NCBI RefSeq assembly: GCF_005434945.1 | Contig: NZ_SKCH01000025.1 | Span: forward strand, 1 to 52,186 | Length of the DNA: 52,186 nucleotides | Reading direction: 5' to 3' | Source: Prescottella subtropica | Lineage (GTDB): Bacteria; Actinomycetota; Actinomycetes; Mycobacteriales; Mycobacteriaceae | Shown here: positions 1 to 52,186 of the stretch, piece by piece | Numbering within the stretch: the stretch's first letter is position 1 | Layout: every line of letters starts with the position of its first letter | Notes under the pieces: model-generated | Seen by the model: the letters and a program-made list of their open reading frames with translations, nothing else | Database searches by the model: none | Told to the model about the DNA's origin: nothing | Translations under genes and position numbers: made by a program

Positions 1-1
1 C

Positions 2-97
2 GGTCTGCTCCGACTTGCCGGCTGGGCCAACATCGCCGAAGGGTTACGCCACCATGCCAGGCATCCGGATCACGCTGCTGCACTGGTCCTGACCTGA
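2..97 (+). pseudogene. C-terminal end of an insertion-sequence transposase (ISAs1-like), cut by window edge
   Basis: The first 31 codons read in frame from base 2 to a TGA at 95-97 and give a peptide with the motifs LLRLAGWANIAEGLRHHARH and ending LVLT. This matches the usual C-terminal tail of ISAs1/H-repeat type DDE transposases (L-RLAG--NIA--LRHHAR-P). Only the tail lies in the window, so the catalytic residues cannot be checked and it is unknown whether the gene is intact to the left. It sits just upstream of a serine recombinase and a disrupted gene, which fits a mobile-element cluster. Family assignment is from memory of this tail motif. Confidence 0.55.
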
Positions 98-99
98 GG

Positions 100-123
100 A
101 AATGCGACTATTCCGGGGCCCTG
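100..123. mobile_element. possible right terminus of the insertion sequence
   Basis: Immediately after the transposase stop codon the sequence ends in GGGGCCCTG; read on the other strand it begins CAGGGCCCC, a plausible inverted-repeat end. The matching left end lies outside the window, so this is only a position-based guess. Confidence 0.25.
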
Positions 124-203
124 CGTCCAGGGGTGATCGTTCCCTCGGTCAGGTGGTGAATCGTTGCGGCGCAGACCGGACACGGTGTGGACGCCGGCCA
201 TTG

Positions 204-303
204 GGTGTTCCGTAAGCCGATCGGCCAACGGAACACCACGGCGGGAGGATCCCCGCACTGGTCGCCGGTGTTCCGGTGAAGTGTTCCGCGGACTGTTCCG
301 GTG
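204..303. promoter_or_regulatory. cluster of GTGTTCCG repeats, candidate res/crossover site
   Basis: The octamer GTGTTCCG occurs at 205-212, 268-275 and 281-288, as a near match (CTGTTCCG) at 293-300, and inverted at 229-236. The first and inverted copies form a perfect 10-bp inverted repeat (204-213 with 228-237). The cluster directly precedes the serine recombinase gene starting at 332. Multiple short direct and inverted motifs in front of a resolvase gene are the normal architecture of a res site, where the enzyme both recombines DNA and represses its own promoter. The role here is inferred from position and repetition. Confidence 0.5.
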
Positions 304-331
304 ATCCCCCGTCATATGGAACGATTGGGGT

Positions 332-949
332 GTGGTCGAGCCCTTCCTCGTCGGATACGTGCGCTGTTCCACCGACGAACAGGACGTCGGGATCCAAACC
401 GAGCAGCTACTCGCGCTCGGGGTGCCGTCCGAGCGGATCTTCATCGACAAAGGGTTCTCCGGCACCACCCGCAAGAACCGGACCGGACTGGACAACGCCC
501 TCGCCGCGGTCACCTCCGCCGCGGCGGCCGTCGACGGGCGGCAGGTGGTGCTGACCACGACGAAGTTCGATCGATTCGCCCGAAACATGGCCGAGGCCGG
601 CGAGATCCTGACCGGACTGCGCGAACGCGACGTGCTGTTCGGGCTGGGAAGCTCGATCTACGACTGGAACGACCCGTTCGGCAAGCTGTTCCTGCAAACC
701 CTGGCCATGGTCGCCGAGTTCGAGGCCAACCTGAACCACCTCCGCACCCGGGAGGGGATGGCGAAGGCCCGCGCCAAGGGGCGACTCAAGGGCAAACAGC
801 CGAAACTGCCCCTGGCCGCGCGGAAGACGATCCACCGCCGCTACCACGACCCCGACGACGACTCCAGCCTGGCCGATCTGGCCGACGAGTACAGCGTCGG
901 CCGCTCCACCATCCACCGGATCGTCAGCGGCACCGCACCCAGGGCGTAG
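332..949 (+). CDS. serine recombinase (resolvase/invertase family)
   Basis: This 205-residue protein has the small serine recombinase layout. An N-terminal catalytic domain opens VGYVRCSTDEQD, with Ser13 as the nucleophile. The active-site helix TKFDRFARN carries the conserved arginines around residues 76-83. A long helix EFEANL follows, and a C-terminal helix-turn-helix is predicted near residues 175-205 (LADLADEYSVGRSTIHRIV). The length fits single-domain resolvases that cut and rejoin DNA through a phosphoserine intermediate. I chose the GTG at 332 because the catalytic motif begins a few residues later. It lies beside a transposase remnant and behind a repeat cluster that could be its target. 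In front of the next gene the reading frame runs into the remains of a truncated protein, suggesting the element inserted into a gene. Confidence 0.85.
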   Translation: MVEPFLVGYVRCSTDEQDVGIQTEQLLALGVPSERIFIDKGFSGTTRKNRTGLDNALAAVTSAAAAVDGRQVVLTTTKFDRFARNMAEAGEILTGLRERDVLFGLGSSIYDWNDPFGKLFLQTLAMVAEFEANLNHLRTREGMAKARAKGRLKGKQPKLPLAARKTIHRRYHDPDDDSSLADLADEYSVGRSTIHRIVSGTAPRA

Positions 950-1036
950 GACCTGGTTCCTCGATCACATCCTTCATCAGGCAGAAGACCTGAACTTCGT
1001 TGGATTCTCGGCGATTACTACCGGGACCCCGAGCCG

Positions 1037-1261
1037 GTGTGGGAGAACCCGGCCGGGTGGGGGCAGGGGCTGCGGTACCGGCTGGGCGACACCGTGTCGG
1101 TGCTCCTCGGTCTCGACCCCGGCATGGGCGTCGGTGACCCCTACAACGGCTACCCGGATCAGACGCTGGTGTCCGTCGACCTGCGCGGCGGCACCCTCGA
1201 CGACGTCGACCGGGCGACGGTCTCGGAACTGCTCGCCGATCTGTCAGGATGGGGCGCATGA
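1037..1261 (+). pseudogene. 3' remnant of a truncated conserved gene upstream of the exonuclease
   Basis: From about 1004 the frame reads a typical high-GC coding sequence (LGDYYRDPEPVWENPAGWG and so on) that ends at TGA 1259-1261. The frame stays open upstream back to the TAG of the serine recombinase at 947-949, so no natural N-terminus exists; the first start-like codon is the GTG at 1037, in the middle of what looks like a folded domain. The stop overlaps the ATG of the next gene by ATGA, showing that the two genes were once translationally coupled. I do not recognise the family. Most likely the original 5' part was lost when the recombinase-bearing element inserted. Confidence 0.5.
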
Positions 1262-2220
1262 GTGGACCCCTGCTGCTGTTGGACGGTGCGAGTCTGTGGT
1301 TCCGGGCGTTCTACGCCCTACCGGAGTCGATGACGGCGCCCGACGGGCGTCCCGTCAACGCGGTCCGCGGGTTCACCGACATGGTCGCGGCCCTCATCAC
1401 CCGCACCCAGCCGTCCCGGGTCGCCGTGTGCCTCGACCTGGACTGGCGTCCACAGTTCCGGGTCGACGCCGTCTCCTCTTACAAGGCGCACCGCGTCGCC
1501 GAATCCTCCAATGACACAGGCGGCGCCGGAACGTCCCCCGAGGAGGTACCGGACACCCTCACCCCGCAGGTCGACATGATTCATGACGTCCTCGCCGCCG
1601 CGGGCATCGCCACCGCCGGCGCCGCCGGCTTCGAGGCCGACGACGTGCTCGGCACCCTCGCCGCACAGGAGACCGTCGACGATGTCGTCGTGGTCAGTGG
1701 CGACCGGGACCTGCTGCAGGTCGTCTCCGACACACCGGTCCAGGTGCGGGTGCTGTACGTGGGACGCGGCCTCGCGAAGGCGGAACTGTTCGGTCCCGCC
1801 GAGGTCGCCGACAGGTACGGGGTGCCCACCGACCGGGCCGGTGCCGCCTACGCCGAACTCGCGTTGCTGCGCGGCGACGCATCCGACGGCCTACCCGGCG
1901 TCAAAGGCGTCGGCGAGAAGACCGCGTCGGCGCTGCTCCTGAAGTTCGGCTCCCTCACCGCCCTGCGGGACGCCGTCACCGACCCCGCCTCCGATCTCGC
2001 GAAGGGGGTGCGCGCCAAACTCGTCGCCGCCGCCGACTATCTCGACGCGGCACTACCCGTCGTGCAGGTCGTCACCGACACCGACGTACAGCTGTCGACG
2101 TCCGATCTGCTGCCCACGACGCCCGTCGACAACGAGCACCTCGAGACGCTCGCCGCCGCACTGGGTATCGAACGGTCGGTGGCCCGGCTGACCACCGCCA
2201 TGGCCGCCGACCGCCCCTGA
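1258..2220 (+). CDS. 5'-3' exonuclease (PolI N-terminal-like FEN/XPG nuclease)
   Basis: This 320-residue stand-alone nuclease resembles the 5'-3' exonuclease domain of DNA polymerase I and corresponds to Rv2090 of M. tuberculosis, which has the same neighbours. It starts [17 protein letters not shown] with the first metal-binding Asp. Further acidic motifs are [11 protein letters not shown] and [10 protein letters not shown], followed by the helix-hairpin-helix DNA-binding segment [13 protein letters not shown]. Such enzymes remove RNA primers and flaps using two metal ions. The ATG at 1258 overlaps the stop of the preceding remnant as ATGA and is preferred over the ATG three codons upstream at 1249. 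It ends 7 bases before the convergent DUF4333 gene. Confidence 0.9.
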
Positions 2221-2227
2221 CCCAGAA

Positions 2228-2884
2228 CTACCGGGGCCGGCCGACCTCGTAGGTGCCGTCGTTGTCGGTGAACGTGACCGTCACCTTCTTCGGGGTGCCG
2301 TCGATCTTCAGGGTGCAGTCGAACGAATCGCCCTCCCGCACCTTCCGATCCGCCGGGCAACTCACCTCGCTGACACTGCGCGCCCCGTACGACTCGGTGA
2401 CGACCTGCTCGACCCCCTGCTCCGCGGCCGCCCGGTCGAGGGTCTTCGCTCCGAGAACCGCCGACGCCAGCAACGCGATCCCGGCGATCCCGGCCACCGC
2501 GACCAGGCCGATACCGACCCACATGAGCGGCTTCTTGTTCCCGGGAACCTGCGGCGACTGCTGCGGCGCCGGCCACGGGGCCTGCTGCGGACCGGGCTGC
2601 CCCTGGGGTGCGCCAGGGAACGGCTGCTGCGGATAGCCGGGCTGCTGCCCGCCCCACGGCTGCGGCGGAAACTGCTGCTGCGGATACTGCGGCGGGAACT
2701 GCTGACCCGGGTACTGCTGACCCGGCTGCGGCGCCCACGGCTGCTGCGGATACTGCTGCTGCCCACCCCACGGCTGGCCACCCCACTGCGGCTGTGGTGC
2801 ACCGGGGTTCGGCTGCCCCCACTGTTCGCCCGGTGTCCCCTGCCCCTGCGGCTCGCTCTTCCCGTCGTTCCCCGCGTCGCCCAC
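2228..2884 (-). CDS. DUF4333 membrane protein with Gln/Pro-rich N-terminus
   Basis: The protein has three parts. A low-complexity N-terminal half of about 115 residues is rich in Pro, Gln, Gly and Trp (repeats such as QQYPQQPW and QQFPPQYP). One transmembrane helix follows (LMWVGIGLVAVAGIAGIALL). The C-terminal extracytoplasmic DUF4333 domain contains two cysteines (VSCPADRKV and FDCTLKIDG) likely to form a disulfide. It corresponds in position and layout to Rv2091c. The GTG at 2884 is preferred because GGAGGG lies 7 bases upstream; an in-frame GTG at 2917 is the alternative. The function of DUF4333 is unknown; the topology suggests a disordered cytoplasmic tail and an exported domain. Confidence 0.8.
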   Translation of the reverse strand: MGDAGNDGKSEPQGQGTPGEQWGQPNPGAPQPQWGGQPWGGQQQYPQQPWAPQPGQQYPGQQFPPQYPQQQFPPQPWGGQQPGYPQQPFPGAPQGQPGPQQAPWPAPQQSPQVPGNKKPLMWVGIGLVAVAGIAGIALLASAVLGAKTLDRAAAEQGVEQVVTESYGARSVSEVSCPADRKVREGDSFDCTLKIDGTPKKVTVTFTDNDGTYEVGRPR

Positions 2885-2986
2885 TACGTCGCCCTCCGTC
2901 GATCTCGGTCCGGGCACCTACCCGGAACAGACTTCCCGGTCACCCTACGCAGCGGGCGGCGACGACGGCAGCGCGACCCGCGGCCG

Positions 2987-3250
2987 TCACGGCGTGACGT
3001 GCGCCGGGGTGTGGGTGACGGCTTCGATGTCGCCGACCGTCGACTCGATCAGCTGCTGAGTGAGATCCGACAGTGCCCGCGCGGTCGCCAACTCGTCCCC
3101 GATGCCGGGCACGTTGCGGTCGACCGGGTTGCGGCGCGCCAACCCGACCCCGACGAGGGTGGTGTCGCCGGTGTGCAGGCGGGCGGTCGAGCGGGTGCGG
3201 CTGTCGTGTTCGTCGACGGTGATCTCCACCGTCCACTGGGTGGTGTTCAT
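2987..3250 (-). CDS. DUF1876 domain protein (dsRBD-like fold)
   Basis: This small 87-residue protein begins [19 protein letters not shown] and continues with [11 protein letters not shown] and [13 protein letters not shown], the signature of the actinobacterial DUF1876 family, whose structure resembles a double-stranded RNA-binding fold. Its cellular role is not known. The ATG at 3250 has a strong ribosome site (GAGAGGAG about 8 bases upstream), so longer in-frame versions are unlikely. It lies alone between helY and the DUF4333 gene on the same strand, with 67 bases to the helY stop. Confidence 0.75.
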
Positions 3251-3317
3251 GATCGAACTCCTCTCGCACGGCGCCCCGACAGGCCGACGTCGAAGCGTCC
3301 ACCCACCAGTCAACCGC

Positions 3318-6002
3318 TCAGGTGGCCGACACCGCCACCACCCCGCGCCGGATCTTTCCGACCGCGCGGGCCGCGGCCTTCGCAACGGCCGGGTCGGTGG
3401 CCGTCGAATGCACCTGGTCGAGCAGGTCGATCACCTGCCGACACCAGCGAACGAAGTCGCCGGCGGACAGTTCCTTGCCGCCGGAGCCGGCCGCGACCAG
3501 CGAGTCGACGAGTGAACCGCCGCCCGCCCACTGGTAGACGGCGGTGACGAACCCGGTGTCGGGTTCCCGGGTCAGCGGCAGCTTGTGCCGGATCTCGTCG
3601 GCCCGCAACTGTCCCCACACCCGCATCGTCTCGGCGAGCGCCTGCCGGGCCGGCTCGGTCGGGCCACGATCGGGGGCGTCGGCGTCCTGCCGGGACTCGT
3701 AGACGACGGCCGAGACGACGGCCGCGAGTTCAGCCGGGCCCAGCCCCGCCCACACGCCGCGGCGCAGGCACTCGGCGACCAGCAGATCACTCTCGCTGTA
3801 GAGGCGGGCGAGGAGCCGGCCGTCGTCGGTGGCGATCGGATGCTCGTCACCGGCGGCCACGTAGCCGCGTTCGGTGAGCAGCGCGAGGATCCGGTCGAAG
3901 GTGCGGGCCAGCGAGTTCGTCGTCGCCGCCACCTTCTGCCGCATCGTCGACGTCTCCCGCTCCACCCGGTTGTAGCGTTCCCCGATCCGGCTCATCTGCT
4001 CCCGGTCGGGACTCGTGTGGCGCGGGTGCGCGCGCAGCACCTTGCGCAGTTCGGTGATCTCCCGGTCCTCGCGGCCGCTCTTCTCCCGTTTCGGTTTCCG
4101 CGGCGCGTGGATGCCGGTGCTGCGCAGCGCGGACGCCAGATCCCGCCGCACCCGCGCGGTGCGGTGGTCGACGTGCCGGGGCAGCCGCATCTTCCCCAGC
4201 GGCCGGGCCGGGACCGGGAAGTCGGCGGCGCTGAGGCGTCCGGCCCATTTCTCCTCGGTGAGGACGAGGGGGCGTGGGTCGTCGCGCCCCTGATCGGGTT
4301 CGAGGACGACTGCGAGCCCGGACCGTTTCCCGGACGGGATCGCGATGACGTCGCCGCGGCGCAGCGCGGTCAGTGCCGCGACCGCCGCCTCCCGCCGGTC
4401 CGACCGTTTCTGGCGTTCCAGCGCGCGTTCCCGGCCGCGCAGTTTCTCCTGCAGCCGGAAGTACTCGACGTACTCGCTGCCGGGGCCGCCGAGCCGCTCG
4501 AGGAGTTCGGCGAGCACCTCGTCGTTGCGTTCGATACCGCGGGTCAGGCCCACCACCGAGCGGTCCGCCTGGAACTGCGCGAACGAGCGTTCCAGCAGAG
4601 CACGGGCCTCGGGGGCACCCATCCGGTCGATCAGGTTGATCGACATGTTGTAGCCGGGTTTGAACGAACTGCGCAGCGGGAACGTGCGCGTCGACGCCAG
4701 GCCCGCGACCTCGGTGGGTTCGATCCCCGGCTGCCACAGCACCACCGCGTGGCCCTCGACGTCGATACCGCGCCGGCCGGCCCGCCCGGTGAGCTGCGTG
4801 TACTCGCCGGGGGTCAGTTCGGCGTGGGTGTCGCCGTTGAACTTGACGAGCCGCTCGAGCACCACCGACCGGGCCGGCATGTTGATGCCCAACGCGAGGG
4901 TCTCGGTAGCGAACACCGCCCGGACGAGCCCGCGGACGAACAGTTCCTCGACGGTTTCCCGGAACGCCGGCAGCATCCCGGCGTGGTGGGCGGCGAAACC
5001 GCGTTCGAGGGCCTGACGCCACCCCCAGTAGCCGAGCACCTCGAGGTCGGCGCGCGGCAGATCCTCGGTGTGTTTCTCGACGATCTCCCGGATCTGCTCG
5101 GTCTGCTCGGGGGTGGTCAGCCGCAGCTTCGAGCGCACGCACTGGCCGAGGGCCGCCTCGCAGCCGGCACGGCTGAAGATGAACGTGATCGCCGGGAGCA
5201 GGCCCTCCTCGTCGAGTCGGGCGATCACCTCGGGGCGCGGCAGCGGACGGTAGTCGCTGCGCCCCCGGTACTCCCACGAGTCGGCCCGATCCTGCGCGAG
5301 CCGCTGTTTGACGTGCCGCACCAGGGACGGATCGACCACCAGGCTCCGGCCGCCGGTCGGGGTGGCCTTCGCGTCGAACAGATCGAACAGGCGGCGTCCG
5401 ACGAGGAGGTGCTGCCACAGCGGGATCGGCCGGGTCTCGTCGACCACCACCGTGGTGTCGCCCCGCACGGTCTCCATCCAGGAGCCGAACTCCTCGGCGT
5501 TGCTGACGGTCGCCGACAGGCTGACCAGCCGCACCTCCGCGGGCAGGTGCAGGATCACTTCCTCCCACACCGCGCCCCGGAACCGGTCGGCGAGGTAGTG
5601 CACCTCGTCCATCACCACGTGCGAGAGCCCCCGCAGCGCCGGCGACTGCGCATACAGCATGTTGCGCAGCACCTCGGTCGTCATCACCACGACGGGAGCA
5701 TCCGAGTTGATGCTGCTGTCGCCGGTGAGCAGTCCGACCGACTCCGGGCCGTAACGTTCGGCGAGCTCGGCGAACTTCTGGTTGCTGAGCGCCTTGATCG
5801 GTGTGGTGTAGAAGCACTTGCGGCCGGACGCGAGCGCCAGGTGGACGGCGAACTCGCCGACCACCGTCTTCCCGGCACCGGTCGGCGCACACACCAGCAC
5901 CCCGTGCCCGGCCTCGAGGGCCGCGCACGCCTCGACCTGGAACGGGTCGAGCGGGAAACTCAGCTGCCGGGCGAACGTGTCGAGTTGGGTCGGTGTCCTC
6001 AC
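3318..6002 (-). CDS. helY: HelY-type DEAH-box RNA/DNA helicase (Ski2-like)
   Basis: This 894-residue superfamily 2 helicase of the Ski2/Mtr4-like group is close in length to M. tuberculosis HelY (Rv2092c). Visible motifs are Walker A APTGAGKT (residues 39-46), motif Ia [15 protein letters not shown] (132-135), motif [12 protein letters not shown], and late motifs including [11 protein letters not shown] and [12 protein letters not shown]-terminal DSHCT-type domain follows. It probably unwinds structured RNA using ATP in the cytoplasm. The GTG at 6002 overlaps the tatC stop by GTGA, indicating translational coupling. A longer frame runs upstream inside tatC but has no support. It is the last gene of the pafB-pafC-tatA-tatC-helY run. 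Confidence 0.92.
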
Positions 6003-6946
6003 AGTGTGTCCGAGTAGTCCTGCTTCGTGGGGGCGGTGGCCGGCGGCACCGCGGTGACCGCATCGATCGGTGCCGGGCCGTCGATCGACGACGCCTCCTC
6101 GTCCGACAGGGCGGCCAGCGCCGCAGCCTCGTGCCGGTTCTTGCGCCTGTCGTGCAGGCGGGCGATCTGGATCGCGAACTCGAGCAGCACCGTCAGCGCC
6201 CCGGCGAGAGCCAGCATCGTGAACGGATCCTGACCCGGCGTGGCGATCGCCGCGAACACGAACAACGCCATGATCAGCCCGCGCCGCCACGCCTTGAGCT
6301 TGGCGTAGGACAGCACACCGACCACGTTGAGCGCGACGATCAGCAGCGGAAGTTCGAAACTCACACCGAACACGATCAGCACGTTGATGACGAACCCGAA
6401 GTACTGCGAACCGCTGAGCGCGGTGACCTGGACGTTGTCACCGATCGTGAGCAGGAAGTGCAGGGCCTGCGCGACGACCAGGTAGGCCAGGACGGCACCG
6501 CCGACGAACAGGAACGACGCCGCGACGACGAACCCGACCGCATACTTGCGTTCCTTGGCGTACAGGCCGGGGGTGATGAACCGCCACAGCTGGTACAGCC
6601 ACACCGGGCAGGCCAGCACGATGCCGGCGGTCAGGCCCACCTTGAGGCGGAGCATGAACTGTTCGAACGGGGCCGTCGCGAGCAGTCGGCATGCGCCGTC
6701 CGTGCTGAGATCCGCGCGTGCGGACTGCGGCAGGGAACAGTACGGTCCCCGCAGCAGTTCGCCGAGACTCTCGATCCCGAAGATGCGGGTCGAGTACCAG
6801 ACGAAGCCGACGATCGTGGTGACGATGATCGCCGCGACCGCGATGAGCAGTCGGGTACGCAACTCGTAGAGATGCTCGACGAGTGACATCGTGCCGTCTG
6901 GATTTGTCCTGCGCCGGCTGTGACGCGGGTCGAACGGAATTCGCAC
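5999..6946 (-). CDS. tatC: twin-arginine translocase subunit TatC
   Basis: This 315-residue polytopic membrane protein carries the TatC signatures [15 protein letters not shown] near the N-terminus, the conserved [13 protein letters not shown] loop, and six hydrophobic segments. TatC recognises twin-arginine signal peptides and, with TatA, exports folded proteins. It lines up closely with M. tuberculosis Rv2093c, including the N-terminal extension RRRTNPDGT and the actinobacterial loop [14 protein letters not shown]. The GTG at 6946 keeps that N-terminal extension; an internal ATG at MSLVEH is the alternative. It lies 81 bases after tatA, and its stop overlaps the helY start. The C-terminal tail is Ala/Pro-rich and cytoplasmic. 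Confidence 0.95.
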
Positions 6947-7027
6947 TATGGGGCCCTGGCCTTGGTCAGCAGTGATCCGGGGCGGCTATCGAACCGGCAG
7001 CCACCCCGGATGCTCGAGAATCGTGAA

Positions 7028-7288
7028 CTAGGCCGTCTTCGGCTCGGTGCGCGGCTGCGGCGCGTCGACGACGGTCGCGTCGATCGGCGACGACAGTTGC
7101 GCCGACGAGGTCACCTCGGTGGCGGTCGACGGCGGGTTGCCGTCGTTCTGCATTTCCTTGACCTCGCTCTTGAAGATGCGCAGCGACCGGCCGAGACCGC
7201 GGGCGGCCTCGGGGAGCTTCTTCGAGCCGAACAGGATGACGACGACCAGTGCCACGATGGCCCAGTGCCAGATACTCAGCGAACCCAT
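7028..7288 (-). CDS. tatA: twin-arginine translocase subunit TatA
   Basis: This 86-residue protein has one N-terminal transmembrane helix ([15 protein letters not shown]), the [14 protein letters not shown] hinge and an amphipathic helix, then an unstructured acidic/Thr-rich tail: the TatA/E layout. TatA oligomers form the transport path for folded Tat substrates. I chose the ATG at 7288 because GGAGGA sits 4 bases upstream; the in-frame GTG at 7300 would overlap that ribosome site. A -10-like TAGCAT lies at 7316-7321 on the minus strand. The 200 bases between tatA and pafC hold no gene. Confidence 0.95.
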
Positions 7289-7489
7289 TGCTTCCTCCAC
7301 AGATCAGTTGACTCGATGCTACCGGACCTGCGTACGACGGTCGTGGCGCAAATGTCCTGTTCACCGTGACGTAACAACCCACCGGAGCGGTATGCGCACG
7401 TGCCGGCGAACCGGTTCACGCACCCGTCACCCGAAGTTACCCGTCCCGCCGTCTCCGCGTACCCGAACCGGGCAATCCGAACAGACGAA

Positions 7490-8458
7490 TCAGGCATTCA
7501 CGGCGTCGTAGGCGTCGAGCGCGGACCGGGCCCGGGCCCGCACCTCGTCGACCAGCTCCGGCGGCCCCAGCACCGTCGCGGCCGCCCCGAAACCGAGCAG
7601 CAGCCGCGCCATCCACTCGAGCGAGCCGTACCGCATCGTCACCTCCACCGACCCGTCCGGTTCCGTCCGCACCGGATCCATCGGATACGTGTCGAGGATC
7701 CAGCCGTGCGACGGCGCGATCCGCAGCCGCGCCCGCGGCAGCGGGGCGTCGTCACTGAACAGCACCAGATGCTCGTCGGTGTCGACCGCCTGCGCCGGCG
7801 GAGCCGACGGCTCGTCGAGTTCGCGGGCGGCGTCGATCCGGTCGAACCGGAACAGCCGCACACCCTCGGACTGCCGGCACCACGCCTGCAGATACGTGCG
7901 GTCGTCGACGAGCAGCGACCGGACCGGGTCGACGACCCGCTCGGACACCGCGTCGCGGGACGCCGAGTAGTACGTCAGGTGCAGCGCATGATCGTGCCGC
8001 AGCGCGGACCGGACCGTCGCCGCGACCGGAGAATCGGACGCCGCCCCCGGACGGGGATCGTCGTCGCCGTGCAGTTCCCGCGCCGCGGTGCCGGCCGCCG
8101 ACTCGATCTTCGCGATCGCCCCCCGGGCCGCCGTCGGATCCACCATGCCGGGCATCTCGGCGAGCGACCGCAACGCCACCAGCAGCACCGTCGCCTCCGT
8201 CGACGTCAACCGCAGCGGACGATCCATACCCGCGGAGAACACCACCGAGACGGTGTCCTCGTCGCACGACAGGTCGATCAGGTCACCCGGGCCGTAGCCG
8301 GGCAACCCGCACACCCACAGCTGGTGCAGATCCTTCATCAGCTTCGGAACGGTGACCCCCAACTCCCGGGCCGCCTGCTCCTTGCTGATCCCCGGATTCG
8401 CCGTGAAGTACGGCACCAGGTTCAGCAGCCGCGCCAACCGCGACACCTGCACGCTCAT
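7490..8458 (-). CDS. pafC: PafC, WYL-domain transcription activator subunit
   Basis: This 322-residue protein has an N-terminal winged-helix (LARLLNLVPYFTANPG, then a recognition helix near residues 30-45), a central WYL domain (around DDRTYLQAWCRQSEGVRLFRFDRI) and a C-terminal extension. PafB and PafC form a heterodimer that activates the LexA/RecA-independent mycobacterial DNA-damage response. The WYL domains are thought to sense a nucleic-acid ligand. The ATG at 8458 overlaps the pafB stop by ATGA, so both subunits are translated together; the longer reading frame upstream is inside pafB and is not used. The order pafB-pafC-tatA-tatC matches M. tuberculosis. Confidence 0.93.
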   Translation of the reverse strand: MSVQVSRLARLLNLVPYFTANPGISKEQAARELGVTVPKLMKDLHQLWVCGLPGYGPGDLIDLSCDEDTVSVVFSAGMDRPLRLTSTEATVLLVALRSLAEMPGMVDPTAARGAIAKIESAAGTAARELHGDDDPRPGAASDSPVAATVRSALRHDHALHLTYYSASRDAVSERVVDPVRSLLVDDRTYLQAWCRQSEGVRLFRFDRIDAARELDEPSAPPAQAVDTDEHLVLFSDDAPLPRARLRIAPSHGWILDTYPMDPVRTEPDGSVEVTMRYGSLEWMARLLLGFGAAATVLGPPELVDEVRARARSALDAYDAVNA

Positions 8459-9462
8459 CGGGTCTCCTCCGTCCGGTCGCCGGCGATCCCGGCGACGGCC
8501 CGCAACTGTTCCTGCACCCGTTCCCGCAACTGCGCAGGCTCGAGCACGACCGCGTCGGCGCCGTGCCCGGCGACGATCCGGGCCGTCCAGCCCCACGACC
8601 GGACCGGGATGTCGACGACGGTGCCCGACCGCGAACCCAACTGCCGCGGACCCCGGTCGACACCGAGCCGCCGTACCTCGAGTGCGCGGCCGTCGGCCAC
8701 CCACACCGCTGCGCTGCCGGTCACCTCACCGCCCCCCGTGACGGCCGCGACCACCTCCCGCAGATCGACACCCTCCGGTTTACGCACCGCATTCTCCGGG
8801 CCGACCGCCTCGACGGGATCCGCGATCCGGGACAGCCGGAACGTGCGCGTCGCCTCCCGGTCGACGTCGTGCCCGACGAGATACCACCGGCCGCGCAACG
8901 TCACCACACCCCACGGCTGCACCGTGCGGGTCACGAAATCCTCGGTGGGCGCGCCCCGATGCCGGAACGTCACCGCCCGCCCGGCGTCGATCGCCGTGAG
9001 CAGCTGCCGCATCGCCGACTCCGAGCCCCGGGTACGCGCCGGGATCGCCGACATCGGGACCGCGTCGAGTTCACCGTCGACCTGCACGCCGGCGGCCCGC
9101 AGCTTCATCAGCGCGCTCTGCGACGCGGCCGTCATCTCCGGGGAACTCCACAACCGGGCCGCCACCGCGACCGCGGCCGACTCCGCGGCGTCGAGGTCGA
9201 TGTCCGGAAGCTCGTAGGCGTCCCGGTTGATCCGGTAGCCCTCCACCCCCGAGAACCGGCTCGCCGACCCCGTCTCGAGCGGGATCCCCAGATCCCGCAA
9301 CTCGTTCTTGTCCCGCTCGAACATCCGGCTGAACGTGTCGTGACTGGCCGACTCGTCGTACCCGGCCACACTCGCCCGGATCTTCTCCGCGGTGAGGAAC
9401 TGCCGGGTCGAGAGCAGGCAGATGACCAGGTTCGTCAACCGCTCCACTTTGGAAATTGCCAC
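8455..9462 (-). CDS. pafB: PafB, WYL-domain transcription activator subunit
   Basis: This 335-residue protein has an N-terminal winged-helix (ERLTNLVICLLSTRQFLTAEKI), a linker, and a WYL domain with VTLRGRWYLVGHDVDREATRTFRLSRI near residues 190-215. It pairs with PafC in the DNA-damage regulator PafBC. The GTG at 9462 is preceded by TAGGCT and a 6-base gap (9469-9474 on the minus strand), the pattern of a leaderless transcript, and no ribosome site is seen. It starts 35 bases after the pafA stop, so it may be transcribed both from its own promoter and by readthrough. Confidence 0.93.
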   Translation of the reverse strand: MAISKVERLTNLVICLLSTRQFLTAEKIRASVAGYDESASHDTFSRMFERDKNELRDLGIPLETGSASRFSGVEGYRINRDAYELPDIDLDAAESAAVAVAARLWSSPEMTAASQSALMKLRAAGVQVDGELDAVPMSAIPARTRGSESAMRQLLTAIDAGRAVTFRHRGAPTEDFVTRTVQPWGVVTLRGRWYLVGHDVDREATRTFRLSRIADPVEAVGPENAVRKPEGVDLREVVAAVTGGGEVTGSAAVWVADGRALEVRRLGVDRGPRQLGSRSGTVVDIPVRSWGWTARIVAGHGADAVVLEPAQLRERVQEQLRAVAGIAGDRTEETR

Positions 9463-9468
9463 CCGCAG

Positions 9469-9474
9469 AGCCTA
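9469..9474 (-). promoter_or_regulatory. -10 element of a leaderless pafB promoter
   Basis: TAGGCT on the minus strand with 6 bases before the GTG of pafB; this spacing puts the transcription start at or next to the start codon. Confidence 0.55.
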
Positions 9475-9497
9475 GTGGCAACCAACCCGACCAACCG

Positions 9498-10856
9498 TCA
9501 CATGGACGCGATGAGCCGATCCACCCGCTCGTCGACCGACCGGAACGGGTCCTTACACAGCACGGTGCGCTGCGCCTGATCGTTGAGCTTGAGATGCACC
9601 CAGTCGACGGTGAAGTCGCGTCCGGCGTCCTGAGCTGCGGCGATGAAGTCCCCCCGCAGCTTCGCGCGCGTCGTCTGCGGCGGCGTCGACACCGCCAGGT
9701 CCACCGTCTCGTCCTCGGTGACCCGCTTGGCCAGGCCCTTGCGCTGCAGCAGATCGAACACGCCACGGCCCCGTTTGATGTCGTGGTACGCCAGATCCAG
9801 TTGCGCGATCTTCGGATCGGACAACTCCATGCCGTACTTGTCCTGATACCGCTGGAACAGTTTGCGTTTGATCACCCAGTCGACCTCGGTGTCGACCTTC
9901 GCGAAGTCCTGGCCCTCCACCGCGTCGAGGATCCGGCCCCACAGTTCGACGACCTGCTCGACCTGCGCGTCGGGTTCGCGGTTCCGCAGATGCTCGACGG
10001 CCCGCGCATGGTATTCCCGCTGGATGTCGAGTGCGCTGGCCTGCCGGCCGCCCGCCAGACGGACCGGACGCCGACCCGTCAGGTCGTGGCTGACCTCCCG
10101 GATCGCCCGGATCGGGTTGTCGAGCGCGAAGTCCCGGAACGGCACCCCCGCCTCGATCATCTCGAGCACCAGCGCCGCCGTGCCCACCTTGAGCATCGTG
10201 GTGGTCTCGCACATGTTGGAGTCACCGACGATCACGTGCAGCCGCCGGTACTTCTCGGCGTCCGCGTGCGGCTCGTCGCGGGTGTTGATGATCGGCCGCG
10301 ACCGCGTCGTCGCCGACGACACCCCCTCCCAGATGTGCTCGGCCCGCTGCGACAGACAGAACTGTGCGGCCTTCGGGGTCTGCAGGATCTTGCCGGCACC
10401 GCAGATCAGCTGCCGGGTCACCAGGAACGGCAGCAGCACATCCGAGATCCGCGAGAACTCCCCCGCCCGGACCACCAGGAAATTCTCGTGACACCCGTAC
10501 GAGTTGCCCGCCGAATCGGTGTTGTTCTTGAACAGGTAGATGTCGCCGCCGATACCCTCCTCGGCGAGCCGCTGCTCGGCATCGACGAGCAGATCCTCGA
10601 GGACCCGCTCCCCCGCCCGATCGTGGTTGACGAGTTGCAGCAGGCTGTCGCACTCGGCGGTCGCGTACTCGGGATGCGAACCGACGTCGAGATACAGCCG
10701 CGCACCGTTACGGAGGAACACGTTGGAACTGCGGCCCCACGAGACCACCCGCCGGAAGAGGTAGCGGGCAACCTCGTCCGGACTCAGCCGCCGATGACCG
10801 TGAAAGGTGCAGGTGACACCGAACTCGGTCTCGATACCCATGATTCGTCTCTGCAC
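9498..10856 (-). CDS. pafA: PafA, Pup-protein ligase
   Basis: PafA attaches the C-terminal glutamate of Pup to substrate lysines, using ATP, and so marks proteins for the proteasome. The 452-residue product is the same length as M. tuberculosis PafA and nearly identical at its N-terminus ([20 protein letters not shown], where E9 of the IETEFG motif is a magnesium ligand). Other conserved blocks are [38 protein letters not shown] and [20 protein letters not shown]. The GTG at 10856 was chosen on this N-terminal match; further upstream the frame is not conserved. Unlike in some species, about 180 bases without a gene separate it from prcA. Confidence 0.96.
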
Positions 10857-11039
10857 ACCTCGACAGTACAACCGTCGAAGCCGATTGCCTTGCCGTTCAG
10901 GAACAGTCGCGTCGCCGCGGACCGAGAACGTGGCCGAAGCGAGACCTTCGCCGGGCCGGCACCCCGGCCCCGACACGAACCGACCGGGCACGCTGCTGCG
11001 TGCCCGGCCGGGGAATCGTGTGCCTGCCTCCGTGTCGGC

Positions 11040-11819
11040 CTATGTGTCGGTGTCCGTTCCGGGCTCCCCCGGAGCGTCTGCAGCATCTGCGGTGTCCGGG
11101 GCCGGTTCGGCCGGTGCCGCGGGCAGCAGCGCCTCGAGCGTGGGACCGGTGATCCGACGGAACGCCCGCCGGGGCCGGGACTGGTCGAGGACCGCCACCT
11201 CGAGGCTGGACACGCCGAGCACGCGACGTTCGGTCTCGGTGCCGGTGCCGTCCTGCAGGGCCCGCACCGCGACCGCGACCGCGTCGGACAGATCCAGGCC
11301 CGGACGGTACGACGCCCGCAGCACCGTCGCGATCGGCTCGGTGGTGCCGCCCATCACCACGAACTGCTGTTCGTCGACGATCGACCCGTCGTAGGTGATC
11401 CGGTACAGCTGTGCGTGCGGTGCGCTGCCGTGCCGGCCGACCTCGGCGACACAGATCTCCACCTCGTACGGCTTGGGCTGCTCGGTGAAGATGGTGCCCA
11501 GGGTCTGCGCGTACCCGTTGGCGAGGGAGCGTCCGGTGACGTCCCGGCGGTCGTACGAGTAGCCGCGCATGTCGGCGTGCACGATGCCGGCCCGGCGCAA
11601 GTTCTCGAACTCGTTGTACTTGCCGACCGCCGCGAACCCCAGCCGGTCGTACAGTTCGCTGACCTTGTGCAGCGCCGTCGACGGGTTCTCCGCCACGAAC
11701 AGCACCCCGTCGGCGAACGTGAGCACGATGACGCTGCGGCCGCGCGCGATTCCCTTGCGCGCCAACTCCGAGCGATCCCGCATGATCTGCTCGGCGGAGG
11801 CATAGTACGGCAGCGTCAT
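11040..11819 (-). CDS. prcA: 20S proteasome alpha subunit PrcA
   Basis: This 259-residue alpha subunit starts [20 protein letters not shown], the typical N-terminal gate segment, and continues with [21 protein letters not shown] and [10 protein letters not shown]. Seven copies form each outer ring, which gates entry and binds the Gln-Tyr-Leu tail of ARC/Mpa. The C-terminus is Ala/Pro/Asp-rich and probably disordered. Its ATG overlaps the prcB stop by ATGA, which ensures matched synthesis of the two rings. It is the last gene of the pup-prcB-prcA transcript. Confidence 0.96.
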
Positions 11820-12694
11820 CGTGGGGTGCGTCCTTCCTCGGTGCGGTCGGCGAGCACCGCGCGCGCCGACTCGGCCGTCCGCTCGGCCGGCACGTACGCC
11901 GCACCGGCCGACGTGATGGTCACGGCCGTCGGGAAGATCGACCGGACCAGGTCCGGGCCGCCGGTCGCGGAATCGTCGTCGGCGGCGTCGTACAGGGCCT
12001 CGACGGCCGACCGCAGCGCCGAATCCTCGTCGCCGCCTTCCCGGTACAGCTTCTTCAGGGACGCCTTCGCGAACAGCGACCCGGAGCCGACCGCGTAGTA
12101 GCCGGCGCGTTCCTCGTAGCGGCCGCCGACGACGTCGTAGGAGACGATGCGCCCGGCCCGCTGCGCGTCCGCCGCATCGAGGTCGTACCCGACGAGCAAC
12201 GGCACGACCGCCAGACCCTGCATCGCCGCACCCAGGTTGCCCCGCACCATCGACGACAGCCGGTTGGCCTTGCCGTCGAACGTCAACTGGACGCCCTCGA
12301 TCTTCTCGTAATGCTCGAGTTCGACGGCGAACAGCCGCACCAGTTCGATGGCGACACCGGCGGTCCCGGCGATACCCGCCGCCGAATAGTCGTCGGTGAC
12401 GAACACCTTCTCGACGTCCCGGCTGGCGATGAGGTTGCCCATCGTGGCCCTCCGGTCACCGGCGATCAGCACACCACCGGCGAACGTGATCGCCACGATC
12501 GTCGTCCCGTGCGGTGCGATGTCCGTGTCGCCTCCCTCGGTGCGGAGTCCGTCGATCCGGTTACCCGGCAACATGTCCGGTGCGTGCAGGCGCAGATGTT
12601 CGGTGAACGAGGACAGCGTCGACCCGGGACCGAACCCGCCACCGAACCCGAATCCGTGCGTACCCGACGGCAGGCCTGCGCGATCCGTCCTCAC
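11816..12694 (-). CDS. prcB: 20S proteasome beta subunit PrcB (precursor)
   Basis: This 292-residue precursor of the catalytic beta subunit carries the autocleavage site His-Gly before TTIVAITF, so Thr64 becomes the N-terminal nucleophile after removal of a 63-residue propeptide. The catalytic partners Asp80 ([11 protein letters not shown]) and Lys96 (DVEKVF) sit at mature positions 17 and 33 as expected. The Gly-rich propeptide ([10 protein letters not shown]) is typical of actinobacteria. The GTG start overlaps the pup stop by GTGA. With PrcA it forms the four-ring core that degrades pupylated proteins. Confidence 0.97.
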
Positions 12695-12885
12695 TGGCCG
12701 CCCTTCTGGACGTAGGCGCGCACGAAGTCCTCGGCGTTCTCCTCGAGCACGTCGTCGATCTCGTCGAGGAGATCGTCGGTGTCCTCCGCCAACTTCTCGC
12801 GACGTTCCTGCCCGGCCGGCCCGTCGCCGATCGGGGCATCGTCGTCGTCGCCACCACCGGCTCGCTTGGTCTGCTCCTGCGCCAT
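12691..12885 (-). CDS. pup: prokaryotic ubiquitin-like protein Pup
   Basis: This 64-residue disordered protein begins [11 protein letters not shown] and ends with the conserved [12 protein letters not shown]; its length equals M. tuberculosis Pup. The C-terminal Gln must be deamidated to Glu by Dop before PafA can ligate it. The helical segment around [23 protein letters not shown] binds the coiled coils of ARC/Mpa. The ATG at 12885 has AAGGAGG about 9 bases upstream, so the in-frame ATG 7 codons earlier is not used. A -10-like TAGTGT lies at 12952-12957 on the minus strand in the 126-base gap after dop and may drive pup-prcB-prcA. Confidence 0.97.
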
Positions 12886-13011
12886 GGCCACCGACCTCCT
12901 TCTCACCGCGGACCCGCCGACACGCGACCGGCGAGTCCTGCTCGGACCCTCACACTACCGACCGACGGTGCCCGTCGGGCGGCAAGCGCGCGGGGAGATT
13001 TCGTGGCGAGA

Positions 13012-14511
13012 TCAGTTCGTGAGCTGATCTACCAGTTCAGCCGCCGAATCCACCGAATCCAGAAGCTCACCGACGTGAGCGCGGCTGCCGCGCAACGGTT
13101 CGAGGGTGGGGATCCGGACCAGCGACTCCCCACCCAGATCGAAGATCACCGAGTCCCAACTGGCCGCCGCGATGTCCGCCCCGAACCGGCGCAGGCATTC
13201 ACCACGGAAGAACGCCCGGGTGTCCGTCGGCGGGGTGTGCACCGCGTCGAGGATCTGCTGCTCGGTCACCAGCCGCTGCATCGACCCGCGGGCCACGAGC
13301 CGGTTGTACAGGCCCTTGTCGAGGCGGACGTCCGAATACTGCAGGTCGAGCATGTGCAGCTTCGGCGCCGACCACGCCAGGCCCTCCCGGCTCCGGAAAC
13401 CCTCCATCAGGCGCAGCTTCGCGGGCCAGTCCAGCAGGTGCGCACACTCCATCGGATCGCGTTCGAGCAGGTCGAGCACCATCGCCCACTTCTCGACGAG
13501 GTCGGCGACCCGCGGATCGTCGTTGCCCTCCCGGTCCACGAACCGCGCAACCCGGTCCAGGTAGATCCGTTGCAGCGCAAGACCGGTCAGTTCCCGGCCG
13601 TCGGCCAGTGCCACCGTCGCCCGCAGCGTCGGATCGTGGCTGATCCGGTGGACGGCGGTCACCGGGCGCGCCAACTGCAGATCCGTCAGATCCACCCCGG
13701 CCTCGACGAGATCGAGCACGAGCGCCGTCGTCCCGACCTTGAGGTACGTCGCCGTCTCTGCGAGGTTCGCGTCCCCGATGATCACGTGCAGGCGGCGGTA
13801 CTTGTCGGCGTCCGCGTGCGGCTCGTCGCGGGTGTTGATGATGCCGCGTTTGAGGGTCGTCTCGAGACCCACCTCGACCTCGATGTAGTCGGCCCGCTGC
13901 GACAACTGGAAGCCGGCCTCGTCACCGGACTGGCCGATCCCGACCCTCCCGGACCCGCAGATCACCTGACGGGACGCGAAGAACGGCGTCAACCCGGCGA
14001 TGATCGACGAGAACGGGGTGTCGCGGGAACACAGGTAGTTCTCGTGGGTGCCGTACGACGCGCCCTTGCCGTCGACGTTGTTCTTGTACAGCTGCAGCCG
14101 CGGCGCGCCGGGAACACTGGACGCGTGCCGGGCCGCGGACTCCATCACCCGCTCCCCCGCCTTGTCCCAGATGACGGCGTCCAGCGGATCGGTCACCTCC
14201 GGCGCCGAATACTCGGGGTGCGCGTGGTCGACGTACAGGCGGGCACCGTTGGTGAGGATCATGTTGGCGGCACCGATCTCGTCGGCGTCGATCACCGGGG
14301 CCGGCCCGCTGGTGCGGCCCAGATCGAAACCGCGGGCGTCCCGCAGCGGTGACTCCACCTCGTAGTCCCACCGGGTGCGTTTGGCCCGCGGCACCCCCGC
14401 CGCCGCCGCGTACGCGAGCACCGCCTGCGTGGACGTCAGGATCGGATTCGCCGAAGGGTCGCTGGGTGAAGAGATTCCGTACTCGACCTCGATACCGATG
14501 ATCCGCTGCAT
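13012..14511 (-). CDS. dop: Dop, deamidase of Pup and depupylase
   Basis: This 499-residue carboxylate-amine ligase-like enzyme is a paralogue of PafA. It starts [16 protein letters not shown] with the Dop-specific segment that follows ([19 protein letters not shown]), and has the blocks [40 protein letters not shown] and [20 protein letters not shown]. Dop deamidates the C-terminal Gln of Pup and also removes Pup from substrates. The catalytic Asp lies in the VDHAHPEY block. The ATG at 14511 is preceded by TAGGCT and a 6-base gap, suggesting a leaderless transcript. It is upstream of pup in the same direction. Confidence 0.96.
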
Positions 14512-14517
14512 GGCACG

Positions 14518-14523
14518 AGCCTA
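14518..14523 (-). promoter_or_regulatory. -10 element of a leaderless dop promoter
   Basis: TAGGCT on the minus strand, 6 bases before the dop ATG, with no ribosome site in between. Confidence 0.55.
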
Positions 14524-14568
14524 GATCGTTCGGCACGTCCGCAACCCGACGACGGCCGGACCCGTGCC

Positions 14569-14599
14569 TTGACCTTCACACTGTGTCAGGGACTCGGAT
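14569..14599 (+). promoter_or_regulatory. MerR-type promoter/operator in front of the HEAT-MerR pair
   Basis: TTGACC at 14569-14574 is followed by an imperfect dyad around CACACTGTG and, after the long 19-base spacer typical of MerR-controlled promoters, by TCGGAT as a weak -10. MerR proteins bind such dyads in the spacer and untwist the DNA. The regulator encoded two genes on (15262-16257) is the obvious candidate. Confidence 0.55.
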
Positions 14600-14622
14600 G
14601 GTCGGTGAAGGAGGTGGTCGTC

Positions 14623-15252
14623 GTGAACACGGCCCCGGACACACTGGCTGCACCCGACCCGTCGGCCCGGCTGCGTGCCGCTCTCGCCGCCGGCACCGAC
14701 CCCGATCCCGCACTTCTCGGGACGCTGATCGGCCGCTGCGCCGTCGAACCGGACTTCTACGTCCGCGACATGCTGACGTGGGCGCTGTGCCGCCTCCCGG
14801 CCGAGACCACCGTGCCGACACTGATCGCGGAGCTCGGGTCCGAGATTCCGCAGGCCCGCAGTCAGGCACTGCACACGCTGTCGAAGGTCGGGGACCCGCA
14901 GGCGTGGCCGGCGGTATCGGCGCTGCTGCACGACCCGGACGACGAGGTCGCCCGCAGCGCGTGGCGGGCGGCGGTGGCACTCGTCCCGGACGGTGGCACG
15001 GCCGAACTCGCCGCCGATCTGGCGACCGCGCTCGGCCGCGGCGACCACGACCTGCAACGCAGCCTGAGCCGGGCACTCGTCGCGCTCGGTGAGGTGATCG
15101 TGCCGATACTGGAGCAGGCCGCGGCCGGGTCTGATCCGGGACGACGGGCACACGCCGAAGCGACGCTGCGATTGCACCGCGACCCGGACAGCGCGTTCAC
15201 CCTGTCGGTGGAGGCGGCGACGCGGGTCGCGGTCACCGGGCCCGACGGATAG
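14623..15252 (+). CDS. HEAT-repeat protein
   Basis: This 209-residue protein is built from alpha-helical HEAT-like repeats, for example VPTLIAELGSEIPQARSQAL, WPAVSALLHDPDDEVARSAW and LATALGRGDHDLQRSLSRAL. Such repeats usually form curved protein-binding surfaces; no catalytic motif is visible. The GTG at 14623 has a strong ribosome site (GAAGGAGGTG) and lies downstream of a MerR-type promoter. The stop is 9 bases from the MerR gene, which itself carries HEAT repeats, so the two genes probably share a transcript and perhaps bind the same partner. The function is unknown. Confidence 0.75.
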   Translation: MNTAPDTLAAPDPSARLRAALAAGTDPDPALLGTLIGRCAVEPDFYVRDMLTWALCRLPAETTVPTLIAELGSEIPQARSQALHTLSKVGDPQAWPAVSALLHDPDDEVARSAWRAAVALVPDGGTAELAADLATALGRGDHDLQRSLSRALVALGEVIVPILEQAAAGSDPGRRAHAEATLRLHRDPDSAFTLSVEAATRVAVTGPDG

Positions 15253-15261
15253 GAGGACCGG

Positions 15262-16257
15262 ATGTTGATCGGCGAGGTGTCACGGCGGTCGGGTGTCAGC
15301 TCCCGGATGCTGCGCCACTACGACACGCTGGGGCTGGTGTGCCCCACCGGACGGACGTCCGGCGGCTACCGCGAATACTCGGCCGACGACGTCCGGCGCC
15401 TGTTCCACGTCGAGAGCCTGCGCGCCCTCGGACTGTCGCTGCAGGAGGTCGGACGGGCACTCGACGAGCCCGGGTTCGCACCGGCGGACCTAGTGGGCGA
15501 CCTGGTCCGGCACACCCGCGACCGGATCGCCGCCGAACAGGAACTGCTCGCGACACTGCAGCGGGTCGACGCCTCCGCCCCCGCCGACTGGGACGACGTC
15601 CTGCACGTCGTCGCACAGTTGCGGGCCCTCGACTCGGAGTCCGCGGCGCACCGGCAGCAGGCGGCCCTGGCCCCGGACGCGCACACCGCCCTGTCCGCCG
15701 CGGCGCTGGTCGAGGCCGTGCTGACGGAGGACGACCTCAACGTGGCGGGCGCACTGCGCTGGCTGCTGGCGCGGACGGGCGGGCCGGTGCCCGCGGAGTT
15801 GTCCACCGCCCTGCACTCCGGCTCGGTCGACGTCCGGCGGCGGGCCGTCGCCGCGATCGCGTCGGTCCGCACCGCGGAGGCGTCGGCGGCGCTGCGCCGG
15901 GCCCTCGACGACACCGACACGATGGTCCGGGAGCGGGCGGCGCTCACGCTCGCATCCCGCGGCGTCGTCGACGCGGCACCCGAGTTGGTCGAGATGATCG
16001 TCGACGGGCGACGTGACGTCGAGGCCGCCGAGGCACTCGGACTGCTGGTCGGCGACCCGTCCGTCGGCCTGCTGCTGGACCGGGTGGACACCGCCGTCGA
16101 CGCGGCCGTCCGCGGACGGATCACGCAGGCGCTCGCCGAGATTCCCGGCGAGACGGCCCGGGCGGCGCTCGAACGGATGACCGGTGACGCCGACCGGACG
16201 GTCGCGGCCACCGCGGCGGCGATCCTGGCGATCCGGGAGAACCCGGCGATGCGCTGA
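15262..16257 (+). CDS. MerR-family regulator fused to HEAT repeats
   Basis: This 331-residue protein has an N-terminal MerR DNA-binding domain (MLIGEVSRRSGVSSRMLRHY, then DTLGLVCPTGRTSGGYREY and the wing) and a dimerisation helix to about residue 120. Instead of a small ligand domain it continues with helical HEAT-like repeats from about residue 160 to the end (GSVDVRRRAVAAIASV, DTDTMVRERAALTLASRG, RRDVEAAEALGLL). GGAGG lies just upstream of the ATG. It probably controls the promoter at 14569. No cysteines for metal binding are placed as in CueR or MerR, so a metal ligand is unlikely; the HEAT repeats may sense a protein or large ligand. Confidence 0.85.
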   Translation: MLIGEVSRRSGVSSRMLRHYDTLGLVCPTGRTSGGYREYSADDVRRLFHVESLRALGLSLQEVGRALDEPGFAPADLVGDLVRHTRDRIAAEQELLATLQRVDASAPADWDDVLHVVAQLRALDSESAAHRQQAALAPDAHTALSAAALVEAVLTEDDLNVAGALRWLLARTGGPVPAELSTALHSGSVDVRRRAVAAIASVRTAEASAALRRALDDTDTMVRERAALTLASRGVVDAAPELVEMIVDGRRDVEAAEALGLLVGDPSVGLLLDRVDTAVDAAVRGRITQALAEIPGETARAALERMTGDADRTVAATAAAILAIRENPAMR

Positions 16258-16282
16258 TCGCGCCCGGTGCCACGATGGGTGC

Positions 16283-16786
16283 ATGGACGAAGTGGTGGCG
16301 GTCTACGACGAGCACGGCACACCGACGGGGACCGCGCTGCGGTCCCGGGTGTACGCGGAGGGCCTGTGGCACGCGAGCGCGGGGGTGCTGCTGCGCTCGC
16401 TCGACGGCAGTCGCCTGTACGTGCACCGCCGCTCCCCGGACAAGGCGGTGTTCGCGGGCCTGCACGACTGCCTGGCCGGCGGCGTCGTCGACCCGGGTGA
16501 GACGCCGGAGCAGGCGGCCCGCCGCGAACTGGCCGAGGAACTCGGGGTCACCGGGGTACCGTTGACGCCGCTGTCGCGGATCGCGTGGGACGGTGTGTGG
16601 GCGGATGCGCCACTGCGCTGCCACCTGTTCGCGTTCGAGGCCCGCTACGACGGTCCGATCCGGCACCAGGCCAGTGAGATCGCCGACGGCTGGTGGTGGA
16701 CGGACCGGCAACTGCACGAACACCTGCAGGACCCGCGGTGGCCGTTCGTGCCGGACACCCGGATCCTGTTGGCGGGACTCGTCTGA
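16283..16786 (+). CDS. Nudix hydrolase
   Basis: This 167-residue protein has a perfect Nudix box: Gly67, Glu73, Arg81-Glu82, Glu85-Glu86 and Gly88 (GGVVDPGETPEQAARRELAE). The sequence resembles the isopentenyl-diphosphate isomerase-like/YfcD branch of Nudix enzymes (start VVAVYDEHGTPTG, then WHASAGVLL). The substrate, some nucleoside diphosphate derivative or other diphosphate, cannot be told from sequence. The ATG at 16283 has no clear ribosome site; CACGAT 6 bases upstream may be the -10 of a leaderless transcript. It follows the MerR gene by 25 bases and precedes the thiocyanate hydrolase operon. Confidence 0.85.
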   Translation: MDEVVAVYDEHGTPTGTALRSRVYAEGLWHASAGVLLRSLDGSRLYVHRRSPDKAVFAGLHDCLAGGVVDPGETPEQAARRELAEELGVTGVPLTPLSRIAWDGVWADAPLRCHLFAFEARYDGPIRHQASEIADGWWWTDRQLHEHLQDPRWPFVPDTRILLAGLV

Positions 16787-16880
16787 TTCCGTCGATTCTG
16801 CCGTGGACGGACCCGGCCACCGGGCCCGCCGACGGTGTTAGCGTTGACCACACACTGTCTCGCCCCGGGAGGCGACGACC

Positions 16881-17699
16881 ATGGCCAACTCGGTGATGGA
16901 CGACTACGGAAGCCAGCTGCGGACCGCGTTTCATCGGCTGCAGGACTGGCCCTATCCGGACCAGATCAGTCACGGACTGTTCCGCGCCCTGACGAAGACA
17001 CCGCACGATGTCGGCGGCGAACCCGATGCTCCTGCCGTGTTCGAGGAGAAGCAGGAAGAACTCTGGGAGCTCAACACCTTCGTCACCTGCGAGGTCCTGG
17101 GCTGGCGCGGCATCTGGACCTCCGAGGAACGCCGACGGCTCGGGAACGTCGACGTCGGCCGCACCAACTATCTCGCCCTGCCCTACTACGGGCGCTGGGT
17201 GCTGGCCATGGCCCGCTGCCTGGTCGACAAGCATCACATCACGCTCGGGGAACTCGTCGAGCGAGCCGACGCGGTGCGGTCCCGTCAGCAGAACGGCACC
17301 GGGCCGCTCGAGGCCGCGCCCCGGAGCATCGGGGACGGCGCCGCGGTGGTGCGGAACCGCCATCACACCGAGGCGGTCGGCAAGGGAGATCCCCAGTGTT
17401 TCGCCGGCCGGGCCGAGGCCCCTAGGTTCGCGGTGGGTGACCGGGTGCTGGTGCGGGATCTGCCGACGATCTTCTACACCCGCACCCAGGAGTACCTGCG
17501 CGACAAGCCTGCCACCGTCGCGAGGGTCTCCTACGAGAGCCCCACGCCCGAGGACGAGGCGTTCGACCGCGAAGATCAGCGGCCGCAGTGGTTCTACATC
17601 GTGCGGTTCGCGATGCGCGACCTGTGGGATCCGTACCGCGGCTGCCCCGACGACACCCTCCAGGCGGAGATCTCCGAACCCTGGCTCGCGCCGCTGTGA
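16881..17699 (+). CDS. thiocyanate hydrolase, fused beta-alpha subunits
   Basis: This 272-residue protein joins, in one chain, sequences corresponding to the separate beta and alpha subunits of Thiobacillus thioparus thiocyanate hydrolase. Residues about 30-135 match beta (LFRALTKTPHDVGGEPDAP, ELWELNTFVTCEVLGWRGIW, YYGRWVLAMARCLVDK). Residues about 165-272 match alpha (GDPQCFAG, FAVGDRVLVRDLP, FYTRTQEYLR, VSYESPTPEDEAF). This fused order is the same as in the nitrile hydratase beta subunit, to which both parts are homologous. With gamma it would hydrolyse thiocyanate to carbonyl sulfide and ammonia. GGGAGG lies 8 bases before the ATG. A -10-like TAGCGT is near 16837. Nitrile hydratase is the alternative, but the identity blocks favour thiocyanate hydrolase. 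Confidence 0.8.
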   Translation: MANSVMDDYGSQLRTAFHRLQDWPYPDQISHGLFRALTKTPHDVGGEPDAPAVFEEKQEELWELNTFVTCEVLGWRGIWTSEERRRLGNVDVGRTNYLALPYYGRWVLAMARCLVDKHHITLGELVERADAVRSRQQNGTGPLEAAPRSIGDGAAVVRNRHHTEAVGKGDPQCFAGRAEAPRFAVGDRVLVRDLPTIFYTRTQEYLRDKPATVARVSYESPTPEDEAFDREDQRPQWFYIVRFAMRDLWDPYRGCPDDTLQAEISEPWLAPL

Positions 17700-17736
17700 T
17701 GCCGTCGATCCATCACCGTCGACGAGACGACTTCGG

Positions 17737-18474
17737 ATGAGCACGCCATCGGACGAACCCGATCGCACTGCGCCGGACGACGATTCACCTCCCCGGCACG
17801 GCGCCCCCATGGTCGAGGAGGTCACCGACTTCGAGGTCCTCGAGATCGCGATCCGGGAACTCGCGATCGAGAAGGGCCTGTTCACCGCCGAGGACCACCG
17901 GCGCTACACCGAGTACTTCGAGCAACTCGGACCGACACCGGGTTCCCGCCTGGTCGCCAAGGCCTGGTCCGACCCCGACTACCGGCAGCTGGTTTTCGAG
18001 GACCCCATCGCCGCCTGCACCGAGATCGGCGTCGACTGGCTGCAGCCGACCGGGTTCGGCACGCCCAGCGACTTCACGGCACTGCACATCCTCGAGGACA
18101 CCCCGACGCTGCACCACGTGATCGTCTGCACGCTGTGCTCCTGCTATCCGCGGCCGCTGCTCGGCAACTCCCCGGAGTGGTACCGCACCCCGAACTACCG
18201 TCGGCGCATCGTGCGCTGGCCCCGCCAGGTCCTGGGCGAGTTCGGGCTCTTCCTGCCCGAGGAGGTCGCGATCCGCGTCGAGGACTCCAACTCCAAGCAC
18301 CGGTTCGCGGTGCTGCCCGTCCGCCCGGCCGGCACCGACGGCTGGAGCGAGGACCGGCTCGCGGAGATCGTCACCCGGGACTGCCTGATCGGGGTCGCCC
18401 TCCCCACCCCCGGGGTCACCTCGAATGCCGCACGCCCGGTCCATCCCGCCGTACACCCGATCGGCGATCAGTAA
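17737..18474 (+). CDS. scnC: thiocyanate hydrolase gamma subunit (cobalt-binding catalytic)
   Basis: This 245-residue catalytic subunit is homologous to the nitrile hydratase alpha subunit. The metal site VCTLCSCYPRP has Cys131, Cys134, Ser135 and Cys136; the Thr after the first Cys is typical of the cobalt class, and the second and third cysteines would be oxidised after translation. Blocks that match T. thioparus gamma are PMVEEVTDFEVLE, ELAIEKGLFTAEDHR, SPEWYRTPNYRRRIVRWPRQ and EIVTRDCLIGVA. The ATG at 17737 follows the fused subunit by 37 bases. I use scnC by homology; the substrate has not been tested, and a nitrile substrate remains possible. Confidence 0.85.
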   Translation: MSTPSDEPDRTAPDDDSPPRHGAPMVEEVTDFEVLEIAIRELAIEKGLFTAEDHRRYTEYFEQLGPTPGSRLVAKAWSDPDYRQLVFEDPIAACTEIGVDWLQPTGFGTPSDFTALHILEDTPTLHHVIVCTLCSCYPRPLLGNSPEWYRTPNYRRRIVRWPRQVLGEFGLFLPEEVAIRVEDSNSKHRFAVLPVRPAGTDGWSEDRLAEIVTRDCLIGVALPTPGVTSNAARPVHPAVHPIGDQ

Positions 18475-18491
18475 CTCAGCGAGGACTGACG

Positions 18492-18854
18492 ATGGCAGAC
18501 GAACAGAACGTCACCGGCATCAGAGTGCCGGTCCTGGACCGGATCGTCACCCGCGGTCAGGTGTGGCCGCGGATGGCGGAGAAGCACGGGGTCACCAACC
18601 CCGTTCCGCCGTGGAAGTCCAGCCTCGACGCGACGTGCGACGCCCTCGACCGGGAAGCGACGACGCTGCCGCCGCTCACCCGGCGTCGCGAGGAGGACGC
18701 GCTCGTCGAGGACGTCTACCGCGACCTACCGTTCCCCGAGAACCAGCTCGTGGCGCTCGCGCATTCGCTGATCGCCAGGAACGTCGTCGACGAGACCGAA
18801 CTGTCGCAGCGGCTCGCCCTCGTGCGGGCCCGACTCGAGGCCGCCGGCGACTGA
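18492..18854 (+). CDS. P15K-like metallochaperone/activator of thiocyanate hydrolase
   Basis: This 120-residue protein is the third gene of the operon, starting 17 bases after the gamma gene. Its C-terminal half (DLPFPENQLVALAHSLIARN and ELSQRLALVRARLE) resembles the helical N-terminal region of nitrile hydratase beta subunits and of their activators. T. thioparus has P15K, a protein of about the same size encoded directly after scnC, that delivers cobalt to the gamma subunit. Position, size and helical character support the same role here. Two motifs, PVPPWKSSLDATCDAL and the central Arg-rich stretch, I cannot assign. A perfect hairpin terminator follows. Confidence 0.6.
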   Translation: MADEQNVTGIRVPVLDRIVTRGQVWPRMAEKHGVTNPVPPWKSSLDATCDALDREATTLPPLTRRREEDALVEDVYRDLPFPENQLVALAHSLIARNVVDETELSQRLALVRARLEAAGD

Positions 18855-18865
18855 CGACCGGGGTG

Positions 18866-18905
18866 CACGAAAAGGGGGGATCCGGCCGGATCCCCCCTTT
18901 TCGTG
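18866..18905. terminator. 40-base perfect palindrome, bidirectional terminator
   Basis: An 18-bp stem starting CACGAAAAGGGG with a GGCC tip forms a palindrome over its whole length. Runs of A and T flank the GC core on both strands, so it can end transcription of both the thiocyanate hydrolase operon and the convergent mpa/arc gene. Confidence 0.85.
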
Positions 18906-18916
18906 GAACGTGTGCC

Positions 18917-20680
18917 CTACAGGTACTGCCCGGTGTTCGACTCGGTGTCGATCGCGCGGCTCGCGCTCGCATTCTTCCCGGTGACCAGGGTGCGGATGTA
19001 GACGATCCGTTCGCCCTTCTTACCGGAGATCCGCGCCCAGTCGTCCGGGTTGGTGGTGTTCGGCAGATCCTCGTTCTCGGAGAACTCGTCGACGATCGAA
19101 TCGAACACGTGCTGCACCCGCAGACCCGGCGAACCGGTCTCGAGCACCGACTTGATCGCGTACTTCTTGGCCCGGTCCACGATGTTCTGGATCATCGCGC
19201 CCGAGTTGAAGTCCTTGAAGAACAGGACCTCCTTGTCGCCGTTGGCGTACGTGACCTCGAGGAACCGGTTGTCGTCGCTCTCCGCGTACATCCGGTCCAC
19301 GACCCGCACGATCATCGCCTTGATGCAGGCGATCCGGTCGCCGTGGAACTCGGCGAGATCGTCGGCGTGCAGCGGCAGCGTCTCGGTCAGGTACTTCGAG
19401 AAGATGTCCTGCGCCGATTCGGCGTCCGGCCGCTCGATCTTGATCTTCACGTCGAGCCGGCCGGGACGCAGGATCGCCGGGTCGATCATGTCCTCACGGT
19501 TGGACGCACCGATCACGATGACGTTCTCGAGGCCCTCGACGCCGTCGATCTCGCTGAGCAGCTGCGGCACCACCGTCGTCTCCACATCCGACGACACCCC
19601 CGACCCGCGGGTCCGGAAGATCGAGTCCATCTCGTCGAAGAACACGATCACCGGGGTGCCCTCGGACGCCTTCTCCCGCGCCCGCTGGAAGATCATCCGG
19701 ATGTGCCGCTCGGTCTCGCCGACGAACTTGTTGAGCAGCTCCGGGCCCTTGATGTTGAGGAAGTAGGACTTGGCCTCCTTGCTGTCCTCACCGCGCACCT
19801 CCGCGATCTTCTTCGCCAGCGAGTTCGCGACCGCCTTCGCGATCAGCGTCTTGCCGCAGCCCGGCGGGCCGTACAACAGCACACCCTTCGGCGGGCGCAA
19901 CGCGTACTCGTGGAACAGATCCTTGTGCAGGAACGGCAGTTCCACCGCGTCCCGGATCTGCTCGATCTGCCGGCCCAGACCACCGATGTCCTCGTAGCCG
20001 ACATCCGGAACCTCCTCGAGCACGAGGTCCTCGACCTCCGCCTTGGGGATCCGCTCGAACGCGTACCCGGCCTTCGTGTCGACCAGCAGGGAGTCCCCGG
20101 GACGCAGCCGGCGCGACGGCGAATCCGGATCCTTCACGACCTCCTCGGCAGCGATCTCCGCGAGCGGCGCCGCCAACCACACGACGCGTTCCTCGTCGGC
20201 ATGCCCGACGACCAGCGCCCGCCGGCCGTCGTCGAGAACCTCACGCAGCGCACAGATCTCGCCGATCTGCTCGAAATCGGTGGCCTCGACGATCGTCAAC
20301 GCCTCGTTGAGGCGCACCGTCTGCCCCGTCGACAACGCGTCGGTCTCGACGTTCGGGGAGCACGTCAGACGCATCTTGCGGCCCGACGTGAACACGTCGA
20401 CCGTCTGATCGTCGTGGACGGCCAGCAACACGCCGTACCCGCTCGGCGGCTGACCGAGCCGATCGACCTCCTCGCGCAACGCGATGAGCTGCTGCCGCGC
20501 CTCCTTGAGGGTGTCCATGAGCTTGCCGTTGCGGACCGTCAACGACTCCACACGGGACTCGAGGTCACGCACCGCGTCCGGCGATCCGGCGAGCTGCCTG
20601 CGCAGTGCCGCCGCCTCCGCCTTCAACGCGTCGAGTTCACGTGCCGCCGCAATCGGATCCGGGTTCTCTGTCGGGTTCAT
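18917..20680 (-). CDS. mpa: ARC/Mpa, proteasome-associated AAA ATPase
   Basis: This 587-residue AAA ATPase forms hexameric rings that recruit pupylated proteins and unfold them into the 20S core. Domains in order: N-terminal coiled coil (about 10-75) that binds Pup, two OB folds (about 80-220), AAA domain with Walker A GPPGCGKT (271-278) and Walker [11 protein letters not shown] (from 343), and the C-terminal Gln-Tyr-Leu tail that opens the PrcA gate. In rhodococci the orthologue is called ARC. It is separated from dop by an accessory block of six genes that includes the thiocyanate hydrolase operon. The start ATG at 20680 has AGGAG upstream. Confidence 0.96.
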
Positions 20681-20799
20681 GTGCAGCTCCTCCCAGGTCG
20701 ATTCATCAACGCTACCGGCACCGCGGTCGATGCGGGTCGCGACACGGGTACCGACCTGTCCGTCAGCTCACACTCGGGCCGAAAACCACCCCATAACAC

Positions 20800-20818
20800 C
20801 CATGTTAGCCTTACCTTC
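20800..20818. promoter_or_regulatory. possible IdeR/DmdR iron box
   Basis: The stretch contains GTTAGCCTTACCTT, which matches 12 of 19 positions of the iron-box consensus for IdeR (TTAGGTTAGGCTAACCTAA), with the right half best conserved. It lies between the divergent mpa and lipoprotein genes. The match is partial. Confidence 0.35.
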
Positions 20819-20867
20819 CTAGTGCTCGGTCGTGTTCGAACGGCCCACGAAACGAAAGGCCCCACCC

Positions 20868-21293
20868 GTGATCATCCGCAAGTCCCTCGTCGCCGCCGGT
20901 GTGCTCGCCGCCGCAATCGGCATGACCGCGTGCAGCTCGAACGACTCCACCGACACCGCCACCGCCCCGGCGAAGGACGTCCTGCAGCAGCAGCTGACCG
21001 TCTTCTTCGACCCGGCCGCCACCGTCGAACAGAAGGAAGCCGTCGTCGAACGCGGCACCGACCGCGCCGCCCTCCTCAAGCAGTTCAACGGCGTCCTCGC
21101 CGGCTACCCGCTCACCGCGACCGTCACGTCCGTCACCGCCGACGGCGGCACCGTCACCGCCGTCACCGACATCGCGACCTCCCACGGCACCGCCCCCGTC
21201 CCCGTCACCTTCACCGACGTGAACGGCACCTGGGTCATCACCGACGCCAGCACCTGCGACATCTTCGGCATGGGCCGCCTGAGCTGCTCCTGA
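20868..21293 (+). CDS. secreted lipoprotein with Mtb12/CFP-2-like domain
   Basis: The 141-residue product has a lipoprotein signal peptide: positively charged start, hydrophobic stretch LVAAGVLAAAIG and lipobox MTAC with the lipidated Cys22. The mature part (QQQLTVFFDPAATVEQKEAV, then FNGVLAGYPLTATVTSV and ending DIFGMGRLSCS with two cysteines) resembles the low-molecular-weight antigen Mtb12 family. The function is unknown; it would be anchored on the outer face of the membrane. The GTG at 20868 was chosen because the signal peptide starts there. A possible iron box lies 50 bases upstream. Confidence 0.75.
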   Translation: MIIRKSLVAAGVLAAAIGMTACSSNDSTDTATAPAKDVLQQQLTVFFDPAATVEQKEAVVERGTDRAALLKQFNGVLAGYPLTATVTSVTADGGTVTAVTDIATSHGTAPVPVTFTDVNGTWVITDASTCDIFGMGRLSCS

Positions 21294-21309
21294 CGGGTTC
21301 TCCCCCACT

Positions 21310-21364
21310 ACAGCTGAAGGGTCCCTTCGTGCGCTCCAGGCGAACGAAGGGACCCTTCAGCTGT
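21310..21364. terminator. 21-bp perfect inverted repeat between convergent genes
   Basis: Arms at 21310-21330 and 21344-21364 (left arm begins ACAGCTGAAGGG) with a 13-base loop. It lies between the convergent lipoprotein and trmI genes and can act as a terminator for both strands, though there is only a short T run. Confidence 0.7.
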
Positions 21365-21384
21365 TTCGGGAGCAGTGCCCCGCG

Positions 21385-24133
<2,749 letters not shown>

Positions 24134-24183
24134 GTGGGGTGGTCCTTCCGGGAAGAGAGGTCGAGGGTCTGCGGCCTGTCGGA

Positions 24184-24447
24184 TCACAGATGCTTGTAGA
24201 CGTCCTCGAGCTTCAGCCCCTTGCCCACCATCAGGACCTGGACCCAGTACAGCAGCTGCGAGATTTCCTCGGCGAGCGCTTCGTCGCTTTCGTGCTCGGC
24301 GGCGATCCACACCTCGCCGGCCTCCTCGAGCACCTTCTTGCCCTGCGCATGGACACCTGCGTCCAGCGCGGCAACGGTGCCGGATCCCTCGGGGCGGGAG
24401 GCGGCGCGCTCGGTCAGCTCGGCGAACAGGGATTCGAAGGTCTTCAC
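24184..24447 (-). CDS. hisE: phosphoribosyl-ATP pyrophosphatase HisE
   Basis: The 87-residue protein catalyses the second step of histidine synthesis and belongs to the all-alpha MazG-like superfamily. Key residues are in [19 protein letters not shown] and [13 protein letters not shown], whose Glu residues bind metal. The best-supported start is the GTG at 24447 ([11 protein letters not shown]), as in related proteins; in-frame GTG or ATG codons further upstream would add up to 13 residues of no known use. It is separated from the RluA-family gene by 39 bases, so the two may be co-transcribed. Confidence 0.93.
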
Positions 24448-24486
24448 GGGAAACCATTCTGACACGGCGTGTGCTGCGGGCCGCAT

Positions 24487-25371
24487 TCAGTACTCCAGTG
24501 TCCGCCGGCTCTCGAAGTGCCGGGGCGCCCCGGTGATCGGGTCGTCGAAGGCGAGGCTGCGGGCGAGCAGCCGTAGCGGGTCGGTGAAGTCGTGGGGGTC
24601 GCGGCGCCGGAACACGGGGTAGAAGTTGTCGCCGACGATGGGGGCGCCGAGGGAGCACAGGTGCAGACGCAGCTGGTGGGTGCGTCCGGTGTGCGGGTGC
24701 AGCCGGTAGCGGGCCAGGTCGCCGTGCCGGTCGACGACCTCGATGCGGGTCTCCGAATTGGGTTGTCCCGCTTCCTCGGTCGCGGCGAGTTCGCCGTGGA
24801 CCTTGCGGATACGGCTGCGCACGGTGCGCGGGAACTCTCCGGGCACGGCAGGCGCGATCGCCTCGTACACCTTCGTGACCTGCCGCCGCTCGAACATCTC
24901 CTGGTAGGGGCGGCGCAGCCCCGGCTCGGTGGTGCACAGCAGCACCCCGGCGGTCATCCGGTCCAGCCGGTGCACCGGCACCAGATCGGGCAGGTCCAGG
25001 TCGCGACGCAACCGGACGGTGACGGTCTCCCGGATGTGGGTGCCGCGGGGAATGGTGGCCAGGAAGTGCGGTTTGTCGACCACGACGAGGCCGTCGCCGC
25101 GGTACAGGACGTCCACGTCGAACGGCACCGGCACCTCGGGTGCGGGCTCCCGGTAGAAGTACACGAACCGGGTCGGCTGGTAGGCGGTCGTCTCGTCCAC
25201 GATCCGGCCGTGCTCGTCGACGACCTCCCGGGCCGCGAGCCGGGACGCCCAGTTCTCGTCCGGGTGTGCGGCGGTGAGGAATTCGACGACGGTGCCGGCG
25301 ACCCGGTCGGCGGGCATCCGGATCCGGTCCGGGCCGAGGCCGTCGCGCACCGGCAGCGGGGCACGGGTCAT
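24487..25371 (-). CDS. RluA-family pseudouridine synthase
   Basis: The 294-residue protein carries the catalytic motif HRLDRMTAG (Asp137) of RluA-type synthases, plus [13 protein letters not shown] before it and [14 protein letters not shown] and [11 protein letters not shown] after it. It converts uridine to pseudouridine in an RNA, probably rRNA or tRNA; the exact site is unknown. The N-terminal 75 residues are the family's extra domain rather than an S4 domain. Its ATG lies 1 base after the stop of trhO, so both RNA-modifying enzymes are likely made from one transcript. Confidence 0.88.
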
Positions 25372-25372
25372 G

Positions 25373-26230
25373 TCAGTCGGGAACGCACGACTCGCACACG
25401 AGCGTGAGTTCCCGGCCACCCTCGTCCGGATAGTTCCGGTACCGCGACGTGGGCGTCTCGCACAGCGTGCACCGACCCAAGGTGACGGCGTTGCCGGTGA
25501 AGTCGACGTTCATCCGCTTGTCGAACACGTACAACGACCCGTCCCACAGGCCCTCGTCGCCGAACGTCTCGCCGTAGCGGACGATGCCGCCGTCGATCTG
25601 GTAGACCTCGTCGAAACCACGGTTCCGCATGAGCGCCGAGAGCACCTCGCAGCGCACCCCACCCGTGCAGTACGTGACGATCGGCTTGTCCTTGAGGTGG
25701 TCGTAGCGGCCGCTGTCGAGTTCGGCGACGAAATCGCGGGTGGTCGCGACATCCGGGACGACCGCGTTCCGGAACCGGCCGATCTGCGCCTCGAACGCGT
25801 TGCGGCCGTCGAAGAACACGACGTCGTCGCCGCGCTGCCGGACCAGGTCGTGCACCTCGTTCGGCGACAGGTGCGCTCCGCCGCCGACGATCCCGTTCTC
25901 GTCGACCTTCACCTCGTCGGGGGCACCGAACGTGACGATCTCCGGGCGCACCTTGACGGAGAGGCGAGGAAAGTCTGTGCCCCCACCGCCGGTGCCGTCG
26001 GACCACTTGATGTCGGCATCCTTGAACGGCCCGTACGAGCGGGTGCCGCGCACGTACCGTTTGACGTCGGCGATGTCGCCGCCGACGGTCGCGTTGATGC
26101 CGTGCTCGGAGATCAGGATGCGTCCGGTCAGATTGTTCGACGCGGCCAGCGTGTGCTGCCACAACCGGATCGCCTCCGGATCCGGCAGCGGCGTGAACCG
26201 GTAGAACAGCACGATCTTCGGGGTCGCCAT
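25373..26230 (-). CDS. trhO: tRNA uridine(34) hydroxylase TrhO (rhodanese-like)
   Basis: The 285-residue enzyme hydroxylates wobble uridine 34 of tRNAs using molecular oxygen. The N-terminal domain ([36 protein letters not shown]) precedes a rhodanese domain with the active loop YCTGGVRCE (Cys188). The C-terminal part has cysteine pairs (RCTLCE and CESC) likely to bind zinc. The ATG at 26230 is taken as start; a GTG at 26236 overlapping the HAD gene stop by GTGA is equally possible. It lies between the HAD phosphatase and the pseudouridine synthase in one tight operon. Confidence 0.92.
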
Positions 26231-26232
26231 CG

Positions 26233-26931
26233 TCACACCACCGTGCCGGCGTGCAGGGCGTGCAGGTCGTCGACCGTCAGCCCCTCGAGTGTGGTCCGGA
26301 AGATGCGTCCCGGCCCGGCCGGCACGTCCGTGATGGACGGGATCACCAGCACCGGGCAGCCCGCCGCCACGGCCGCCGCCGTTCCTGTGGGTGAATCCTC
26401 CACGGCCAGACAGTGTTCCGGGGCGACCCCGAGCAACTCCGCCGCCCGCAGGTACGGGGCCGGATCCGGTTTGCCGGCCGGCACCTCGTCACCGCACACC
26501 GAATGGTCGAAGTACTCGCGGCCCAGGGTGTCGAGCGCGCACTCGGCCAGCTCCCGGTCGGTGTTGGTCACCAGCGCCGTGCCGAACCCGGCCGCGCGCA
26601 CCGTCCGCAACGCGTCGAGCGCGCCCGGACGCCACGGCAGCCCGGCGGTGAAGAACTCCCCCATCCGGGTGTACAGCCAGCGTTTCGCGTCGCCGAGGGC
26701 CGCCGGAGTCTGCTCGAGCCCGAGCGCGGCGAACACCGTCGCCAGCGCGTCCGCACTGGACGCGCCGATCGTCGCGAGCCGCGTCTCCTCCGACATCGGG
26801 CCACCGAGGTGCAGCGACAGATCCCGCACCCCGATGTCCCACAGATCCTCGGACTCGAGCAGCGTGCCGTCCATGTCCCACAGCACGGCACGCAGCGTGC
26901 TCGCCGGCGCCCGTTCCACTGCAGTCACCAT
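26233..26931 (-). CDS. HAD-family phosphatase (beta-phosphoglucomutase-like)
   Basis: The 232-residue protein has HAD motif [14 protein letters not shown] (Asp19 nucleophile, Asp21), motif [10 protein letters not shown], motif III lysine in AGKPDP and motif [10 protein letters not shown]. The cap domain sits between motifs I and II, as in subfamily IA. The substrate, some small phosphorylated metabolite, is not predictable. The ATG at 26931 has AGAAGGTGA upstream and is preferred over the ATG at 26976. It is the first gene of the trhO-RluA block. Thirty-one bases separate it from the PIN gene. Confidence 0.88.
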
Positions 26932-26962
26932 CGTTCGAACTTCACCTTCTGATCCATCGTTG

Positions 26963-27436
26963 TCAGTTGTATGCATTCAGATGCTTGTCGCGCGTCCAGA
27001 TCCCCACGTCGTCCACCGGCCACCCCATCCGCCGGCAGTAGATCGCCCGTTCCGTCAAGATCAGACAGTCACCGGTCCCCACACCGCGCACCAGTCCGTC
27101 GCGGAGCGGTTCGGACCCGCCGTCCACCAGTTCGCTGATCAGCCCCGCATTCCAGTCGATCTCGTGCGGAATCCACGGTGCGCTCCCCTGCGCGACCTTA
27201 CGCAGAGTCTCGACGAACCTCGTCGCCACCGACCTGCGGTCACCGGTGCAGTGGGCTACGTGGTTCCCGGTCTCGACCACAGTGGTGACCGGCAGGAGCA
27301 TCGGAACCGAGGCCTCGACGAATTCGCGGTACTCGGCCGTCACCATCGCACGGTCCTGGTCGAGTCCGGGTACCGCCAGGAGGTTGCAGAACACCGACGT
27401 ATCGACGAACACCGCGCGCACGGTGGTACGCACCAT
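26963..27436 (-). CDS. PIN-domain nuclease partner of the ATPase
   Basis: The 157-residue protein has the four acidic residues of PIN nucleases: Asp12 (VFVDTSVFCNLL), Glu55 (TTVVETGNHV), Asp123 (GVGTGDCLIL) and Asp150 (WTRDKHLNAY). PIN domains cut single-stranded RNA with metal ions, as in VapC toxins. There is no small VapB-like antitoxin gene next to it; instead its ATG overlaps the stop of an AAA_21-type ATPase gene by one base (TGATG). The ATPase may control or recruit the nuclease. The pair is inserted between the HAD gene and metH, a place where M. tuberculosis carries a PPE gene. Confidence 0.75.
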   Translation of the reverse strand: MVRTTVRAVFVDTSVFCNLLAVPGLDQDRAMVTAEYREFVEASVPMLLPVTTVVETGNHVAHCTGDRRSVATRFVETLRKVAQGSAPWIPHEIDWNAGLISELVDGGSEPLRDGLVRGVGTGDCLILTERAIYCRRMGWPVDDVGIWTRDKHLNAYN

Positions 27437-28767
27437 CAGCCCAGTCCGAAGATCTCGTCGAACGCGGAGGTGTCGACGACGTCGTGTTCGGGTCGGGTCA
27501 ACCGGCCTTGTGTGACGTTGTCGCCGATCGAACCGGTCGCCATCGCCCGCAGATACCCGGGCAGCTCCGGCAACGGCACGAGACGACTGTTGCCGGTGTC
27601 CCGGTCCCGGAAACAGACCACGATCGCGTCGTTGAGGTCGCCTTCGGCGGCGTCGAGCAGTGCGGGGCTGTGAGTGGTCACCAGAACGCGCTTACCGCGC
27701 TGTTCCCCCGCGGTCCGCAGCAGATCGAGAACACGCCCGGCCTGCGACGGGTGCAGTCCGTTCTCCACTTCCTCGACGATGAGCAGCGGCGCACCGGCCG
27801 TCTCGTCCGGTGAGGGCGCACCGGCAATGTCCAATCCGCCCCGGTCCGACAGAAGCGCTGTTCCGACCGCCAGCACGCGCAGCAGTCCGTCGCTCATGAC
27901 GCGGGCCGGGGTCTTCTCGACGATTCCGCTGTCCGGGCGCCCCTGCCGTTCCACCAGCGCGATCATCACATCGTCGAGTTCACTGGTCACCGAGTCGATC
28001 CCGAGGACCCGCTCGTCCACGACCTTGCGCGCCAGATCGACGAGCGCCGAGAAGTCGTCGGGCTGATCGGTCTGCAACTCCGCCAGACTAGCGGACAGGT
28101 TCTCCGCATGCCGTCGCAGCTGAACATCCTTGCGGGGCACGAACTCCCGCATCCGTGACGGCACCGGGTCGAGGTGGTAGACGCCGGCCAGCGCGGCCCG
28201 CACCGCATCGACCGCGGCACGCACACCGCGGTGCGCCTGATTGTCCTTGAGGACGGACGGCACCTGGGTCAGAACCGCCCGATCACGCCACAGCGCGGTC
28301 GGCGGATCGATCCCCCGCTTGCCGCTCATGACGCGGGCCGTGATGCTCGGACCGACACCGTCGTCGGTCGTGAACAACGTCTGCGTCTTGCGGCCGGACA
28401 CCTGGACCAGGCTCTCCCCGTGGACATGCAGATGATCCCCGGTCTGGACGTCGATGTCCCACCGAAGGAGGTCGTCACCGACCGCCACCGTGCAGCCGAG
28501 CGCGAAGCGGTCGGTGCCGTGCGGCGGACATCCGGCCGAGCCCCCTCGGACCGGCCCTTCCGCCTGCCGGGTGGTGTCCAATGCGTTGGCCAGGTTGTCA
28601 CCGCCGGCGATGCGGGCCAGAACCCCGATCGCGTCCAGGGCGTTCGATTTACCGGCACTGTTGAGACCGGTCAGCAGAGTGACCGGACGAACCGGCAGGA
28701 CCTCGTTCCGGAACGATTTGAACGAGGTCAGCCGGATCTCGACGAGTGCCGGTACACGATCCGTCAT
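27436..28767 (-). CDS. AAA_21/OLD-like ATPase, partner of the PIN nuclease
   Basis: The 443-residue protein is an ABC-type ATPase of the RecF/OLD/AAA_21 kind. Walker A is GLNSAGKSN (34-42) after the start FKSFRNEVLPVRPVTLLTG. A signature-like MSDGLLRVLAVGTALL, Walker B LLIVEEVENGLHP (from about 328) and a His-containing switch VTTHSP (near 366) follow. There is no TOPRIM nuclease domain at the C-terminus, unlike OLD proteins, so the catalytic effect is probably supplied by the overlapping PIN protein. Such ATPase-effector pairs are common in phage defence. The ATG at 28767 is preferred over the GTG at 28776. Confidence 0.8.
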   Translation of the reverse strand: MTDRVPALVEIRLTSFKSFRNEVLPVRPVTLLTGLNSAGKSNALDAIGVLARIAGGDNLANALDTTRQAEGPVRGGSAGCPPHGTDRFALGCTVAVGDDLLRWDIDVQTGDHLHVHGESLVQVSGRKTQTLFTTDDGVGPSITARVMSGKRGIDPPTALWRDRAVLTQVPSVLKDNQAHRGVRAAVDAVRAALAGVYHLDPVPSRMREFVPRKDVQLRRHAENLSASLAELQTDQPDDFSALVDLARKVVDERVLGIDSVTSELDDVMIALVERQGRPDSGIVEKTPARVMSDGLLRVLAVGTALLSDRGGLDIAGAPSPDETAGAPLLIVEEVENGLHPSQAGRVLDLLRTAGEQRGKRVLVTTHSPALLDAAEGDLNDAIVVCFRDRDTGNSRLVPLPELPGYLRAMATGSIGDNVTQGRLTRPEHDVVDTSAFDEIFGLG

Positions 28768-28806
28768 GGCCCGCACCCTACCAACGCGGTCCCGGAATGC
28801 CGGGGA

Positions 28807-32376
<3,570 letters not shown>

Positions 32377-32383
32377 GCCATCC

Positions 32384-32389
32384 ACACTA
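32384..32389 (-). promoter_or_regulatory. -10 element of a leaderless metH promoter
   Basis: TAGTGT on the minus strand, 7 bases before the metH ATG, in a short gap shared with the divergent promoter at 32416. Confidence 0.5.
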
Positions 32390-32415
32390 GTGGGCGACCG
32401 GAACGCCCCTGGCCG

Positions 32416-32421
32416 TAGGCT
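32416..32421 (+). promoter_or_regulatory. -10 element of a leaderless PAC2-gene promoter
   Basis: TAGGCT followed by 6 bases and the GTG at 32428; no ribosome site is present. Confidence 0.55.
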
Positions 32422-32427
32422 GGGTAC

Positions 32428-33357
32428 GTGAGTTCCCCCGAGTTCTTCGACCCCGCACCGGCGTCGGATTCCGACGACCGTGACATCGCCGCGGACACCG
32501 AGGTGCCCGTCCTGCGCGACCCGGTCCTGATCGCCGCGTTCGAGGGCTGGAACGACGCGGGAGACGCCGCGAGCGGGGCCGTCGAACACCTCGAACTCAC
32601 CTGGGACGCCGAGCCGCTCGCCGAACTCGATTCCGAGGACTACTACGACTACCAGGTCAATCGGCCGATGGTCCGGCAGATCGACGGCGTGACCCGCGAG
32701 ATCGTGTGGCCCACCACCCAACTGTCACTGTGCAGCCCGCCCGGCGGCGACCGGGACGTGGTGCTGCTGCGCGGTATCGAACCGAACATGCGCTGGCGCA
32801 GTTTCTGCGCGGAACTGCTCGAGTTCGTCGAGGAACTCGGCGTCCACACCGTCGTCATCCTCGGTGCACTACTCGCGGACACCCCGCACACCCGGCCGGT
32901 GCCGGTCACCGGCACCGCGCACTCCACCGAGGCCGCCGAACGTTTCAATCTCGAACGGTCCCGCTACGAGGGCCCGACGGGTATCGCCGGTGTCCTGCAG
33001 GACGCGTGCATCAAGGCCGGGGTGCCGGCGGTCTCCTTCTGGGCGGCGGTCCCCCACTACGTCTCCCAGCCCCCCAACCCGAAGGCCACGATCGCGCTGC
33101 TGCGGCGGGTCGAGGACGTCCTCGACGTCGAGGTGCCGCTCGGGGATCTGCCCGGTCAGGCGGAGGACTGGGAGGAGTCGGTGAACGAGATGACGCACGA
33201 CGACGAGGAGATCGCCGAGTACGTCCGCACCCTCGAGGAGCGCGGCGACGCCGAATCCGACATCGACGATGCGATCGCGAAGATCGACGGTGACGCGCTG
33301 GCCGCCGAATTCGAGAAGTATCTGCGCCGTCGCGGGCCGGGACGCTTCGGGGCGTGA
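32428..33357 (+). CDS. PAC2-family protein (proteasome assembly chaperone-like)
   Basis: The 309-residue protein matches the actinobacterial PAC2 family (Rv2125): VLIAAFEGWNDAGDAASGAV at residues 33-52, then RDVVLLRGIEPNMRWRSF, VVILGALLADTPHTRPVPVT, and VSFWAAVPHYVSQPPNPKA. The fold is related to the eukaryotic proteasome assembly chaperone 2, but in actinobacteria no role in proteasome assembly has been shown. A long acidic helix ends the protein. The GTG at 32428 is used without a ribosome site. Its stop overlaps the MFS gene start by GTGA. Confidence 0.88.
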   Translation: MSSPEFFDPAPASDSDDRDIAADTEVPVLRDPVLIAAFEGWNDAGDAASGAVEHLELTWDAEPLAELDSEDYYDYQVNRPMVRQIDGVTREIVWPTTQLSLCSPPGGDRDVVLLRGIEPNMRWRSFCAELLEFVEELGVHTVVILGALLADTPHTRPVPVTGTAHSTEAAERFNLERSRYEGPTGIAGVLQDACIKAGVPAVSFWAAVPHYVSQPPNPKATIALLRRVEDVLDVEVPLGDLPGQAEDWEESVNEMTHDDEEIAEYVRTLEERGDAESDIDDAIAKIDGDALAAEFEKYLRRRGPGRFGA

Positions 33358-34514
33358 GCGCGCCCGACTCACCCGGACTGCGCACCCGCCTCCAACTCTC
33401 GGCGCTGTACGCGGGCGGATTCCTCGGCCCGTTCGGCGGCGGCGTCGTCACGTCGATGCTGCCGGAGATCGGTGACGGGCTCGGTGTCGACGCGAACGCC
33501 GCCGCGACGTCCCTGACCGCGTATCTGCTGCCGTTCGCACTGGTCATGCTCGTCTCCGGCACCCTCGGTGCCCGGTGGGGACGGATGCGCACGGTGCGGG
33601 TCGCGTACGGGGTGTACCTGGCGGCGTCGGTGGCGTGTTTCGCCGCCCCCACCCTCGAATTGTTCCTCGCCGCGCGGGTCCTGCAGGGCAGTGCCAACGC
33701 GTTCACCACACCGTTGCTGTTGGCGGCGCTCGCCGCGATGACCCCGCAACGCGCCCTCGGCCGGGCGCTCGGCGCGTTCGGTGCACTGCAGGCCGCCGGT
33801 CAGACCAGCGCACCGCTGATCGGCGGGCTCGCCGCCGAAGCGGACTGGCGGTGGGCGTTCCTCGCGATCGCCGTCGTCGCCGCACTGCTCGGCGCGGTCG
33901 GCCTGCCCGACGCGGCCCGCTCCGCCCCCACCGGCCCACCGGCCCGCCTGCGGGACGCCCTGCACCCCACCGTGCTGCGGGTCGGGATCGTCGCCCTGCT
34001 CGGCTGGGGTGCGCTCGGCGGCCTCGGCTTCCTCGTCGCATTCCGTGCCGAGAACGTCTTCGCACTCGATCCCGCGGCCCGCGGCCTGCTGCTCACCGGA
34101 TTCGGGGTCGCCGGCATCCTCACCGCCCGGCCGGTCGGGACCCTGATCGACCGGATCGGCGCCCGCCGCACCGTGCTCGTCGGCGCCACCGCCGGCGCCG
34201 TCCTCGTCGCCGTGGCCGGCACCGTCGGATCCGTCGCGGTCGTCGCGGCGGCCTGGTTCGTCTCCGGGGTGGCCTCCCAGTTCGTGCTCGTCGGCGTCAA
34301 CGCCGCGGTCCTCGGCGATGCGGGCGGCAACCGCGGCGGCGCGGTGTCGGTCGTCCAGTCGCTGCGGTTCGGCGGCTCGGCGCTCGCCCCGATCGCCCTC
34401 ACCCCCGTCTACGCGGTCCATCCGTACGCGTCGTTCCTGGTGCCGGCACTGCTCCTGGCCCTGATCCCGCCACTGCTCATGCCGCGGCCCCGCACCGTCG
34501 ACAGCTCTTCCTGA
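33354..34514 (+). CDS. MFS transporter
   Basis: The 386-residue membrane protein has about twelve hydrophobic helices and the major facilitator motif between helices 2 and 3 (GTLGARWGRMRTVR), with a weaker repeat in the second half (GTLIDRIGARRTVLVG). It is similar to drug-efflux and sugar-type permeases of 12 helices; the substrate is unknown. Translation is coupled to the PAC2 gene by a GTGA overlap. A hairpin terminator follows at 34603. Confidence 0.85.
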   Translation: MSAPDSPGLRTRLQLSALYAGGFLGPFGGGVVTSMLPEIGDGLGVDANAAATSLTAYLLPFALVMLVSGTLGARWGRMRTVRVAYGVYLAASVACFAAPTLELFLAARVLQGSANAFTTPLLLAALAAMTPQRALGRALGAFGALQAAGQTSAPLIGGLAAEADWRWAFLAIAVVAALLGAVGLPDAARSAPTGPPARLRDALHPTVLRVGIVALLGWGALGGLGFLVAFRAENVFALDPAARGLLLTGFGVAGILTARPVGTLIDRIGARRTVLVGATAGAVLVAVAGTVGSVAVVAAAWFVSGVASQFVLVGVNAAVLGDAGGNRGGAVSVVQSLRFGGSALAPIALTPVYAVHPYASFLVPALLLALIPPLLMPRPRTVDSSS

Positions 34515-34602
34515 CCGCCGGGTTCTCGTGTTTCCGGAGTTGGGGTGTTCGGTTTTCCTTTCAGTTCCGTCTCGCGCAGACTTCGACACAGGGAGGCGAC
34601 GC

Positions 34603-34626
34603 GCCGAACCGCCGTTTCGGCTTTTT
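34603..34626 (+). terminator. Rho-independent terminator after the MFS gene
   Basis: Stem GCCGAA/TTCGGC with a 7-base loop and a run of five T (34622-34626): a classic intrinsic terminator, uncommon in high-GC actinobacteria. Confidence 0.75.
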
Positions 34627-34653
34627 CTACGGTTCCGTTCGCCACCGAGCAGC

Positions 34654-34659
34654 TACCCT
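34654..34659 (+). promoter_or_regulatory. -10 element in front of the winged-helix gene
   Basis: TACCCT with 6 bases before the GTG at 34666; consistent with a leaderless transcript starting the defence block. Confidence 0.45.
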
Positions 34660-34665
34660 GGAATC

Positions 34666-35793
34666 GTGACCAGCGCCTCCTCCCCACAGCAGGATTCTCC
34701 GAACTTGCGTCATCAGGATTCTCCGAATCCGCGCCCCGAACGGGCCATCGACATCTACCGACGGTCGGTGTCGTGGCTCGAGACGCACCTGCCTCCCGGC
34801 TGGTCGATCTCGGCGGACCGGCCCCGCTCCCCCGCCGCCCCCGCCCGACTGCTGGTCACCGCCCCCGACGGCGACACCGTCTCGTACGCGATCAGCACCC
34901 CCAAGGGTGTCCTCAGCGGCGACGTCGCCCGCATCGTCGCCGAACTCGCCGACAGCGACCGGGCGTTCGTGTGCGCCCACTACCTGTCGGATCCGGTGCG
35001 CCGGCAACTCGACGGTCACGGCATCTCCTACGCGGACGCGACCGGCAACGTCGCGCTCGTCGCGGACCGGCCGGCGATCTGGGTGCGCAACCGGGGCGCC
35101 GACGCCGACCCGTGGCGCGGGCCGGGCCGCCCGTCGGGCGTCCTCACCGGGGAGCCGTCCGAACGCGTCGTGCGGGCCCTCGCCGACCACGCCGGGGAGA
35201 TGTCGGTCCCCGACCTGATCAAGATGTCGGGGGCGTCGACCGGCGCCGCGTACCGCGTCGTCGAGGTCCTCCAGGAGCGGGAACTGATCACCCGACTGCC
35301 CCGCGGCCCCGTCACCGATGTCCGCTGGCCGCACATGCTGCGGGCGTGGGCCGCCGACCGCAAGCCGTGCCCGACCCGGAGTTTCGCCGCCCCGAACGGT
35401 CTCGACGACCTGCGGACCCGGCTCGTCGAGGCCGCCCCGGACCTCGGGTACGCGGTCACCGGTGTCGGCGCCACCGACTACGCCACCGCCACCGTCCTCG
35501 AGGTGTACGCCGACGACGTCGACGCGTTCGCCGCCGCCCTGGACCTGCGGCCCGTCGACAGCGGGGCCGGGACCACCGCCTCCGCCGCCGACATCGTGGT
35601 GGCGACCCCCTGGTCGGCGGTCGTGTTCGACCACATGCAATACCGTGACGGGCTGCGCTGCGTCGCCCCGTCGCACGCGTACGCCGACCTCGTCGCCGGC
35701 CCGTTCCGGCACCCGGACGCCGCCGAATACCTGCTCACGGCCATGACCACCGACGAGACCGGGTGGCGACGTCCCGTCCGGCGAGCGCGGTGA
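34666..35793 (+). CDS. winged-helix protein, possibly AbiEi-like
   Basis: The 375-residue protein is of uncertain family. Residues about 160-205 (SERVVRALADHAGEMSVPDL, then SGASTGAAYRVVEVLQEREL) form a typical winged helix. The C-terminal part, with ATDYATATVLEVYADDV and VAPSHAYADLVAGPFRHPDA, resembles the second domain of AbiEi-type antitoxin regulators of type IV toxin-antitoxin systems; no AbiEii toxin gene follows. The N-terminal part (RRSVSWLETHLPPGWSI) is unassigned. It lies 46 bases upstream of jetA in the same direction and might regulate or be a partner of the Wadjet genes. The GTG start is set by the leaderless promoter. Confidence 0.55.
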   Translation: MTSASSPQQDSPNLRHQDSPNPRPERAIDIYRRSVSWLETHLPPGWSISADRPRSPAAPARLLVTAPDGDTVSYAISTPKGVLSGDVARIVAELADSDRAFVCAHYLSDPVRRQLDGHGISYADATGNVALVADRPAIWVRNRGADADPWRGPGRPSGVLTGEPSERVVRALADHAGEMSVPDLIKMSGASTGAAYRVVEVLQERELITRLPRGPVTDVRWPHMLRAWAADRKPCPTRSFAAPNGLDDLRTRLVEAAPDLGYAVTGVGATDYATATVLEVYADDVDAFAAALDLRPVDSGAGTTASAADIVVATPWSAVVFDHMQYRDGLRCVAPSHAYADLVAGPFRHPDAAEYLLTAMTTDETGWRRPVRRAR

Positions 35794-35827
35794 CCGGCGG
35801 GTGTGCGAACCTGTCGGCGTCTGCCCC

Positions 35828-35833
35828 TAGGCT
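35828..35833 (+). promoter_or_regulatory. -10 element of a leaderless jetA promoter
   Basis: TAGGCT followed by 6 bases and the GTG of jetA at 35840; the same arrangement as at dop, pafB and the PAC2 gene. Confidence 0.5.
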
Positions 35834-35839
35834 GTCCCG

Positions 35840-37309
35840 GTGAACGATTCAGGTGACGACCGGCTGCGGCTGTTCTCCTTCACGACGGCCGAGAAACGGG
35901 CCGACTATCTGTGGGTGCTGCGCGCGTTCGACACCGCCCGCGCCAACTACGTGGTGCTGCTGCACGCCGGCGACGTCGCCGATCTCCTCGACCGGATCGC
36001 CGACGACGATTCCGGCCGGCTCACGAGCGCGGAGATCACTCCCCTGCTCGAGCAGTTGCACGCGTGGGGGATCCTCGAACGCAGCTACGACGGCAGCCGT
36101 GCCGCCACCCTCGCCGAGTACCGCAACCGGCATTTCGTCTACCAGTTCGCTCAGGCCGGCTATCTGGTGTTCCGGGCCGTCGAGGACGTCCTCGGTGCCC
36201 GGCTCGAGGACGCGACGCTGTCCCGGCTGACACTGCCGGATCTGCTCGCCGACCTCGAGGAACTCGCCGCGGCCAACCGTCACGGCGACGCCGACCTGAT
36301 CTACCGCAAGCTGTCCCGCCTGGACGCGACGCTCACCGACATGGCCGCACGGGCCGCGCAGTTCTACCTCATGCTCGGCGACCTGGTCCGCACCACCGAG
36401 ATCACCCCGGAGGCGTTCCTCGCCCACAAGGACGCCCTGCTGCGGCACATGCAGGAGTTCAGTTCCGATCTGGCCCGGTACGCCCCCAAACTGGCGGCCG
36501 CGATCGCCGCGATCGAGGGCAGCGGTGTCGACGAGCTGATCGCCCGCGCCGCCACCAGCGACGAGCGGGTGTTCCTGTCCCGCGAGGAACGCGAATCCGA
36601 TTGGCGGGCACGCTGGTCCGGGCTCGCCCAGTGGTTCGTCGGGGTGACCGGCCCGAGCGAATCGGAGCGGCTGCGCGAGGGCACGATGAGTGCGATCGCG
36701 GCGGTGCTGTCGCTGCTGCGGCGGGTCACCGAGACCCGGCGCGGCGGGGTGAGCCGGGAGAGCCAGTTGCGGCACCTGGCCGGCTGGTTCGCGGCGACCC
36801 CCAGCGAGGAGTCGGCGCACACCCTGTTCGAGCTGGTCTTCGACCTGGGCCGGCCGCGGCACCTGTCGATGGTGCACCCGGACGCCGACATCATTCCCGA
36901 ATCCCGCTCGTGGTGGGACGCCACACCCGTCGAGATCTCCCGGACGCTCGCCGAGACGGGCCGGCCCGCCTCACCGGGCGCGCCGTCGAAGGTGCAGCGC
37001 AACGAGGGCGGCATCCGGCGGCTGCGGGAGAACCAGCTCGCGTCGCAGCGGGCCCGTGCCGTGGCGGCGTCGTCGCTCGCCACCAACGGCGCCTACGACC
37101 GGGTCCTGGACGTCGAGGAGACCGATGTGCTGCTCAGCCTGCTCAATGCCGCGCTCACGGCACGGGTCCCGGTCAGCGGCGCGATCGCCGATTCGACCGG
37201 CTCGGACAGCGGGGTGCGGTTGACGCTGAGCCCGCACACCGCGCCGACGGTGGTGCAGACCGCCCGCGGCCGGCTGTACCTGGACGGACTGCAGGTGAGC
37301 GTGCAGTGA
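35840..37309 (+). CDS. jetA: Wadjet type II subunit JetA (DUF2397/TIGR02677)
   Basis: The 489-residue protein matches the DUF2397 family. The N-terminal winged-helix-like part starts LRLFSFTTAEKRADYLWVLR and includes TPLLEQLHAWGILERSYDGS. A long helical middle follows (LSRLDATLTDMAARAAQFYL, FSSDLARYAPKLAAAI), then a C-terminal part rich in Arg and Ser. In Wadjet systems JetA is the kleisin-like subunit bridging the JetC SMC heads. The GTG at 35840 has a leaderless promoter; the stop overlaps jetB by GTGA. Confidence 0.88.
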   Translation: MNDSGDDRLRLFSFTTAEKRADYLWVLRAFDTARANYVVLLHAGDVADLLDRIADDDSGRLTSAEITPLLEQLHAWGILERSYDGSRAATLAEYRNRHFVYQFAQAGYLVFRAVEDVLGARLEDATLSRLTLPDLLADLEELAAANRHGDADLIYRKLSRLDATLTDMAARAAQFYLMLGDLVRTTEITPEAFLAHKDALLRHMQEFSSDLARYAPKLAAAIAAIEGSGVDELIARAATSDERVFLSREERESDWRARWSGLAQWFVGVTGPSESERLREGTMSAIAAVLSLLRRVTETRRGGVSRESQLRHLAGWFAATPSEESAHTLFELVFDLGRPRHLSMVHPDADIIPESRSWWDATPVEISRTLAETGRPASPGAPSKVQRNEGGIRRLRENQLASQRARAVAASSLATNGAYDRVLDVEETDVLLSLLNAALTARVPVSGAIADSTGSDSGVRLTLSPHTAPTVVQTARGRLYLDGLQVSVQ

Positions 37310-38721
37310 CCGTCTCCCCCCTCGAACTCGACTCGTACCAGCGGGCCGCCCGCATGATCCTGTCGAATCATCTGGTGACGCAGACGTATCCGGACCGGAC
37401 GGCGCTGCCACTGCTGCGCCGGTGGGCCACCGAACTGCGCGACGACCTGCTCGACCTGTTCGGGTACCGGCTCGAGGTCACCGAGACCACGGCCCGGCTG
37501 TTCACGGTCCCGGACCGGACCGGATCCGCCACCCCGGCCCGCACCGCCACCGAGCGCACGTTCGACCGGCACCGCTACGCGTACCTGGCGCTCGCACTGG
37601 CCGCGCTCGGCCGGGCCGGGAGCCAGATCACCCTCTCCGAGCTGGCCGAGCACGTCGCCGCCGAGGCCACGCAGGTGCCGGGGGTGACGCTGTCCACCGA
37701 CCGGGCCGCGGACCGGGACGCGTTCGTCGACGCCGTCGGCTGGCTCGCCGCCCGCGGCGCGATCGTCCTGGCCGACGGTGACGCCGGCGGGTGGGCGTCG
37801 AATCCCGAGGCGGGCGAAGCCCTCTACGACATCGACCGGTCCGTGGTGGTGGCCCTGTTCCGGCCGCCGCGGGCACTGCAGCACCTGACGTCGGTGCGGG
37901 CGCTGCTCGCGGGCGCGCCGGCCCCGGACCCGGACGATCCGCTCGGCTACCGGGCCGCCGATCCGCGGGAGACGGCCCGGCGGATGCGCCGTGCACTGGT
38001 GCAGCGGCCCGTCGTCTACGCCGACGACCTCACCGACGACGAACGGCTGCAGCTCGCGCTGCCCGCCACCGCCGCCGACGTCGAACGGTTCACCGGGCTG
38101 TCCGCGGAACGCCGCGCCGAGGGGGTCGCGATGATCGACACGTCGGGCCGGTTGTCGGACACCCGGTTCCCCGGCACCGGCACCGTCTCCCAGGTGGCGC
38201 TGCTGCTGGCCGGGGAGATGGCCGACCGGGTCCTCGACCTGGACGCGCCCGCACTGCCGGCCCGGCCGCGGCCGGCCACCGGACAGGACCTGCTGATCGA
38301 GCAGCTCGACGCCGCGATCCCCGCCGCCGGGATCTTCGAGCACCTCGCCGACGAGGAGACGCCGGCTCCCGCGGCCGGCCCGGCGGCGGATCGTCCCGAC
38401 CCGGCCCGCTACCCGCTGCTCGACCGCGACTGGATCACCGGCGCCGTCGACGAACTGGTCCACCAGTTCGGGCGCACCTTCGCCGCGCAGTGGCAGGCCG
38501 ACCCGGTCGGGCTGCGCCGGCAGGCCGTCGCCCTGCTCGACCGGCTGGATCTGGTGTGCGCCGTCGACGACAGTGTCCTGGTGCTACCGGCGATCGCCCG
38601 GTTCCGCGGCGTCGTCGTCACCGTCCGCGAGCGCAGCGCCCAGCCCGAGCTGTTCCGGGACCCCGACGCCGGGACCACCCCCGAGAACCCCGCCGACTCC
38701 GAGAACTCCGTAGAGAAGTAG
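37306..38721 (+). CDS. jetB: Wadjet type II subunit JetB (DUF2398/TIGR02678)
   Basis: The 471-residue protein matches DUF2398: start LDSYQRAARMILSNHLVTQT, LPLLRRWATELRDDLLDLFG, FDRHRYAYLALALAALGR and, toward the C-terminus, LVYRPAT-like segments replaced by IDTSGRLSDTRFPGTGTVSQ. In Wadjet it is the KITE-type winged-helix subunit that binds the JetA kleisin. Its GTG overlaps the jetA stop by GTGA and jetC begins 13 bases after its end, so all three genes form one operon. Confidence 0.88.
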   Translation: MTVSPLELDSYQRAARMILSNHLVTQTYPDRTALPLLRRWATELRDDLLDLFGYRLEVTETTARLFTVPDRTGSATPARTATERTFDRHRYAYLALALAALGRAGSQITLSELAEHVAAEATQVPGVTLSTDRAADRDAFVDAVGWLAARGAIVLADGDAGGWASNPEAGEALYDIDRSVVVALFRPPRALQHLTSVRALLAGAPAPDPDDPLGYRAADPRETARRMRRALVQRPVVYADDLTDDERLQLALPATAADVERFTGLSAERRAEGVAMIDTSGRLSDTRFPGTGTVSQVALLLAGEMADRVLDLDAPALPARPRPATGQDLLIEQLDAAIPAAGIFEHLADEETPAPAAGPAADRPDPARYPLLDRDWITGAVDELVHQFGRTFAAQWQADPVGLRRQAVALLDRLDLVCAVDDSVLVLPAIARFRGVVVTVRERSAQPELFRDPDAGTTPENPADSENSVEK

Positions 38722-38734
38722 AGGCATTCTTCGC

Positions 38735-41700
38735 ATGGCATCTGCGCGTTTCAAGCCGACCCGCGCCGGGATCGTCAACCTGTGGGACTACCGGGATCAG
38801 GAGTTCTCGTTCGCCGACGGGCGTCTGGTGCTGCGCGGGCCCAACGGTTCGGGTAAGACGAAGGCCCTCGAGGTGCTGTTCCCGTTCGTGTTCGACGGCC
38901 GGATCGAGCCGCGTCGCCTCAACCCGTTCGCGGGTGAGGAGCGGACGATGAAGTCGAATCTGCTGTACCGGGGACAGGATTCGGCGTACTCGTACGTGTG
39001 GATGGAGTTCTGCCGCGGCTCGCAGGACGACCCGGAGGCGGTCACCGTCGGTATCGGCATGCGCGCCACGAAACAGAACGACAAGGTCACCCGCTGGTAC
39101 TTCGTCGCCGAGGGCCGGGTCGGCGTCGACTTCTCCCTCCTCGACGGGGACGACCGGCCGCTGACGAAGAAGCAGCTGGCCGACGAACTCGGCAGCGACG
39201 CGATCACCGACCGCCCCGTCGACTATCGGGCCGCGATCGACGCCCGCCTGTTCGGTCTCGGCGCGCAACGCTACGAGCAGCTGATCAACCTGATCCTGAC
39301 GCTGCGCCGCCCGCAGCTGGCGAAGAACCTGGACCCGAAGGGGCTGTCGCAGGCCCTCACCGACGGGCTGCGGCCCCTCGACGACCAGCTCGTGCTCGAG
39401 GCGGCCCGCTCGTTCAGCGACATGGAGGAGGTGGGCCGGGCGCTCGAGGGCCTGGCCGCCGCCGACCGGGCCGCGCAGAGTTTCGTCACCGTGTACTCGA
39501 CGTATCTGGCGCAGCAGGCTCGTACCGACGTCGAGCAGGTGGCGCGACGCCTCGAGTCGGTGGACCGGACGACGACGGTGCGCGACGAGGCCCTGACCCG
39601 GCAGGCGGCACGGCAGGAGGAGCGGCTGCTCGCAGAGGACCGGTTCACCGCCGCCGAACGGGCCCTCGAGCAGGCCCGCGCCGACCTCGACACGCTGCAG
39701 CGGTCGGGCGCCTACGAGGGCAAACAGCAGCTCGACGATCTCGCGGCCGCCGTCGAACAGTTGAAGGTGTCGACGGCGCAGCAGGCCGACAAGGCCCGCA
39801 AGGCGCAGGCGACACTCGCCCAGCGCACCGACGAGGCGTCCCGTGCGACGGAATCGGTGCGCCGCGCGAACGCCGCGCTCGCCCACGCCGAGGACGAACT
39901 CGCCGCAGCCGCCGAGCAGGCCGGTATCACCTGGACACCGCTGCCGCAGGATGCGCGGGCCGACCGGATCACCACGACCGTCCGGGGGCTGGCCACCGAA
40001 CGGACCGGCGACGTCCGGGCGGTGCGGGCAGCGCTGGCGACGGTCGACAAGTCCGGCACCGAGCGTGACCGCGCCGACCGGGCCGCCGGCCGGGGCCGGG
40101 AACTGCTCGACGCCGCCCGGGCCGCGGTCGCGGAGGCGGAGGCGTCGGTGGAGTTGGCTCGCGCCGACTGCGCGGCCGCGCTGCGCGCCTGGTGGACCGA
40201 GCATTCGGGCGAGTACGCGTCGATCGGAGTGACCGCCGAGACGTTCACGGCGCTCGACGCCGCACTCGCCCGGGCCGGCGACGACGACTCCCCCGCGCTG
40301 ACGTCGGTGCTGCACGAGCAGACGCAGTCGGCGCTCGACGAGCAGCGCGGCAGCCGCCGGGACGCCGTCGCCCGGCAGGCGGCGGTGCGGGAGCGGATCG
40401 CCGGGCTGCGCGCCGACCGGGCGCGGGTCGCCGCCGAACACGACGACGCCCCCGCCGGGGTGCCGTTCCGCACCGGGGACCGCAGCGGCCTGCCCGGCGC
40501 CCCGCTGTGGCGGCTGGTGCGGTTCGCCGACACCGTCTCGGCGGCGGCCGCGGCCGGTGTCGAATCGGCGTTGGCGGCCGCGAACCTGCTCGACGCGTGG
40601 GTGGTCGGCGACGACGGGCCGCTGCCCGAGATCGAGTCCGAGCAGTTCCTGCGTCCGCTGCCCGCCGAGCGGCGACCGGCCGGCCGGACCCTGGCCGACG
40701 TCCTGGTCCCCGAGTCCGATGCGGGGGTGCCGGAGACGCTGGTGCAGGCGATCCTCGAATCGATCGCGCTGGATTCCCGTGATCCCGACGCCGACCCTGC
40801 CGACCACCCCGAGGTGGGCGTCACGGTCGACGGCCGCTTCCGGCAGGGCGTCGCGCACGGCCGGCACGTCCAGGAGCACGCCGAATTCATCGGCACCACC
40901 GCCCGGGAGCGGCGCCGCGCGGCCCGGCTCACCGAACTCGACGAGGAGATCGCCGCCGCCGAGGAGGCCCTCGCCGCCGCCCGCGACGCCGAGGCCGAGA
41001 CGACCGCGGTCCTGGACCGGTTGACGGCCGCCGGGAAGACGCTGCCCCGCACGTCCGGGGTTCTCGCCGCGATCACCAAGCTCACCGAGGCGGCGGGCGC
41101 ACTGCGCACCCGCGCCGAGTCGACGGCGAGTGCCGGCGACGAACTCGACCAGGCGATCGCCGACCACACCGCGAAGGAGAAGCAGGTCCGTGCGGTCGCC
41201 GCGACGCACCGCACCTCCCCCGATCCGCGGGACGTCGACGCGCTCGTGGCCGCGATCCGGCACTTCGAGGGTCAGGGTGAGCAGTCGCTGCGCGCCCGCC
41301 GGGACCACGAGAAGGAACTCGAACTCCACCGGGAGACGGAGGACCGGCTCGAGGAGGCCCGCGGCAACACCGAGGAGTTCGTGGAGGAGGCCGCGGTCGC
41401 CGAGGAGAACTACATCCACCAGGTGTCCCGGCTCGAGACGCTGCGGGACGCGCTCGGGGCGAGCACCGAGCAGATCGACGCCGACCTCGAGGCGGCCCGC
41501 GCCCGCATCGAGGTGTGCAAGACGGAGCAGCGGGCCGCCCGCAAGGCGTACGACACGGCCGTCGAACAGATCGGCAAGGCCGAGGGCGCACACACCGCCG
41601 CCGTCGAGGCGCTGCGGGCGGCGCTGACCGAGACCCGGTCGGATGCCGACCGGCTCGCCCCGTACGCCCGGCGGGATCTGCTCGACCTACTCGGGGTGCC

Positions 41701-42925
41701 CACCCACCACGGCTGGCCGCAGAGTTCGGCTGCGTGGCTGACGGCGGAACAGCTGGTGTACCGGATCGTGACCGAGGGGGACGTGGACGCCCCGATCCTG
41801 CCGCCGGACGTCACGGCCCTGCACCGCGCACTGGAGACGGCGACCGCGGACGTCAAGACCAGCGAGCACGCGAAGAAGGCCACCCGCTCGGCCCTGACCG
41901 CGGCCCTGCAGGACTTCGACGCCCAACTCGCCGCGGCCGGCCAGGACTACCGGCTGCAGTGGGACGCCCCGGACGGGCTCACCGTCGTCCGGGTGCAGGA
42001 CGACCAGGGGTATGCGTCGATCGGCGAGTTCGCGACCCGCATCCAGGCGGCCCGCCGGGATCAGGAGGTGCTGCTCACCGATTCGGAGCGCCGCATCCTC
42101 GAGGACGCGCTGCTGACCGGTCTGGCGCAGCAGATCCACGAACGCACCGCCGACGCCCGCCTGCTGATCGCGCAGATGGGCGCCGAGATGCGGGAGCGGC
42201 GCATGTCGTCGGGTTCGACGATCGGTGTGCACTGGGTGCTCGCCGACAACCTCGACGACAACGCCCGCGCCGTCTCCAAGCTGCTCGACCGCGCCCCGTC
42301 GGCGCTCAGCGGCGACGAACTGTCGTCCGTCCGAGCACATTTCGCGGCCCAGGTGCGGGCGGCACGGGCCGCGCACCCGGAACGCTCGTACCCGGAGATC
42401 CTCGCGTCGGCCCTCGACTACCGGCGGTGGCGGGTGTTCTCGTTCACGCTGGTCGGCGGCGACGGCAGCGAGGACCGGCTCACCGTCGCCCGGCACAGCG
42501 CCCTCTCCGGTGGTGAGCAGTCGGTGTCGCTGCACCTGCCGCTGTTCGCGGCCGCGCACGTGATGCTGTCGTCGGCGGATCCGCATTCGCCGCGCCTGCT
42601 CGGCCTGGACGAGGCGTTCGCCGGTGTCGACGACAACGGCCGCAGCGAGCTGCTCGGGTTGAGTGTGCAGTTCGATCTGGACCTGTTCATGACCGGCTAC
42701 GACCTGTGGATCACCTACGCGGGTGTGCCGGGGTGCGCGCACTACGACCTGGCTCATTCGACGGCCGAGCAGACGGTCAGCGCCGCACTGCTGGTGTGGT
42801 CGGGTGGCGGCCTGCTCGCCGAGCACGACGGCAGCAACCTGGCGCGGGCACTCGGGTCGCCGATGCGGCGGCGTCTGCCGACGACCGTCGACGGCGGTCT
42901 CGAGTTCGTCGACTCCCCGGCCTGA
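38735..42925 (+). CDS. jetC: Wadjet type II subunit JetC (SMC/SbcC-like ATPase, TIGR02680)
   Basis: The 1396-residue SMC-like ATPase begins SARFKPTRAGIVNLWDYRDQ with Walker A GPNGSGKT (35-42). It continues with two very long Ala/Arg/Glu-rich coiled-coil arms around a hinge region (about residues 560-720), and ends with the ABC signature LSGGEQ (1257-1262) and Walker B LLGLDEAFAG (from 1288). It would extrude DNA loops, which in Wadjet allows small circular plasmids to be recognised and cut. The gene is intact. The next gene on this strand is an unrelated GH19 enzyme at 43214, so the expected nuclease gene jetD is missing. Confidence 0.9.
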   Translation: MASARFKPTRAGIVNLWDYRDQEFSFADGRLVLRGPNGSGKTKALEVLFPFVFDGRIEPRRLNPFAGEERTMKSNLLYRGQDSAYSYVWMEFCRGSQDDPEAVTVGIGMRATKQNDKVTRWYFVAEGRVGVDFSLLDGDDRPLTKKQLADELGSDAITDRPVDYRAAIDARLFGLGAQRYEQLINLILTLRRPQLAKNLDPKGLSQALTDGLRPLDDQLVLEAARSFSDMEEVGRALEGLAAADRAAQSFVTVYSTYLAQQARTDVEQVARRLESVDRTTTVRDEALTRQAARQEERLLAEDRFTAAERALEQARADLDTLQRSGAYEGKQQLDDLAAAVEQLKVSTAQQADKARKAQATLAQRTDEASRATESVRRANAALAHAEDELAAAAEQAGITWTPLPQDARADRITTTVRGLATERTGDVRAVRAALATVDKSGTERDRADRAAGRGRELLDAARAAVAEAEASVELARADCAAALRAWWTEHSGEYASIGVTAETFTALDAALARAGDDDSPALTSVLHEQTQSALDEQRGSRRDAVARQAAVRERIAGLRADRARVAAEHDDAPAGVPFRTGDRSGLPGAPLWRLVRFADTVSAAAAAGVESALAAANLLDAWVVGDDGPLPEIESEQFLRPLPAERRPAGRTLADVLVPESDAGVPETLVQAILESIALDSRDPDADPADHPEVGVTVDGRFRQGVAHGRHVQEHAEFIGTTARERRRAARLTELDEEIAAAEEALAAARDAEAETTAVLDRLTAAGKTLPRTSGVLAAITKLTEAAGALRTRAESTASAGDELDQAIADHTAKEKQVRAVAATHRTSPDPRDVDALVAAIRHFEGQGEQSLRARRDHEKELELHRETEDRLEEARGNTEEFVEEAAVAEENYIHQVSRLETLRDALGASTEQIDADLEAARARIEVCKTEQRAARKAYDTAVEQIGKAEGAHTAAVEALRAALTETRSDADRLAPYARRDLLDLLGVPTHHGWPQSSAAWLTAEQLVYRIVTEGDVDAPILPPDVTALHRALETATADVKTSEHAKKATRSALTAALQDFDAQLAAAGQDYRLQWDAPDGLTVVRVQDDQGYASIGEFATRIQAARRDQEVLLTDSERRILEDALLTGLAQQIHERTADARLLIAQMGAEMRERRMSSGSTIGVHWVLADNLDDNARAVSKLLDRAPSALSGDELSSVRAHFAAQVRAARAAHPERSYPEILASALDYRRWRVFSFTLVGGDGSEDRLTVARHSALSGGEQSVSLHLPLFAAAHVMLSSADPHSPRLLGLDEAFAGVDDNGRSELLGLSVQFDLDLFMTGYDLWITYAGVPGCAHYDLAHSTAEQTVSAALLVWSGGGLLAEHDGSNLARALGSPMRRRLPTTVDGGLEFVDSPA

Positions 42926-43213
42926 CGCCCGGGCCGCAGCGGCCCACGTTCGGCGCCGGCTACCACGTCGTCCGACTGGTGGTCGGCGCCACACGCCACG
43001 CATCATAGGTGATCCACGTCACAATGTCACCGATCTGTGACATAAACCTCGCAGGGTTGCGATCTTGAGCGATTCAGCTGTTACCTGGTTGTGACCTTGT
43101 CGTGATCACCGAGTTATCGATCCGGTTGGATCGAAGCAACCCTCTCTCGACTGTACCGGTGTTCACGTTCGGAGGCTGCCCCGTCTGCAGCCCGAAGATG
43201 GAGAGCACGAACC
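42926..43213. other. 288-base intergenic region; jetD absent
   Basis: No open frame of gene-like composition lies here where jetD would be expected. The first part is GC-rich; the second, from about 43010, is richer in A/T and holds the palindrome at 43024 and the leader of the GH19 gene with GGAGAG near 43199. Confidence 0.7.
43024..43043. promoter_or_regulatory. 20-base palindrome upstream of the GH19 gene
   Basis: ATGTCAC, six bases, GTGACAT: a perfect 7-bp inverted repeat. The left arm also forms a direct repeat with GTCACA a few bases upstream, similar to MtrA-type direct repeats (GTCACA) seen before mycobacterial cell-wall hydrolase genes. The regulator is not known. Confidence 0.45.
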
Positions 43214-44074
43214 TTGAACGATTCGCGTACGAACACCTTCGACCAGACGTCGACCACCCGCTGCGGGTTCATGACCCGGACCCGCGCCGCCGGCATCGCG
43301 ACCCTCGCCGCTGCCGGCCTGTGGGTCGGCTCGGCCGTCGCCGGCGCCCTGCCTGCGCACGCCGAGACCGCCGCCCAGGCCCAGCCGGCCGAGGCCGCCG
43401 CGCCGCTGGCCGCACCCCTGAAGTTCCTCGACTCGACGGGCCTGCTCGCGGCCCTCAACCTGCCCGCGACGACGCCGGAGGCGGCACCGCTCGCGCAGGA
43501 CATCGCCACCCCGGCCCCCGCCCCCGTCGCCCCCCCGGCCCCGAGCCCGTCGTCGGTCACGCTCGACGAGCTGGTGCAGATCGTGCCGCAGGTCGCGCCG
43601 GACCGGCTCTCGCAGTACGTCGCGCCGCTCAACGACGCCCTCGCCAAGGCCGCGATCGACACCCCGCTGCGCAAGGCCGCGTTCATCGCGCAGCTCGTCG
43701 TCGAGTCGGACTCGTTCCGCACGTTCGAGGAGTACGCGTCCGGTCGCGCCTACGAGGGCCGCTCGGATCTGGGCAACGTCGCCCCCGGCGACGGCGAGCG
43801 CTACAAGGGCCGCGGTGCCATCCAGGTCACCGGCCGGCACAACTACCAGAGCGTGAGCGACTACCTCGGCATCGACTTCGTCGCCAACCCCGAGCTGATG
43901 GCCACCCCGGAGAACGCGTTCGAGACCGCGGCCTGGTACTGGCAGTCCCGCAACCTCAACGCCGTCTCCGACAGCGGCAGCATCGAGAACGTGTCGCGCA
44001 TCGTCAACGGCGGCACCCACGGCCTGCTCAAGCGCATCGACAGCTTCCAGCGCGCCCTCGGCATCCTGCACTGA
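43214..44074 (+). CDS. secreted GH19-type chitinase/lysozyme-like enzyme
   Basis: The 286-residue precursor has an N-terminal signal peptide (hydrophobic AAGIATLAAAGLWVGSAVAG, likely cut after ALPAHA at residue 50), a Pro/Ala-rich linker, and a catalytic domain of the glycoside hydrolase 19 type from about residue 115. The family motif YKGRGAIQVTGRHNY and a candidate catalytic Glu164 in LVVESDSF are visible. It probably cleaves peptidoglycan or chitin outside the cell. I chose the TTG at 43214 because GGAGAG lies 10 bases upstream; an in-frame ATG at 43271 would also keep the signal peptide. Confidence 0.8.
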   Translation: MNDSRTNTFDQTSTTRCGFMTRTRAAGIATLAAAGLWVGSAVAGALPAHAETAAQAQPAEAAAPLAAPLKFLDSTGLLAALNLPATTPEAAPLAQDIATPAPAPVAPPAPSPSSVTLDELVQIVPQVAPDRLSQYVAPLNDALAKAAIDTPLRKAAFIAQLVVESDSFRTFEEYASGRAYEGRSDLGNVAPGDGERYKGRGAIQVTGRHNYQSVSDYLGIDFVANPELMATPENAFETAAWYWQSRNLNAVSDSGSIENVSRIVNGGTHGLLKRIDSFQRALGILH

Positions 44075-44078
44075 CCGT

Positions 44079-44108
44079 TTGAATGTTCGGTGACCCGAAC
44101 TCTATAGT
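44079..44108 (+). promoter_or_regulatory. promoter with operator in its spacer, for the NRAMP gene
   Basis: TTGAAT (44079-44084) and TATAGT (44103-44108) are separated by 18 bases. Inside the spacer GTTCGG and CCGAAC (44085-44090, 44095-44100) form a perfect inverted repeat, a good place for a metal-responsive repressor. Confidence 0.6.
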
Positions 44109-44161
44109 GCGAAGTATCGAATAGCCGGTCGGCGGTTGTTCCCGACGCACCGTGGAGTTCC

Positions 44162-45415
44162 GTGAGCACCGAGATCACCGCACCCGCCCCGCCACACCGG
44201 CGGGGCGGTCTGCGTTCCCTGGCACTGCTGGGTCCGGCGTTCGTGGCCGCCATCGCCTACGTCGACCCCGGCAACGTCGCCGCGAACCTCACCGCCGGCG
44301 CGAAGTACGGCTACCTGCTGATCTGGGTGCTGGTCGCCGCCAACGCGATGGCGGTGCTCGTCCAGTACCTGTCCGCGAAACTCGGGCTCGTCACCGGCCG
44401 CTCCCTCCCCGAGATGCTCGGCCGCCGACTGCGGCCGAACAGCCGCCGGGCGTTCTGGGTGCAGGCCGAGGTGATGGCCGCCGCGACCGATCTGGCCGAG
44501 GTGATCGGCGGCGCGATCGCCCTGCACCTGCTGTTCGGGCTGCCGCTGCTGCTCGGCGGCCTCATCACCGGTGTCGTGTCGATGGCGATCCTGACGATCC
44601 AGTCCCGGCGCGGCCAGCGCACGTTCGAGTTCGTCGTCCTGGGCCTGCTGGCGATCATCACGATCGGCTTCCTCGCCGGACTCGCGTTCGCCGACGTGTC
44701 CGCCCGCGACGCGGCCGGCGGCCTGGTCCCGCGCTTCGAGGGCACCGAGACGGTGCTGCTCGCCGCGAGCATGCTCGGTGCCACCGTCATGCCGCACGCC
44801 ATCTACCTGCACTCGGCGCTCGCCCGGGACCGGCACGGCGCCGCCGGGCACGGGCCACGGCTGCGCCGGCTGCTGCGGATCACCCGCTGGGACGTCGCCG
44901 GCGCCCTCGTCGTCGCCGGTAGCGTCAACATCGGCATGCTGCTGCTCGCCGCGTCCGCGCTGCGCGGCGTGCCGGGCACCGACACCATCGAGGGCGCGCA
45001 CGCCGCGATCCAGGCAGCATTGGGGCCGGGCATCGCGATCGTGTTCGGGGTCGGCCTCCTCGCGTCCGGGCTGGCGTCGACGTCCGTCGGCTGCGCGGCC
45101 GGCTCCGAGATCATGCACGGACTGCTGCACGTGCGGATCCCGGTGTTCGCGCGGCGCGTGGTGACGCTGATCCCGGCGCTGATCGTCCTCGGCATCGGCG
45201 TCGACCCCACCCTGGCGCTCGTCGTCAGTCAGGTCGTGCTGAGCCTGTGCATCCCGTTCGCGCTGATCCCCCTCGTGCGGATCACCTCGGACACCACCGT
45301 CATGGGCCCGGAAACCAACGCCCGCGCCACCACCGCCGCCGCCTGGGGCTGCGCGGGCCTGATCATCGCCCTCAACGTGGCACTGCTGTGGCTGACGGTG
45401 ACCGGGGCCGGGTGA
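44162..45415 (+). CDS. mntH: NRAMP-family divalent metal transporter (MntH-like)
   Basis: The 417-residue membrane protein has the NRAMP helix 1 motif DPGN (AAIAYVDPGNVAANLTAG) and the helix 6 motif MPHAIYLHSAL, which bind Mn2+ or Fe2+. Eleven or so hydrophobic helices are visible. It takes up manganese or iron using protons. The GTG at 44162 follows GTTCC without a strong ribosome site. The promoter upstream contains a likely repressor operator, as expected for metal uptake. A perfect hairpin separates it from the convergent mshC. Confidence 0.92.
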   Translation: MSTEITAPAPPHRRGGLRSLALLGPAFVAAIAYVDPGNVAANLTAGAKYGYLLIWVLVAANAMAVLVQYLSAKLGLVTGRSLPEMLGRRLRPNSRRAFWVQAEVMAAATDLAEVIGGAIALHLLFGLPLLLGGLITGVVSMAILTIQSRRGQRTFEFVVLGLLAIITIGFLAGLAFADVSARDAAGGLVPRFEGTETVLLAASMLGATVMPHAIYLHSALARDRHGAAGHGPRLRRLLRITRWDVAGALVVAGSVNIGMLLLAASALRGVPGTDTIEGAHAAIQAALGPGIAIVFGVGLLASGLASTSVGCAAGSEIMHGLLHVRIPVFARRVVTLIPALIVLGIGVDPTLALVVSQVVLSLCIPFALIPLVRITSDTTVMGPETNARATTAAAWGCAGLIIALNVALLWLTVTGAG

Positions 45416-45440
45416 AACGGCGGCCGGCGCGATATCGATC

Positions 45441-45479
45441 GGGAAGGATCGGCCCCGGGTTCCGGGGCCGATCCTTCCC
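45441..45479. terminator. 18-bp perfect hairpin between mntH and mshC
   Basis: Left arm GGGAAGGATCGGCCCCGG (45441-45458), a 3-base loop, and the exact complement (45462-45479). It lies between convergent genes and can terminate both. Confidence 0.8.
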
Positions 45480-45486
45480 ATACGAC

Positions 45487-46728
45487 CTACGAGAGGTCGA
45501 CGCCCAGCAGTGCGTCCACCGCGGTCGCGAACGCGGCCGGCGCGGACGTGTCCGGGCCACCATGGTCGACGGTGCGGCGGACCCAGCCGTCGAGCGCGTC
45601 GAGCGCCTTGGGTGTGTCGAGGTCGTCGGCGAGGTGCTGGCGCAGCCGGACGATCGTGTCGTCGGCGGACGGACCGGCTTCACACGCGGCAGCGGCGCGC
45701 CACAGGGCGAGCCGCTGCTGTGCGGTCTCGAGGACCTCGCCGGTCCACGCCCGGTCGGTGCGGTAGTGCCCGGACAGCAGCCCGAGCCGGATCGCGGCCG
45801 GGTCGACGCCCGCACCGCGCAGTTTGGAGACGAACACCAGGTTGCCGCGGGACTTCGACATCTTCTCGCCGTCCAGTCCGATCATGCCAGTGTGCACGTA
45901 GTGGCGGGCGAAACGGTCGGTGCCGGAAGCGGATTCGGCGTGCGCGGCGGAGAACTCGTGGTGCGGGAAGATCAGGTCGGAGCCGCCGCCCTGCACGTCG
46001 AACCCGGAGCCGATGCGGTTGAGGGCGATCGCCGCGCACTCGATGTGCCAGCCGGGACGTCCCGCACCGAACGGCGACGGCCACGACGGCTCGCCGGGGC
46101 GGGCTGCCCTCCATACCAGGGCGTCGAGGGGATCGCGCTTGCCGGGGCGGTCCGGGTCGCCGCCGCGTTCGGCGAAGAAATGCTCCATCGTGGCGCGGTC
46201 GTAGCCGGACTCGTAGCCGAACTGCGCGGTGGCGTCGGCCCGGAAGTACACGTCCGGGTACTCGGCGTCGTCGACGATGTAGGCGGCGCCGGACGCGACG
46301 AACTTCTCGACCAGTTCGACGACCTCGTTCACCGATTCGACGGCACCGATGTAGTCGCGCGGCGGCAGCACCCGCAGCGCCTCCATGTCCTCCCGGAACA
46401 GCGCGGTCTCCCGCATGCCGAGGACCACCCAGTCCTCGCCGTCCCGGTCGGCCCGCTCGAACAGCGGATCGTCGACGTCGGTGACGTTCTGCACGTAGTG
46501 CACGTCGTGGCCGGCGTCCCGCCAGATCCGGTTCACCAGATCGAACGTCAGATAGGTGGCGGCATGGCCGAGATGGGTGGCGTCGTACGGGGTGATGCCG
46601 CACACGTACATCTTCGCGATCGACCCCGGCGTGACCGGACGCACCTGCCGGTCCGCGGTGTCGTAGAGCCGCAGAGCAGGGCCCTGACCGGGCACGGACG
46701 GGACAGCGGTGTCGGACCAAGACTGCAT
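45487..46728 (-). CDS. mshC: mycothiol cysteine ligase MshC
   Basis: The 413-residue enzyme joins L-cysteine to glucosaminyl-inositol in mycothiol synthesis, using ATP. It is related to cysteinyl-tRNA synthetase: adenylation motif THLGHA (51-56), KMSKS loop (289-293) and zinc ligands Cys43, Cys231 and His256. The length and the start [14 protein letters not shown] match MshC rather than CysS. The ATG at 46728 lies 7 bases from TAGGCT on the minus strand, a leaderless promoter. It corresponds to Rv2130c; its presence confirms a mycothiol-making actinobacterium. Confidence 0.95.
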
Positions 46729-46735
46729 ACCGGCG

Positions 46736-46741
46736 AGCCTA
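46736..46741 (-). promoter_or_regulatory. -10 element of a leaderless mshC promoter
   Basis: TAGGCT on the minus strand with 7 bases before the mshC ATG. Confidence 0.55.
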
Positions 46742-46774
46742 GTGGACCGGAGATTCCGGGCGTGCGTGCGACGC

Positions 46775-47575
46775 CTAGAACGCCGGCCACGGAATGGTGC
46801 GCGGCCCGTCGGGGATCGGCAGGACCGGTGTAGCCAGCAGGGTTTTGGCGCGTTCGCGCAGGGCGTCGACCTCGCGGAGGGTGACGTGCTCGGAGAGGCG
46901 GGTGGAGAACGCGTCGCCGTCGAGTGCCCCGGTGAACGCGTCGAGGTCGGCGAGCAGGTCGTCGCCGATCGATCGCCCGGCCCACCCCCACAGGACGGTG
47001 CGGAGCTTGTTCTCCTCGTGCAGGCAGATGCCGTGGTCGACGCCGTACACCGCGCCGTCGACGCCTTCGAGGACGTGCCCGCCCTTGCGGTCGGCGTTGT
47101 TGAGCAGGACGTCGAGGACCGCCATCCGGTGCAGCCGCGGATCGTCGGCGTGGACGAGCGACACCTCGTTGTCGTCGGCGTCGAACGCCCGCAGCACCTC
47201 GAGCCAGCCGGACGGCACCGCGTCGGGCGGGCAGATGTCGACCAGGTCCGGGCGGTCCCCCGCCTCGGGGCGCCGGTCGACGGTGTCGATCCAGCGTTGC
47301 ACCATGCCCGGCCCGAACGGCCCGTCCCGCAGGATCGTGTGCGGGACGACGCCCCAGCCGAGCGCCTCGGAGATCAGGTACGACGCCACCTCGCGGCCGG
47401 CGAGGGTGCCGTCCGGGAAGTCCCACAGGGGACGCTCCCCGCGGATCGGCTTGTAGACGACCCGGACCTGCGCCCCGTCCTGTTCGACGTCACACACGAG
47501 GGTGGCGTTGCTGGCCTGCACGATGCGTCCGACCACCGTCAACTCCCCGGTGGCGGGCACCTCTCCGGGTGTCAT
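46775..47575 (-). CDS. SCO1664-family protein (PI3/4-kinase-like fold)
   Basis: The 266-residue protein belongs to the actinobacterial SCO1664 family, related to the phosphatidylinositol 3/4-kinase and HipA-like kinase fold. Motifs: [17 protein letters not shown] near residue 40 (nucleotide-binding Lys), [19 protein letters not shown] (catalytic loop with Asn and Asp) and [11 protein letters not shown] (metal-binding Asp). The substrate is unknown. The ATG at 47575 is 2 bases after the DUF3090 stop, so the two are made together. It corresponds to Rv2133c. Confidence 0.82.
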
Positions 47576-47577
47576 CG

Positions 47578-48171
47578 TCAGAGCTCTTCCCCGAACTCGA
47601 CGGTCGAGTCGAATCCGGCGACGCGGCGGTAGCCGTTGGTGCGCACGCACACGTGACCGCCCGCGCCGAGCGGTTCCCCGCACAGTGGGCAGGGGGCGCG
47701 ACCGGCGGAGACGACCCGTTCGGAGCGCAGCGCGAATTCGCGGGCCTGGATCGGGGTGAGGAACACCCGCACCGCGTCCGGGCCCTCTTCGGCATCGTCG
47801 AGGACGACGGACTCGTCGAACTCGGTCTCGCTGACGGCGAGCAGTTCCACGACGACAGACTCGGCTTCGGCGTCCCACCCGAGGCCCATCGTGCCGACCC
47901 GGAACTCGACGTCGAGCGGGGTGAGCAGGGGGCTCAGGTCCCCGACCTCGCCGGGTTCGGGCGGCACCGCGGTCCCGAACCGGCGGTGCACCTCCTCGAG
48001 CAGCAGTCCCATCCGATCGGCGAGAACCTGCACCTGCTGCTTCTCGAGCAGCACACTCACCACCCGGGCATCGTGCACGGCCTGGAGATAGAACGATCGT
48101 TCGCCGGGTTCACCGACCGTCCCCGCGACGAATCGGTCGGGGGTGCGGAAAACGTGGATTGCGCGTGGCAT
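47578..48171 (-). CDS. DUF3090 protein
   Basis: The 197-residue protein matches DUF3090 (Rv2134c): start AIHVFRTPDRFVAGTVGEPG, RSFYLQAVHDARVVSVLLEK and a C-terminal zinc-ribbon-like end CPLCGEPLGAGGHVC. Its role is unknown, but the gene is nearly always next to the SCO1664-family gene and the histidine phosphatase, as here. It may form a complex with the kinase-like neighbour. The ATG at 48171 has GGAGG upstream. Confidence 0.88.
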   Translation of the reverse strand: MPRAIHVFRTPDRFVAGTVGEPGERSFYLQAVHDARVVSVLLEKQQVQVLADRMGLLLEEVHRRFGTAVPPEPGEVGDLSPLLTPLDVEFRVGTMGLGWDAEAESVVVELLAVSETEFDESVVLDDAEEGPDAVRVFLTPIQAREFALRSERVVSAGRAPCPLCGEPLGAGGHVCVRTNGYRRVAGFDSTVEFGEEL

Positions 48172-48210
48172 TGCACCTCCTCGAACTATGCGTACCGGTT
48201 CATTATCCGC

Positions 48211-48894
48211 CTAGCGTTCACGACCCACCTCACCTCCGGGCACCGCCGTGTCGCCGGCACGCGGCGGGGCGGCCAACCCACCGAGGTCGCCGCCGGTGTC
48301 GTTCACCCGCAGCACGTACGGGCGGACGTCGCTGTAGCGGACGACGCTGATCGACGCCGGCTCGGTGACGATCCGCTGGAACGCGTCGAGGTGGGAGCCG
48401 ACGGCATCGGCGAGGACCGACTTGATCACGTCCCCGTGCGTGCACGCCACCCACACCACGTCCCGGCCGTGGTCCTCGGCGAGCCGGCGGTCGTGCTCAC
48501 GGATCGCGGCGACGGCCCGCGCCTGCACCTGCGCGAGCCCCTCCCCATCGGGGAACACGGCCGCGGATGCGTGCTGCTGCACCACCTTCCACAACGGTTC
48601 CTCGACCAGTTCCTTCAGAGCCCGTCCGGTCCACTGCCCGTAGTCGACCTCGACGAGCCGGTCGTCGACCCGCGGGGTGAGGCCGCGGTCCGCGGCGAGC
48701 GGGGCGACGGTCTGCTCACACCGCAGCAGCGGCGAATGCACGATCTCCTCGACCGACACCCCCGCCAACCGTTCGACCACCGCTTTCGCCTGCTCCACAC
48801 CGACATCGTCGAGCGCGACCCCCGGAGTGCGCCCCGCGAGCGTGTGCGACGTGTTCGCCGTCGAGCGGCCGTGACGCAACAGAATGACCGTCAT
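48211..48894 (-). CDS. histidine phosphatase (phosphoglycerate mutase-like)
   Basis: The 227-residue enzyme has the phosphohistidine motif LLRHGRSTAN (His8) and the second His in CTHGDVIK; SPLLRCEQTVAPLA and EVDYGQWTG are also typical. It belongs to the MSMEG_4193/Rv2135c type of histidine phosphatases found beside DUF3090 genes. The substrate is unknown. The ATG at 48894 lies 7 bases from TAGGCT on the minus strand, a leaderless promoter; longer frames upstream overlap the divergent gene and are not used. Confidence 0.88.
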   Translation of the reverse strand: MTVILLRHGRSTANTSHTLAGRTPGVALDDVGVEQAKAVVERLAGVSVEEIVHSPLLRCEQTVAPLAADRGLTPRVDDRLVEVDYGQWTGRALKELVEEPLWKVVQQHASAAVFPDGEGLAQVQARAVAAIREHDRRLAEDHGRDVVWVACTHGDVIKSVLADAVGSHLDAFQRIVTEPASISVVRYSDVRPYVLRVNDTGGDLGGLAAPPRAGDTAVPGGEVGRER

Positions 48895-48901
48895 GCGTGC
48901 C

Positions 48902-48907
48902 AGCCTA
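48902..48907 (-). promoter_or_regulatory. -10 element of a leaderless histidine phosphatase promoter
   Basis: TAGGCT on the minus strand with 7 bases before the ATG at 48894; it may drive the three-gene run to 46775. Confidence 0.55.
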
Positions 48908-48933
48908 AGCCCCCACGCTGACATGATCGGTGC

Positions 48934-49581
48934 GTGACGGATGTGGCAGGCGCGTCGGCTGATGGTGTCCCGTTCGACGACGACGTCCCGTGGACGGCGT
49001 GGACGCCGCGGGACGTGACAGCTCGCCTGCGCGGCCTGTGCACGCCGGGCGGGCGTCCGGTGCGGTGGGCGATCGCCGGCGGGTGGGCACTCGATCTGCA
49101 TCTCGGCCGTCGGACGCGGGAGCACGAGGACCTCGAGATCGTGGTGCTCGGCGCCGACGTGCCGGCCGTGCTCGACGCGTTCACCGGTGACGACTGGCGG
49201 TGGCTGCTGCCGGTCGACGGCCGGTTGTTTCCGGTGGAGTCGCCGGCGCGCGCCGGCACGCATCAGACATGGTTGTGGTCGGTCGAAGACAGCGCGTTCG
49301 TCCTCGATGTGTTCCGCGACCTGCACGACGGCGACACCTGGATCTGCCGCCGCGACCCCACGATCACGATGCAGTGGACGGACGTCGTCGGTGTCACGGC
49401 TGACGGTGTGCCGTATCTGATTCCGGAGGTGGTGTTGCTGTTCAAGGCGAAACATGCGCGGGACAAGGACGTCGCCGACCTGACGACGGTTCTGCCCAGT
49501 CTGAGCGGCGCGCAGCGCGTCTGGCTCCGCGACGCGCTCGAGAAGGTGCATCCGGGGCACTCATGGCGGGCGCGGATATGA
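48934..49581 (+). CDS. nucleotidyltransferase-like protein (aminoglycoside adenylyltransferase fold)
   Basis: The 215-residue protein has the motif AIAGGWALDLHLGRRTREHE followed by DLEIVVLGAD, the core of the small-molecule nucleotidyltransferases (ANT(2'')/LinB-like), in which the acidic pair binds metal. The C-terminal part includes YLIPEVVLLFKAKHARDKD, common in that family. It may modify an antibiotic or another small molecule, but the fold is also used by toxin-type enzymes. The GTG at 48934 has CATGAT 6 bases upstream, a weak leaderless -10. Its stop overlaps a small membrane protein gene. Confidence 0.7.
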   Translation: MTDVAGASADGVPFDDDVPWTAWTPRDVTARLRGLCTPGGRPVRWAIAGGWALDLHLGRRTREHEDLEIVVLGADVPAVLDAFTGDDWRWLLPVDGRLFPVESPARAGTHQTWLWSVEDSAFVLDVFRDLHDGDTWICRRDPTITMQWTDVVGVTADGVPYLIPEVVLLFKAKHARDKDVADLTTVLPSLSGAQRVWLRDALEKVHPGHSWRARI

Positions 49582-49934
49582 GGCGGGCAGTACGGATCGG
49601 GGGGCTCGCGCTCGTGGTTGTCCTGGCGGCCGGGTACCTGTATCTCGCGGTCCTGTACCGAAGCCTGAATGTCTTCGCGCCGCCGGACCGGATCTCCTCC
49701 CTGGGCCGGACGTATCTGCTCGGCGGTTCCCCGCCGATGAGCCTCGACGACATAGCCGGGCGCCGGTCCCCCGGCCACAACCGGATGTACACCCTCGAAC
49801 GCGTCGGCACCCTACCGCCCGGGCACGACGTGTACCAGTGGCAGAACGACCAGATCCGGGGACAGGCGACGACAAGCGCGTTCCTCGAATGGGGCGGCAA
49901 GTACGTGACCTACTCGCTGTCGGGTGGGGCGTGA
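49578..49934 (+). CDS. small membrane-anchored protein, unknown
   Basis: The 118-residue protein has one N-terminal hydrophobic helix (IGGLALVVVLAAGYLYLAVL) and an exported part ending KYVTYSLSGGA. No family recognised. The ATG at 49578 overlaps the stop of the nucleotidyltransferase-like gene by ATGA, so it is translationally coupled to it; this start is preferred over the ATG at 49563. It is the last gene before the tRNA fragment. Confidence 0.6.
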   Translation: MRRAVRIGGLALVVVLAAGYLYLAVLYRSLNVFAPPDRISSLGRTYLLGGSPPMSLDDIAGRRSPGHNRMYTLERVGTLPPGHDVYQWQNDQIRGQATTSAFLEWGGKYVTYSLSGGA

Positions 49935-50011
49935 CGAGGGGGCGCCGGAAGGTCGGACCGACCGCACCCACAATCAGCGGGAACGTACTGGTAGGAGAGG
50001 GAAACAAGGGG

Positions 50012-50069
50012 TGGAGGGAATGACGGGAATCGAACCCGCGTAATCAGTTTGGAAGACTGAGGCTCCACC
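50012..50069 (-). tRNA. 3' fragment of tRNA-Gly(UCC), probable attachment site
   Basis: On the minus strand the sequence runs from the 3' part of the D arm (GGTGGAGC) through a perfect anticodon arm (loop CTTCCAA, anticodon TCC at 50051-50053), variable loop, T arm (GCGGGTTCGATTCCCGT) and acceptor 3' strand CATTCCC, to T and an encoded CCA. The 5' half, which should contain GGGAATG and the rest of the D arm, is missing; unrelated sequence takes its place from about 50070. This is the typical scar of an element that integrated into the tRNA gene and rebuilt an intact copy at its other end. Confidence 0.75.
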
Positions 50070-50213
50070 GCACGCGAAGGCAGCGAGTCCGACGAGTGCC
50101 CTCAAACAGGCCGAGGCTGCGAGCTGTCAACAACGACAGGTCGCGCATGCTCGGTGAGCATCCGAGCGGTGGACTCCGCTGTTACGTGTGGTGCCGGACC
50201 TGGCCGGCACCAA
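50070..50213. other. probable island edge, no gene seen
   Basis: About 140 bases between the tRNA fragment and the first small gene of the probable island. I see no tRNA 5' half, no integrase and no clear hairpin here. Confidence 0.5.
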
Positions 50214-50372
50214 TCAGGTGTTCTCGCCGCTGCGGCACCCCGGAATCTCATCCAGCTTCACCGTTCGGAACGCCGCCTTGATCACGGTCTCCTGAAAGAT
50301 GGTCAGCGGGGTGGCACGGGAGAGCGCCTCGTCGACCCACGCCTGCATCTCGGGTGTCCACTCCGTTGCCAT
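50214..50372 (-). CDS. small 52-residue protein, unknown
   Basis: A short frame starts at ATG 50372 (MATEWTPEMQAWVDEALSRA) and ends at TGA 50214-50216 after 52 residues. A -10-like TACGGT lies 7 bases upstream on the minus strand (50380-50385), the leaderless pattern. The composition is that of a helical, acidic protein; no family recognised. It lies divergently from the frame at 50422. Confidence 0.4.
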   Translation of the reverse strand: MATEWTPEMQAWVDEALSRATPLTIFQETVIKAAFRTVKLDEIPGCRSGENT

Positions 50373-50421
50373 GCCACCGACCGTAGTCGAGTACAGCCAG
50401 GGTCGTAGGTAGATTCGGTCC

Positions 50422-50540
50422 GTGGAACTTGCGCATTCGGTGCTACAGGCAGCCGAAACCGAGGCAGGTCACTTGCAGTATCTGCGGCGGTCGGGCAACG
50501 CGAGCGGCCGGGCCTTCACCGGGGTGCAGGCTGTGACCAC
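50422..50540 (+). pseudogene. 5' remnant of a gene with its promoter
   Basis: A GTG at 50422 with TAGATT 6 bases upstream (50410-50415) opens a frame VELAHSVLQAAETEAGHLQY that looks protein-like for about 35-40 residues, then turns into the antisense of the gene at 50676. The natural gene is probably truncated. The end position is approximate. Confidence 0.3.
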
Positions 50541-50675
50541 CAACCGATCGACTCGGCCCGAATTACACGGCGTCACCGGCAGACACGGGACATGCCTTGG
50601 CTGCCAAACCCTGGGGACCGCCGCGAGCGGGCTCAGGGCACGAGAGATCAACGGTGGATCATCGGTCGCGTCCGC

Positions 50676-51128
50676 TCAACTCCTCAGTCGCGACACCCAC
50701 CGCGCGATCCGCTCTACAGGTCCGCCGGTAGACGCGGTACGAGTCTTGTTCTGCTCCACCAGTTCGACGATCCGCTCCCACGGAACCACCCTCCGAAACG
50801 CCGCACACTGCGACGACGGATTCGCTCGCGCCGCCTTCACCTGTCCGATCGCCTCCGTAAGGGTGGCGGGATCCTCCCCCAGCGCTTCCGCCAGCCAGAG
50901 CAGCCCCGGCGCGCACCGGAAATGCGTGTAGAAGAAGCGGGCATCCTTCCCCGGGTTCTTCCGGTTGTACGAGCCGGGCCCGTCGTAGCCGGCAAGCCAG
51001 CCCAGCAGATGCTCCTTCTGCGAGGAGAACCGCTGCGCCGATGTATCGGGATAACACTCGAACGCATCGGTCAACGGCTGCCGCGGGCCCAGCCCGGCAA
51101 CAACCTGCCGCAGCACACTGATCTCCAC
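50676..51128 (-). CDS. conserved-looking protein of unknown function
   Basis: The 150-residue protein has no family I recognise, but its composition (aromatic residues spread through DAFECYPDTSAQRF, LLGWLAGYDGPGSYNRKNPG and DARFFYTHFRCAPGLLWLAE) is that of a real globular protein. The second half is helical (EDPATLTEAIGQVKAA). The GTG at 51128 is the first start in frame. It belongs to the probable island right of the tRNA fragment and runs in the same direction as the next gene. Confidence 0.55.
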   Translation of the reverse strand: MEISVLRQVVAGLGPRQPLTDAFECYPDTSAQRFSSQKEHLLGWLAGYDGPGSYNRKNPGKDARFFYTHFRCAPGLLWLAEALGEDPATLTEAIGQVKAARANPSSQCAAFRRVVPWERIVELVEQNKTRTASTGGPVERIARWVSRLRS

Positions 51129-51245
51129 CTACCTGAAACCTCCCACATCCATGTCTTTCACCGAAATACCTGATCGTGCCGTACTGATGCCGGCACCTCC
51201 ACCGGAGCGGTCACCCTGCGAGACGCGCGCAACGCCGACCGACCG

Positions 51246-51908
51246 CTACGGGCGTTTCTCGGCCCGTGCAGCGCGGCGAGCCGCCCGCCGCTCTCGGTCA
51301 CTGGGCCCCCTGAATCGAGCACTGACAGATATCCAGTCAGCTGATCCCTCGAGGCCGTCCACGACGAGCCAGCTTCGCTCTTCGGGCGGCAACGCCTCGA
51401 CAATGTCACCCGGCTGTTGCATCGCCATGCCCGCCAACCGGGAGAACGCCGAACCGGGGCGGCAGGGAACGAACACATCCGGATAGATCTCACACGCCGG
51501 CCTCTTGCTCGACTTCCCCTGGTGCGTCGCGCGCACCTCGATCTGCACAGTCCGCTCGTCGCCCCTGCGTGCTTCCCGGAGGTCGTCGGGGTTCGGCAGA
51601 CGAAATGGATCCGACACGGCCGTGGATTCCCCGTGTCGCACACTGTCGAACATGTCCATCCACGCCGACTGTCTCCCGGACAACACCTGAATCCACTGGA
51701 CGGCCTGCGCGGTCGCCGCGTCGTCGACGACGAAGACACAACCGGCCTCGTCAACCGGACGCACCGCGGCAGAACTACACACATCCGCCACCACCTCCGC
51801 GTTGACGAAAACCCGGCCCCCTTCGGCGACGAACACATCGGGATGGACCTCGCACGCCGCCTCCCCCGTCGACACCACCCGATGCGTGGCCTTCACCTCG
51901 AACACCAT
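51246..51908 (-). CDS. unknown protein with an internally duplicated motif
   Basis: The 220-residue protein contains the same motif twice: EVKATHRVVSTGEAACEVHP then DVFV at the N-terminus (residues about 4-27), and EVRATHQGKSSKRPACEIYP then DVFV (about 124-147). Both copies share EV-ATH, seven to eight variable residues, ACE, two residues and PDVFV. Between them lies SAAVRPVDEAGCVFVVDD. The C-terminal end is Arg/Ala-rich and helical. No family recognised. The ATG at 51908 has only a weak ribosome site. Confidence 0.5.
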   Translation of the reverse strand: MVFEVKATHRVVSTGEAACEVHPDVFVAEGGRVFVNAEVVADVCSSAAVRPVDEAGCVFVVDDAATAQAVQWIQVLSGRQSAWMDMFDSVRHGESTAVSDPFRLPNPDDLREARRGDERTVQIEVRATHQGKSSKRPACEIYPDVFVPCRPGSAFSRLAGMAMQQPGDIVEALPPEERSWLVVDGLEGSADWISVSARFRGPSDRERRAARRAARAEKRP

Positions 51909-52186
51909 CTACTACAGCCCCCTTGCTCCGACCGGCACCGAGACACATCCCCTCGGGATGCCCCCGCCGGCACGACGATTCAACAACACGACACCGACAA
52001 CCCTGGGCCAGCAAGAACGCGACCCAGGCTCGGTTACGTCCAGAGATCCACGGCCGAGGCCGTGATAGAGCCCCGTGGAGTGGTGTAAACCGTTGAGCGC
52101 GTAGCTCTGTGGTGCCGGTGATTATGCCGTAAGCGGGACAGATTCGTCCACGTCCGTCTCCGCGGGCGGGGCAGGTTCGATGGAGG
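51909..52186. other. no gene seen; small hairpin and possible IS edge
   Basis: A 6-bp hairpin CACGGC/GCCGTG lies at 52049-52064. The following bases include GTGGTGTAAA (52080-52089), a short motif often seen near the ends of actinobacterial IS256-type elements, but no transposase is in the window. Confidence 0.3.

Follow-up and report, generated by a model that had tools for sequence, protein, structure and literature searches.

A type II Wadjet jetABC operon with no detectable jetD in Prescottella subtropica and its relatives

What a Wadjet-type SMC operon is kept for when its nuclease gene cannot be found is the question raised by a locus of Prescottella subtropica (GTDB lineage Bacteria; Actinomycetota; Actinomycetes; Mycobacteriales; Mycobacteriaceae), analysed here in a window of 52,186 nt (assembly GCF_005434945.1, contig NZ_SKCH01000025.1) with the studied span at 34666-43213. 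The genome is a draft of 4.40 Mb in 67 contigs, 100% complete and 0.82% contaminated. The excerpted text of PMC10586767 calls it an open question how SMC motors of one kind can act both in folding chromosomes and in immunity, and the locus constitutes a natural experiment, in which some related bacteria have the nuclease and others do not, often at a shared chromosomal site, with JetABC otherwise conserved.

The operon and the search for JetD

JetA matched DUF2397 (E 2.1e-142) and, over its cut-off, TIGR02677; JetB matched DUF2398 (E 1e-69) and, over its cut-off, TIGR02678; and JetC scored 730 bits with TIGR02680 against a cut-off of 463 (Table 1). The JetC motifs GPNGSGKT (residue 35), LSGGEQ (residue 1257) and RLLGLDEAF (residue 1287) are taken by us to be Walker A, signature and Walker B, respectively. 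With these matches and motifs, an overlap of 4 bases between jetA and jetB and a spacing of 13 bases from jetB to jetC, the sequence-only reading of jetABC as intact and tightly coupled, with complete ATPase motifs, was borne out, as was, by the PF00182 match, its placement of a GH19 gene next after jetC. The studied span also holds an HTH/AbiEi-like gene, which that reading left unnamed.

Table 1. Features of the studied span and its downstream neighbour (window coordinates)
Feature	Position	Strand	Remarks
HTH/AbiEi-like gene, probable regulator	34666..35793	+	375 aa; just upstream of jetA
jetA, kleisin subunit	35840..37309	+	DUF2397/TIGR02677, type II
jetB, KITE subunit	37306..38721	+	DUF2398/TIGR02678
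jetC, SMC ATPase	38735..42925	+	TIGR02680; Walker A, signature and Walker B present
Gap at the expected place of jetD	42926..43213	.	288 bases; JetD remnant not detected
GH19-like enzyme gene	43214..44074	+	PF00182 E 9.6e-10; neighbour, outside the system

JetA, JetB and JetC share families and gene order with type II Wadjet (JetABCD; PDB 9qe0/9qe1), entries that we presume to belong to a paper describing the structure of the type II complex from Neobacillus vireti; JetC and JetA matched 9qe0 chains with E 2e-68 and 5.1e-11. JetC scored 1431 bits with the JetC2 (type II) model and 41 with JetC1 (type I), MksB itself standing outside this comparison. The Neobacillus vireti paper is cited in the excerpted PMC12647877, and the kleisin role of JetA follows PMC10586767, likewise seen in part.

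The features of Wadjet type II carried by JetA, JetB and JetC, ABC motifs included, are all present at the locus, but its JetD nuclease (DUF3323+DUF2399/TIGR02679) was found neither in the operon nor in the genome. A profile built from the JetD of 16 relatives gave no match in six frames of the window at E<=10, in agreement with the earlier statement that the 288-base gap holds no jetD frame; a terminator/promoter scan of the gap returned one chance-like site of each kind, both on the minus strand. Throughout the genome, DUF2399/TIGR02679 proteins were sought, as the sequence-only reading had suggested, with TIGR02679, PF09664 and a JetD alignment (A1), each giving 0 matches. The TIGR02679 search and one PF09664 search were positive in 0/14 control genomes and are weak taken alone; PF09664 matched in 76/394 class genomes, and A1, which contains 9/16 JetD, in 13/121 relatives. 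The type I nuclease domain JetD_C (PF09983) likewise had 0 matches in the genome, with a positive C. glutamicum control, and no OLD-like TOPRIM was found there (control positive in 4/14). The JetD profile had no match in the 13 other genus loci, and remnants sought in six frames at E<=10 in 80 related loci and the window appeared nowhere outside the 16 loci from which the profile was built. With no JetD of either type and no OLD-like TOPRIM in this genome, and no JetD in 13 other genus genomes, the earlier proposal that the nuclease is encoded elsewhere was not supported.

Distribution and history of JetD among relatives

Within the genus, JetA was present in 14/14 searched genomes and JetD in 0/14. 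The 13 other genomes carry the same operon without JetD, one assembly being frameshifted throughout, and in 12 of these 13 loci JetA, JetB and JetC run unbroken and without stops over the stretches matched; the thirteenth (L155) is broken in all the genes inspected, including the neighbours. This JetA subfamily (56-100% identity) occurs in 29 searched family genomes, of which 27 have no JetD match and two (G053 = L038, G067 = L037) have JetD directly after jetC; jetABC without jetD is thus kept across related strains, as a comparison suggested by the sequence-only reading was to reveal. The JetA/JetD genome searches covered 121 relatives. A more distant family lineage of JetA (~30% identity; L105-L110, with L107 and L108 cut by contig ends) had no JetD match, although A1 is unproven as a detector of its JetD. 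JetABC without JetD is also what the R. erythropolis group shows in its six loci here (L007, L008, L010, L012, L022, L078). Of 367 related loci the best 80 were kept, which are the nearest JetC genes and not a random sample; among them JetD lies directly after jetC in 16 and not in 61, while 3 end too early; the genome sets overlap with these loci, at least 7/13 genus genomes being the same records (L001-L005, L072, L079).

Outside the family JetD is common: in the order's other families, 8 of the 9 genomes that match JetA also match JetD, and 67 of the 86 class genomes with full-length JetA (394 sampled; full-length and partial matches sorted by eye) hold DUF2399 somewhere, or 66/81 outside the family. 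Three relatives (G076, G093, G103) have a JetD match and no JetA match; distant JetA thus escape a search made with one JetA sequence. Seventeen class-level stretches gave JetA, JetB and JetC matches in 14, no JetC match in 3 and a JetD match in 0; L133 stops ~400 bases past jetC, and L140 and L141 each represent a second copy in a genome that has JetD elsewhere.

Loci with and without JetD share a chromosomal site, with a metH- or PAC2-like gene upstream in 12/16 and 42/65, and an mshC-like gene downstream in 14/16 and 25/65, respectively (gene names by the analyst's reading). No replacement gene after jetC is conserved in the 65 JetD-less loci (window included), where the commonest same-strand cluster within 150 bases of jetC, read as an MFS transporter, occurs in 3/65. 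With no conserved gene beside jetC and a regulator-like gene upstream, the earlier proposal that a different effector replaces JetD was not supported.

The upstream gene is itself a candidate for such an effector, or for a functional partner of JetABC, a role that we consider very improbable. It adjoins jetA in the window and was matched there in 13/13 other genus loci (in L152 its end only, where the contig stops), and the predicted N-terminal order of elements, H-E-E-E-H-E-H-E, recalls in the analyst's reading a restriction-endonuclease-like fold. Against this, a winged helix gives the best domain match, confidence in the structure model is low (mean pLDDT 66.6), and E-x-K, a motif of restriction-endonuclease-like enzymes, was not seen in the expected strand in 13/13 homologues; the gene's cluster is absent from the Nocardia loci examined, and one member lies near L013, which has JetD. 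HTH_IclR was matched in 13/13 homologues and AbiEi_2 weakly in 5/13 (E<=0.1), and a PDB sequence search gave four matches only, at E 0.16 or worse. By its sequence the gene is probably a regulator.

The history of JetD was traced on a tree (FastTree only, 83 rows, with L027 and L052 marked unsure and counted JetD-less) from which L044, L046, L070 (no JetA called), L055, L079, L105, L106, L109 and L120 were excluded and outside which L103, L104, L107, L108, L110, L113, L114, L116 and L119 also stand. If losses alone are allowed, 17 losses of JetD are needed; without that restriction the minimum falls to 6 undirected changes. Distances of JetD and JetC correlate (r 0.92 over 18 loci), and in L023 and L032 the loss is recent enough that sister loci retain jetD. 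Since most JetA-bearing genomes outside the family also hold JetD, an ancestral JetD lost repeatedly, rather than gained, appears likeliest. Against loss stand the JetD identities between lineages (40-49%, little above the 37-41% to outgroups), the JetD tree, which pairs L030 with L038, unlike the JetABC tree, and the undirected 6-change minimum. More broadly, and tentatively, a plasmid-destroying SMC machine may have shed its nuclease many times in actinomycetes, often at one conserved chromosomal site where near relatives still retain it, and may have become a core, nuclease-free complex of condensin-like type. If so, pairs such as L040/L023 and L030/L032 would show a switch between immunity and genome organisation as it happens, and the label Wadjet II defence would, for many loci in Rhodococcus, no longer denote defence by a nuclease.

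Selection on JetABC

In 11 JetD-less pairs, dN/dS was 0.010-0.198 for JetA, 0.015-0.254 for JetB and 0.040-0.176 for JetC; JetD-less JetABC is under purifying selection. JetC reached at least 0.10 in 8/11 JetD-less pairs and stayed at or below 0.075 in 5/5 JetD-bearing pairs, the pairs being analyst-chosen and the two groups unmatched, and a mild relaxation of JetC without JetD is possible; mshC behaved similarly, with 0.023-0.121 in 7 JetD-less and 0.021-0.051 in 5 JetD-bearing pairs. Two mixed pairs, with JetD in one member and outside these counts, gave 0.055 and 0.064 for JetA, 0.112 and 0.186 for JetB, and 0.068 and 0.157 for JetC. The three ATPase motifs are present in 68/70 JetD-less JetC, the exceptions being a contig-end fragment (L055) and a frameshifted assembly (L079); in the JetD-bearing L019 the ORF lacks Walker A, probably through a late start set by the gene caller.

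These data bear on the possibility that the operon is a decaying remnant still without mutations, or that JetD is concealed by a gap in the assembly. Operons of this kind do fall apart elsewhere, as the 3/17 class-level stretches without a JetC match indicate, and the loss in L023 and L032 is recent. The low dN/dS speaks against both, as do motifs and frames that stay intact throughout the genus and in 27 Nocardia-group loci, and the GH19 gene, matched after jetC in the window and 13/13 other genus assemblies; this reading is largely contradicted and highly improbable. The earlier point that intact JetABC argues against simple decay also withstood the search for inactivating mutations in relatives, the broken genes of L155 extending to every gene examined.

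Columns near-invariant in 18 JetD-bearing rows remained conserved to at least 95% across 63 JetD-less rows at 168/208 positions in JetA, 121/164 in JetB and 417/518 in JetC, and nothing clear emerged in these rows as a docking patch relaxed without JetD, so that the docking surface could still be used. Genomes encode nucleases of many families. Both points leave some room for an unrelated nuclease, encoded elsewhere, that works with JetABC and maintains plasmid restriction; we regard this as rather improbable, given that the families searched (JetD of types I and II, OLD-like TOPRIM) were not found in the genome and that JetD-less loci conserve no gene after jetC.

Candidate functions and known systems

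The locus probably, if by a narrow balance, encodes a type II Wadjet-derived SMC complex kept without JetD for a loop-extrusion job that does not involve cutting, likeliest as an accessory condensin. JetC would hydrolyse ATP, the kleisin JetA and the KITE protein JetB would complete the ring, and the motor would reel in loops of chromosomal DNA, plasmids or both; a fully reeled-in circle would stay uncleaved without JetD. Loop extrusion and DNA organisation by JetABC are what we infer. The genome encodes a canonical SMC, so JetABC would be a second complex, and its likeliest use would be as an accessory condensin beside it.

JetABC might instead still act against plasmids or phages without cutting, by reeling in and compacting small circles and so blocking their replication, transcription or partition. 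Smc5/6, with its compaction mode, offers a parallel for restriction of this kind. Excerpts of PMC10586767 and PMC12647877 describe extrusion by JetABC as a step distinct from JetD cleavage, and the upstream gene weakly matches AbiEi-type antitoxin regulators, a defence-like kind. The presence of the operon in 14/14 genus genomes with the same neighbours resembles a core gene more than a defence island, and we consider restriction without cutting unlikely, though not negligible.

A condensin-like organiser, also proposed in the sequence-only reading, is favoured by the conservation, the purifying selection and the precedent of MksBEF. Pseudomonas aeruginosa MksBEF, a MukBEF-like complex with a reported chromosome role, is thought to have lost JetD (PMC10586767, in excerpt); an SMC, kleisin and KITE operon without a nuclease gene, as in MksBEF-type condensins, is what is found here. 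In the actinobacterium C. glutamicum, MksBEFG likewise accompanies canonical SMC as a second SMC-type complex, but it is a type I Wadjet that has its nuclease MksG and limits plasmids, whereas the window's genome gave no PF09983 match; MksB of that nuclease-bearing complex had no effect on chromosome organisation (PMC10123090, in excerpt). The same excerpts point to SMC-like plasmid restriction in another actinobacterium, by the EptC locus of Mycobacterium smegmatis (Panas 2014, as covered in PMC10123090). The C. glutamicum finding, the possible mild relaxation of JetC and a docking surface perhaps still in use stand against the condensin reading. The EptC locus has four genes.

Among open-licence PMC papers, searched by title and start of abstract, none on JetD-less type II loci was found. 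Table 4 of a 2026 Rhodococcus erythropolis paper (PMC12915292, in excerpt) lists 'Wadjet_II' with three protein ids, so surveys may count JetD-less loci as plasmid defence. According to the excerpted PMC10482375, 73% of 97 Rhodococcus genomes combine a Wadjet with an RM system and one or the other of two further systems, and the frequency of Wadjet is 42% in Actinobacteria versus 7% in others; part of the surveyed Wadjet counts may be nuclease-free complexes.

The jetABC operon of the window and the search for JetD

The window is an entire contig (C18, 52,186 bases) of a draft genome of 4.40 Mb in 67 contigs. Three of its genes match the JetA, JetB and JetC families above the curated cut-offs, with type II models as the best PADLOC models for all three proteins, and JetC retains Walker A, signature and Walker B motifs. 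The operon is intact, as a sequence-only reading had stated, and its other observation was likewise borne out: the next gene after jetC, 288 bases on, encodes a GH19-like enzyme, and the intervening bases hold no JetD. JetC is 80-85% identical to that of the nearest named relatives (L001-L005, Rhodococcus equi / Prescottella group) and, more closely, 91% to that of a genus member (L143).

Coordinates and family matches of the features discussed
Feature	Location	Match
HTH/AbiEi-like gene	window 34666-35793 (+)	
jetA	window 35840-37309	DUF2397/TIGR02677, over curated cut-off
jetB	window 37306-38721	DUF2398/TIGR02678, over curated cut-off
jetC	window 38735-42925	TIGR02680, over curated cut-off
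GH19-like gene	window 43214-44074 (+)	
Frame past jetC, locus L106	L106:9857-13219	SNF2-type helicase
Match upstream of jetA, genome G468	contig 1, about 8346398-8348404	DUF2399

The suggestion that the nuclease is encoded elsewhere found no support in the families searched: searches of the genome with PF09983, PF09664, TIGR02679 and an alignment of relatives' JetD (nine sequences) gave no match, and no OLD-like TOPRIM was found in it. One PF09664 search and the TIGR02679 search, which matched in no control genome, are weak alone; JetD was detected elsewhere in the same run by the alignment (13/121 relatives), and likewise by the class-wide DUF2399 (PF09664) search (76/394 class genomes). Replacement of JetD by a different effector also found no support, as no gene is conserved beside jetC across the JetD-less loci. 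Upstream of jetA, the gene for an HTH/AbiEi-like protein is conserved in the genus, and in Nocardia loci this place is occupied by a different cluster (cluster 11), read as an XRE-type regulator. The HTH/AbiEi-like protein has a predicted N-terminal domain with an element order that recalls endonuclease-like folds; no E-x-K is visible in this domain, and the protein is taken for a regulator. Locus L106 carries a more distant JetABC relative, likewise JetD-less; there a SNF2-type helicase frame (about 1120 aa) opens 13 bases past jetC on the same strand and is possibly another partner.

JetABC with and without JetD in relatives

The arrangement is conserved in the genus, with JetA in 14/14 and JetD in 0/14 of the genomes searched. 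All 13 other genus loci match the HTH gene, JetA, JetB, JetC and then GH19 (the contig of L152 ends within the HTH gene), and in 12 of them the matched stretches of JetABC are unbroken and contain no stop, so the inactivating mutations in relatives that would have refuted the earlier reading were not seen there. In the thirteenth, L155, all genes examined are broken together with their neighbours, which looks like assembly noise; in this assembly (L155 / L079), with its contig of 5,751,951 bases, the genes of the locus are broken throughout, probably by sequencing noise. Across the family, this JetA subfamily (56-100% identity) occurs in 29 searched genomes, two of which have a JetD match.

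A JetC search yielded 367 relatives, and the best 80 were kept. Among these, 16 carry a JetD-type protein directly after jetC, at spacings from a 22-base overlap to 26 bases past jetC according to our own gene calls. Two were checked against Pfam and NCBIfam and contain DUF3323 and DUF2399, one above and the other just below the TIGR02679 cut-off; the remainder were assigned by similarity. The other 64 lack a JetD match, with three (L052, L055, L080) ending too early past jetC for certainty. With the window added to these 64, and gene names read from gene clusters, the upstream flank holds a metH- or PAC2-like gene in 12/16 loci with and 42/65 without JetD, the downstream flank holds an mshC-like gene in 14/16 and 25/65, and both genes occur together in 12/16 and 17/65. 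By these counts, many loci of both kinds, not all, share a chromosomal site.

JetABC without JetD is under purifying selection. In 11 JetD-less pairs, dN/dS (NG86) was 0.010-0.198 for JetA, 0.015-0.254 for JetB and 0.040-0.176 for JetC, compared to 0.037-0.064, 0.074-0.195 and 0.056-0.075 in five JetD-bearing pairs. Neighbouring mshC gave 0.023-0.121 (7 JetD-less pairs) and 0.021-0.051 (5 JetD-bearing pairs), and metH 0.056-0.143 (4 JetD-less pairs); JetC/mshC ratios were therefore 1.0-2.1 without and 1.3-3.0 with JetD, and a mild loosening of selection is possible. ATPase motifs are present in 68/70 JetD-less and 15/16 JetD-bearing JetC, and most columns invariant in JetD-bearing JetABC are unchanged in the JetD-less proteins.

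Relation to Wadjet type II and possible function

Strictly speaking, the locus falls outside the Wadjet type II defence systems, with which it shares the JetA, JetB and JetC families, as the cutting nuclease was sought and not found. PADLOC demands all four genes for Wadjet (PMC9252829); a 'Wadjet_II' entry in one Rhodococcus paper comprises three proteins (PMC12915292, Table 4). Searches of an open-licence library listed no publication whose title or opening abstract lines deal with type II complexes lacking the nuclease, and we hence regard this JetABC as a new form of a known system type. Its significance lies in its conservation and a possible effect on counts of 'defence' systems, since such tables may list JetD-less loci as Wadjet II (PMC12915292, Table 4; PMC10482375).

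In Wadjet, as described in PMC10586767 and PMC12647877, JetABC reels in DNA and JetD cuts once a small circle is fully extruded; loss of JetD would leave the loop-extruding motor alone. P. aeruginosa MksBEF, which likewise lacks the nuclease, is thought to have lost JetD and contributes to chromosome organisation (PMC10586767), and may serve as a model. By this analogy, JetABC would most likely act as an accessory condensin beside the canonical SMC, which is present in the genome. The main rival is that JetABC restricts plasmids or phages without cutting.

History of JetD

A FastTree phylogeny was built from an 83-row concatenation of JetABC, with two JetD-bearing loci from other families as the root. 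Presence of JetD is scattered over this tree, requiring 17 changes if only losses are allowed and a minimum of 6 in either direction. JetD is absent from a Nocardia group of 27 and from the group of 12 to which the window belongs, and in the sister pairs L040/L023 and L030/L032 only one member has JetD. Across 18 loci, JetD distances correlate with those of JetC (r 0.92; equally high in 0/2000 permutations), which fits joint descent; given the strong divergence of JetD between lineages, transfer of JetD into the same site would be compatible as well.

Outside the family, JetD alongside JetA is the rule: a JetD match was found in 8/9 genomes of other families of the order with a JetA match, the ninth having a JetA fragment only, and DUF2399 somewhere in 66/81 class genomes with a full-length JetA match. 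The JetD-less state also occurs in other actinomycete families, since 14/17 class stretches fetched have JetA, JetB and JetC matches and no JetD nearby, 12 of which belong to genomes that lack a DUF2399 match. Two loci, L140 (genome G188) and L141 (G215), are second type II JetABC copies with no JetD nearby; as both genomes have a DUF2399 match near their other JetA copy, JetD could act there in trans. In the family member G468, which carries a second jetA too, a DUF2399 match immediately precedes jetA in the same orientation, which suggests another gene order with jetD first.
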